43,889 bases of DNA. It comes from an uncultured Pseudomonadota bacterium (GTDB lineage: Bacteria > Pseudomonadota > Gammaproteobacteria > Burkholderiales > Methylophilaceae). The stretch covers positions 1 to 43,889 of the forward strand of contig CAIRBH010000017.1 in assembly GCA_903876765.1 (NCBI GenBank), in the 5' to 3' direction. A program made the translations under genes and the position numbers. The notes beneath the pieces were generated by a model. The model saw only the letters and a program-made list of their open reading frames with translations. It was not told where the DNA came from and did not search any database. This document shows positions 1 through 43,889 of the stretch, piece after piece (positions within the stretch are counted from its first letter, which is position 1; every line of letters starts with the position of its first letter).

Positions 1-119
1 TCCACGGTGATCACTCCCATTCTCCTGCTCATAGGTTGAGCAGAATAGTATCGGTACGTGGGTCAATTTCTAGTGCAATTTATACTCCTAAGTGGGTCAA
101 TTCTGAGTGCAATTCAACA
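1..119 (-). mobile_element. End of an IS21-family-like insertion sequence (partial, continues off the left edge)
   Basis: On the minus strand an ATG at 20-18 opens a frame reading M-G-V-I-T-V that leaves the window. It is preceded by a good ribosome binding site (AGGAGA, complement of 21-26). The frame resembles the start of IstA transposases. Between this start and the flanking gene lie two copies of a 24-bp motif (58-81 and 92-115), as expected for the multiple transposase-binding repeats at IS21-family ends. The likely tip is 5'-TGTTGAATTGCACTC read from base 119 leftwards, with a terminal TG as is usual for the family. Seen directly: repeats, start codon and RBS. Inferred: family and exact boundary, because the other end is outside the window. 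Confidence 0.5.
58..115. repeat. Pair of imperfect 24-bp direct repeats (IS terminal binding sites)
   Basis: The two copies, 58-81 and 92-115, both start GTGGGTCAATT and both carry AGTGCAATT near the end. They match at 20 of 24 positions and their starts are 34 bases apart. Tandem terminal repeats of this kind are a hallmark of IS21-family ends, where IstA binds. The right copy contains the stop codon of the neighbouring flippase gene. Confidence 0.6.
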
Positions 120-1392
120 CTATTCGCTTATTCCGACGAATGATTACTAGCATACCTATTAACGGTAATGCTGCCGCAATACTGGCGGCAACACCCGCGC
201 CAACTAAACCTATGCTTTTGGTAAGCACAACAAATAAACCCAAATATATCGTGGTAGACATCACATACAATCGTATGGCCTTGGCCGCGTCGCCCATAGC
301 ATAAAGTGCTGACCGCAGAGGCGAAGCAGCAAGGTCTAAGGTGGCTGCCAGTAACATGAACGTAAGCACTGATTTAGCTGCAACAAACTGTTGGCCTAGT
401 AATGTTGCCAATAAATGCTCACCAAAAAAATAACTGGTCATTATAAACAACAAGCCTAATGCGCCGCCAAACAGGGCAGTACGATAGGCAATGACATCAA
501 ATGCACTATTACCTTGATTCCAGTTTCTGGTGAGGTCAACAAAGATGACTTGGCGAATTAGTATTGCGGGTTTGGATAGCATGCTTGATAGCTCGCGTGC
601 TAGGCGTAACAGCCCCGCTTCCGTAGGGCCCAGCAGATAACCGACTAAAACCGTGGTGATGTGTTTAGGTAAAAGATCTAAGTTTGATTGCCAGTAAGTC
701 ATCCATAAAAAATGGCGCAACCCCTCAAAATCAGTTAATTTTGCACCTTTGACACTAGCCCCCGCTAGTGCTTGTTTAATATGGGTATTGTATTTATGCT
801 TGGCATGCCACATCAGGTAAAAGTTTTCAGCCGCATAAGCACTTGCCCAAATGGCAACAAATACTTGTATGGGCGCACTCAGCCACCAAGCAATCACCAC
901 ACCAAAAAATCGAATAGTCGGCGCTATCGTCATTTGCCGACCTAAAATATCAAAGCGATCATACAAGCGCAAAACACCCGCAGCAGTCCCAGTACCAGTA
1001 GTAATTAATACAAGGCTATAGGCCATGAGTAGCATGACATGCTGATTATCCATACCCATAGAGGGCCCAGCGAGAGGTGCCACAATAAGCGCTAAGAGCG
1101 TTGCTGCAATACAAGTTTGGCGATCTATGCGACGGCATAGTCTAATTAACCGACCTAGCGTATGGCTATCAGATTCATCATGAGCAGGCACACCATAGCG
1201 CACGACGGCATCCACTGAACCAAAATCAAGTAAGGCGCGTACTAACATGGCATAGGTGTGCATCAATACCACCATACCAAACTCAGCTGGGCCTAGCGAG
1301 CGCGCCATCAAAGTAGTCGCAGCAAAAGCCATGATAGCCGCCGCACCACGACCTCTGATTAAAATCCAGAAGTTAGCCAGCACACGGCGCAT
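97..1392 (-). CDS. Wzx-like polysaccharide/lipid flippase (MOP superfamily), 3' end replaced by IS sequence
   Basis: This multi-spanning membrane protein has the look of polysaccharide-biosynthesis flippases (oligosaccharidyl-lipid flippase group of the MOP superfamily). An amphipathic N-terminus reads MRRVLANFWILIRGRG, then ATTLMARSLGPAEFG, followed by about twelve hydrophobic segments. I chose the ATG at 1392 (431 aa). An upstream TTG at 1455 would add 21 residues that look unlike a membrane-protein start. Neither start has a strong RBS. The last codons (about LNCTQN and the stop) lie inside the putative IS end at 97-119, so the native C-terminal tail was probably cut and replaced. Length is within the family range, so it may still work. 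It lies 225 bp downstream of spt in the same direction. The substrate is unknown: an O-antigen-type lipid or, speculatively, a sphingolipid product. Confidence 0.8.
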   Translation of the reverse strand: MRRVLANFWILIRGRGAAAIMAFAATTLMARSLGPAEFGMVVLMHTYAMLVRALLDFGSVDAVVRYGVPAHDESDSHTLGRLIRLCRRIDRQTCIAATLLALIVAPLAGPSMGMDNQHVMLLMAYSLVLITTGTGTAAGVLRLYDRFDILGRQMTIAPTIRFFGVVIAWWLSAPIQVFVAIWASAYAAENFYLMWHAKHKYNTHIKQALAGASVKGAKLTDFEGLRHFLWMTYWQSNLDLLPKHITTVLVGYLLGPTEAGLLRLARELSSMLSKPAILIRQVIFVDLTRNWNQGNSAFDVIAYRTALFGGALGLLFIMTSYFFGEHLLATLLGQQFVAAKSVLTFMLLAATLDLAASPLRSALYAMGDAAKAIRLYVMSTTIYLGLFVVLTKSIGLVGAGVAASIAAALPLIGMLVIIRRNKRIVLNCTQN

Positions 1393-1504
1393 AGGTTTGC
1401 CGTTGTTTAAGTGTTTTTCAGATTTATTCACTAGCAGCCTATATTCGATAAACAAAAGCTATCGTCATTTTTTTACTATTGTAAGCGTGTATGAGAATTT
1501 GCTT

Positions 1505-1610
1505 AGGAAGCAGCGCAATTTATTGCGCGAAGTATTCGTTTAACTTCGGGCAATAAATTGCGTTCATACCAATCGTGGTCATTCCCCGCTTAGGCGAGGA
1601 TGTCGCGCTG
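1505..1610. repeat. Compound palindromic repeat: 19-bp inverted repeat plus a second small hairpin
   Basis: Arms 1514-1532 and 1544-1562 are complementary at 18 of 19 positions (core CGCAATTTATTG / CAATAAATTGCG) around an 11-base loop. A second hairpin at 1583-1600 pairs TCCCCGC with GCGAGGA, with one mismatch. The pair sits between spt and the flippase gene. The sequences look like dispersed palindromic (REP/MITE-like) units rather than a standard terminator, since no T-run follows on the minus strand. They could still weaken read-through from spt into the flippase gene. Copy number elsewhere in the genome cannot be seen here. Confidence 0.6.
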
Positions 1611-1617
1611 TTTTTGA

Positions 1618-2799
1618 TTAGGCTTTTGCGCGTAATTTAGCAAAAGCGGCACACACAGCATCGATTTGTTCTGAGGTATGAGCGGCGCTTACGCTACAGC
1701 GAATTAAACACACGCCGTTGGGTGTAGCTGGCGGCAGCATTAAATTGACATACACACCAAGCTTCAATAAATTATCCCAAAATTGCAACGCCGCTACTTT
1801 GCCTTCAAGCACTACTGCAACAACTGGGCTAGGTGGGCCACCTAAAGTGTAGCCAAGTGCGGTTAACCCAGCATGTAGAAGTTCTGCATTCTCATGCAAC
1901 TTTTGACGTAAATCTTTACCTGCCTCGAGTATTCGTAAAGCCTGTCTGGCTGATGCAATCGTCGCTGGCGCAGGGGATGCCGTAAAAATATAAGGGCGGC
2001 TGGCGTAGCGGATTAAGTCTAATTCAGGCAGATTGCTGACGCAGAAGCCCCCAGCACACCCCAAACTTTTACTGAAAGTGCCAACAATAAAGTCTACATC
2101 GTTAATGATGCCTAATTCTTCCACCAGCCCACAACCACGCTCGCCAAGTACACCAAAAGAATGGGCTTCATCAACCATTAGATAGCCACCAAACTCACGT
2201 TTTACTGCGACGATTTCTTTCAGCGGTGCGCGGTCGCCCAGCATACTGTATATGCCTTCTACTATAATTAATGCATCAGCTGCACGCTCGCCAAGGCGGC
2301 GTAAGCGTTTTGCTAAATCTTCCGCATTGTTATGACGAAAGCGAATGGTTTCAGCGCCGCCTAAACGACAGCCATCATAAATACTGGCGTGGCAGTCTGC
2401 ATCTATCAAGATTACGTCACCTGGCCCAGCCAATGCTGATATCATGCCTAGGTTAGCTTGGTAGCCGGTGGAAAATACTATCGCGTCACGTTTACCGTAA
2501 AATGCCGCCATTTCTTCTTCTAACTTGCGGTGTCCAGAATAACTACCGTTAGCCATTCGTGAGCCTGTCGTACCTGTACCTTCATGCTCTAACGCCAAGC
2601 GTGCACTGGCAATACACTCAGGATTAAAAGTTAAACCTAAGTAATTATTGGTGCCTGCCAATATAGTGTGGCGGCCATGAATCACGCCTTCAGTTGGTGA
2701 AATAATTTTATCTATTCTTACTGCAAACGGGTCTATGCCCAGAGCACCTAGTTCGGCACGGCCTTGTGCCAAACCTTCGAATTTAGTAAACAGTCCCAT
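1618..2799 (-). CDS. spt: Serine palmitoyltransferase-like alpha-oxoamine synthase (first step of ceramide synthesis)
   Basis: A 393-aa PLP enzyme of the alpha-oxoamine synthase family (Spt, BioF, Kbl, HemA). Visible marks are NNYLGL (51-56), the ring-stacking His in DADCHASIYDG (H137), VDEAHSFGVLGERG (D210, H213) and the Schiff-base lysine in TFSKSLG (K244). The expected reaction is serine plus a fatty acyl thioester giving 3-oxosphinganine, in the cytoplasm. The family alone does not separate Spt from BioF or Kbl. Context does: the gene overlaps the ACP gene by one base (TAATG) and sits with a CerR-like reductase, an acyl ligase and a bCerS-like acyltransferase, with no biotin or threonine genes nearby. 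The acyl donor is probably acyl-ACP from the adjacent carrier. Confidence 0.87.
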   Translation of the reverse strand: MGLFTKFEGLAQGRAELGALGIDPFAVRIDKIISPTEGVIHGRHTILAGTNNYLGLTFNPECIASARLALEHEGTGTTGSRMANGSYSGHRKLEEEMAAFYGKRDAIVFSTGYQANLGMISALAGPGDVILIDADCHASIYDGCRLGGAETIRFRHNNAEDLAKRLRRLGERAADALIIVEGIYSMLGDRAPLKEIVAVKREFGGYLMVDEAHSFGVLGERGCGLVEELGIINDVDFIVGTFSKSLGCAGGFCVSNLPELDLIRYASRPYIFTASPAPATIASARQALRILEAGKDLRQKLHENAELLHAGLTALGYTLGGPPSPVVAVVLEGKVAALQFWDNLLKLGVYVNLMLPPATPNGVCLIRCSVSAAHTSEQIDAVCAAFAKLRAKA

Positions 2800-3047
2800 T
2801 ATGTATTACCTATAATTTTTTCAACCTGTCTGGCAAGATCTCCAACGGTTTTCACGTCTGGCAAGATGCTCACAGGAATAGAGATATCAAAACTATCTTC
2901 AACAAACAATAGTAATTCCATAATCTGTAGTGAGTCTAGTTCTAAGTCGCCGACTAATTCGGTATTTTCATTAACCTCTACACGCCCTTTTGTGAAAGGT
3001 GCAAGGCCTTTAGTCATGTCGGTGAGAATGCGCTCATATTCTGTCAT
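2799..3047 (-). CDS. Dedicated acyl carrier protein of the ceramide cluster
   Basis: An 82-aa acidic protein with the phosphopantetheine attachment motif LELDSLQIME; the modified residue would be Ser39. It differs clearly from the housekeeping AcpP and lies between the CerR-like gene (8-bp gap) and spt (1-base overlap), so it is translationally tied to both. By analogy with the ACP beside spt in Caulobacter, it would be loaded by the neighbouring acyl ligase and present acyl chains to Spt. No phosphopantetheinyl transferase is encoded in the window, so a cellular one must act on it. Confidence 0.9.
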   Translation of the reverse strand: MTEYERILTDMTKGLAPFTKGRVEVNENTELVGDLELDSLQIMELLLFVEDSFDISIPVSILPDVKTVGDLARQVEKIIGNT

Positions 3048-3055
3048 TGGTTTTC

Positions 3056-4030
3056 CTATCTTGGTTTTTGAGTTGTATCAAACATGCCAGCTAATCCTTG
3101 CGCTAATTCACAAGTTGGCTGCCAACCAGTAATGCGTGTAATGTCGCTATTATCGCACAACCAATCCGTATGCGTTATTTCGCGTATCTTACCTGGCGTC
3201 AACATGGGAGAATATACCAACAATTTAGCGGCGGTAAAATTAATCCATGCAACGAGTTTTAATAAGGTGATTGGAATCGGTAAGCGTATTATTGTGCCGC
3301 CATGACGTAACACCATCTTTGCAATCCTTAATACACTAGGCCAATCATAGCCCCCTACATGACCATCATCTAATTCAAAAGTTTCGCCATAGCCTGTATC
3401 TTGAGTGAGCCAGTGCACCATAGCGGCGGCCAAGTCTTCTACATGTATCATAGAAAATCGTCCGTTAGCACCAGCGGGCAAAGGCGCAAAACCATTAGCC
3501 ATACTTTTAAATAGGGGCATTAACTCGCGATCCCCTGGCCCATAAACAGCAGGGGGGCGGAATATAGTCCATCGCAAAGGATGGGCAGTATTTTTGATCG
3601 CAACTTCGCCACGCCATTTACTGCCAGCGTAATGAGATAAGTTTGGCATACGCGCTGCCAGTGATGAAACTAGTAAAAAACGTGGTTGAGTAGCTTGGCA
3701 AGCGGCAGCTTGAGCAACATGCAGGGCACCTGCTTCATTGATTTGATCAAAGTCATCACGTGTCACACCACGCACTGCCCCTGCACAGTGAATGACGGCA
3801 TTAACATCCGCCACTAAAGCCTTGAGCGCATCAGCATTATTAAGGTCACCTGCAATCCAAGTCACCCCTTTGGCTTCGATTGGTACACGGCCAACTTGCG
3901 GTCTATATAAAGCACGTACCTGCCAACCTGCCTGAATCAACTGTCTGATCAGCGTGCGACCAATGAAGCCCGTTGCCCCCGTCAATGCGACTATATTATT
4001 TGCAATGGGGTAGGTGCGGGTCGCGGCCAT
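3056..4030 (-). CDS. cerR: NAD(P)-dependent epimerase/SDR-like reductase, probable ceramide-pathway reductase (CerR-like)
   Basis: A 324-aa extended short-chain dehydrogenase. The Rossmann motif GATGFIG is at 18-24, and the catalytic set is S122/S123, Y134 and K138 (YAGSK). A FRPPAVYGPGD substrate-domain motif follows. The C-terminal third carries a hydrophobic stretch (PIPITLLKLVAWINF) that could hold a lipid substrate or touch the membrane. In Caulobacter an epimerase-like protein of this kind next to spt and acp reduces the 3-keto group of the ceramide intermediate. The same neighbourhood here supports that role. An ordinary nucleotide-sugar epimerase is the alternative, but no sugar-nucleotide genes are adjacent. 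Confidence 0.8.
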   Translation of the reverse strand: MAATRTYPIANNIVALTGATGFIGRTLIRQLIQAGWQVRALYRPQVGRVPIEAKGVTWIAGDLNNADALKALVADVNAVIHCAGAVRGVTRDDFDQINEAGALHVAQAAACQATQPRFLLVSSLAARMPNLSHYAGSKWRGEVAIKNTAHPLRWTIFRPPAVYGPGDRELMPLFKSMANGFAPLPAGANGRFSMIHVEDLAAAMVHWLTQDTGYGETFELDDGHVGGYDWPSVLRIAKMVLRHGGTIIRLPIPITLLKLVAWINFTAAKLLVYSPMLTPGKIREITHTDWLCDNSDITRITGWQPTCELAQGLAGMFDTTQKPR

Positions 4031-4056
4031 AGGCTAGGTCAAGGCTGACTTTCTTG

Positions 4057-5826
4057 TCAAGCCTTCTTTAACAGAGTCTCTGGATCGGATGTAGATAGAC
4101 TTTTTTGTCTTAATAGATAATCTTTTCTTGCGCCTGAGCGTGATAGCTTGCCTGAAGAGGTGCGCGGCAAGGTATGGCGCGGCACCAATTCAATGGTGCA
4201 ATTAATACCTAGTTCTTCGTGAATTTCACGATGCAGGCGTTGTATTAAGTGATGCTGTTCATCCGCATCGGTAATATTGCATTGTACGATTAATACAGCA
4301 ACCTCTTCTTGCTCTGGGCCGGGCACAGACACGGCGGATGCGTCTACCGAACGTAATTCGGGTTGCCGTGTAGCAATCGCTTCAATATCTTGTGGCCATA
4401 TATTGCGACCATTGATGATTAACATATCTTTATGACGACCTGTGACAACAATGTTGCCATCAATCAGATAGCCCAAATCGCCAGTATCTAGCCAACCGTC
4501 GGCTGATAACACCAGTTGCGTTTGCTCAGGTAATTCAAAATAGCCCGACATCACACTAGGGCCACGCACGCTGATTCTGCCAATATGCATATCAGCCATG
4601 GGTTTGCCAAACTCATCACGTATCAGTACTTCATGGTGAGGCAGCACTGGCCCGCAACGCACAAAACTACTGCCAGTGTTAGGGCTGACCTTGGTTGCAA
4701 TAAAATTATCTGCTAAATCATTAGAATCAAGCCAATCTACTACTACCCCCGTGCCCAATGGAGCAAAACTAATTGCCAATGAGCTTTCTGCCATACCATA
4801 GCTTGGCACAAACGCTAATGGACTAAAGCCAGCAGGCGCGAGCAATTCAGAAAAGCGATCTGTTAATTCAATATGTATAGGCTCAGCACCAATACCGGCG
4901 ACACGCCAAGCTGTTAAATCATACAGTGCAATGTCTTCGGGGCGTAATCGACGCACACATAGCGCATAGCCAAACGGCGGGCTGAATGAGATAGTAGCTT
5001 TTGAATTAGTCATTAGCTCTAACCAGCGCCGCGGACGCATAGCAAAGTCTCGGGTATCTAAATAATCAATAGAACGCTGCGTAGCCATAGGCGCTAGTAA
5101 GCAGCCGACTAATCCCATGTCATGATAAAACGGGAGCCAAGAAACACAACGGTCATCTTGTCGTACATCTAATCCATAAGCTGAGCCAACTAAATTAGCC
5201 ATCACCGCTTGCTGAGTAATAATGACTCCGCGAGGAAAGCCAGTACTACCAGAAGTGTATTGTAGGTAGGCTGTTTCATGTAGGCCGCTAGCTTGCAATT
5301 GGCAATTTTTTTCTGGCAATTCGTCAAAGGCGCTGGCGGCGTTGACAAATTGCAGACCTAATCCTTCGGCCGCTTCAGTTAAAAAAGGTAGTAATTGGCT
5401 AGAAGATACGGCTATTGAGGCGCGGCAACCTTTAAGTAAGCCGTGTAATTGATTGACATAGGCTTTATGACCACCAACATGTATGACCGCTGGCAGCGCA
5501 ACCGGGACTAAACCAGCATACTGGCATGCGAAAAAGAAACGCAAAAAATCTGGGTTGGTTTCTGCCACGATGGCAACGCGTGCGCCTCGCTCTAGCGGAA
5601 ATGACAGTAGACGCTTAGCTAAAGTTTGTGCTTGATCACGCAGTGTGCGGTAAGGCAATACGCTAGCTAGTTTGCCATTGCCCGCATAAAAGTTTGCGCC
5701 AGACTCACCTGCCGCAGCATAATCTAAAGCGCTGGCCAATGTGTCGAAATCAGCTAAGCGCAACGGCAATGCGCTTAAAGTCGGAGTTGCCGAAGCTGTG
5801 ATGTCAACATTTGATACTTGATTCAA
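4057..5826 (-). CDS. Fatty acyl-AMP ligase / acyl-ACP synthetase of the ceramide cluster
   Basis: A 589-aa member of the ANL (adenylate-forming) superfamily. It shows the P-loop TSGSTGFPRG (191-200), YGMAESSL, DTGDLG, then GRHKDMLIINGRN followed by WPQDIE, and a C-terminal TSSGKLSR carrying the catalytic Lys. The RN-WPQDIE signature resembles fatty acyl-AMP ligases that pass acyl-adenylate to a carrier protein rather than to CoA. The expected job is to activate a free fatty acid and load the ACP two genes downstream. It is the first gene of the leftward cluster (26 bp before the CerR-like gene). The first residues lack a signal peptide, fitting a cytosolic or membrane-peripheral enzyme. Chain-length preference cannot be read from the sequence. 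Confidence 0.85.
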   Translation of the reverse strand: MNQVSNVDITASATPTLSALPLRLADFDTLASALDYAAAGESGANFYAGNGKLASVLPYRTLRDQAQTLAKRLLSFPLERGARVAIVAETNPDFLRFFFACQYAGLVPVALPAVIHVGGHKAYVNQLHGLLKGCRASIAVSSSQLLPFLTEAAEGLGLQFVNAASAFDELPEKNCQLQASGLHETAYLQYTSGSTGFPRGVIITQQAVMANLVGSAYGLDVRQDDRCVSWLPFYHDMGLVGCLLAPMATQRSIDYLDTRDFAMRPRRWLELMTNSKATISFSPPFGYALCVRRLRPEDIALYDLTAWRVAGIGAEPIHIELTDRFSELLAPAGFSPLAFVPSYGMAESSLAISFAPLGTGVVVDWLDSNDLADNFIATKVSPNTGSSFVRCGPVLPHHEVLIRDEFGKPMADMHIGRISVRGPSVMSGYFELPEQTQLVLSADGWLDTGDLGYLIDGNIVVTGRHKDMLIINGRNIWPQDIEAIATRQPELRSVDASAVSVPGPEQEEVAVLIVQCNITDADEQHHLIQRLHREIHEELGINCTIELVPRHTLPRTSSGKLSRSGARKDYLLRQKSLSTSDPETLLKKA

Positions 5827-6005
5827 TTGGCATCCTTGAAATTAATATTATGATAAAAATGATTGCAGCCAAGCATTAGGCCAAAAATATACATGGCAAA
5901 TTTACCGCACAGTATAGCAGAATATGGCAAAACGATTTTCTCTCGTATCATATTTAGGTAAGCTATTTGTGTTAGAATTTCCGCAAACCTTTAGTTTTAT
6001 TCATA

Positions 6006-7163
6006 ATGATGACTCCCACCACACAAGATTCTGCAACTCTACGCATCGTTCCTGTTAGCAACAAAGCAGATTTAGATCAATTTATTCGCGTTGCTGAACA
6101 GATTTTTAAAGCCGATCCTAATTGGATAGCGCCTTTGCGACTTGAGCGTCAAATGCACCTGTCAACTAAGCACAATCCCTATTTTCAACACGCAAAATGG
6201 CAGGCTTGGGTGGCTTGGCGAGGTGAACGTCCTGTAGGCAGAATTAGCGCGCAGATTGATAACTTACATCTTGAGCGCTATAACGATGCTACGGGTTTTT
6301 TTGGCATGTTAGATGCCGAAGATAATGCTGAAACTTTCGCTGCACTTATTAGCACAGCTGAACTATGGCTACGCGAACAAGGCATACAAAGAGTACGTGG
6401 GCCATTTAATCTATCTATTAATGAAGAAATGGGTTTGTTGATTGAGGGTTTTACTACGCCACCAGTGTTTATGATGAGCCATGCCTTACCCTATTATCGC
6501 GAGCACATTGAGCAATGTGGCTATCACAAAGCGGTAGATACGCTGGCTTATTTAATTGCGCCAAATTTTGAAGCGCCAACTGTCATGCGGCGATTGGTGG
6601 CAATAGCTTCTGAGCGCGTGCGCGTCAGACATTTAGACCGCTCACGTTTCAATGAGGAAATTTCATTATTGCGAGATATCTTTAATGACGCTTGGTCAGG
6701 GAATTGGGGATTTGTGCCGTTTACTGAAGCTGAATTTCAAGAACTAGGTAAGAATCTGAAATTTTTACTAGACGATGAATATATTCAGATTGCTGAAGTG
6801 GATGGTGAGGCTGCTGCCTTTATTATCGGCATGCCTAATATCAATGAGGCTATACGCGACTTAGGCGGCAAGCTGTTCCCGTTTGGCTGGTTAAAGCTGC
6901 TATGGCGGCTTAAAGTTCGACGCCCTAGTAGTGGCAGAGTGCCGTTAATGGGCGTACGACAAAAATTTCAACGTACCCGGCTCGGCCCTGGCTTAGCATT
7001 TTTGATTATAGATGCGGTGCGAGCTGAGTTACACAAACGTGGCGCACACAAACTAGAGTTGTCATGGATATTAGAAAGTAATGCTGGTATGCGTAATATC
7101 ATTGAATCTATCGGCGGCGCAATCTATAAACGTTATCGCGTCTACGAACGCCAGCTTGAGTGA
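6006..7163 (+). CDS. bcerS: GNAT-superfamily N-acyltransferase, probable bacterial ceramide synthase (bCerS)
   Basis: A 385-aa protein with an atypical GNAT fold. An N-terminal region carries PVGRISAQIDNLH, the middle carries RGPFNLSINEEMG, a conserved-looking DAWSGNWGFVPF follows, and the C-terminal acceptor-like region reads ELSWILESNAGMRN. I recognise this as the family of Caulobacter bCerS, which N-acylates the sphingoid intermediate. It is unrelated to eukaryotic ceramide synthases. It is divergent from the acyl-ligase gene, with a 179-bp shared upstream region, so both halves of the pathway may share control. The start is the first of two ATGs (6006/6009); no strong RBS is visible. A generic GNAT is the alternative, but the length and neighbourhood fit bCerS well. 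Confidence 0.8.
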   Translation: MMTPTTQDSATLRIVPVSNKADLDQFIRVAEQIFKADPNWIAPLRLERQMHLSTKHNPYFQHAKWQAWVAWRGERPVGRISAQIDNLHLERYNDATGFFGMLDAEDNAETFAALISTAELWLREQGIQRVRGPFNLSINEEMGLLIEGFTTPPVFMMSHALPYYREHIEQCGYHKAVDTLAYLIAPNFEAPTVMRRLVAIASERVRVRHLDRSRFNEEISLLRDIFNDAWSGNWGFVPFTEAEFQELGKNLKFLLDDEYIQIAEVDGEAAAFIIGMPNINEAIRDLGGKLFPFGWLKLLWRLKVRRPSSGRVPLMGVRQKFQRTRLGPGLAFLIIDAVRAELHKRGAHKLELSWILESNAGMRNIIESIGGAIYKRYRVYERQLE

Positions 7164-7254
7164 GCGGTGTAATGTCCAAATTCAACAATCAAATATGGGC
7201 TAAGCCCTTGCCGAAACAGGGTAATTAAGCAATAATTTAATCTTTGCAATATAG

Positions 7255-7269
7255 CAGTTTAAAAAACTG
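7255..7269 (+). terminator. Possible weak terminator hairpin after bCerS
   Basis: CAGTTT-AAA-AAACTG forms a perfect 6-bp stem with a 3-base loop, followed by ACTTTTGG, a poor U-tract. A second small hairpin (GGGC-TAA-GCCC, 7197-7207) lies closer to the gene. Either might end the bCerS transcript; neither is strong. Confidence 0.3.
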
Positions 7270-7314
7270 ACTTTTGGAAGAATTCAATCAAGGTTTTATC
7301 TGATTTTCTGTATG

Positions 7315-7346
7315 ACTTAAATTGCTAGCAGCATTCCAATTTAAGT
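7315..7346. promoter_or_regulatory. Perfect 10-bp inverted repeat upstream of tkt (operator candidate)
   Basis: ACTTAAATTG (7315-7324) and its exact complement CAATTTAAGT (7337-7346) flank a 12-base spacer, ending 45 bases before the tkt start. The length, symmetry and position suit a dimeric regulator site controlling tkt and perhaps the glycolytic genes downstream. A 5'-leader hairpin is the other reading. The regulator is not encoded nearby. Confidence 0.45.
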
Positions 7347-7391
7347 GAGCGTGAATCGTAAAATCTCAAGCTAATCATTAGGGAGAAAACT

Positions 7392-9407
7392 ATGGCAACA
7401 CGTAAAGACCTAGCCAACGCTATCCGTGCGTTATCTATGGATGCGGTACAAAAAGCGAACTCTGGTCATCCAGGTGCGCCTATGGGCATGGCAGAAATCG
7501 CTGAAGAATTATGGAACAATCATTTGAGCCATAATCCAAAAAATCCTGAATGGGCAAATCGTGACCGTTTTGTTCTTTCTAATGGCCACGGCTCTATGTT
7601 GATTTACTCATTGCTACATCTGACTGGCTATGCTTTGCCTATGGATGAGCTTAAAACATTCCGTCAATTGCATTCAAAATGTGCAGGTCACCCTGAATAC
7701 GGTTATGCACCAGGCGTAGAAACGACCACAGGTCCATTAGGTCAAGGTATTGCTAATGCGGTTGGTTTTGCCATGGCTGAAAAATTACTTGCAGACCAAT
7801 TCAACAAGCAAGGCCATTTCGATGGTTTTAATCAAGCCATAGACTACAACATTGTTGATCACCGCACCTACGTGTTTTTAGGTGATGGTTGCATGATGGA
7901 AGGCGTTTCTCATGAGGCTTGTGCATTAGCCGGTACCTGGGGTTTAGGCAAATTAACGGCATTCTGGGATGACAACGGCATTTCTATCGATGGCCATATT
8001 GAAGGTTGGTACACAGACGATACCGCGAAACGTTTTGAATCATACGGTTGGCATGTGCAATCAGTTGATGGTCATGACGTTGCTGCTATCGGTAAAGCGA
8101 TTGAAGCGGCTAAAAAAGTAACAGATAAGCCATCATTGATTTGCTGTAAAACAGTCATTGGTATGGGTTCACCTAACAAATCAGGTTCACATGATTGCCA
8201 CGGTTCTGCCCTAGGTTTAGATGAAGTAGCGGCTACGCGTGCAAACATTGGCTGGCCTCATGAGCCATTTGTCATTCCAGCGGACGTTTATGCGGGTTGG
8301 GATGCAACTGCTAAAGGCGCGGCGACTGAAGCGGCATGGAATGATAAATTTGCAGCTTACGCTAAAGCGTTTCCTGCTGAAGCGGCTGAATTTAAACGCC
8401 GTATGGCCGGAGATTTACCAGCTAACTGGCAATCAGCGACAGATGCGGTGATTGCTGCTACTAACGAAAAAGCTGAAACAGTTGCAACACGTAAAGCGTC
8501 ACAAAACGTCATTGGTGCTTTAGCCCCATTATTACCAGAATTCTTAGGCGGTTCAGCCGACTTAACTGGCTCTAACTTAACTTCATGCAGTAGCTTTGTG
8601 CATGTAGATGCAAAAAAACCAGGCAACTATATTTCATACGGCGTGCGTGAATTCGGTATGTTCGCCATCATGAATGGTATGGCTTTGCATGGTGGTTTAG
8701 TGCCATTCGGCGGTACTTTCCACATGTTCTCTGACTATGCTAAGAGCGCGCTGCGCATGGCGGCATTAATGAAACAACGCACTATTGCGGTATTAACCCA
8801 TGATTCTATCGGTCAAGGTGAAGATGGTCCTACCCATCAACCTATCGAAAATACCGCTGGTTTACGTTTAATTCCTAATATGGACGTATGGCGTCCAGGC
8901 AACTCAACTGAAACTGCAGTTGCATGGGTTGCGGCAGTAGAGCGCAAAAATGGCCCATCTAGCTTGGTATTAAGCCGTCAAAACGTGCCAGGTATGAAAC
9001 ATGATGCCGCACAATTTGCTTTAATGCGTCAAGGTGGTTATGTGCTGTCTGATGTTGCAGGTAAGGCAGATGTGATTATCATTGCTAACGGTTCAGAACT
9101 TGAATTGGCAGTCAAAGCCGCGGCTGAACTCAACGCAGCTGGCACTAAAGTACGTGTGGTTTCAATGCCATCTACCAATGTATTTGACCGTCAAGATAAA
9201 GCTTACAAAGACAGCGTGCTTACGCCAGGCGTAAAACGCGTGGCGGTAGAAGCTGGGGTAACTGACTTCTGGCGTAAATATGTAGGTCTAGAAGGTGCAG
9301 TAGTAGGCATAGATACCTTTGGCGAATCAGCTCCAGGCGGCGTGTTATTAAAACACTTTGGCTTTACTGTTGAAAACGTAGTAGCTACGGTTAAATCGGT
9401 ACTCTAA
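7392..9407 (+). CDS. tkt: Transketolase
   Basis: A 671-aa, full-length thiamine-diphosphate enzyme that moves two-carbon units between sugar phosphates. Visible are [11 protein letters not shown] with H26, SNGHGSML with H66, CAGHPE with H100, the ThDP motif start LGDGCMMEG (164-166) and the pyrimidine-domain [14 protein letters not shown]. In a methylotroph it regenerates ribulose 5-phosphate for formaldehyde fixation as well as serving the pentose phosphate pathway. The start has a strong RBS (AGGGAG, 8 bases upstream). It leads the tkt-gap-pgk-pyk block, but a terminator after it suggests it is at least partly a separate transcript. Confidence 0.98.
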
Positions 9408-9443
9408 TGTAAGGTGCTGTCAATTAACTAGTAGTTTAGTTTA

Positions 9444-9475
9444 AGGGCACCTCGTGATTGGGGTGCCCTATTGTT
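9444..9475 (+). terminator. Rho-independent terminator after tkt
   Basis: AGGGCACC (9444-9451) pairs with GGTGCCCT (9462-9469), eight GC-rich base pairs with a 10-base loop, followed by ATTGTTTT. It lies 37 bases after the tkt stop and before gap, so tkt and gap can be expressed at different levels. Confidence 0.75.
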
Positions 9476-9493
9476 TTATGAATATGGGACTGA

Positions 9494-10528
<1,035 letters not shown>

Positions 10529-10595
10529 GTCTAATAGCGCATAAGCCATTAAATCTTAAAACAATATTGCCAAACACTTTAGGGAGCATGCACTC

Positions 10596-11777
10596 GTGAA
10601 CGTAATTAAAATGACAGATTTAGCTTTAGCTGGCAAGCGGGTGCTGATTCGCGCTGATTTGAACGTGCCCGTGACTGACGGAAAAGTGACCTCAGACGCA
10701 CGCATTACTGCATCAATGGCTACCATCAAATTCGCACTCAATGCAGGGGCAAAAGTGATGGTAACCTCACATTTAGGCCGCCCTGAAGAAGGTATTTTTT
10801 CAGCAGAAAATTCACTGCAACCCGTGGTAGATGTGATTGCTGCTAAGCTCAATACACCGATACGTTTAATCAAAGACTGGGTAGATGGTGGGTTTGAGGT
10901 GGCTGCGGGTGAATTAGTGGTGTTAGAAAACTGTAGATTCAACAAAGGCGAAAAGAAAAGTGTCGATGAACTGTCACAAAAATATGCCAAACTGTGCGAT
11001 ATATTTGTGATGGATGCGTTTGGTACTGCGCATCGTGCTGAAGCCTCTACCCATGGCGTTGCTAAATTTGCCGCTACCGCCGCTGCAGGTATTCTATTAG
11101 TCAATGAGCTCGATGCCCTTACTAAAGCGTTGCTCAGCCCAGCGCGGCCTATGGTGGCAATAGTGGGTGGCAGCAAAGTTTCGACTAAGCTCACGGTATT
11201 AGAAAGCTTGTCAGAAAAAGTTGATCAAATGGTAGTGGGTGGCGGTATTGCTAATACCTTTTTGAAGGCAGTAGGGTATGAGGTTGGTAAATCACTTTGT
11301 GAAGATGATTTAGTGCCAGTGGCACGCACCTTAATGGACAAAATGAGCCAAAGAGGCGCGACTATTCCGATTGCGGTCGACGTGGTCTGTGGCAAAAAAT
11401 TTGCAGCAGATGAGCCTGCCGTTAAGAAGGACGTGGCTTTTGTGGTAGCCGATGACATGATTTTTGATATTGGCTCGAAATCTGCTAGTCAAATAGCACA
11501 GATTATTAAAAACGCAGGTACCGTGGTGTGGAATGGGCCTGTGGGGGTATTTGAATTTGACCAATTTGGAGAAGGCACAAAAACCATAGCCTTGGCTATT
11601 GCTAACACTCAGGCATACACTTTAGCTGGGGGTGGAGATACTATTGCAGCCATTCAGAAATACGGTATTGAGGACAAAATAGATTACATTTCTACGGCTG
11701 GCGGTGCATTTTTAGAATTTTTAGAGGGCAAGAAATTGCCTGCGGTGGACATACTAGAGCAACGCGCTCTAAACTAG
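10596..11777 (+). CDS. pgk: Phosphoglycerate kinase
   Basis: A 393-aa enzyme transferring phosphate from 1,3-bisphosphoglycerate to ADP. It shows RADLNVPV near the N-terminus, the SHLGRP motif, [11 protein letters not shown], the nucleotide-site GGGDTIAA and the C-terminal [13 protein letters not shown]. The start is a GTG with AGGGAG 9 bases upstream. The resulting N-terminus (MNVIKMTDL) matches the usual family start, whereas the ATG at 10611 would be too late. It lies between gap and pyk, with a terminator directly after it. Confidence 0.97.
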
Positions 11778-11801
11778 TTAAGCCTCAACCAGTATCACCA
11801 T

Positions 11802-11830
11802 AAAATGGGGCTGCTAGCCCCATTTTTATT
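11802..11830 (+). terminator. Rho-independent terminator between pgk and pyk
   Basis: GGGGCT (11807-11812) pairs with AGCCCC (11816-11821) around a 3-base loop. The stem extends through flanking A-T pairs to 11802/11826 and runs into a T-rich tail. This is a textbook intrinsic terminator 24 bases after the pgk stop. The A-rich 5' side also lets it work on the opposite strand. Confidence 0.85.
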
Positions 11831-11863
11831 TACAATTAAATTTGCTTTGAAAAGGCTTAAAGA

Positions 11864-13300
11864 TTGACATTACGTAAAACAAAAATTGTTGCCACACTAG
11901 GCCCCTCGTCAAACAGTGAAGAAATGTTAGCGCGCATGATTATGGCTGGCGTCAATGTAGTCAGACTAAACTTTTCGCACGGCAGTGCCGAAGAGCACAT
12001 TAAACGCGCAGAAATGGTCAGGGCGATTGCGCTCAAGCTCAATCGTCCCATTGGCGTGCTGTGTGATTTACAAGGCCCAAAAATTAGAATTGGTAAGTTT
12101 GAGTTAGGTAAAGTGACGTTAAAGACAGGTGAGTTATTTATCTTAGATGCCGATTGCGAATTAGGCAATCAAGATCATGTTGGCTTGGACTATAAAACTC
12201 TGCCACAAGAAGTCACAGAAGGCGTGATTTTGCTATTAGATGACGGCCGCATTACCATGCAAGTCGATCGCGTCAAAGGCAATCAAATTCACTGCTTGGT
12301 GATTAATGGCGGCATTCTTAGCAATAACAAAGGCATTAACCGCCAAGGTGGCGGTTTATCTGCCGATGCGCTCACCAAAAAAGACCGTGAAGATATTAAA
12401 ACTGCGGTGGCACTTGAGGCAGATTATATTGCCATGTCTTTTCCCAAAACTGCGCTAGACGTTGAACTGGCACGCACTTTAGTGAAAAAAGCGGGCGGCA
12501 CGGCCAGCATCATCGCCAAAATTGAGCGTGCTGAGGCCATTGATAATTTACAGGCGATTATAGAAGCCTCGGATGCGATTATGGTTGCACGGGGTGATTT
12601 AGGTGTAGAAGTGGGTGATGCCGCGGTGCCTGGCCTACAAAAGCGCATGATACGCATGGCGCGAGCACAAAATAAACTAGTCATTACCGCAACGCAGATG
12701 ATGGAATCTATGATCACTAGCCCTATCCCCACTCGGGCAGAAGTGTCCGATGTTGCCAATGCGGTATTAGATGGCACGGATGCTGTCATGTTGTCGGCTG
12801 AAACAGCGGCTGGACAATACCCGCTAGAAACAGTGCAAGCCGTTCATAGAGTGGTGATGGAGGCAGAAAAAGAATATATTAATCAATACCATGCCGAAAT
12901 AACCGACCAAGTTTTTTTAAAAACCGATGAGACCATTGCGGCTGCGGCAATTTATACGGCCAAGCACTTTAAAGTTAAAGCGATTGCGGCATTGACACAA
13001 TCTGGTAATGCCGCACAATGGCTATCGCGTGCCGATGCTGAAGTGCCGATATACGCCCTATCGCCAGACAAATATGCGCGCCGTAAGCTGACCTTGCATA
13101 GAGGGGTTTATCCATTCCCGATTAATCAGGCGCATAAAACCAAAGATGAAATCTTGCAGGAAATGGAACAAGTGCTGTTACAACAAAAAATGGTCAGTTT
13201 AGGCGACGTAGTATTACTCACTTTTGGTGAGCCAATTGGCAGCCCAGGCGGTACGAATACGCTCAAAATCGTTAAAATTGGTGAAAATAAACAAGCTTAA
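11864..13300 (+). CDS. pyk: Pyruvate kinase
   Basis: A 478-aa enzyme converting phosphoenolpyruvate and ADP to pyruvate and ATP. It shows KIVATLGPSS at the N-terminus, RLNFSHG, CDLQGPKIRIG, the metal/PEP site around IAKIERAEA, MVARGDLGVE, and TATQMMESM with the usual downstream AEVSDVANAVLDGTD. The start is a TTG with GAAAAGG about 8 bases before it. No ATG gives a complete N-terminus, and TLRKTKIVATLG is the normal family start. Because a terminator separates it from pgk, it probably has its own promoter in the AT-rich gap or depends on read-through. Confidence 0.96.
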   Translation: MTLRKTKIVATLGPSSNSEEMLARMIMAGVNVVRLNFSHGSAEEHIKRAEMVRAIALKLNRPIGVLCDLQGPKIRIGKFELGKVTLKTGELFILDADCELGNQDHVGLDYKTLPQEVTEGVILLLDDGRITMQVDRVKGNQIHCLVINGGILSNNKGINRQGGGLSADALTKKDREDIKTAVALEADYIAMSFPKTALDVELARTLVKKAGGTASIIAKIERAEAIDNLQAIIEASDAIMVARGDLGVEVGDAAVPGLQKRMIRMARAQNKLVITATQMMESMITSPIPTRAEVSDVANAVLDGTDAVMLSAETAAGQYPLETVQAVHRVVMEAEKEYINQYHAEITDQVFLKTDETIAAAAIYTAKHFKVKAIAALTQSGNAAQWLSRADAEVPIYALSPDKYARRKLTLHRGVYPFPINQAHKTKDEILQEMEQVLLQQKMVSLGDVVLLTFGEPIGSPGGTNTLKIVKIGENKQA

Positions 13301-13353
13301 TTCATACTTAGTCTATGCAGCTTGCTGATAGCCACTAATCTAGTGATAATGTT

Positions 13354-13382
13354 TTGCTTGGTTTTTACTTGCCATTTATAAT
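13354..13382 (+). promoter_or_regulatory. Sigma70-type promoter for purC
   Basis: TTGCTT (13354-13359) and TATAAT (13377-13382) are separated by exactly 17 bases, close to the consensus -35/-10 arrangement. Predicted transcription starts near 13389, giving a leader of about 36 bases before purC. Confidence 0.65.
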
Positions 13383-13424
13383 AGCCTATCAAACTTCTAC
13401 CTGTTAAAGCATAAGCCAAGCGCC

Positions 13425-14327
13425 ATGAACCAGCCTTTATTACAAACCAGCATCACCAGTCTCAAGCGCATACATCAGGGTAAGGTTAGAGATATTTATG
13501 ACATAGACGCCGACACCATGCTGTTGGTAAGCACTGACCGCCTATCAGCATTTGATGTCATTTTACCTACAGGTATCGCCAACAAAGGCGCTATGCTGAC
13601 GCAGATGGCTAACTTTTGGTTTGAAAAACTCAAAGACATCGTGCCCAATCATTTGACTGGTATTCTGCCTAGTAGCCTAGTGACAAGCCCGGCAGAACAA
13701 GCCCAGCTTGGCTCACGCGCCGTGGTAGTAAAAAAATTAAAAGCATTGCCAATAGAGGCTATTGTCCGTGGCTATTTAGTTGGTAGTGGTTGGAAAGAAT
13801 ATCAAGCTAAAGGTAGCGTGTGTGGCATTCCATTACCAGCGGGCTTGCAAGAAGCATCGCAATTACCTAGCCCCATATTCACCCCTTCTAGCAAAGCGGC
13901 GGTGGGTGAGCACGACGAAAATATTAGTTTGCAACAATGTGCCGATTTAATCGGCCAACAGATGGCCGAACAAGTGGCACAGGTTGCCATCACCCTTTAT
14001 CAACGTGCGGCAGAATATGCCCTGACACGCGGTATTATCATCGCTGATACTAAGTTTGAGTTTGGCTTAGATGCAAACAATGTACTGCATGTGATGGATG
14101 AGGTGCTAACCCCAGATTCATCACGCTTTTGGCCTGCTAGTAGCTATGTCGTCGGCCAAAATCCACCTAGCTACGATAAGCAGTTTGTGCGTGATTGGTT
14201 AGAAAGCACGGGTTGGAATAAAACTGCACCAGCACCCGAGCTACCAGCAGAAGTGGCGCAAAAAACCAGCGAAAAATATATGGAAGCTTTTGAGCGCCTC
14301 ACAGGTCAGGCATTACGTATTGATTGA
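13425..14327 (+). CDS. purC: Phosphoribosylaminoimidazole-succinocarboxamide synthase (SAICAR synthetase)
   Basis: A 300-aa purine biosynthesis enzyme joining aspartate to CAIR with ATP. It shows HQGKVRDIYDI at the N-terminus, STDRLSAFDVILP, VRGYLVGSGWKEYQ, IADTKFEFG and the MDEVLTPDSSRFWP signature. It is of the longer (about 300 aa) type rather than the ~237-aa enteric type. It follows pyk, a placement common in betaproteobacteria, but has its own promoter. Confidence 0.97.
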   Translation: MNQPLLQTSITSLKRIHQGKVRDIYDIDADTMLLVSTDRLSAFDVILPTGIANKGAMLTQMANFWFEKLKDIVPNHLTGILPSSLVTSPAEQAQLGSRAVVVKKLKALPIEAIVRGYLVGSGWKEYQAKGSVCGIPLPAGLQEASQLPSPIFTPSSKAAVGEHDENISLQQCADLIGQQMAEQVAQVAITLYQRAAEYALTRGIIIADTKFEFGLDANNVLHVMDEVLTPDSSRFWPASSYVVGQNPPSYDKQFVRDWLESTGWNKTAPAPELPAEVAQKTSEKYMEAFERLTGQALRID

Positions 14328-14361
14328 TGATTATGGGTATTAACATTTTCTGACTAATCGT

Positions 14362-14646
14362 TTGATTAAAAAACTAAAATCGTTTAGCAAACAACTCAAG
14401 CAAGAGCTGGCAGTTTATCGTTTAGTGCTCAAGCACCCTAAAACGCCTTGGATAGCCAAGCTTTTTTTAGGCTTAGCGATTGCTTATTTATTGCTCCCTT
14501 TTGATCTAATTCCAGATTTTATACCTGTATTAGGTCAGTTAGATGAGGTTGTTATCATCCCTATTTTGGTCTATATCGCCCTATTATTTATCCCAAAAAT
14601 TATTATTCAAGATTGTAGAGAACAAGTTCAATCTGCCATTGAATAA
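14362..14646 (+). CDS. Small YkvA/DUF1232-family membrane protein
   Basis: A 94-aa protein with a basic N-terminus and a hydrophobic centre carrying PKTPWIAKLFLGLAIAYLL and PFDLIPDFIPVLGQLDE, the characteristic DUF1232 (YkvA-like) motif, then a second hydrophobic stretch. Function is unknown for the family. The start is a TTG. No in-frame ATG exists between the upstream stop (14341-14343) and the conserved domain. It lies 34 bases after purC and may be cotranscribed with it. Confidence 0.8.
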   Translation: MIKKLKSFSKQLKQELAVYRLVLKHPKTPWIAKLFLGLAIAYLLLPFDLIPDFIPVLGQLDEVVIIPILVYIALLFIPKIIIQDCREQVQSAIE

Positions 14647-14749
14647 TCAGTGTTTCATCTGATTTTTAACGATTTTATTTAATCGACTTGCTATAATTGC
14701 ATCATAAAATATATACCAAAATTAATTCGTCAATTTTTAGGAATACACC

Positions 14750-15298
14750 ATGTCGTTAAACCAAGTGCCAACCGGCAAAGATGTGCCCAATGATTTTAAT
14801 GTCATTATAGAAATCCCTATGCAGGGCGACCCTGTCAAATATGAAGTAGACAAAGAAAGTGGGGCAATTTTTGTTGATCGCTTTATGGGGACGGCCATGC
14901 AATACCCGACTAATTACGGCTATGTGCCGCACACACTGGCAGATGATGGTGATCCTGTAGACGTCTTAGTGATGACGCCAGTGCCATTGATTCCAGGCGT
15001 GGTGGTGCGTTGTCGTCCTTTGGGCGTGCTACTGATGGAAGATGAAGCGGGCTTAGACGCAAAAGTTTTAGCGGTGCCCGTTGAAAAAGTCTGTGGTTTA
15101 TACGGCCATCTTAAAACTCACAAAGACTTATCGGCTTGGCGCTTAGACATGATTGCGCACTTTTTTGAGCATTATAAAGATTTAGATAAGGGCAAGTGGG
15201 TAAAAATTAATGGCTGGGGTGATATAGACCAGGCGAAAAAAGAGATTTTAGACGGTGTGACAAACTACGATAACGCTAAAGTAAAACCAGCTTTCTAG
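14750..15298 (+). CDS. ppa: Inorganic pyrophosphatase
   Basis: A 182-aa family I soluble pyrophosphatase that hydrolyses PPi to two phosphates and pulls biosynthetic reactions forward. It shows [42 protein letters not shown] with its metal-binding Asp cluster, and the C-terminal [17 protein letters not shown]. The start has TAGGAA about 9 bases upstream. A TATAAT box at 14692-14697 may be its -10, although no convincing -35 goes with it. It converges on the YgjP-type gene with only 10 bases between the stops. Confidence 0.97.
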
Positions 15299-15308
15299 TA
15301 ATTAATCA

Positions 15309-16016
15309 TTAAATACGATGCAAACTAGCGGACAAAGCTTTTAGCTCTTTTTCTGCTAATTTGTAATCTGGGTAAATACTGGCAACAGTGGCCCAAAACT
15401 TAGCCGAGTGGTTCATTTCTTTTAAATGTGCCAGTTCATGGCAAACCACATAGTTGATAATGTGCGGCGGCGCTTGCAATAAGCGCCAATTGAGCCGAAT
15501 TTGTTTTTTTGAATTGCAGCTTCCCCAGCGCGAGCTAGCGTTAGACAGGTTAAACGCGTTGAAACTCACACCTAATTTGCTGGAAAATATTTCTAGTCGT
15601 CTAGTAAAGTCTATCAGCGCTTGTTTTTTGTACCACTGTATGACTTTACGGGCGATTAAGCTGGCGTCGTCATGATGCGGCATCGCCAGCTGCAATACGC
15701 CAGGCTCGTACTCAACCGCCTTGCTACGAAGGTTATGCTCAACGGCTAAGGTAATGCTATTGCCTAAGTACCAGAGCGTCTCACCATGCTGCCAGTGTAT
15801 GGCGGGTAATTTATTTTCTACCAGTGCGTTTAATTTTTTGCGTATCCAATCTGCTTTTTGCTCAATAATGCCTTCAAGTTGAGCTTGTGAGATACGCTTA
15901 GGTGCATGTACCACCAAGCCATGGGCGGTAATTTTTAAGCCCACAGTGCGGCGCTGGCGACGTTCTAACTGATAATGTAGCTGGTCGCCTGAGGCTAAGG
16001 TAATCGCATGACTCAT
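15309..16016 (-). CDS. YgjP/SprT-like zinc metallopeptidase (M48-type, DUF45)
   Basis: A 235-aa protein with the zincin motif CHELAHLKEMNHS: H193, E194, H197 and a third ligand candidate H203. Upstream is the family signature SSRWGSCNSKKQIRLNWRL. There is no signal peptide, so it is cytosolic. Family members (YgjP) are metal-dependent hydrolases of poorly known substrate. Its start overlaps the stop of plsC by 4 bases (ATGA), indicating translational coupling in a gmhB-plsC-ygjP series. Confidence 0.9.
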   Translation of the reverse strand: MSHAITLASGDQLHYQLERRQRRTVGLKITAHGLVVHAPKRISQAQLEGIIEQKADWIRKKLNALVENKLPAIHWQHGETLWYLGNSITLAVEHNLRSKAVEYEPGVLQLAMPHHDDASLIARKVIQWYKKQALIDFTRRLEIFSSKLGVSFNAFNLSNASSRWGSCNSKKQIRLNWRLLQAPPHIINYVVCHELAHLKEMNHSAKFWATVASIYPDYKLAEKELKALSASLHRI

Positions 16017-16720
16017 GATGCGGTTAGCGTGGCCATTTCTGTTTCAATCCAGTTTTCTACTAGCTGATTTAAGGCGTCTGTTTTTAAGCCTGCCGTTTGA
16101 ATAGCTTGGCCTATGTGTATTTGAATAAGCCCAGGTGTTTTTATAAAGCCTTTGGGCCAAAAATCACCTGCATTATGCGCAACTGGCAGAACGGCTGTTT
16201 GCGTGTGTGTGGCAAGCCAAGCACCACCTATATGATACTTGCCGCGTTTTTTTGGGGCAATTCTAGTGCCTTCTGGAAATATCACTACCCACAAACCCTT
16301 GGCTAACCTATCTTTGCCTTTTTCTACTAGCTGTTTTAGCGCCTCACGTCCAGCGGCACGATTAATCGCAATTGGTGATGACATGGCCAAACCCCAGCCA
16401 AATATGGGAATCCACAATAATTCACGTTTGAGCACATAGACTTGAGTGGGAAAAATGGCCTGAAATGCGAACGTCTCCCAAGTGGATTGGTGCTTGCTTA
16501 GGATAATAGTCGGGCTATTGGGGATATGCTCCAAGCCTGTGATCTGATGGCGAATATTACAAGTGACTTTTAGCCACCATAACATGCTGCGCGCCCAGCC
16601 TGAAATAAGCTTATTGCGTGTTACCGGCTTAAGTGGCAATGCCAGCAATGCGATTAAAGTAAAAATTGGCGCAGTCATGACTTGCCCAATAAAAAACAAA
16701 CATGAACGCAAAAACAGCAT
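16013..16720 (-). CDS. plsC: 1-acyl-sn-glycerol-3-phosphate acyltransferase (PlsC family)
   Basis: A 235-aa membrane-associated acyltransferase that adds the second acyl chain in phosphatidic acid synthesis. An N-terminal hydrophobic segment (about 5-30) precedes the catalytic block LSKHQSTWETFAF (H77) and the substrate motif FPEGTR (148-153). The usual HX4D is HX4E here (E82), a variant I recall from relatives of this subgroup, so probably natural. It follows gmhB by 12 bases and overlaps the YgjP-type gene. Lyso-lipid specificity cannot be inferred. Confidence 0.9.
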   Translation of the reverse strand: MLFLRSCLFFIGQVMTAPIFTLIALLALPLKPVTRNKLISGWARSMLWWLKVTCNIRHQITGLEHIPNSPTIILSKHQSTWETFAFQAIFPTQVYVLKRELLWIPIFGWGLAMSSPIAINRAAGREALKQLVEKGKDRLAKGLWVVIFPEGTRIAPKKRGKYHIGGAWLATHTQTAVLPVAHNAGDFWPKGFIKTPGLIQIHIGQAIQTAGLKTDALNQLVENWIETEMATLTAS

Positions 16721-16732
16721 ACCGTCCTTTAA

Positions 16733-17293
16733 TTAATCTTGCCCTGCAATAATGTGTTGTACAGCTTCAGCGAGGTCGGCACACACCCAAGTGTTTTCAG
16801 GCAAGGCTTTATCGATAGATAGTTTAGAGGCAGCTAAAGTGGCCTCACCTTTGCCAGTCAGCACTAAAATCGGCTGGCAGCCTGCCGCCGAAAAAGCCTG
16901 TAAATCTCTTAATGCGTCACCCACAGCGGGCACGCCGTGCAATTCTGTTGAAAAGCGTCTGCCTATATCTTCTATCATGCCTATGTCTGGCTTGCGGCAA
17001 TGGCAGTGGTCGTCTGCCGCATGCGGACAATAAAAAATAGCATCCACCCGTCCGCCCACTATCGCTAATTCTCGATTCATTTTTTCATGAATACTATTGA
17101 GCGTGGCCATATCAAATAAGCCTCGACTAATCCCCGATTGATTAGTCGCAACCGCCACTCGGAAGCCAGATTGGTTGAGTAAAGCAATCGCATCAAGGCT
17201 GCCCGCTATTGGCAGCCATTCATTAGGATTTTTAATGAAATTGGCAGAGTCGCGATTAATCACCCCATCCCTGTCTAAAATCACTAATTTCAT
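16733..17293 (-). CDS. gmhB: D-glycero-beta-D-manno-heptose-1,7-bisphosphate 7-phosphatase
   Basis: A 186-aa HAD-superfamily phosphatase of the ADP-heptose pathway for LPS inner core. The nucleophile motif LDRDGVIN gives D7 and D9. ATNQSGISRG is HAD motif II. The zinc-binding loop CPHAADDHCHCRKP supplies C89, H91, C97 and C99. The placement glyQ-glyS-gmhB-plsC is common in betaproteobacteria. The start ATG lies 15 bases after the glyS stop, so the genes are likely cotranscribed. Confidence 0.95.
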   Translation of the reverse strand: MKLVILDRDGVINRDSANFIKNPNEWLPIAGSLDAIALLNQSGFRVAVATNQSGISRGLFDMATLNSIHEKMNRELAIVGGRVDAIFYCPHAADDHCHCRKPDIGMIEDIGRRFSTELHGVPAVGDALRDLQAFSAAGCQPILVLTGKGEATLAASKLSIDKALPENTWVCADLAEAVQHIIAGQD

Positions 17294-17308
17294 TTGCTAC
17301 TCACTTAA

Positions 17309-19432
17309 TTAGCTGGCTAATTTAGATAAATCGGCAACACGGTTCATGGTTTGGTGCAAAGTCGCCAATAAGCCAAGACGGTTGGCTTTAAGCGCAGGGT
17401 CGTCTGCGTTGACCATCACGCTATCAAAAAAGGCATCCACAGGCGCTTTTAATGCGGCAAGTGATTGTAGTGACGCCGTGTAATCGCCACTTTCAAATAA
17501 CTTATCAGCCACTGGTTTAACTTGGCTTAGTGCCTCGTTGAGCGCAATTTCAGCAGGTTCTTGCAATAAACTGGGGTTGACCTCAGCTTTTACCTCATCC
17601 GCTACTTTTTTTAGAATATTAGCCACGCGTTTGTTTGCTGCGGCTAGAGCTGGAGCTTCCACTAGTTTATCAAATTCGTTTACGGCCTTAATGCGATGCT
17701 CTATTTCGACAATTGGCGGTTTTAAATCTAAAACTGCAGAAACAACAGTTGCTTTGTTAAAAGCCACTAAGAAATTGTATTTTCTTTCTAATATAAATTT
17801 ATAAACAATCTCTGAAATATCTTCGGGGAAGTTGTATTTTATAAACTCTTTTTTTGTAACCTCTAGCCAATTGAGAACATCTATTTTTTTTGCATCAATG
17901 TATCCGCTGGCATCTAAAGCCTCAGCAATAGTTATTACTCCTAGTGCATGTCTTCTTAGAGCAAATGGATCTTTATCACCTGTAGGTAAATTACCAATAC
18001 CAAACATACCAAATAGTGTTTCTAGTTTGTCAGCAAGTGCAACAGAATGTCCAACTTCAGTTCTAGGTGAGTCGTCACCTGCAAAACGCGGTTTGTAATG
18101 GTCTTCAATTGCAAAAGCTACGTCATCATCTAGCTTTTCGTGTTGTGCGTAGTAGCGTCCCATAATGCCTTGTAACTCTGGGAACTCGCCAACCATGTCA
18201 GTAACCAAATCAGCTTTAGCCAGTAGAGCAGCTTTATCAGCTTTAGCCGCTAGAGTATCACCGCCAAGTTGCTGACCAATTGCTTTTGCAATTGCACGAA
18301 CGCGCTCTGTACGCTCACCTTGCGAGCCAAGTTTATTGTGATAAACCACTTTATTTAAACCTTCTAAGCGGCTTTCTAACGTTTTCTTACGATCTTGGTC
18401 AAAGAAGAATTTAGCATCAGCCAGGCGAGGCCGTACCACACGTTCATTACCACCGATGACGGCACTGGGGTCATCTGGTGTGATATTCGAGACGATTAAA
18501 AATTTATTGGTCAGCATGTCGTTAGTATCGAGCAGTGGGAAGTATTTTTGATTGGCCTTCATGGTCAAAATCAAACATTCTTGCGGCACTTCTAGGTAAA
18601 TTTCTTCAAATTGCCCAAGCAACACATTGGGGCGTTCAACCAGCGCGGTCACTTCATCTAACAACGCATCATCTTCAATTGGCTTTAGATTTTCTTTGCC
18701 TGCAGCAATGCTGAGCTGACGAACAATCTCAGCACGACGTTCAGAAAAACTTGCAATCACGGCGCCTTCAGTTTTAAGTTGCTCAGCATAAGTATCAGCA
18801 TTTTTTATAACAACCGTTGATACAGCAGCTTCAAACCTATGGCCTTGTGTTTGATTGCTAGACCTTAAGCCTAATGCAGTAACAGCAATCACGTCGCCGC
18901 CATGTAACGCCACTAAGCTATGCGCAGGACGCACAAAATTGACGTTACTCCAACCATCTGCTAATTGATAAGTCATGACTTTCGGAATCGGTAACTTTGT
19001 TATTGCTTCGTTCAATGCGATTTGTAAGCCTTCATTAAGCGCAATACCTTTTTGCATGACATCTAAAAACAAAGCTTCATTTTTACCATCTGCTTGCTTG
19101 GTTAAATTTTTAACCGCGCTTTCATCCATGCCCATGCCGTTTAGGCGCTTGATTAAGGCTGGCGTTGCGTTGCCACTTGCATCCAAGCCAACGCTTACAG
19201 GCATGAGTTTTTGTGTAGAGGTCTTATCGGGAGCAATATCAAGGATATTCGTTGCATGTACTGCAAGCCGACGTGGTGATGCATAAGCTGTTACTGCTGA
19301 ATTATCTTCCACTAAACCTTGTGATTTCAGTGATTCGAACAATATACTTGAAAATGCCTCGCCTAATTTATTTAAGGCTTTCGGCGGCAATTCTTCTACA
19401 AATAGTTCTACTAATAAATTTTTTGTACTCAT
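17309..19432 (-). CDS. glyS: Glycine--tRNA ligase beta subunit
   Basis: A 707-aa beta subunit of the bacterial alpha2beta2 glycyl-tRNA synthetase, starting [19 protein letters not shown]. It contains [10 protein letters not shown] and [13 protein letters not shown], plus the HD-like and C-terminal tRNA-binding regions. Length is normal for the family. It overlaps the glyQ stop by 4 bases, so the two subunits are made together. The stretch near 17750-17900 is locally richer in A and T than its surroundings but the frame stays intact. Confidence 0.97.
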
Positions 19433-20352
19433 GCTACGGCTTTCTTAGCTAATTCTGTTAATACTTCATCGGCCCAATCTTTAGGTGCCATTGGGAATCC
19501 CAGTCTGGCGCGACTATCTAAATAACTTGCCGCCACCGAACGCGCTAAGTTACGAATACGGCCTATATAGCCAGCACGTTCAGTCACTGAAATTGCCCCA
19601 CGCGCATCAAGTAGATTGAAGGTATGCGCCGCTTTTAGTACTTGCTCATAGGCTGGCAGTGCAAGCTTATTTTCCATTAAATGTTGCGCTTGTTTTTCAT
19701 GGGCAGTAAACGCGGTGAATAAAAATTCAGCATCTGAATGTTCAAAATTATAGGCAGATTGCTCTTTTTCATTTTGCAGATAAACATCGCCGTAACTGAG
19801 GCCGTCTGTCCAAGTTAAATCATAAACGTTATCCACGCCCTGCAAATACATGGCTAAGCGCTCTAAACCGTAGGTGATTTCGCCTGTAATAGGCTTACAG
19901 TTAATGCCGCCCACTTGTTGAAAGTAAGTAAATTGGGTCACTTCCATACCGTTTAACCACACTTCCCAACCTAAGCCCCATGCGCCTAATGTCGGGTTTT
20001 CCCAGTCATCTTCCACAAAGCGTATGTCATTCTTTTTTAAATCAAAGCCTAGCGCCTCAAGTGAACCTAAATAAAGCGCCAGAATATCGGCTGGTGCAGG
20101 TTTTAGTACGACTTGAAATTGGTAGTAATGTTGCAAACGATTGGGGTTTTCACCATAACGGCCATCTTTAGGGCGGCGACTAGGCTGTACATAAGCCGCT
20201 TTCCAAGGCTCAGGCCCGAGTGAGCGCAAAAATGTGGCGGTATGGCTAGTGCCTGCTCCCACTTCCATATCATAAGGTTGCAGCAATGCGCAGCCACGGT
20301 CAGACCAGTAGTTTTGCAACGTGAGAATAATTTGCTGAAAAGTAAGCGCCAT
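19429..20352 (-). CDS. glyQ: Glycine--tRNA ligase alpha subunit
   Basis: A 307-aa class II aminoacyl-tRNA synthetase catalytic subunit. It shows [56 protein letters not shown] and [13 protein letters not shown]. It forms glycyl-adenylate and pairs with GlyS. Only 46 bases separate it from the lnt stop upstream, so lnt-glyQ-glyS-gmhB-plsC-ygjP may form one transcription unit. Confidence 0.98.
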
Positions 20353-20398
20353 AAGTGAAGTCTATAAGTTAAGTCGTACAAGGGCTAAATCTAGGATT

Positions 20399-21922
20399 TT
20401 ACTTTGTTTTAGGCCGACTTGCCAAAAAATTAGGCAAACAGATGGCAAGTAGGCCAATAAAACTTATCGCCAAAAATAGCCAATTGCCAAAGCGCACGTA
20501 GGGCGTGCTGCCGCTGTAACCTTGCGCCATGACGTTCAGACTAGTTTGAGTAAAGTGAGGCGCATGTGCCAACACTACACCATGAGGGTTTATCATGGCA
20601 GTTGCCCCAGTATTAGTCGCCCGTAATACCGTGCGGCCTGTTTCTAGGGCACGCGCTTGCGAAAACTGCATGTGCTGTGAGGCTGCAATTGATTGGCCAT
20701 ACCAGGCATCGTTGCTGGCATTCACTAGTAAGGTCGCTTGCGGCAATTGACGAATAATTTCTTCGCCAAAAACATCTTCATAGCAAATATTAATCGCAAT
20801 TCTTTCGCCGACGATAGGCATCGGCTGTTGATGTATGCTGCCGCGCGATAAATCACTTAATGGCATGTTAAGCCAATCTCGGTATATCCAGCCAAACAGC
20901 GCTTTGAACGGAATAAATTCGCCAAAGGGCACTAAATGCGATTTACGATAAACCGCAGGCGGGCTGCTAGCAAGATTTAACATGCTATTAAAATACTCGC
21001 CCTGTTCACGCTCTATTAGCCCAGCCAAAATGGCGCCTTGGTTTTGCCTAGCCAGTTTTTTAAGGCGTGATGTGATGTCGCCTGGCAGTTCGCTCAACAG
21101 CACTGGCAGTGAGGTTTCTGGCATGATAATAAGCTGGGCAGTGCTGGCTTCGGCCATTGCTAGATATTGCCTTAAGGTGCTCTGCGCCACCTCTGGTGCC
21201 CATTTTATGTTCTGCGAAATATTGCCTTGTAATAAACTGACCGATATAGGCTTGGCATTGGGTGTGGTCCATTCCACACTTTTTAATAGACCCCCTACTA
21301 GCCCAATCATCAGTAATAGTGCCATACTATGGCGGCGAGTGAAGCTAGCGTTTGGTTTGGCGGTGAGGCTGTAAGCGATTAAGCTGGCCGACAACACCGC
21401 TAGCATAGACAGGCCATACACACCCAGTATAGGCAGATAGCCAGTCAGTGGGCTATGCGGCACTTGGCTATAACCCATGGTCAGCCAAGGAAAGCCAGTA
21501 AAAATCCAGCTACGCGTCCAGTCGGCCAATGCCCAGCATATAGGCATCGCAAATAATAATGCTAAAGACTGTCCTTTTGAAATTTTGCTACTGAGCAGCC
21601 CAACCAATGCTGGGAATAAAGCCATAAAGCCACATAGCAAAAATGTCGCTAAGCAGGCCATGCTGCTAGGCATGTTGCCAAAGTCATGTAGGCTGATGTA
21701 TATCCAATAAATGCCGCTGCTAAACAAGCCCAGCCCGTAAATAAAGCCAGAAAAAGCCGCTTGTTTTGCGTTGATGTTTTGCTGCCAATAATAAAACAAA
21801 CCGACCAGCGATAAGATGCTGGCAGGATAAAAGTAAAACGGCGCAAAACCAAGTACCGCGATGGCGCCTAGCACAAAGAAAATAACTGGCTTGAAGAAGG
21901 AATACGGGCTTGTTTTTAGCAT
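20399..21922 (-). CDS. lnt: Apolipoprotein N-acyltransferase
   Basis: A 507-aa inner-membrane enzyme that adds the third acyl chain to lipoproteins. About seven N-terminal hydrophobic segments (roughly 12-215) precede a periplasmic nitrilase-like domain. That domain carries the catalytic triad: E269 in MPETSLP, K327 in YRKSHLVPFGEF and C380 in INICYEDVFGE. A final transmembrane helix lies near 480-500. Length fits the family. It normally follows corC, but here the small exported protein and mscL lie between them. Confidence 0.96.
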   Translation of the reverse strand: MLKTSPYSFFKPVIFFVLGAIAVLGFAPFYFYPASILSLVGLFYYWQQNINAKQAAFSGFIYGLGLFSSGIYWIYISLHDFGNMPSSMACLATFLLCGFMALFPALVGLLSSKISKGQSLALLFAMPICWALADWTRSWIFTGFPWLTMGYSQVPHSPLTGYLPILGVYGLSMLAVLSASLIAYSLTAKPNASFTRRHSMALLLMIGLVGGLLKSVEWTTPNAKPISVSLLQGNISQNIKWAPEVAQSTLRQYLAMAEASTAQLIIMPETSLPVLLSELPGDITSRLKKLARQNQGAILAGLIEREQGEYFNSMLNLASSPPAVYRKSHLVPFGEFIPFKALFGWIYRDWLNMPLSDLSRGSIHQQPMPIVGERIAINICYEDVFGEEIIRQLPQATLLVNASNDAWYGQSIAASQHMQFSQARALETGRTVLRATNTGATAMINPHGVVLAHAPHFTQTSLNVMAQGYSGSTPYVRFGNWLFLAISFIGLLAICLPNFLASRPKTK

Positions 21923-22101
21923 GGCATGAATTGTAGCTTGATACCGTGCTTTATAACAAAAATAAGCGTTGGCCTATCAATAATAATAGTCTGATTGACA
22001 GTACCTAGTATTCAGTTTTATATTTGCCTCAGCGGCGCTTGGTATGGTCATTTGAGTGATCAACTACAGCGCCATAACAGATTACTTTTGGAGAAAATAT
22101 C

Positions 22102-22527
22102 ATGAGCATAGCGTCAGAATTTAAGGATTTTATTGCTAAGGGCAATGTGATGGACCTCGCTGTTGGGGTGATTATAGGCGCGGCTTTTGGAAAAATCGTC
22201 GACTCCTTAGTCGGCGATATGATAATGCCTATCATAGGTAAAATGATTGGCGGCTTAGACTTCAGTAATATGTTTATTGCCTTGGCTGATATTCCCGCAG
22301 GCAACGCTGGGACGTTTGCTGCGCTTAAAAGTGCTGGTGTGCCTATGCTGGCTTATGGCAATTTTATTACCATCGTGTTGAATTTTATGATTTTATCTTT
22401 TGTAATTTTTATCATGGTAAAGCAAGTCAATCGACTCAAAAAAGTCGAAGCGGAGACTAAGCCTGCCGCGGCAATCGCAGAAGATATTTTATTGCTGCGT
22501 GAAATTAGAGATGCTTTAGCTAAGTAA
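22102..22527 (+). CDS. mscL: Large-conductance mechanosensitive channel
   Basis: A 141-aa inner-membrane channel that opens under hypo-osmotic stress. It shows the N-terminal amphipathic [22 protein letters not shown], first transmembrane helix [19 protein letters not shown], a periplasmic loop, second helix [17 protein letters not shown], and a C-terminal helix with [13 protein letters not shown]. The start has GGAG 9 bases upstream. It is the lone plus-strand gene between two minus-strand housekeeping blocks. Confidence 0.97.
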
Positions 22528-22534
22528 TACTGAC

Positions 22535-22569
22535 CTAGCATTAAAGGGCGATAGCGCCCTTTGTGCTAG
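22535..22569. terminator. Hairpin between convergent genes (probable bidirectional terminator)
   Basis: AAAGGGCG (22543-22550) pairs with CGCCCTTT (22555-22562) around ATAG. An outer pair CTAGCA/TGCTAG (22535-22540, 22564-22569) extends the structure. It sits between mscL and the convergent small exported protein gene. The T-tract is short (TTT within the stem edge), so strength is uncertain. Confidence 0.6.
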
Positions 22570-22605
22570 CAGAAAAGCAATCAATAAGTTTTATCATCTG
22601 CGCTT

Positions 22606-23001
22606 TTATAAACCAGCTGGGCCGCTCGGCACTTCGTATTTTTGTCCGCTATCGGCGCCCTCAGCACCGTCGTTATTGATAAACACCACTTGTACTACCT
22701 TGTCATCAATAAAGTCTAATTCTGTTGTCTGGTAATAAGCGCCCTCAGGCGTCGTGTTGATGTAATGGTACTGCCAAATAGAGGCAACTATCTTGCCCGT
22801 GCTTTTAATCGTTACGTCATCAGCTTTGGCGGGCTCTCCAAACTGAGCAATAATTTTAGCTTTATCAAAACCACTAATGGCATTGATAAAATCTCTTTCT
22901 AGCGTAGGAATTTCACTGGCAGTTTTTGCTTCGTCGGCAGTTGCAGGCTGCATGAATAGTATTTGCGTCAAAATAAAGCCAAAAAATGCGATACGTTTCA
23001 T
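22606..23001 (-). CDS. Small exported protein of unknown function
   Basis: A 131-aa protein. The N-terminus MKRIAFFGFILTQILFMQPA is a good signal peptide, with cleavage probably after ATA (around residue 22). The mature part has FDKAKIIAQFGEPAKADDV, a pattern reminiscent of the small BamE/OmlA-like fold in which a helix is followed by an FGxP turn, then beta-rich sequence. No lipobox Cys is seen, so it is likely soluble periplasmic. I do not recognise the family. It sits alone, 147 bases after corC, with its own upstream region. Confidence 0.7.
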   Translation of the reverse strand: MKRIAFFGFILTQILFMQPATADEAKTASEIPTLERDFINAISGFDKAKIIAQFGEPAKADDVTIKSTGKIVASIWQYHYINTTPEGAYYQTTELDFIDDKVVQVVFINNDGAEGADSGQKYEVPSGPAGL

Positions 23002-23148
23002 TGCCTACTCCAATATCAAAAAAATAATGATTTAATGTAACTTAAGCTTTGAGAGCCAGTAAATCAAAAATTAGTTCCGTATGCTGAGCAGTAAATCAGA
23101 TAGATGGATTTTTACAAGGGCTTGAAGGGCAGTCTACGCGCGTTGGAT

Positions 23149-24000
23149 TTAGGCTAAATCGCTGCCAGCAGGCAGTATTTCTAGCGACAAGGTATGCAAA
23201 CGGCGACTATCAGCCTTAAGCACTTTAAAGCGCAAGCCACTTAAAATAATTTCATCATCTCGTTTGGGTAAATGGCCGAACTGATGCACGACTAAACCGC
23301 CTATGGTAGAAAACTCCTCATCGCTTAATGAAGTGCCTATAATCTCATTAAAATCAGCGATTTCAGTCAGTGCTTTTACGCGATACTGGCCATCGGCATT
23401 TTGAATAATATTATCTTCATCTTCATCGTAGTCGTATTCATCTTCAATATCGCCGACAATTTGCTCTAGCACATCTTCTATGGTCACCATGCCTGCCACG
23501 CCGCCATATTCATCAACCACAATCGCAATATGATTACGGTTGCTGCGAAACTCTTTGAGTAATATATTCAGTCGCTTAGATTCTGGAATAAATACTGCAG
23601 GACGCAGCATATCGCGTACTTCAAAGTCTTCACCGGCGTAATAACGTAATAAATCTTTAGCCAGCAGTATGCCTATGACATCGTTTTTGTCATCTTCAAT
23701 TACGGGAAAACGTGAGTGAGCGGTTTCAATGACGTGCGGAATAAAAACTTCAGGGGGGTCAGTGATGTCGATGACATCCATTTGCGAGCGAGGAATCATG
23801 ATGTCACGTACTTGCATTTCACTGACCTGCAACACGCCTTCTATCATGGCCAGTGAATCGGCATCCATCAAACTATTTTCATACGCTGTGTGTAACAGCG
23901 TTAGCAGTTGCTCGCGATCTTCTGGTTCACGCAATAAAAAGTGACTTAAACGTTCTAATAAACTCGGTTTGTGACTAGGTTTTTCCGACTCGGCAGCCAT
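23149..24000 (-). CDS. corC: CorC/HlyC-type CBS-domain protein (magnesium/cobalt homeostasis)
   Basis: A 283-aa cytosolic protein with two CBS domains (roughly 55-180; VRDIMIPRSQMDVIDI and IAIVVDEYGGVAGMVTIEDVLEQIVGDI) and a C-terminal CorC_HlyC transporter-associated domain (FSTIGGLVVHQFGHLPKRGD-like). I chose the ATG at 24000, 10 bases after the ybeY stop, with AGGA 8 bases upstream. An ATG at 24036 would overlap ybeY. The ybeY-corC-lnt neighbourhood is widespread. The name comes from cobalt/magnesium phenotypes; the biochemical role is unsettled. Confidence 0.93.
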   Translation of the reverse strand: MAAESEKPSHKPSLLERLSHFLLREPEDREQLLTLLHTAYENSLMDADSLAMIEGVLQVSEMQVRDIMIPRSQMDVIDITDPPEVFIPHVIETAHSRFPVIEDDKNDVIGILLAKDLLRYYAGEDFEVRDMLRPAVFIPESKRLNILLKEFRSNRNHIAIVVDEYGGVAGMVTIEDVLEQIVGDIEDEYDYDEDEDNIIQNADGQYRVKALTEIADFNEIIGTSLSDEEFSTIGGLVVHQFGHLPKRDDEIILSGLRFKVLKADSRRLHTLSLEILPAGSDLA

Positions 24001-24010
24001 GAGAGGCGTC

Positions 24011-24448
24011 CTATGTAATGAGATAGGGATCAGCATACCCTAATTTAGTGATAATTGCAGTCTCTATAGCTTCCATCAACTCAGCTTGAGCTTCAATTTC
24101 GTGATCATGGCCGTGCAAATGCAACACACCATGTACCGTCAAATGCGCATAGTGCGCTTCAAGCGGCTTATTTTGGGCGAGCGCTTCTGACTTGACCACA
24201 GGGGCGCAAATCACAATATCGCCGATTAAATCAGCGGCATCGCTCAGTGGAAAAGTCAGCACATTGGTAGCGTAATCTTTACCGCGATAAGCTTTGTTAA
24301 GGGCGCGTGCTTCCGCTTCATCTACCAGACGTATGGTGACTTCGGTATTCACCCGTATGGCAGCTTTTGCCCAGCGACGAAATTGATTAGCCTTAGGCAC
24401 AACCAAATCACTAGAAGCTAGTTGCAGGGTTAATTTAAGTGCTGGCAT
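24011..24448 (-). CDS. ybeY: Endoribonuclease YbeY (rRNA maturation factor)
   Basis: A 145-aa metalloprotein involved in 16S rRNA 3'-end maturation and ribosome quality control. The metal motif H-x3-H-x5-H appears as HGVLHLHGHDH (H106, H110, H116). The conserved YRGKDYATNVLTFPL comes earlier. It is in the phoH-ybeY-corC series, although a PsiE-like gene separates it from phoH here. Confidence 0.96.
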   Translation of the reverse strand: MPALKLTLQLASSDLVVPKANQFRRWAKAAIRVNTEVTIRLVDEAEARALNKAYRGKDYATNVLTFPLSDAADLIGDIVICAPVVKSEALAQNKPLEAHYAHLTVHGVLHLHGHDHEIEAQAELMEAIETAIITKLGYADPYLIT

Positions 24449-24483
24449 ATTTTATTAAAACTTCAGGCTGAAAATTTGCCCTA

Positions 24484-24897
24484 TTATTTTGATTGTTGGG
24501 TAGGACAATCTACATAAGGAAAGCGCACATGCCCAAAACGAATCACTAAAATCGCAATGGCAATCAAAAAGATAGAGCCTGAAAGTGCCAGCATTTGCCA
24601 AGCGTCTATTTCAGCCACTTCTAGCACCAAATAGCGCGCTAGGGCAATAATGCCGATATACAGTGGATATCTCACAGGTAAATTACCTGAACCCAAGTAG
24701 TGGTTGAGCATAGACATCACTTCAAGATACAAAAACAGCAATAGCAAGTCACCAACAGCAATTGCGCGCGCTTGCCAGATATGTAAAATTGCCTCAAACA
24801 CGGCAAAAATAGTTGCCATGGCTATGGTGATTAATACCGCCTGCTCAACCACACCTAAGCCACGCTGCACGAACTTACTAAATTTATTTGGGATCAT
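24484..24897 (-). CDS. PsiE-like small membrane protein
   Basis: A 137-aa protein with about four hydrophobic segments (near 18-40, 45-65, 80-95 and 105-125). It carries motifs of the phosphate-starvation-inducible PsiE family, such as LLLFLYLEVMSMLNHYLG and RYPLYIGIIALARYLVLE. Function is unknown. It is placed between phoH and ybeY, which are usually adjacent. Phosphate-linked expression is a family property, not something visible here. Confidence 0.8.
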   Translation of the reverse strand: MIPNKFSKFVQRGLGVVEQAVLITIAMATIFAVFEAILHIWQARAIAVGDLLLLFLYLEVMSMLNHYLGSGNLPVRYPLYIGIIALARYLVLEVAEIDAWQMLALSGSIFLIAIAILVIRFGHVRFPYVDCPTQQSK

Positions 24898-24923
24898 TTC
24901 TGACTTCCTCTCATCAATCGCAT

Positions 24924-25871
24924 TTATTTCTCGTTATTTTTTTCGTAATCTTCATAAGCATTAACGATTTTTTGTACTAAGGGGTGCCGCACTACATCTG
25001 CCGATAAAAAATGTGTCATCGCGATGCCCTTGAGGTCTTTTAATACTTTTTGCGCTTCTATCAGACCACTTTTTTGATGGCGCTGCAAGTCAATCTGCGT
25101 CACGTCGCCAGTAATGACCGCTTTGGTGCCAAAACCGATGCGCGTTAAAAACATTTTCATTTGTTCGGGCGTGGTGTTTTGCGCTTCATCTAAAATAATA
25201 AAGCTTTGATTAAGTGTACGGCCTCGCATATAAGCCAGCGGTGCTACCTCAATTGCCCCCCGTTCAAACATTTTATTGACCGTGTCATAACCCGCTAAAT
25301 CATAGAGCGCATCATACAAAGGTCGTAAATAGGGGTCGACTTTTTGGTTTAAATCGCCAGGTAAAAAGCCTAATTTTTCGCCTGCTTCTACCGCAGGGCG
25401 AACCAATATGATACGTTTTACGCGGTCTCGACTCATGGCATCCACTGCACTGGCTACTGCCAAGTAGGTTTTGCCTGTGCCAGCAGGACCTATGCCAAAG
25501 GTAATGTCGTGATCTTGAATCTGTTGCAAATAAGCGATTTGCCTAGGGGTGCGACCATGCAGCTCGCTGCGGCGAGTCATCAATACTGGCGCGTTAGTGC
25601 TGGCGACATCCTCAGGTTTTAATTTATTAATTTCAACCAAGCCTAATTGAATTTCATCTAAGCCAATCGGATTTTTGGCGCGTACATAAAAATTTTCTAG
25701 CAACTGCGCCGCTAAACGCATATTGTGGATGTCACCAGAAAGTCTGATATGCGAGCCTCGGCGAGCAATTTGCACTTCTAAGGCGCCTTCAATTTGCTTA
25801 ATATTTTCATCTAGCGCGCCACATAAATTCGCTAAACGAGTATTGTCTTCTGGGCTTAAGGTGATTTCCAT
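24924..25871 (-). CDS. phoH: PhoH-like ATPase (YbeZ type)
   Basis: A 315-aa protein. An N-terminal KH-like region (about 1-100) precedes a P-loop NTPase domain with Walker A FGIGPAGTGKT, LVRPAVEAGEKLGFLPGDL, Walker B-like FIILDEAQNTTPEQMK and TGDVTQIDLQ. It is believed to act with YbeY in RNA metabolism; an ATP-driven RNA role is inferred from the family. It is separated from miaB by 14 bases, so probably in one operon. Confidence 0.95.
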   Translation of the reverse strand: MEITLSPEDNTRLANLCGALDENIKQIEGALEVQIARRGSHIRLSGDIHNMRLAAQLLENFYVRAKNPIGLDEIQLGLVEINKLKPEDVASTNAPVLMTRRSELHGRTPRQIAYLQQIQDHDITFGIGPAGTGKTYLAVASAVDAMSRDRVKRIILVRPAVEAGEKLGFLPGDLNQKVDPYLRPLYDALYDLAGYDTVNKMFERGAIEVAPLAYMRGRTLNQSFIILDEAQNTTPEQMKMFLTRIGFGTKAVITGDVTQIDLQRHQKSGLIEAQKVLKDLKGIAMTHFLSADVVRHPLVQKIVNAYEDYEKNNEK

Positions 25872-25885
25872 ATAATCTCTATAAA

Positions 25886-27265
25886 CTAATAATGACGAAT
25901 AATTTCGCCACGTAAGCGTTTGGGATTGCTTACATCGGTAATACGCACATCAACAAATTGATGAATTAAATCGCTATTGCCAACAATATCGACGATACGG
26001 TTATTGTCAGTTTTTCCTGCCAGTTCATGGGCGTTTTTCCAGGAGACACTTTCTATTAATACGCGTTGAATGGTGCCTAACATCGCGTTACTTAATTGTT
26101 TGCCTTGCGCCTCGTTGAGGGCTTGTAGTTTAGCTAAGCGAGCCAATTTTACAGCTTGCGTTGTGTCATCGTGCAAATAAGAAGCAGGCGTGCCAGGGCG
26201 TGGGCTGTATAAAAAGCTAAAACTGTAGTCAAAACCTATATCCTGCATCAGCTTTGCCGTGGCTTCAAATTCAGCTTCTGTTTCACCCGGAAAGCCGATG
26301 ATGAAGTCTGACGTAAAGGTGAGATTGGCATTGGCCGCACGCAATTTTCGTATGGTAGATTTAAATTGCAAACTCGTATAATTACGCTTCATGGCCATCA
26401 ATACGCGGTCTGCCCCAGCTTGCACAGGCAAATGTAGCTGCGCCGCCAATTTTGGAATATAGGCAAAGCAATCTATCAGGCGTTGTGTCATTTCATTGGG
26501 GTGGCTAGTGGTAAAGCGTATCCGTTCTATTTGTGGAATTTCTGCAATGCTTTCAATCAGCATAGCTAAATCCGCTTCTACGCCGTCATATTCGGTGCGA
26601 TACGCATTGACGTTTTGCCCCAGCAAGGTAATTTCTTTCACGCCTTGGCTGGCCAACTGCACCGCTTCTGTCAATATGGCGGCAAAAGGCCGCGATACTT
26701 CTTCGCCTCTGGTGTAAGGCACCACGCAAAAACTACAATATTTGCTGCAACCTTCCATAATGCTTAAAAAAGCACTGGCGCCTTCTACGCGTGGTGGCGG
26801 TAAATGGTCAAATTTTTCAATCTCTGGGAACGAGGTATCGACCTGCGATAAGCCGCTAGCTTGGCTATCTTTTATCATTTCAGGCAGTCTATGTAAGGTC
26901 TGTGGACCAAACACTACATCGACATAAGGCGCGCGCTTAATGATATTATCGCCCTCTTGCGAAGCCACGCAACCACCAACACCGATGATTAAATTAGGAT
27001 TTTTTGCCTTTAACGGAATAAACCGGCCAAGGTGGCTAAATACTTTGTCTTCTGCTTTTTCACGCACCGAGCAGGTGTTGAGCAAAATGACATCAGCATC
27101 TTCGGGCGTCAGGGTCGCTATCATACCGTCGGTTGCAGCCAGCATATCCGCCATGCGCGACGAATCATACTCATTCATTTGGCAGCCAAATGTTTTAATG
27201 AATACCTTCTTGGGGGCATCTGCTTTGCTGGGAGGTGACGCTAGGGAATGTTTTTTGGTATTCAA
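25886..27265 (-). CDS. miaB: tRNA-2-methylthio-N6-dimethylallyladenosine synthase
   Basis: A 459-aa radical-SAM methylthiotransferase that modifies A37 of tRNAs reading UNN codons. N-terminal cluster cysteines are C28 (FGCQMNE), C65 ([12 protein letters not shown]) and C99 (GGCVAS). The radical-SAM cluster is CSKYCSFC (C173, C177, C180). A TRAM-type tail follows. The start appears to be TTG: upstream in frame there is a stop before any ATG, and downstream no ATG precedes the conserved KTFGCQMN. It leads the leftward miaB-phoH-psiE-ybeY-corC series and is divergent from cysG. Confidence 0.96.
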
Positions 27266-27373
27266 AGCACGACGGCCACTGGATAAAACATAATTTTAGC
27301 GCATTTGCCAGATTGCTTCACGCAAACTTAGTCAGTGCAAGGTAAAATAGCCTCAAATCAATAGGTCAGCATC

Positions 27374-28768
27374 ATGCAAGCATTACCCATTTTTATGAAT
27401 ATCACCAACCGCCCTTGTGTAGTTATTGGCGGCGGTGAGGTTGCCTCGCGCAAAGTGCTTATGTTGTTAAAAGCCCATGCGGCTATTACGCTTTACGCAC
27501 CTGAGATTTGCCCAGCGCTGCAAGCCTTGAGCCAGAACGGCAGTATCACTCACATCAAGGCTGATTTTCATGAACATCAATTACTAGGCGCTTGCCTAGT
27601 AATTGCCGCTACCGATCTAGAAGACGTTAATAGTGCTGTTTCTGTTGCCGCAAAAGCGCAAAATATTCCAGTTAATGTGGTGGATTCGCCGCATTTATGC
27701 ACATTTACCATGGCGTCTATAGTAGAAAGGTCGCCTATAGTCATTGCTATTTCTAGCGAAGGCAATGCACCAGTATTGGCAAGGTATTTGCGCACAAAAA
27801 TTGAAACCATGCTGCCCGCAGGCTATGGCCGTATTGCTAGCATAGCAGGCGAATTTAGAGATAAAGTCAAAGCAAAGTACGCCACCAGCCAAGCGCGGCG
27901 GATTTTTTGGGAAGGTGTTTTGCAAGGCCCTATCGTAGAGCGTATTTTGGCGGGGCAAGAAGCCGCCGCCAGACAATCTTTAGATAAATTATTATCCGAT
28001 ACGGATCAACCAGCTCAGCATGGTGAGGTGTATTTAGTTGGCGGTGGCCCAGGCGACCCAGATTTATTAACTTTTAGAGCCTTGCGTCTCATGCAGCAGT
28101 GTGATGTTTGTGTCTACGATAAATTAGTCAGCCCCGAAGTTTTAGAGCTGGTGCGCCGAGATGCCGAGTTGATTTATGTAGGTAAATCGCGCGATCAGCA
28201 TACTTTGCCGCAAGAAGAAATTAACGCATTATTAGCCAAATTAGCCCTAGAAGGTAAACGTGTGTTGCGCCTGAAAGGCGGTGATCCCTTTATATTCGGT
28301 CGTGGCGGAGAAGAAATTGAAACCCTGATGCAGCAGGGCGTGCCTTTTCAAGTTGTGCCTGGCATTACGGCGGCAAATGGCGTCTCTAGCTATGCGGGCA
28401 TTCCGCTCACGCATAGAGATTACGCCCAAGCCTGCTTATTTATTACTGGGCATTTGAAAGATGGCTTATTGAATTTAGATTGGCAGGCAATGGCGCGACC
28501 AAATCAAACGGTAGTGATCTATATGGGTTTGGTTGGTTTGGCCGAAATATGCCATCAACTTATACTGCGGGGCGTGTCAGCCGATATGCCAGTGGCCGTC
28601 GTTCAGCAAGGAACCACTCAGCAACAACGGGTAGTAACCGCCACGTTGAGCAATCTAGCGGCCAAAGTGGCCGCAGCAGAAATGAAACCGCCATGCCTGA
28701 CCATTATTGGTGAAGTGGTGCAATTGCGCGAAAAATTAAACTGGTTCGAGCCTGGTGCTGCCAGTTAA
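27374..28768 (+). CDS. cysG: Sirohaem synthase (CysG, multifunctional)
   Basis: A 464-aa fusion making sirohaem for sulfite/nitrite reductases. The N-terminal part is precorrin-2 dehydrogenase/ferrochelatase (NAD-site VIGGGEVASRK, 1-150). The C-terminal uroporphyrinogen-III C-methyltransferase starts at VYLVGGGPGDPDLLTF, with KGGDPFIFGRGGEE and VPGITAANGVSSYAGIPLTHR. Length is full for the fused type. Its stop shares the palindrome TTAA with the stop of the convergent kinase gene, so the two coding ends overlap by 4 bases. Confidence 0.96.
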   Translation: MQALPIFMNITNRPCVVIGGGEVASRKVLMLLKAHAAITLYAPEICPALQALSQNGSITHIKADFHEHQLLGACLVIAATDLEDVNSAVSVAAKAQNIPVNVVDSPHLCTFTMASIVERSPIVIAISSEGNAPVLARYLRTKIETMLPAGYGRIASIAGEFRDKVKAKYATSQARRIFWEGVLQGPIVERILAGQEAAARQSLDKLLSDTDQPAQHGEVYLVGGGPGDPDLLTFRALRLMQQCDVCVYDKLVSPEVLELVRRDAELIYVGKSRDQHTLPQEEINALLAKLALEGKRVLRLKGGDPFIFGRGGEEIETLMQQGVPFQVVPGITAANGVSSYAGIPLTHRDYAQACLFITGHLKDGLLNLDWQAMARPNQTVVIYMGLVGLAEICHQLILRGVSADMPVAVVQQGTTQQQRVVTATLSNLAAKVAAAEMKPPCLTIIGEVVQLREKLNWFEPGAAS

Positions 28769-30084
28769 ACTGCGCTAGTGATAGGTAAGCTTAGCCTAGC
28801 TTCTAAGCCACCTTCTGGGCGATTAATCAACGCCAGCTTACCGTGATGAAGCTTGGCAATACGGTCTGCGATGGCTAACCCCAAGCCGCTACCACCAGCA
28901 TTACTGCGTGCGGTATCTAAACGCTCAAAAGGACGCAATAGTTTTTCAACGTGCGTTTCAGGAATGCCAGGGCCATTGTCAAAAACGCTAATCAAAATAT
29001 GATCAGCACTGATTTTACTGGCAATACGCACTTGGCCATTGCCATAGGCATAGGCATTACCTACTAAGTTGTCTAATAGTCGCTGCATGGCTAAGGGCTT
29101 AATGGGCAGAATGTAAGTGGGCGCTAACTGTACGACTAAGTCACGCCCAGCACGCAATTGCCTATCATGTACCGCTTGCAACAAGCTATTAATATCGGTC
29201 ATTTGTGTGGGTTCGCCTTCTACTCCTTTCACAAAATCTAAGAACTGGTGAATGATGTTATCCATATCAACAATATCTTGTATCATGCCGCCTTTTAAGC
29301 TGTCGCAAGCATCATCAGGCAGCATTTCTACCGATAAGCGCAATCTAGCCAATGGCGTACGTATATCGTGCGAAACGCCAGCCAATATCAAAGTGCGTTC
29401 TGCGTCTAACTCAGCCAATGAGTCGGCCATTTTATTAAAAGTATCATTCACTTCGCGCAGTTCCGCAAAGCTGCCTTCTGGTAGTTTTTCTGGTTGCTCG
29501 CCATTACGCACCCTATTGGCGGCATTCATGAGTAAATGTAAGGGTCTATTAATACGTGCCGCAATAAAGTAGGCAGCGCCTAACGATAACACTAGCACCA
29601 AAGCCGCCCAGCCTAGCCACTGCCAAGGAAATGAGCGTTCTACATGTACCCGTGGAATCACCACCCAGTAGTCATCTTGACCGATATTAAAGCTAATCCA
29701 AAGCCCCTGCACGCCGTAGTGATTAATGGTAATGATGGTTTCTACACCAAGCCGTTCACGAATTTTTGCCGCCACCATATTGATGAAGGGGTCTGCGGGT
29801 AAAGGCTCAATTTCTTCCATGAAATCGGCGTAATAAATTCTTACGCCTTCTTTGCCTGTTATTTCAGATAATAAGGCAAGGCGAAGATTTTCTTGTGAGG
29901 CGATCAGTGAAGCACGCGTGTAATTGACCACGGTTACCGCTTGCAAAGCCGTGGCTTCAGCACGTGGCTCACGTTCAAAATACTCAAAGATTTGTAGCGA
30001 TGCAATCTGCGCGACAGCCAGCAACACTGCAATTAGCAGCATGACTCTGGCAAGTAAGGTTTTAGGGAGTAAGCTTAATTTCAA
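28765..30084 (-). CDS. EnvZ-like sensor histidine kinase
   Basis: A 439-aa inner-membrane kinase. Transmembrane 1 is near 10-32, a periplasmic sensor of about 120 residues follows, transmembrane 2 is near 155-176, and then a HAMP domain. The phospho-acceptor box is GVSHDIRTPLARLRLSVEM (H239). The HATPase core shows the N-box around LVGNAYAYGNGQ, FDNGPGIPE and GGSGLGLAIADRIAKLH. It lies 36 bases downstream of the OmpR-like gene and forms a pair with it. The likely stimulus is osmotic or envelope related by analogy with EnvZ. Confidence 0.9.
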   Translation of the reverse strand: MKLSLLPKTLLARVMLLIAVLLAVAQIASLQIFEYFEREPRAEATALQAVTVVNYTRASLIASQENLRLALLSEITGKEGVRIYYADFMEEIEPLPADPFINMVAAKIRERLGVETIITINHYGVQGLWISFNIGQDDYWVVIPRVHVERSFPWQWLGWAALVLVLSLGAAYFIAARINRPLHLLMNAANRVRNGEQPEKLPEGSFAELREVNDTFNKMADSLAELDAERTLILAGVSHDIRTPLARLRLSVEMLPDDACDSLKGGMIQDIVDMDNIIHQFLDFVKGVEGEPTQMTDINSLLQAVHDRQLRAGRDLVVQLAPTYILPIKPLAMQRLLDNLVGNAYAYGNGQVRIASKISADHILISVFDNGPGIPETHVEKLLRPFERLDTARSNAGGSGLGLAIADRIAKLHHGKLALINRPEGGLEARLSLPITSAV

Positions 30085-30120
30085 GTTTCAGCTTAGTTTA
30101 GGCAAATGAATGGATGCAAT

Positions 30121-30846
30121 TTACTCATCTACGTTGCCATCTGGAATAAACACATAGCCAAAGCCCCACATGGTTTGTAGGTAACGAGGATGTGCAACAT
30201 CAGGCTCTATGAGTTTGCGTAAACGTGATACTTGTACATCAATACTACGGTCAAAAACGTCTAATTCACGACCGCGTGCTAATTGCATGAGTCTATCGCG
30301 AGATAAGGGCTGGCGAGGATGGTCGACAAATACTTTAAGTAGGGCAAATTCACCACTGGTAATCGTCACAGACGTGCCATTTTTAGTTAAAGAACGCGTT
30401 GTGGCACTAAATATAAAATCACCTATGGCTACATTGTCTGTATTTACGGCAGGCGCACTGGGTTGTAAGCGCTCATGTCGACGCATCACGGCATTAATAC
30501 GTGCTAATAATTCACGTGGATTAAATGGTTTTGGCAGATAATCATCAGCGCCCATTTCTAGCCCAATAATTCTATCTACCTCATCACCGCGCGCAGTCAG
30601 CATAATAATCGGCAGTATAGTGCCTGTGCCACGAATTCTGCGGCATATAGAAAGGCCGTCTTCGCCAGGCAACATCAGATCTAATACCAGCAAATCAATG
30701 GGCTCGGCTGCCAGCACAGCGTCCATTTCTTTAGCGTCTGATGCCACTTTGATGGTGTAGCCCTGCTCAGTCAAGTAGCGTTGCAATAATTCACGCAACC
30801 TAACGTCATCATCAACAACTAAGATTTTTTTATTTTGATTTTCCAT
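30121..30846 (-). CDS. ompR: OmpR-like response regulator
   Basis: A 241-aa two-component regulator. The receiver has D12/D13, the phospho-acceptor D56 (LLVLDLMLPGEDG) and the conserved KPFNPRELLARI. A winged-helix DNA-binding domain ends VSRLRKLIEPD then GFGYVFIPDG. It is close to the OmpR subgroup rather than PhoB. It is divergent from the EF-hand protein gene across 279 bases containing small inverted repeats. Confidence 0.92.
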   Translation of the reverse strand: MENQNKKILVVDDDVRLRELLQRYLTEQGYTIKVASDAKEMDAVLAAEPIDLLVLDLMLPGEDGLSICRRIRGTGTILPIIMLTARGDEVDRIIGLEMGADDYLPKPFNPRELLARINAVMRRHERLQPSAPAVNTDNVAIGDFIFSATTRSLTKNGTSVTITSGEFALLKVFVDHPRQPLSRDRLMQLARGRELDVFDRSIDVQVSRLRKLIEPDVAHPRYLQTMWGFGYVFIPDGNVDE

Positions 30847-31125
30847 TATTTTAAGTTTTTACTGAGTAAGCCTATATGAAATATCCAAGCAAGCTTTAGT
30901 GTATGCTAATTTCGTTTAATTTCAAACGATCCCTATCATTAAACTGTTAAATTTCTAGCAAGATAATCCATTTTAACTAAACTTATTTGACTATAAGTCT
31001 GTCTATATCAAACACTTAGGCTTGTTACAATTGATTACAATTTCACCAACATTTGAAACAATCGATTAACAATCCTGCTTCATGATGCTTGGTCTATTTT
31101 ACCGTTTAATATTTAATTTTAGGCT

Positions 31126-31722
31126 TTGATACTACTCACACCAAAACAGCTATCTATCGTCAAACACACCTGTATTGCCATGGGTGTGGCGTTTGGTTTT
31201 TCTTTAAATGTAGCCGCGGGTGACAAATCAAATTTTGACTACTCGGCCAAAACCAGTAAATTAGCTGCTAACGATGAGCCTAGCGGTGATGGTATGCAGC
31301 AAACGCTGGAACTCAACTTTAGCCCAGAGAACAGAGAAAAATTACGCAAGGCGCTGGATGATTACGCGCGATCTATAGACCAAGATCATGAGCGCATTGA
31401 AGAAAGTCGTCGCGCCATGCAAGAAAGCCTAGAAGCACGTTTTTTTGACGCCGATAACGATGGTGATGGCACCATAGATAGACAAGAAGCCACCGAAAAA
31501 CTCCCGCAAATTGCCCGACATTTTAATCAAGTAGATACTAATCAAGATCATGTTATTTCACTTGATGAATTGGTCGATGCGCAAGCCAAAATATTAGAAC
31601 GTCGAAAAGCCGCCGAGGCGGCGATAGAAGCACAAAAACTGCAAGCGGCTACTGAAAATAGCCCTGAAAGCAAGCCTAAAAACAAGCAGACGGCAAATAG
31701 CGCAAAAAAACGCGCACTTTAG
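31126..31722 (+). CDS. Secreted/periplasmic EF-hand calcium-binding protein
   Basis: A 198-aa protein starting at a TTG, with a signal-peptide-like N-terminus (basic K7/K13, then CIAMGVAFGFSLNVAAG, cleavage near residue 31). There is a long helical, coiled-coil-like middle (about 65-105). Loop 1 is canonical: D110, D112, D114, G115, I117, E121. Loop 2 (D137, N139, D141, I144, E148) has His where Gly is usual. The tail is basic and rich in A, K and Q. It resembles bacterial EF-hand domain proteins of unknown role. It sits between two two-component systems. The start is uncertain, since no good RBS is seen and the next in-frame ATG would cut the signal peptide. Confidence 0.75.
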   Translation: MILLTPKQLSIVKHTCIAMGVAFGFSLNVAAGDKSNFDYSAKTSKLAANDEPSGDGMQQTLELNFSPENREKLRKALDDYARSIDQDHERIEESRRAMQESLEARFFDADNDGDGTIDRQEATEKLPQIARHFNQVDTNQDHVISLDELVDAQAKILERRKAAEAAIEAQKLQAATENSPESKPKNKQTANSAKKRAL

Positions 31723-31735
31723 CCTGACTTAGGCC

Positions 31736-33067
31736 TCAATCTTTAGGCCAAATCACACATACGCGTAAACCCTGCCCTGCCTTATTATCTTTTAGCGCAA
31801 GCTGCGCCCCATGTAGCTGTGCAATGCGCCGTACAATAGATAAGCCTAAGCCACTGCCCTCTTCACCCGTACCAGCAATACGATAAAAGCGTTGCAACAC
31901 ATGCTCACGTTCAGCAACTGCAATACCAGGGCCAGTATCTTGTACTTCTAGACGTATGCCTGCTAAATTAAATACAGATACGCTAACTTGGCCGCCAGCT
32001 GGCGTATAGCGAATGGCGTTATCCAGCAAATTGCGTAATAACAAACGCAATTGCGCGTCATCACCCAAAATATGACAATTTGCCTTGTGTGTAAGCGACA
32101 GTTCAATTTGCTTGGCATGGGCTAAGGGGGCTAAATCTGTTATGACCATGGCTGCTAGGGCAGCTAAATCGACAGGTTTATAGCCCGCCGAGGCAGTTTC
32201 GGGGTCAACCCGCGCTAAGGTCAGCAACTGTTCTACTAATCGCGTTGCCCTATCTACCCCGCGTAATACATTTTCTAATGCCTGCTGCCGCTCATCTAGG
32301 TCTGTTGAGCGCATGGCCACTTGTGCTTGAATTTTAAGGGCGGCAAGCGGCGTTCTTAATTCATGCGCGGCATCGGCGGTAAAGCGTCGTTCGCCCTCAA
32401 AGGCCAGTTCAAGCCGCGCAAACAAATCGTTGAGCGCGTTGACTAGGGGTAGCACTTCTTCTGGTACGCCGCGCATAGCAACCGCTTGTAAATGATTAGC
32501 AGTGCGCTGTTTAATTTCTCGCTTGAGGGCTTGCAGCGGCCGCAAGCCTGCGCCAACGCCAAACCAAATCAGCAGCACCAATACTGGCAGGGCAATAAAA
32601 GTAGGCAATAGCATCTTAAAGGTAATGTGATGCGCTAAACTTTCTCGTCCAGCCAAAGGTTCGGCGACTTGAATCATGAATTCATGCCGCGCGTCCCATT
32701 TTGTCAGCACCCGCCATGGCTGGCCGTTAATTAGTGCTTCACTATAGCCCTCAGCGCGTAGGCTCATCGCCGAAGCTGGGGCTGCACTTGAGCGCACTAG
32801 CAGATTCTTTTCATCCCAAATTTGGAATGCTAGTTTTTGTTCGTATTCGTGTGAGGCCGAGACTTCATCGTCGCCCCGCTCTATGCGTTCATGTAACTCA
32901 TGACGAGTTGTACCAAGTAGCACTTGTGCAGATTGGGCCAGCTGAGCGTCAAATAAGCGGTCAATTTCCTCGCGCGATTCAATATGGGTAAACCAAGCCG
33001 CGACTAACCATGCCAAGCCCAAGCTAATAGTCAGAAATAATATCAGGCGAATACGGACTGAATTCAT
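31736..33067 (-). CDS. QseC-like sensor histidine kinase
   Basis: A 443-aa kinase. Transmembrane 1 is near 7-26, a short periplasmic sensor (about 120 residues) follows, transmembrane 2 is near 150-174, and then HAMP. The H-box is FTADAAHELRTPLAALKI (H235). The ATPase part shows LLDNAIRYTPAGG, VQDTGPGIA and GSGLGLSIVRRIAQLHGA. The sensor architecture matches the QseC/PmrB group. Its start overlaps the regulator stop by 4 bases, so both are made from one message that also covers the cytochrome genes upstream. Confidence 0.92.
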   Translation of the reverse strand: MNSVRIRLILFLTISLGLAWLVAAWFTHIESREEIDRLFDAQLAQSAQVLLGTTRHELHERIERGDDEVSASHEYEQKLAFQIWDEKNLLVRSSAAPASAMSLRAEGYSEALINGQPWRVLTKWDARHEFMIQVAEPLAGRESLAHHITFKMLLPTFIALPVLVLLIWFGVGAGLRPLQALKREIKQRTANHLQAVAMRGVPEEVLPLVNALNDLFARLELAFEGERRFTADAAHELRTPLAALKIQAQVAMRSTDLDERQQALENVLRGVDRATRLVEQLLTLARVDPETASAGYKPVDLAALAAMVITDLAPLAHAKQIELSLTHKANCHILGDDAQLRLLLRNLLDNAIRYTPAGGQVSVSVFNLAGIRLEVQDTGPGIAVAEREHVLQRFYRIAGTGEEGSGLGLSIVRRIAQLHGAQLALKDNKAGQGLRVCVIWPKD

Positions 33068-33750
33068 GTTTTACTGAGCGGCCCAGTATCAGTAGCTTTA
33101 TCAATCACATAGCCCACACCGCGCAGGGTGCGAATTAGCCCTACACCTAGTTTTTTGCGTAAATGATGGATATGCACTTCTACCGAATTGCTCTCTACCT
33201 CTTCGCCCCAGCCGTAAAGATGCTGCTCTAATTGCTCGCGCGATAGAACGCGGCCAGTATGCAATAAAAGCTCATGTAACAAGGCAAACTCTCGCCCAGA
33301 AAGCACCATGATTTCACCGTTTTTAGTGACTTGATGGCTAGCTGGCGTCAACTCAATATCCCCATGCTGTATGCTCTGCATCACTTGCCCAGCGCTGCGG
33401 CGCAATAGCGCATTCAGGCGGGCAATCAACTCGTCTAAATCAAAAGGCTTAATCAGATAATCATCCGCCCCCGCATTTAAGCCAGCCACACGGTCAGCCA
33501 CGGTATCGCGCGCAGTTAGGATTAAAACAGGTAGTTTTGCATGGCTGGCACGCAACCATTTGAGCAGGTCTGTGCCGCTTAATTTAGGTAAACCGAGGTC
33601 TAACACCAGCAATGCATATTCTTCAGTTTCTAATGCCAGTTTTGCTGTTTGTCCATCCTGCGCCCAATCCACAGCAAAGCCTGCCTGCTTGAGGCCAGCA
33701 CGCACACCATCACCCAATAGGGCATCATCTTCTACCAATAAGACTCGCAT
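33064..33750 (-). CDS. QseB/PmrA-like response regulator
   Basis: A 228-aa OmpR-family regulator. Receiver residues are D8/D9, D51 (VLDLGLPKLSG) and KPFDLDELIARL; the winged helix has VEVHIHHLRKKLG and RGVGYVI. QseB/PmrA-type regulators bind direct repeats of the form YTTAAK-N5-YTTAAK, and such a repeat is found at 35379-35395 upstream of the operon. It lies 9 bases after the dihaem cytochrome stop, so it is part of the same operon and may control it. Confidence 0.92.
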   Translation of the reverse strand: MRVLLVEDDALLGDGVRAGLKQAGFAVDWAQDGQTAKLALETEEYALLVLDLGLPKLSGTDLLKWLRASHAKLPVLILTARDTVADRVAGLNAGADDYLIKPFDLDELIARLNALLRRSAGQVMQSIQHGDIELTPASHQVTKNGEIMVLSGREFALLHELLLHTGRVLSREQLEQHLYGWGEEVESNSVEVHIHHLRKKLGVGLIRTLRGVGYVIDKATDTGPLSKT

Positions 33751-33759
33751 AGGGCTATA

Positions 33760-34275
33760 TTAACGTGGAATCTTAATCTGCGACTCAGAAAAATCACCTT
33801 TTTCGGCAGCCGGATGGCAAGCCAGGCAATTAGCCGCGCTGGCTATGCTTTTGCGCTTAAATGTAGCGGCAGAAACTTCATCATGCTTGCTGGTAAAATA
33901 AGCCGTTTGACTAATCCGTAGCGGAGTTGCACCAGCAGGAATAGACTGATTGATGCGATTTGAGCGGCGATTATCTTGTTTATCGGCGCTATTTAAAGCC
34001 AGAAAACGGCTAATTTCATCGCGCGTGGCGGCGTCCAGGCTGGCATTTTCACCAAAATGCTTATCTAAGCCCAGCATGATTTGATGCCATGATCTTTCTG
34101 GCAGTAAACCTGGGTGATAAAGCATGTGGCAACCAGAACATTCGGTTTTCCATTTGGCATTGGCCACCGCTGGCATTTGCTTAGCGCCATCTTCACTAAA
34201 GCCACCACTTGCTAGCAATGCGCTGGTTGAGCTTATGCTGGCAAGCAATAGCAAAAATTGCATATATTTTTTCAT
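33760..34275 (-). CDS. Dihaem cytochrome c (DHC)
   Basis: A 171-aa periplasmic protein with a signal peptide (MKKYMQFLLLLASISSTSA). It has two haem c sites, CSGCH (C46, C49, H50) and CLACH (C150, C153, H154). The wide gap and layout match the DHC family known as electron partner of SHP in Rhodobacter sphaeroides. An RBS AAGGAAA precedes the start. It sits 11 bases after the SHP gene and upstream of the QseB-like gene. It is likely to carry electrons from the cytochrome b to SHP. Confidence 0.9.
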   Translation of the reverse strand: MKKYMQFLLLLASISSTSALLASGGFSEDGAKQMPAVANAKWKTECSGCHMLYHPGLLPERSWHQIMLGLDKHFGENASLDAATRDEISRFLALNSADKQDNRRSNRINQSIPAGATPLRISQTAYFTSKHDEVSAATFKRKSIASAANCLACHPAAEKGDFSESQIKIPR

Positions 34276-34286
34276 GGTATTTTTCC

Positions 34287-34694
34287 TTATTTAATGCTTA
34301 ATAAATAGCTGATGTAATCGCCTTTTTCTTGCGCGCTACAACGGCGTTCCAGCACGTCTTGGCAATTACGTCCAAACCACTTTTCTGTTTTAGCCGCATC
34401 GGTAAATCTCTGAGGATTGACGCTAGGCGCCATCGCTTCAATCACCTTATTGGCGCGCGTTTTGCCCTGATTGCGTGGGTCACTGGTATGGCAAGTAGCG
34501 CAGCTGACTTTTTTGCCATCGCTATGCATACGCTCAGCATGAAAAAAAGCCGCGCCTTTATCCGCAGAAAAGCCTGTAAAACTTGTGCTCTCCTGCTTGG
34601 CTTGCGCCTCATACTGTTTAAGCAATGCCTGTGGGCTGGCAGGCCAAGCGCTGATGCTAAATAACAGGGTGAATATCGCTAAGGCGTTACGCAT
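34287..34694 (-). CDS. SHP / cytochrome c''-type monohaem cytochrome (DUF1924)
   Basis: A 135-aa exported cytochrome. Signal peptide MRNALAIFTLLFSISAWPA, cleavage after A19. Haem site CATCH (C65, C68, H69). A likely disulfide pair is C111/C119. The residue just before C111 is N110, where Methylophilus cytochrome c'' has its second haem ligand His and R. sphaeroides SHP has Asn, so SHP-type His/Asn ligation is predicted. SHP binds oxygen and NO in the reduced state. I chose the ATG at 34694 (RBS AGGGGG, 7 bases upstream). A longer frame to 34739 lacks a signal-peptide start. It overlaps the cytochrome b gene by 8 bases. Confidence 0.9.
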   Translation of the reverse strand: MRNALAIFTLLFSISAWPASPQALLKQYEAQAKQESTSFTGFSADKGAAFFHAERMHSDGKKVSCATCHTSDPRNQGKTRANKVIEAMAPSVNPQRFTDAAKTEKWFGRNCQDVLERRCSAQEKGDYISYLLSIK

Positions 34695-35331
34695 GACCGT
34701 CCCCCTGCGTTGGGGCTGGGCTATCTGACGCCACTTCATATTGATAACCTGTCACCATAGATTGCGCGATGGGTGTTTTATCTTGATATTCATGCCAAAT
34801 CAGCGCGGCAATGTGCATTACTACAAAACCCATTAATAAGTAATAAATCAACTCATGCGGCTCTTCAAATGTCTCTTTAAGCCAAGCCATATCGCCAAAC
34901 CAAGCATTAAAAGGCCCCATGCTATGCTCTATGGCAGCAAGCCCTAGGCCTGTGACAGCCATAGTGATTAATAGCACATATACCAGCAAATAAGCCGCGC
35001 TAGCTAGTGCGTGATGACCAAAGCCAGGCTTAGCGCGCAGATTAAAATGTCTAACGGCCTGCCACCAAGCGGCGGGGTGCCACATATCAGCAAATCTCGC
35101 ATGGCGCGGGCCCACTATGCCCCAAGCTAATCGAGCAGCGATGCCCACTACCAAGGCATAACCTATGTAAATATGCAGCTGCCATAAAGTCTTTTCGCCA
35201 GCGCCTTTGTCAAAAAGCTCAGACAACCAAATCGTCGTTATCAAAAATACAATAGCCAAGCCATTCCACAAGTGAATTAGGCGCAGCGCGGGGTCATAGA
35301 CTTTTTGTCTGTGGTAAGTTATTTTTTCCAT
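34687..35331 (-). CDS. Membrane cytochrome b561-type protein of the SHP-DHC operon
   Basis: A 214-aa protein with four hydrophobic segments and histidines placed as in di-haem b561-like cytochromes (LRLIHLWNGL, LWQLHIYIGYAL, EEPHELIYYLL, VVMHIAALIWHEY). Close relatives lie beside DHC and SHP genes, where the b-type protein is thought to pass electrons from quinol to DHC. I chose the ATG at 35331 because GGAG lies 6 bases before it. The ATG at 35343 adds four residues and has no RBS. First gene of the operon, just downstream of the QseB-type box. Confidence 0.88.
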   Translation of the reverse strand: MEKITYHRQKVYDPALRLIHLWNGLAIVFLITTIWLSELFDKGAGEKTLWQLHIYIGYALVVGIAARLAWGIVGPRHARFADMWHPAAWWQAVRHFNLRAKPGFGHHALASAAYLLVYVLLITMAVTGLGLAAIEHSMGPFNAWFGDMAWLKETFEEPHELIYYLLMGFVVMHIAALIWHEYQDKTPIAQSMVTGYQYEVASDSPAPTQGDGHA

Positions 35332-35378
35332 TATTTGCTCCATTAAAACAGGGTGTGAGCAAATAATAGAGCGGTTAA

Positions 35379-35395
35379 CTTAAGTGAATCTTAAC
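35379..35395. promoter_or_regulatory. QseB/PmrA-type binding box upstream of the cytochrome b-SHP-DHC-TCS operon
   Basis: CTTAAG-TGAAT-CTTAAC fits the published PmrA/QseB consensus YTTAAK-N5-YTTAAK except for C instead of K at the last position. The two half-sites are 11 bases apart, one helical turn. Further TTAA cores occur at 35375 and 35406. The box is about 48 bases upstream of the cytochrome b start, on the template side. The operon encodes a QseB-like regulator, so autoregulation is a natural reading. It is a site by pattern only. Confidence 0.5.
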
Positions 35396-35446
35396 GATTG
35401 AATAGTTAAAAATGAGCATAAAAAATCAATGCGTCTGACAAACGGC

Positions 35447-36487
35447 TTAAATTGGATCAGGGGCTTTAATCACAGGCTTCGCGTAGTTAAACGCATCAGA
35501 GAAAAATGCATCATCCGCCAGGCTAGCCTCTACAAAGCTTGCGTGTGCAATTTCTACCATGGCGGGTGCGCCGCAGCAGTAGACCTCGTAGTCGGCTAAT
35601 CCTGTATTGGCAAAATCATCTAATACCGCTTGGTGCACATAGCCAGTGCGGCCTTGCCAGTGGTCTTCTGCTAGTGGGTCAGACAATACGGGAATAAATT
35701 GAATATGCGGGTAGTCTGCCGCCCATGACTTGGGTAAGGCAGGCATATACAGGTCTTTTAGGCTATGCACCCCCCAGTACAAGTGGATATTGCGTTGAAT
35801 GTTGTGGTATAGCATGTGTTCGATGATGCCTTTGATGGGGGCAAACCCCGTGCCACCAGCCACCATAATGATGGGTTTGTTGGAATCTTCGCGCAGAAAA
35901 AAACTGCCAAACGGTGCTTCTATGCGCAAAATCGCTTTATCAGGCATTTCGTTAAATACATATTCGGTAAACTGGCCGCCCGGTATTAAGCGTAAATGCA
36001 GTTCTAGCAGTTGATTGATATGAGGTGCATTGGCCAAAGAAAACGCGCGCCGCTTGCCGTCTTTAAGCAAAAATTCTATGTACTGCCCCGCCATAAATGT
36101 TAAATGTTCGCCGCTGGGCAGCTTTAAAAATAGCGCCATGACGTCGTCGGTCAGCTGCTCTTTACGCTCAACCCGCACTGGCAAAATACGTGGTGGAATA
36201 AGCTCGGCTTTCACTTCGCGACAGGTGATGCTTAAGTCAGAAAGCGCGTGGGCGCAACAAAATAAGGCCTTGCCAGCAGCTTTTTCTGCCTCAGTAAGCG
36301 CGCTGGCGGCATAGTCACCATAGTCTACTTGCCCGCTGATTATCTCGCCCTTGCAACTACCACAACTGCCATTGCGGCAGCTATATGGCAGGTTTACCCC
36401 AGCGGCGATGGCTGATTCCAGAAGGGTTTGTGAGGCTTTGGCGGTATATTGATGGCCAGTAGCAGGTATAGTAATTTGGTAGCTCAT
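35447..36487 (-). CDS. [2Fe-2S] flavin NAD(P)H reductase (CDP-6-deoxy-glucoseen reductase-like)
   Basis: A 346-aa soluble electron-transfer enzyme. The N-terminal plant-type ferredoxin domain has CRNGSCGSCKG (C37, C42, C45) and a fourth Cys in FCC (77/78). The FAD domain follows with RRAFSLANAPH, then an NAD(P) domain with MVAGGTGFAPIKG and YCCGAPAMV. The family covers AscD/E3-type reductases and similar electron donors of oxygenases. No partner is adjacent, so the acceptor is unknown. It starts 3 bases after the fxsA stop and is likely cotranscribed with it. Confidence 0.88.
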   Translation of the reverse strand: MSYQITIPATGHQYTAKASQTLLESAIAAGVNLPYSCRNGSCGSCKGEIISGQVDYGDYAASALTEAEKAAGKALFCCAHALSDLSITCREVKAELIPPRILPVRVERKEQLTDDVMALFLKLPSGEHLTFMAGQYIEFLLKDGKRRAFSLANAPHINQLLELHLRLIPGGQFTEYVFNEMPDKAILRIEAPFGSFFLREDSNKPIIMVAGGTGFAPIKGIIEHMLYHNIQRNIHLYWGVHSLKDLYMPALPKSWAADYPHIQFIPVLSDPLAEDHWQGRTGYVHQAVLDDFANTGLADYEVYCCGAPAMVEIAHASFVEASLADDAFFSDAFNYAKPVIKAPDPI

Positions 36488-36490
36488 TGC

Positions 36491-36886
36491 TTAGTCTTCA
36501 CGGTGAAATTCGCCTTCTATCACATCGTCATTGGCTGCTTGTTGACGGTAAACGTCGCCAGCTTGGCCCTCTTTTTTGATGGGGATTAATAATAAAATCA
36601 CTGCGATAAAGTCGGTTATTACGCCCGGGATGATTAATAATATACCAGCGATAATATTGCGTGCACTACTAAAAATGACTTTTAGTGGGTTATTTGCTTG
36701 CTTTAAATTTTGAATCATCTGGCCAGATAATAATAACTTTTCATCTCGAATAAGTTGCAAGCCCAGCATGCCGATCACCACTAGGTATAATAAAAATAGC
36801 CAGCCATATTGCTGGGTTAGATTAATTAACAGCCAAATCTCTGCCACCGGGAAAGCTAGTATGGCCAGTAAAAATATTATTCGCAT
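36491..36886 (-). CDS. fxsA: FxsA-family membrane protein
   Basis: A 131-aa membrane protein with the FxsA pattern: N-terminal helix IFLLAILAFPVAEIWLLI, second helix LFLLYLVVIGMLGLQLIRDE, and a later hydrophobic pair IIAGILLIIPGVITDFIAVILL. The acidic tail is cytosolic. In E. coli FxsA modulates phage T7 exclusion by the F plasmid; the normal role is unclear. First gene of a two-gene leftward unit with the reductase, and divergent from dsbD. Confidence 0.9.
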   Translation of the reverse strand: MRIIFLLAILAFPVAEIWLLINLTQQYGWLFLLYLVVIGMLGLQLIRDEKLLLSGQMIQNLKQANNPLKVIFSSARNIIAGILLIIPGVITDFIAVILLLIPIKKEGQAGDVYRQQAANDDVIEGEFHRED

Positions 36887-36953
36887 GAATATAAAGCCTT
36901 AAATGATTGAACGTAGGATAGCTGGGCTTATCCAAGTATGATGTAAATACTAG

Positions 36954-36981
36954 TTTGTTAATTGTGCCTATATTCTATAAT
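36954..36981 (+). promoter_or_regulatory. Possible sigma70 promoter for dsbD
   Basis: TATAAT (36976-36981) is a perfect -10. A fair -35 TTTGTT (36954-36959) lies 16 bases upstream. The predicted start near 36988 would give a leader of about 15 bases before the first dsbD ATG, which is short. It could instead serve one of the later in-frame ATGs at 37021 or 37036. Confidence 0.45.
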
Positions 36982-37002
36982 GACAAGATACCATAAGGTT
37001 CT

Positions 37003-38925
37003 ATGCTTAAATTATTAACGATGAATCACCGCCACATGAACAATTTATTACTGCCTCGGCTAATCAGTAGCTTAATAGCGCTCGCTGTTATGCTGTGTTT
37101 GCAAAGTGCATTTTTAATCAATGCGCATGCGGCGATTGCAGATGTTAGCTCAATTAAGCATTTGTTCGTTGATGATAATGACACTTTCTTGCCGCCAGAA
37201 GTTGCGTTTCAACTCAGTTTAAAGGCCATAGACGGACAAAATATACAGGCAAATTTTACCATAGTGCCTGGTTATTATTTATACCGTCAGCGTATCAAGT
37301 TTGAGATGCAATCGCCCGCCGATCTTAAAATATCCGCGGTCAACTTGCCAACGGGCGAAATAAAAAGCGATGCTAATTTTGGCAAGCAAGAAGTTTATCA
37401 CCATGATGTTAAAGCCAATATCAAGCTGAGTGCGGTAAGCAAGCAAGTCATGATTAATGCTAGCTATCAAGGCTGTAGCGAAAAAGGCCTATGCTACGCA
37501 CCTATTAAAAAGACCATCACTGTTGATATGGTAGCCGCTAATCAATCCCTCAGCCAGCTAGCGCCTAGCAGCGTTAATGAGACCGATAGCAGCACAAAAA
37601 TTTTGCAATCAGGCAACATATGGTTGGTCATCGCCAGTTTTTTTGCTGCGGGCATGCTGCTCTCACTCACACCTTGTGTATTGCCGATGATACCTATTTT
37701 ATCCAGCATTATCGTTGGCAGCCAAAGTCAGTCCAGCCAGCCATCAAAATTACATACATTTGGCTTGTCGGTAGCTTATGTGTTGGGTATGGCCTTAAGC
37801 TATACCTTGGCAGGCGTTGCGGCAGGTTTATCAGGCAATTTACTCAGTCAAGCCTTACAAACCCCTTGGGTATTGGGCACCAGTGCATTTATTTTTGTTT
37901 TGCTGGCTCTGTCTATGTTTGGTTTTTATGAATTAAAACTGCCACAAAGTTTTGAAGACAAAATGCTAGATACCAGCAATCGGCTTAAAGGCGGGCATTT
38001 TATTGGCGTTTTTATCATGGGCGCTATATCTGCATTGATTGTCAGTCCATGTGTGGCGGCACCACTGGCTGGCGCGCTAATTTACATAGGACAAACGCAT
38101 AATGTATTTCTGGGAGGCGCAGGCTTATTTACACTGGCTATTGGCATGGGCATGCCATTATTGCTCATAGGCGCTTCTGCGGGCAGTTTGTTGCCAAAAA
38201 CGGGTAATTGGATGAATGCGGTCAGTAACTTTTTTGGCGTGTTAATGCTGGGCATGGCGATTTGGTTAATTTCACCCGTGATTGCCATTGGCGCACAAAT
38301 GGCGCTGTGGTCGGCTTTATTGATAGTGACGGCGGTTTATCATAATGCTTTAGACAATTTACCAGCACACGCCTCCAACATTGCCAAAGTTTGGAAAGGC
38401 TTAGCAGTGATGCTGTTGATATGTGGCGTGGCATTGTTAATTGGTGCGCTGTCTGGGGCTAAATCTGCCCTGCAACCCTTAAATGCGCTTATTGCAAGCA
38501 CGCCCTCAAAAACAAGTGCACCACTGGCTTTTACCCGTATTAGCAGCATCGCCGCCCTAGACCAGCAATTAGCTGATACCAAAGGTCAGCCTGTGATGCT
38601 GGATTTTTATGCAGACTGGTGTGTGGCGTGCAAGGAGCTTGAACAAAATACCTTTAGCGACCAAACCGTTCAGCAGTTATTAAAAAACACCATGCTATTG
38701 CAAGTTGATGTGACGGCAAACACGGCCGAGGACAAAGCGCTACTCAAACGCTTTGGCCTATATGGGCCACCTGGCATTGCCTTTTTTAATCATTTAGGTC
38801 AAGAATTGACGACGTTAAAAACCGTAGGCTTTCAAAATGCAGATCACTTCAGCATGACCCTGGTTAAACGCGATAGCTGTATCGCTAAACCATCATCTAG
38901 CGAAGCGAAAACCCTACAATGCTAA
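37003..38925 (+). CDS. dsbD: Thiol:disulfide interchange protein DsbD
   Basis: A 640-aa inner-membrane reductant importer. Signal region 1-43. The periplasmic alpha domain has its redox pair C158/C164 (GCSEKGLCYAPIK). The eight-helix beta domain has C225 (TPCVLPMIP) and C350 (SPCVAAPLAG). The C-terminal thioredoxin-like gamma domain has DWCVACKE (C540, C543). All six functional cysteines are present. It carries electrons from cytosolic thioredoxin to periplasmic disulfide reductases and cytochrome c maturation. The real start may be M7 or M12. It overlaps the TlpA-like gene by 7 bases. Confidence 0.96.
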   Translation: MLKLLTMNHRHMNNLLLPRLISSLIALAVMLCLQSAFLINAHAAIADVSSIKHLFVDDNDTFLPPEVAFQLSLKAIDGQNIQANFTIVPGYYLYRQRIKFEMQSPADLKISAVNLPTGEIKSDANFGKQEVYHHDVKANIKLSAVSKQVMINASYQGCSEKGLCYAPIKKTITVDMVAANQSLSQLAPSSVNETDSSTKILQSGNIWLVIASFFAAGMLLSLTPCVLPMIPILSSIIVGSQSQSSQPSKLHTFGLSVAYVLGMALSYTLAGVAAGLSGNLLSQALQTPWVLGTSAFIFVLLALSMFGFYELKLPQSFEDKMLDTSNRLKGGHFIGVFIMGAISALIVSPCVAAPLAGALIYIGQTHNVFLGGAGLFTLAIGMGMPLLLIGASAGSLLPKTGNWMNAVSNFFGVLMLGMAIWLISPVIAIGAQMALWSALLIVTAVYHNALDNLPAHASNIAKVWKGLAVMLLICGVALLIGALSGAKSALQPLNALIASTPSKTSAPLAFTRISSIAALDQQLADTKGQPVMLDFYADWCVACKELEQNTFSDQTVQQLLKNTMLLQVDVTANTAEDKALLKRFGLYGPPGIAFFNHLGQELTTLKTVGFQNADHFSMTLVKRDSCIAKPSSSEAKTLQC

Positions 38926-39476
38926 AAAAACTATTGCCACACATCGCCTCGCTGGTCATTGTGCTCTGTGCAGGTTTTACTCTTTACTATTTTGTGTTAA
39001 ACCCTAATTCGCCGCTTAAACAGACCAATCATAGCTACAGCAAACTTGCCACTCAGCCATTTTTTGACGCACATTTAAGCAATGAAAATGGCGTTACGCA
39101 AAACTTAAACCAGTACAAAGGTAAAATTATTGTGCTTAATTTTTGGGCGACATGGTGTCCCCCATGCCGAGAAGAAATGCCAGAATTATCTCAGCTCTAT
39201 ACCGATTATAAAAATAATAATGTTGTGGTAGTTGGCCTGGCAGTGGATGAATTAAACTTAGTCAAAGAATTTTCACACGACACCCCAGTGAGCTACCCCC
39301 TATTAGTCGCTGAAGATGAAGGCATGAACCTAGCGAGTCAATTGGGTAACGATAAAGACGTTTTACCCTATACCGTTATCATTAACCAAGACGGCGTGGT
39401 CGTAGAAACTTACTTTGGCCGCATCAATAAAGTGCTTTTAGAGACGGCCATACGTCCTTTATTACCACATTCATAA
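38919..39476 (+). CDS. TlpA/ResA-like membrane-anchored thioredoxin
   Basis: A 185-aa protein with one N-terminal transmembrane anchor (HIASLVIVLCAGFTLYYFVL) and a periplasmic thioredoxin fold with FWATWCPPCREEMPEL (C80, C83). A cis-Pro region follows at VLPYTVIINQDG. The family reduces disulfides, often in apocytochromes. Because it overlaps dsbD, it probably receives electrons from DsbD, which would suit an organism rich in c-type cytochromes. Confidence 0.92.
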   Translation: MLKKLLPHIASLVIVLCAGFTLYYFVLNPNSPLKQTNHSYSKLATQPFFDAHLSNENGVTQNLNQYKGKIIVLNFWATWCPPCREEMPELSQLYTDYKNNNVVVVGLAVDELNLVKEFSHDTPVSYPLLVAEDEGMNLASQLGNDKDVLPYTVIINQDGVVVETYFGRINKVLLETAIRPLLPHS

Positions 39477-39651
39477 GCTAGATTTTTTAGCTTAGTCTTA
39501 AGCTAACGATATCAAACACTTAAAACACTAATGCTAGGCAATTTCGCCTAATGACACTAATTTAGCTGGACAAAACTGGCTAACTTCGGCAAACTTGCAA
39601 TAATGAGTTGCAGAAAATTTCACCATAAACTGTTCAAAAAAGTACTAGCTT

Positions 39652-40101
39652 ATGTCAAGTAAATCAATTTTAGTGTTGCATGGGCCCAATCTTAATTTAT
39701 TGGGCTTACGTGAACCTGAACACTATGGCAGTGCAACACTCGCTACTATCAATCAAACCCTGGCTGATATTGCACAACATGCCGGGGTTAAATTAGAAAC
39801 CTTTCAGAGTAACGCCGAGGCCGAGCTAGTGACTAAAATTCAGTCGCTCGCTAGTGGTGAAGTGGATTTTGTGATCATTAACCCTGCGGCTTTTACGCAT
39901 ACTTCTGTTGCGATGCGCGATGCCTTATCTGCAGTTAAAGTGCCCTTCATTGAAGTACATTTATCTAATGTTTATGCACGTGAAGCATTTCGCCATCATT
40001 CTTATTTCACTGACATAGCGGTTGGTGTGATTAGTGGCCTAGGTGCTCGTGGATATGCGCTTGCGCTTGATTACGCAATTTCGCACACCAGCACCCCTTA
40101 A
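39652..40101 (+). CDS. aroQ: 3-dehydroquinate dehydratase, type II
   Basis: A 149-aa shikimate-pathway enzyme forming 3-dehydroshikimate. It shows [18 protein letters not shown] with the lid Arg and catalytic Tyr, [26 protein letters not shown], and [17 protein letters not shown] with the active-site His. The 175-base gap upstream holds two small inverted repeats (AAGCTA/TAGCTT and AGCTTA/TAAGCT around 39475-39504), perhaps a weak terminator of the dsbD unit. The aroQ-accB-accC order is common in proteobacteria. Confidence 0.97.
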
Positions 40102-40150
40102 TCGTTTACATTTATTTAATTAAATCTTTCCTAGATTTTTAGAGGTTATT

Positions 40151-40612
40151 ATGGACTTACGCAAACTTAAAAAATTAATTGATCTTGTTGAAGAATCAGG
40201 TATTGCTGAACTTGAGCTGACAGAAGATGGTGAAAAAGTACGCATTAGCCGCAACTTTACCTCTAGCGCTCCCAGTCAGCAGTATTACGCCTACTCGGCG
40301 CCTGGTGCACATTCACCTTCAGCCGCTGCGCCTGCGCCAGCCGCTGCTATCGCAGTGGATGCGCCTGTCGTTGAAGAAGGTCATCCAGTTAATTCACCTA
40401 TGGTAGGCACGTTTTATCGCTCGGCATCGCCAGACTCAAAACCCTTTGTTGAAGTGGGCGACACCGTAGCGGTGGGCGATACACTTTGCATTATTGAGGC
40501 CATGAAGCTACTCAACGAGATTGAATCAGACAAAGCTGGGGTTGTTAAAAAAATCTTAGTGGATAACGGGCTAGCAGTTGAATACGGCGAACCACTTTTT
40601 ATTATTGCTTAA
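40151..40612 (+). CDS. accB: Biotin carboxyl carrier protein of acetyl-CoA carboxylase
   Basis: A 153-aa carrier with an N-terminal helix, an Ala/Pro-rich linker (about 48-75), and a C-terminal biotinyl domain ending in the biotin site [10 protein letters not shown] (K119). It holds biotin between the AccC and AccAD reactions in the first step of fatty acid synthesis. AGAGG precedes the start. It is 49 bases after aroQ and 18 bases before accC. Confidence 0.98.
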
Positions 40613-40630
40613 TTACGGGATTTTAATCAC

Positions 40631-41986
40631 ATGGCTATGTTTGACAAAATCTTAATCGCTAATCGCGGTGAAATCGCCTTACGTGTTCAGCGCGCTTGTC
40701 GAGAACTGGGTATTAAAACTGTTGCTGTCCATTCTGAGGCTGACCGTGAAGCTAAATATGTCAAATTAGCCGACGAATCAGTTTGTATAGGCCCTGCACC
40801 TTCAAACCAAAGTTACTTAAATATTCCTGCCGTAATCAGCGCCGCAGAGGTCACAGACGCACAAGCCATACATCCAGGCTATGGCTTTTTGTCTGAAAAT
40901 GCCGATTTTGCCGAGCGTGTAGAGCAAAGCGGTTTTGTATTTATCGGCCCTCGCGCGGAGACTATTCGTCTAATGGGGGATAAAGTCTCTGCAAAAAATG
41001 CCATGAAAAAAGCAGGCGTGCCTTGCGTGCCAGGTTCAGATGGTGCGCTGTCAGACGACCCGATTGAGATTATTAAAACCGCAAAACAAGTAGGCTACCC
41101 AGTCATTATTAAAGCAGCGGGCGGTGGTGGTGGTCGTGGTATGCGAGTGGTGCATACCGAAGCGGCATTGATTGCCTCGGTAAATATGACCAAAGCTGAA
41201 GCGCAGGCGGCTTTTGGTAACCCTGTGGTGTATATGGAGAAATACCTAGAAAAGCCACGGCATATCGAAATACAAGTGCTCGCTGACCAGCATGGCAATG
41301 CGGTATTTTTAGGTGAGCGTGATTGCTCTATGCAGCGCCGTCATCAAAAAATTATTGAAGAGGCGCCCGCGCCTTTATTAAATAGCAGATTGCGTGACAA
41401 AATTGGTGAGCGCTGCGCAGAAGCATGTCGCAAAATTAACTATCGCGGGGCTGGTACGTTTGAATTTCTATACGAAAATAATGAGTTTTATTTCATAGAA
41501 ATGAATACGCGCTTGCAGGTTGAGCATACCGTCACAGAAATGATTACAGGTCTAGATTTAGTCCAGCAACAAATTTTTGTCGCCGCGGGTGAAAAACTTA
41601 AATTTCGCCAAAAAGATATCGTCCTAAAAGGCCATGCCATAGAATGTCGTATCAATGCCGAAGATCCCTATAGCTTCGTGCCATCGCCAGGCAAAATTAA
41701 CACCTTTCACATGCCAGGCGGACCTGGTGTTCGTATCGATACTCATGCTTATGCGGGCTATACGGTGCCGCCTCACTACGACTCTATGATAGGCAAGCTC
41801 ATCACCTATGGCGATACGCGTCAACAAGCCATAGCACGTATGCGTATTGCCTTGTCAGAGATGATGATAGCGGGCATTAGCACCAATGTTGCCCTGCATG
41901 CAGATTTAATGGCAGACGCTGCGTTTCATGCTGGAGGCACTAGCATTCATTACCTAGAGCAGAAACTTGGTATCTACAATAAATAA
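40631..41986 (+). CDS. accC: Biotin carboxylase subunit of acetyl-CoA carboxylase
   Basis: A 451-aa ATP-grasp enzyme carboxylating biotin on AccB. It shows [83 protein letters not shown] and [13 protein letters not shown]. The ATG at 40631 is supported by the upstream CGGGA; a second ATG two codons later is also possible. Full length and adjacent to accB as expected. Confidence 0.98.
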
Positions 41987-42017
41987 ATATCAAGCACCCC
42001 TACTCTAAATAAATTGG

Positions 42018-42911
42018 TTGAGCATGGCCTGGCTATCACTAAAAATTGAAGCGCAAGATAACACCGCAGATTTGATTAGCGATAGTCTGATGGCGCAAGG
42101 CGCACTATCGGCAATTATAGAAGACGCTAATGCTGATACGTTGGATGAACAACCAATTTTTGGCGAACCTGGCGACCCACCCCCTGGCATTTGGCAACAA
42201 AATTTAGTCAGCGCGCTGTTTGATGAAGGTATTGATGTAGCCAAAGTGATGGCTGATTTACAAAGAAAAACTAAATTAAGTCATTTGCAATACACCACAG
42301 AAATTATTCAAGAGCAAGACTGGGTGCGCGCTACTCAATCACAATTTGACCCCATTAAAATTACCGATAATTTATGGATAGTACCTACCTGGCATAGCGC
42401 GCCAAATTTAGATGCTATCAACATTGTATTAGACCCTGGTTTGGCTTTTGGTACTGGTAGTCACCCTACCACCCATTTATGCCTAGCTTGGCTGACGCAT
42501 ACTGTGGCTCGCAACGATACGGTATTAGACTATGGCTGCGGCTCAGGTATTTTGGCCATAGCCGCTAAAAAACTGGGTGCGTCTAGTGTGGTGGGTACGG
42601 ATATTGACCCGCAAGCCATTCAATCTAGCCTCTATAACGCCGAACAAAATAAGGTGGTTGCCGATTTTTATCATGCAAATGAATATAAAACCCAACAATT
42701 TGATATTGTGGTGGCCAATATCCTTTCTAGTGCGCTCAGTGTATTAGCACCAGCCTTAGCGAAATCATGCAAAATCGGTGGAAAAATCGCCTTATCAGGT
42801 ATTTTGAAAGAGCAAGCGGCTGATGTTTCAGCCATCTACGCACCATGGTTTAACATGCAAGAGCCTCAATATATGGATGCTTGGGTACTGCTTACTGGCA
42901 CTAAAAAATGA
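42018..42911 (+). CDS. prmA: Ribosomal protein L11 methyltransferase
   Basis: A 297-aa SAM-dependent methyltransferase with an N-terminal L11-recognition domain. The C-terminal catalytic domain has DPGLAFGTGSHPTTHLCL, VLDYGCGSGILAIAAKKLGA, GTDIDPQAI and the VVANILSSAL motif. It trimethylates L11. Follows accC by 31 bases and overlaps the next gene by 4 bases. Confidence 0.97.
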   Translation: MSMAWLSLKIEAQDNTADLISDSLMAQGALSAIIEDANADTLDEQPIFGEPGDPPPGIWQQNLVSALFDEGIDVAKVMADLQRKTKLSHLQYTTEIIQEQDWVRATQSQFDPIKITDNLWIVPTWHSAPNLDAINIVLDPGLAFGTGSHPTTHLCLAWLTHTVARNDTVLDYGCGSGILAIAAKKLGASSVVGTDIDPQAIQSSLYNAEQNKVVADFYHANEYKTQQFDIVVANILSSALSVLAPALAKSCKIGGKIALSGILKEQAADVSAIYAPWFNMQEPQYMDAWVLLTGTKK

Positions 42912-43669
42912 GCGATATTACCCATTGCCCCTCCTGCCAAACTCAATTTATAGTCACTGAAATACAACTTAATCAGCATGATGGGCTAGTGCGTTGCGGC
43001 CATTGTTTACATGTGTTTAATGCCAAAAATCAAAGCGTAAATTTAAGTACAGAAAATACTGCTGCCCTAGCTGACTTAGAACAAACGCAAACAGCCAAGC
43101 TTGAACTAAGTAGCCAAGCTGACCATGGCCATGACCTGCCCAGTCTAACCAGCCAAGAACACTATTTTAATAACATTCAAAAGCCCGCAAAAATTAATAT
43201 TGCACGATATAGCCGCTTCATCCTAGTCATATTGGCGCTCAGCATTATTGTGCAAAGTGTTTACTTTTTACGCTCAACAATAGCCGTTTATTACCCTAAT
43301 ACTAAAAGTACACTGGTTAAAGTGTGTCATATACTAGGCTGTAGCATAGAATTACCGAAGAAAATTGATCTCATCGTCATTGATGATTCCGACATGCAAG
43401 AAGATGACACTTACCTAGGCGTCATTCATCTATCTAGCACCTTAATCAACCGCGCCAATTTTGCCCAAGCTTACCCCAATATAGAAGTTACGCTGACCGA
43501 TATTGATGACAAGCCTAAATTAAGGCGTATCTTTAAGCCGACTGATTATTTAGCCAATCAAGCAGAAACTCTAAAAGGGATGGCTGCTGGTCAAGAAGTC
43601 AAAATGAAGTTGGTCATTAGCGCTGAAGGCTTATCGGCAGCAGGCTACCGGCTATTTTTAAGCTACTAG
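42908..43669 (+). CDS. MJ0042-type zinc-ribbon membrane protein with DUF3426 domain
   Basis: A 253-aa protein. The N-terminal zinc ribbon has CPSC and CGHC (C7, C10, C30, C33) in a MJ0042-like motif. A polar linker follows, then one transmembrane helix (about 101-122, FILVILALSIIVQSVYFL), and a periplasmic DUF3426 domain. Function is unknown; it is commonly downstream of prmA in betaproteobacteria. It overlaps prmA (ATGA), so coexpression is likely. Confidence 0.9.
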   Translation: MSDITHCPSCQTQFIVTEIQLNQHDGLVRCGHCLHVFNAKNQSVNLSTENTAALADLEQTQTAKLELSSQADHGHDLPSLTSQEHYFNNIQKPAKINIARYSRFILVILALSIIVQSVYFLRSTIAVYYPNTKSTLVKVCHILGCSIELPKKIDLIVIDDSDMQEDDTYLGVIHLSSTLINRANFAQAYPNIEVTLTDIDDKPKLRRIFKPTDYLANQAETLKGMAAGQEVKMKLVISAEGLSAAGYRLFLSY

Positions 43670-43817
43670 ATTATTGGCTTTTTAAATCAGCATAATAATC
43701 TCATGAAAATCACTACTAGTATTTAGTCAGATTACACAAGTTGCTTTTATCAAGCTTCTGTATTATTCAAATCACAGATTGTGTACGACTTAATTAACCA
43801 AATACAGGAGATTTATC

Positions 43818-43889
43818 ATGTGGACAACACCAGCAGCTACAGAAATGCGTTTTGGCTTTGAAGTAACAATGTACGTAATGAATAAATAA
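43818..43889 (+). CDS. pqqA: PQQ precursor peptide PqqA
   Basis: A 23-aa peptide, too short for ordinary gene calling, ending with its stop at the last base of the window. It reads MWTTPAATEMRFGFEVTMYV then MNK. Glu15 and Tyr19 (E-V-T-M-Y) are the residues cross-linked by PqqE to build pyrroloquinoline quinone. The RBS CAGGAG lies 7 bases upstream. It sits 148 bases after the DUF3426 gene in an AT-rich leader with no clearly consensus promoter; TTGCTT at 43741 is a -35 candidate. The rest of the pqq genes presumably follow beyond the window. PQQ serves methanol dehydrogenase in methylotrophs. Confidence 0.97.
   Translation: MWTTPAATEMRFGFEVTMYVMNK

Follow-up and report, generated by a model that had tools for sequence, protein, structure and literature searches.

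Ceramides are sphingolipids which are best known from animals and some bacteria. The locus described here raises the question whether Methylotenera, a genus of methanol-using bacteria, encodes a pathway for their synthesis. Among the open-licence texts searched, several available in part, no report on sphingolipids in Methylophilaceae or Methylotenera was found, and the main text of a paper dealing with Methylotenera and membrane lipids (PMC11844350) contains neither "sphingo" nor "ceramide". The window analyzed (43,889 nucleotides) corresponds to a complete contig in a genome of 1.91 Mb with 53 contigs and 90% completeness. The host was assigned to Methylotenera, the genus being read from the nearest loci, and the origin from Methylophilaceae had been guessed correctly in the first-pass annotation.

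With a probability of roughly 85%, positions 1618 to 7163 represent a complete ceramide core cassette of the proteobacterial ("Rhodobacteria") type, a predicted function for which the gene identities rest on homology, gene order, conservation, selection and co-occurrence. All five ORFs of the set proposed initially were found intact (Table 1), and the catalytic residues said to be visible were located by position in the key motifs of Spt, AcpR, CerR and AasR. The G+C content of the cassette (0.459, compared with 0.448 in the rest of the window) gives no sign of a recent transfer. An Rfam scan of the window returned no match at gathering scores.

Table 1. Predicted ceramide genes and neighboring features in the window
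Feature	Position	Strand	Details
Polysaccharide/lipid flippase-like membrane protein	97-1455	-	PF01943 51.7 bits, cut-off 28.2
spt, serine palmitoyltransferase	1618-2799	-	393 aa, PLP lysine K244
acpR, specialised acyl carrier protein	2799-3047	-	82 aa, ORF overlaps spt by one base
cerR-like SDR reductase	3056-4030	-	324 aa
aasR, acyl-ACP synthetase / fatty acyl-AMP ligase	4057-5826	-	589 aa
aasR/bcerS intergenic region between divergent genes	5827-6005	.	179 bp, ORF coordinates
bCerS (yghO/aca family), tandem-GNAT ceramide N-acyltransferase	6006-7163	+	385 aa
tkt, transketolase	7392-9407	+	PF00456 515.9 bits; chromosomal neighbor outside the system

By analogy to characterized homologs of the five core enzymes, AasR would charge AcpR with a free fatty acid, Spt would condense serine with this acyl thioester to 3-oxo-sphinganine, the CerR-like enzyme would act as ceramide reductase and bCerS would N-acylate the long-chain base. 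The lipid or a derivative may be carried over the inner membrane by the flippase. Decoration could be carried out by YghR/S/T-like kinases, which most likely would phosphorylate the head group, and by an OlsC/LpxO-like dioxygenase known from congeners, which most likely would 2-hydroxylate an acyl chain; the decorated ceramide lipid would be destined for the outer membrane. The roles of flippase, kinases and hydroxylase are deduced only from neighborhood and family, and this tailoring part is less sure than the ceramide core. The predicted product is a ceramide-based lipid of the outer membrane, to which phosphate and a 2-hydroxyl group are perhaps added by a route of the enterobacterial (ygh) type.

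Identity of the core enzymes

Spt passes the cut-off of the curated equivalog NF047599 ("SerpalmtaseBetaP") with 634.9 bits (cut-off 500), and its closest PDB match is the serine palmitoyltransferase 2x8u (E 8.6e-132). The residues K244, H137, D210, H213 and R367, which we take to be catalytic, are kept in the alignment with 2x8u and 2jg2. The spt motif pattern was matched by 54 of 76 rows, the 76 including 18 rows of BioF/Kbl type; four of the 58 Spt rows missed it by a G-to-C (three) or F-to-Y (one) exchange with the lysine retained. The three G-to-C rows are copies of one genome's gene.

Spt shares its superfamily with BioF and Kbl and reaches 329.9 bits with the BioF model, so that it might be read as a second BioF/Kbl paralog with generic fatty-acid genes as neighbors. 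This score lies below the BioF cut-off of 426.45, however, and elsewhere in the host genome a separate true BioF exceeds it (442.3). In a quick tree with SH-aLRT values only and no bootstrap, 47 Spt rows were separated at 100% SH-aLRT from the 18 BioF/Kbl-type rows, of which the family scan named three (one BioF, two Kbl), with a long-branch warning (L027) near this split; the long branches L095, L027 and L026 were flagged across the Spt, YghR/S/T and bCerS trees. Moreover, the partner genes are co-inherited with spt. The identification of Spt as BioF or Kbl, which had been named initially as the grouping to check, is ruled out by cut-off, tree and the separate genomic BioF, and the paralog reading as a whole is extremely improbable.

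A second alternative concerns the amino acid substrate. Spt is an alpha-oxoamine synthase and thus part of a superfamily with varied amino acids, the cysteate acyltransferase 28eh is among its PDB relatives, and a plasmid cluster of Diaphorobacter combines aasR-acpR-spt with genes for an NRPS, a P450 and a nucleotidyltransferase, so that this front end may also feed into different products. Alanine, glycine or cysteate as substrate would lead to a 1-deoxysphingolipid or a capnine-like product. We consider this quite improbable: the nearest solved relatives 2x8u and 2jg2 are serine palmitoyltransferases (E 1e-132 to 1e-125, compared with 3.1e-59 for the cysteate enzyme), the curated Spt equivalog is passed and the cassette comprises both CerR and bCerS. 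According to the accessible text of PMC9386255, Spt of E. coli B uses acyl-AcpR to make 3-oxo-sphinganine.

AcpR matches PF00550 (PP-binding) and shows a DSL motif with Ser39; acpR immediately precedes spt, an arrangement shared with E. coli BL21. The CerR-like reductase matches PF01370/PF13460 (SDR family), contains the Rossmann motif TGATGFIG at 17 and YAGSK (YxxxK) at 134, a pattern present in 60 of 63 rows, and is 41% identical to the product of the BL21 epi gene in the same operon place. AasR scores 763 bits with the model NF006624 ("fatty acyl-AMP ligase"), whose cut-off is 600, carries the motif YTSGSTGFPRG at 190 (pattern in 59 of 60 rows) and is 48% identical to its BL21 homolog. The motif residues of these three proteins presumably have the roles usual for their families.

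For bCerS, no match was found in Pfam or NCBIfam, and both bCerS and CerR are without a curated family model. A PDB search with the bCerS sequence gave matches at chance level only, and fold comparison was therefore used, by which a tandem GNAT fold was found; we take the ceramide synthase to belong to the GNAT family. bCerS is 52% identical to E. coli YghO and falls into one family with proteins of ceramide loci from Azotobacter, Pseudomonas, Nitrosomonas and E. coli BL21. The underlying tree is a quick one with SH-aLRT values only, built with loci of Azotobacter, Pseudomonas and Nitrosomonas and containing neither Caulobacter CC_1154 nor generic GNATs. The proposal of a bCerS-like GNAT stands as far as the fold and the family are concerned; members of this family are encoded beside spt in Azotobacter, Pseudomonas, E. 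coli BL21 and further bacteria. The putative counterpart status to Caulobacter CC_1154 and CC_1164 rests on the relatives in E. coli and others and on a published ortholog list. At 1e-10, 53 of 61 genomes showed no match to bCerS, and a single distant relative, scoring 190 bits, was detected in G400. Of 67 related loci with at least 2.5 kb upstream, 43 have a divergent aasR next to bCerS.

Distribution and conservation in Methylophilaceae

Ten of 187 Methylophilaceae genomes, all within one of 24 genera, carry bCerS at no fewer than three chromosomal places; at least four of the ten are metagenome assemblies. All eight genomes of the family with Spt (seven over the cut-off, one cut at a contig end) also have bCerS. 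Two further genomes (G002, G006) contain bCerS without Spt. A separate function of these two was ruled out, because the contig is broken at bCerS in both cases. For 37 congeners, Fisher's test gave p 5e-5 for the co-occurrence of Spt and bCerS, a descriptive value, since related genomes were taken as independent.

Congeners carry the five genes in the order found here, at 67-95% identity, and the five-gene arrangement is therefore not due to chance. tkt also adjoins the cassette in G020, G015 and G175 but stands without it in each of eight further congeners, among them G001, whose cassette lies at another place; tkt marks one of its chromosomal sites. The low number of carriers in the family could be taken to indicate a decaying relic without function. 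This is highly improbable, as every ORF is intact, the layout is retained at different chromosomal places, and dN/dS, calculated for the six genes of the cassette by comparison with three congeners, ranges from 0.03 to 0.15. A ratio was obtained in 15 of 17 comparisons; acpR was saturated against G020, and aasR against G175 was left out because of a segment past the terminal stop. The cassette is under purifying selection. A TAG counted inside bCerS of G170 turned out to be the terminal stop and not a premature one.

The predicted sphingolipid would occur in methylotrophs of a genus living beside lake methanotrophs. Lipids of the latter serve as environmental markers, as described in the available parts of PMC11844350, and Methylotenera ceramides, if made, could be misassigned to other organisms.

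Flippase and ygh-type accessory genes

Directly downstream of spt, and in the same place in G020, G015, G001 and G175, lies a gene for a candidate sphingolipid flippase, a role suggested by neighborhood and family only. It is 24% identical to YghQ of E. coli BL21 (E 3e-35); its start is listed as TTG, and the true start may be further in. This gene and the ygh-type accessory genes of the wider locus were overlooked in the first-pass annotation.

Genes for a YghS-like, a YghT-like and a conserved protein of unknown function are encoded on host contig C16, which probably neighbors the window contig C17. The latter protein is 31% identical over 268 residues (E 4e-49) to its BL21 counterpart, which is encoded between yghQ and a YtfJ-family gene. 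Orthologs of all three of YghR, YghS and YghT occur in G001, G015 and G020, in the last of which the T-like gene and the core are located on different contigs; G025 carries partial ygh-type genes without the ceramide core. Congeners also have an OlsC/LpxO-like hydroxylase gene in the wider locus. No YghR-like, hydroxylase or DUF2147 gene, all of them present in congeners, was found in the 90%-complete host assembly.

The YghR/S/T-like proteins resemble thymidylate kinases but reach the cut-off of no named model in Pfam or NCBIfam. A structure model (pLDDT 79, from 11 sequences) has thymidylate kinases as PDB matches at a TM of about 0.55; it points to a P-loop kinase fold and does not speak to the substrate. 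In a quick tree with SH-aLRT values only, the proteins split into three clades, and both Methylotenera and Enterobacteria are represented in every one of them. Because they are conserved across two classes, the locus ties E. coli yghR, yghS and yghT to ceramide tailoring; in the open-licence texts seen, partly in excerpt, no link of these genes to sphingolipids was found. We tentatively suggest, as a possibility somewhat short of even odds, a second ceramide tailoring system next to the CPG/CPG2 set of Caulobacter, common to Enterobacteria and Methylotenera. It would be composed of the three paralogous proteins YghR/S/T, a YghQ-like flippase and the conserved unknown-function protein, and in Methylotenera an OlsC-like 2-hydroxylase would be added. 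The kinases might phosphorylate the ceramide or its sugar head group one after another, so that E. coli and lake methylotrophs would have an anionic sphingolipid in the outer membrane.

Comparison with known ceramide systems

The Caulobacter ceramide kinase, which we take to be CC_1160, belongs to the diacylglycerol-kinase (DAGK) family. A kinase of this type was not found in the 90%-complete host genome, the sole PF00781 match (25 bits, barely over the Pfam cut-off) being a NAD kinase. There is no second LptF/LptG pair either, as two adjacent PF03739 genes on contig C33 form the only one. The Caulobacter cluster, in contrast, has LptF2/G2 and the ceramide kinase, and hydroxylation is attributed there to CC_0202, which belongs to a different family (DesA; PMC11324152, available text). 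These findings speak against the alternative that the lipid is a ceramide phosphoglycerate (CPG/CPG2) as in Caulobacter or Nitrosomonas, with head-group genes elsewhere in the genome. Such genes can be scattered genome-wide, as in Sphingomonadales (PMC11324152, same text), the genome is 90% complete, and CDP-alcohol transferase and CC_1152/CC_1153 orthologs lay outside the host search. Nevertheless we regard a CPG-type lipid as rather unlikely, since among 26 related loci of at least 19 kb with all five genes, eight have ygh-type kinases, 13 have DAGK/CDP-alcohol genes and just one has both.

C. crescentus encodes the same five functions with CC_1162-1165 and CC_1154 in the order spt-acp-epi-aas (PMC9386255, in its accessible part), a comparison by gene numbers and not by direct alignment. 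The Caulobacter-like neighbor order spt-acp-reductase-ligase given in the first-pass annotation holds by these gene numbers, but the arrangement in E. coli BL21 is the closer match: bCerS adjoins aasR in Methylotenera, whereas it is separate from the other genes in Caulobacter. With Neut_0458-0461 and Neut_1100 of Nitrosomonas eutropha (PMC9386255, same part), a beta-proteobacterial ceramide set was already known before Methylotenera. Its aca gene is far from the others by gene number, it has CPG2-type partners (PMC11324152, available text), and Nitrosomonas bCerS forms another clade in our tree, in which N. eutropha is absent by name. Clusters of the Azotobacter vinelandii/Pseudomonas type (L100, L044, L047, L057) share the divergent five-gene core but are flanked by DAGK, CDP-alcohol transferase and LptF2/G2 homologs.

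The layout with bCerS divergent from aasR-cerR-acpR-spt is shared by many bacteria. E. coli BL21(DE3) has the same five genes in the same order, yghO-aasR-epi-acpR-spt with yghO divergent, at 41-59% identity to the Methylotenera core. Its yghQ-yghT region provides the YghR/S/T orthologs and also contains a homolog of the unknown-function protein as well as a flippase from the same superfamily. The BL21 locus comprises lptF/lptG and a YtfJ-family gene, none of which was seen in the Methylotenera loci; these, unlike BL21, have an OlsC-like hydroxylase and DUF2147 added, and their flippase is just 24% like YghQ. Gene sets of this type were known before; what deserves attention is the occurrence in Methylotenera and the E. 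coli-like accessory genes.

The ceramide gene set of the window

The window, which is the entire contig C17 of the host's Methylotenera genome (1,914,550 bases, 53 contigs, 90.3% complete), encodes a ceramide pathway which is real, complete and conserved. The first-pass annotation had placed an intact five-gene set at 1618-7163, and all five ORFs, from the serine palmitoyltransferase gene spt to the gene of the GNAT-like ceramide N-acyltransferase (bCerS), proved intact there. As far as literature searches on sphingolipids, Spt and membrane lipids in Methylophilaceae and Methylotenera show, the pathway is new for the family.

Features of the ceramide locus in the window
Feature	Position	Strand	Remark
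flippase-like gene	97-1455	-	beside the five-gene set
spt	1618-2799	-	ORF intact
acpR	2799-3047	-	ORF intact
CerR-like reductase gene	3056-4030	-	ORF intact
aasR	4057-5826	-	ORF intact
GNAT-like gene (bCerS)	6006-7163	+	ORF intact, divergent from aasR
tkt	starts 7392		next after the GNAT-like gene

Extent of the locus and its ygh-type genes

The core described in the first-pass annotation stood, but the extent of the locus had been missed, as the loci of congeners go on past the flippase with genes encoding DUF2147, a member of the Asp/Asn hydroxylase family and two P-loop proteins. Next come, after a glycosyltransferase gene in some of them, genes for a protein without Pfam match and for a third P-loop protein. 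The hydroxylase is likely a lipid hydroxylase of its own subfamily, since its best models, OlsC (ornithine-lipid acyl 2-hydroxylase; 218 bits, cut-off 450) and then LpxO (115 bits, cut-off 500), both score below cut-off. The three P-loop proteins are orthologous to YghR, YghS and YghT of E. coli, since each forms a tree clade in which Methylotenera and Enterobacteria both occur. A kinase structure model of moderate quality matches thymidylate kinases, and none of the papers listed for yghR, yghS and yghT assigns these kinases a lipid role. The protein without Pfam match (L030, 15858-16748; L151, 6576-7445) is about 290 aa long, matches no NCBIfam model either and is conserved with the ceramide locus. 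Its E. coli homolog, with which it shares 29-31% identity, is encoded beside yghQ, between that gene and one of the YtfJ family.

The window starts 96 bases ahead of the flippase stop. At the end of another host contig, C16, genes for a YghT-like protein, for the above protein without Pfam match and for a YghS-like protein were found; the YghS-like frame reaches the contig end, about 115 bases past its last match. By comparison with the congener G020 both contigs are probably neighbours separated by about 2 kb, a gap which would hold the YghR-like, hydroxylase and DUF2147 genes. Kinase and hydroxylase searches of the 90.3%-complete host genome found neither a YghR-like gene nor this hydroxylase, the sole hydroxylase-family match being a 36% paralog.

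Kinases of the ygh type occur in six of 61 genomes (the host, G001, G002, G015, G020 and, partially, G025). G025, which is 99% complete, has no core genes; its 3.2-kb contig 25 (L159) carries partial genes for the YghT-like and the Pfam-matchless protein, which may represent a relic, a separate use or contamination. No kinase match was found in G006 and G009, two fragmentary assemblies with core genes.

Distribution and chromosomal sites

Profile searches detected bCerS in 10 of 187 Methylophilaceae genomes, all from the host's own genus among the 24 represented. Spt exceeded the cut-off in seven, an eighth (G009) being cut by a contig end, and all eight carry bCerS. In G002 and G006 bCerS, found without Spt, sits at a contig end. 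The order-wide sample yielded bCerS in 17 of 399 genomes and seven of 159 genera; the trait is therefore rare, yet not new to the order. Twelve of these 17 carriers belong to one family (f16), whose members in the bCerS tree (n = 5) fall among Nitrosomonas. The Methylotenera sequences instead join MAGs labelled Beta- or Gammaproteobacteria and Rhodanobacter (97%), and the Spt tree places a groundwater beta-proteobacterium as their sister.

In the host, G015, G020 and G175 the cassette adjoins tkt. Its neighbour in G170 is thiG, as the shared flank indicates for G002 and G006 too, and in G001 it lies next to arsA-type arsenic genes. All eight congeners checked in which tkt has no cassette beside it possess a GFO/IDH/MocA oxidoreductase gene within 10 kb upstream of tkt; the tkt loci examined that do bear the cassette yielded no such gene. 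These differing sites and the tkt-locus comparison show that the cassette either moved or was acquired repeatedly. No base-composition anomaly of the cassette was seen. At the cassette's far end in the host, G015 and G175 (L188, L187, L186) there is, by eye, an RND efflux-like operon, which follows dnaN-gyrB-like genes in the host but ssb-like genes in G015 and G175.

Comparison with known ceramide loci

Two types of ceramide tailoring are proposed, that of Caulobacter and a ygh type. The Caulobacter route for head group and transport employs other genes, including a second LptF/G pair, as described in PMC11324152; in the host one LptF/LptG pair is present and a second was not found. A ceramide kinase of the diacylglycerol-kinase (DAGK) family was not found in the 90.3%-complete host genome, the single family match being an NAD kinase.

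Named loci matching the bCerS profile were compared among the best 80 of at least 593 pattern matches. Among these 80, 67 loci have at least 2.5 kb upstream, and in 43 of them aasR is the divergent neighbour of bCerS; 44 loci span at least 19 kb, and 26 of those contain all five core genes. Of these 26, which are not independent, at least eight contain ygh-type kinases, at least 13 DAGK or CDP-alcohol genes and at least one (Pseudomonas marginalis, L095) both, all lower bounds owing to limited flanks.

Plasmid-collection records with an Spt match (n = 23) derive from Roseomonas (13), Pseudomonas (three), Escherichia (three, two of chromosome length) and, with one each, Rahnella, Klebsiella, Diaphorobacter and Sphingomonas. 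On the Pseudomonas plasmid pPNP1 (L024, 3724-10194) an IS5 transposase gene (4006-4859) lies in the bCerS region of a ceramide cassette, flanked on either side by a separate piece of the bCerS match. The conjugative plasmid pDCB2 of Diaphorobacter sp. JS3051 carries aasR-acpR-spt (L026, 4734-10182) among genes for an NRPS, a cytochrome P450, a phosphopantetheinyl transferase, nucleotidyltransferases and a glycosyltransferase; here the sphingoid front end may serve another product.

Roughly three in four complete E. coli genomes (4056/5426) match the window's spt DNA; in the ten rows listed, the match covers 58% of the gene with an identity of about 67%. PMC9386255 lists all five ceramide genes for Nitrosomonas eutropha, and among the seven strains of its figure clustering of all five is limited to C. 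crescentus and E. coli BL21. In the latter, yghO is divergent from ligase-epimerase-ACP-spt, which is the layout of the window. The five-gene set itself is of an already known kind; the greater novelty lies in the accessory genes of the ygh type and in the role predicted for them.
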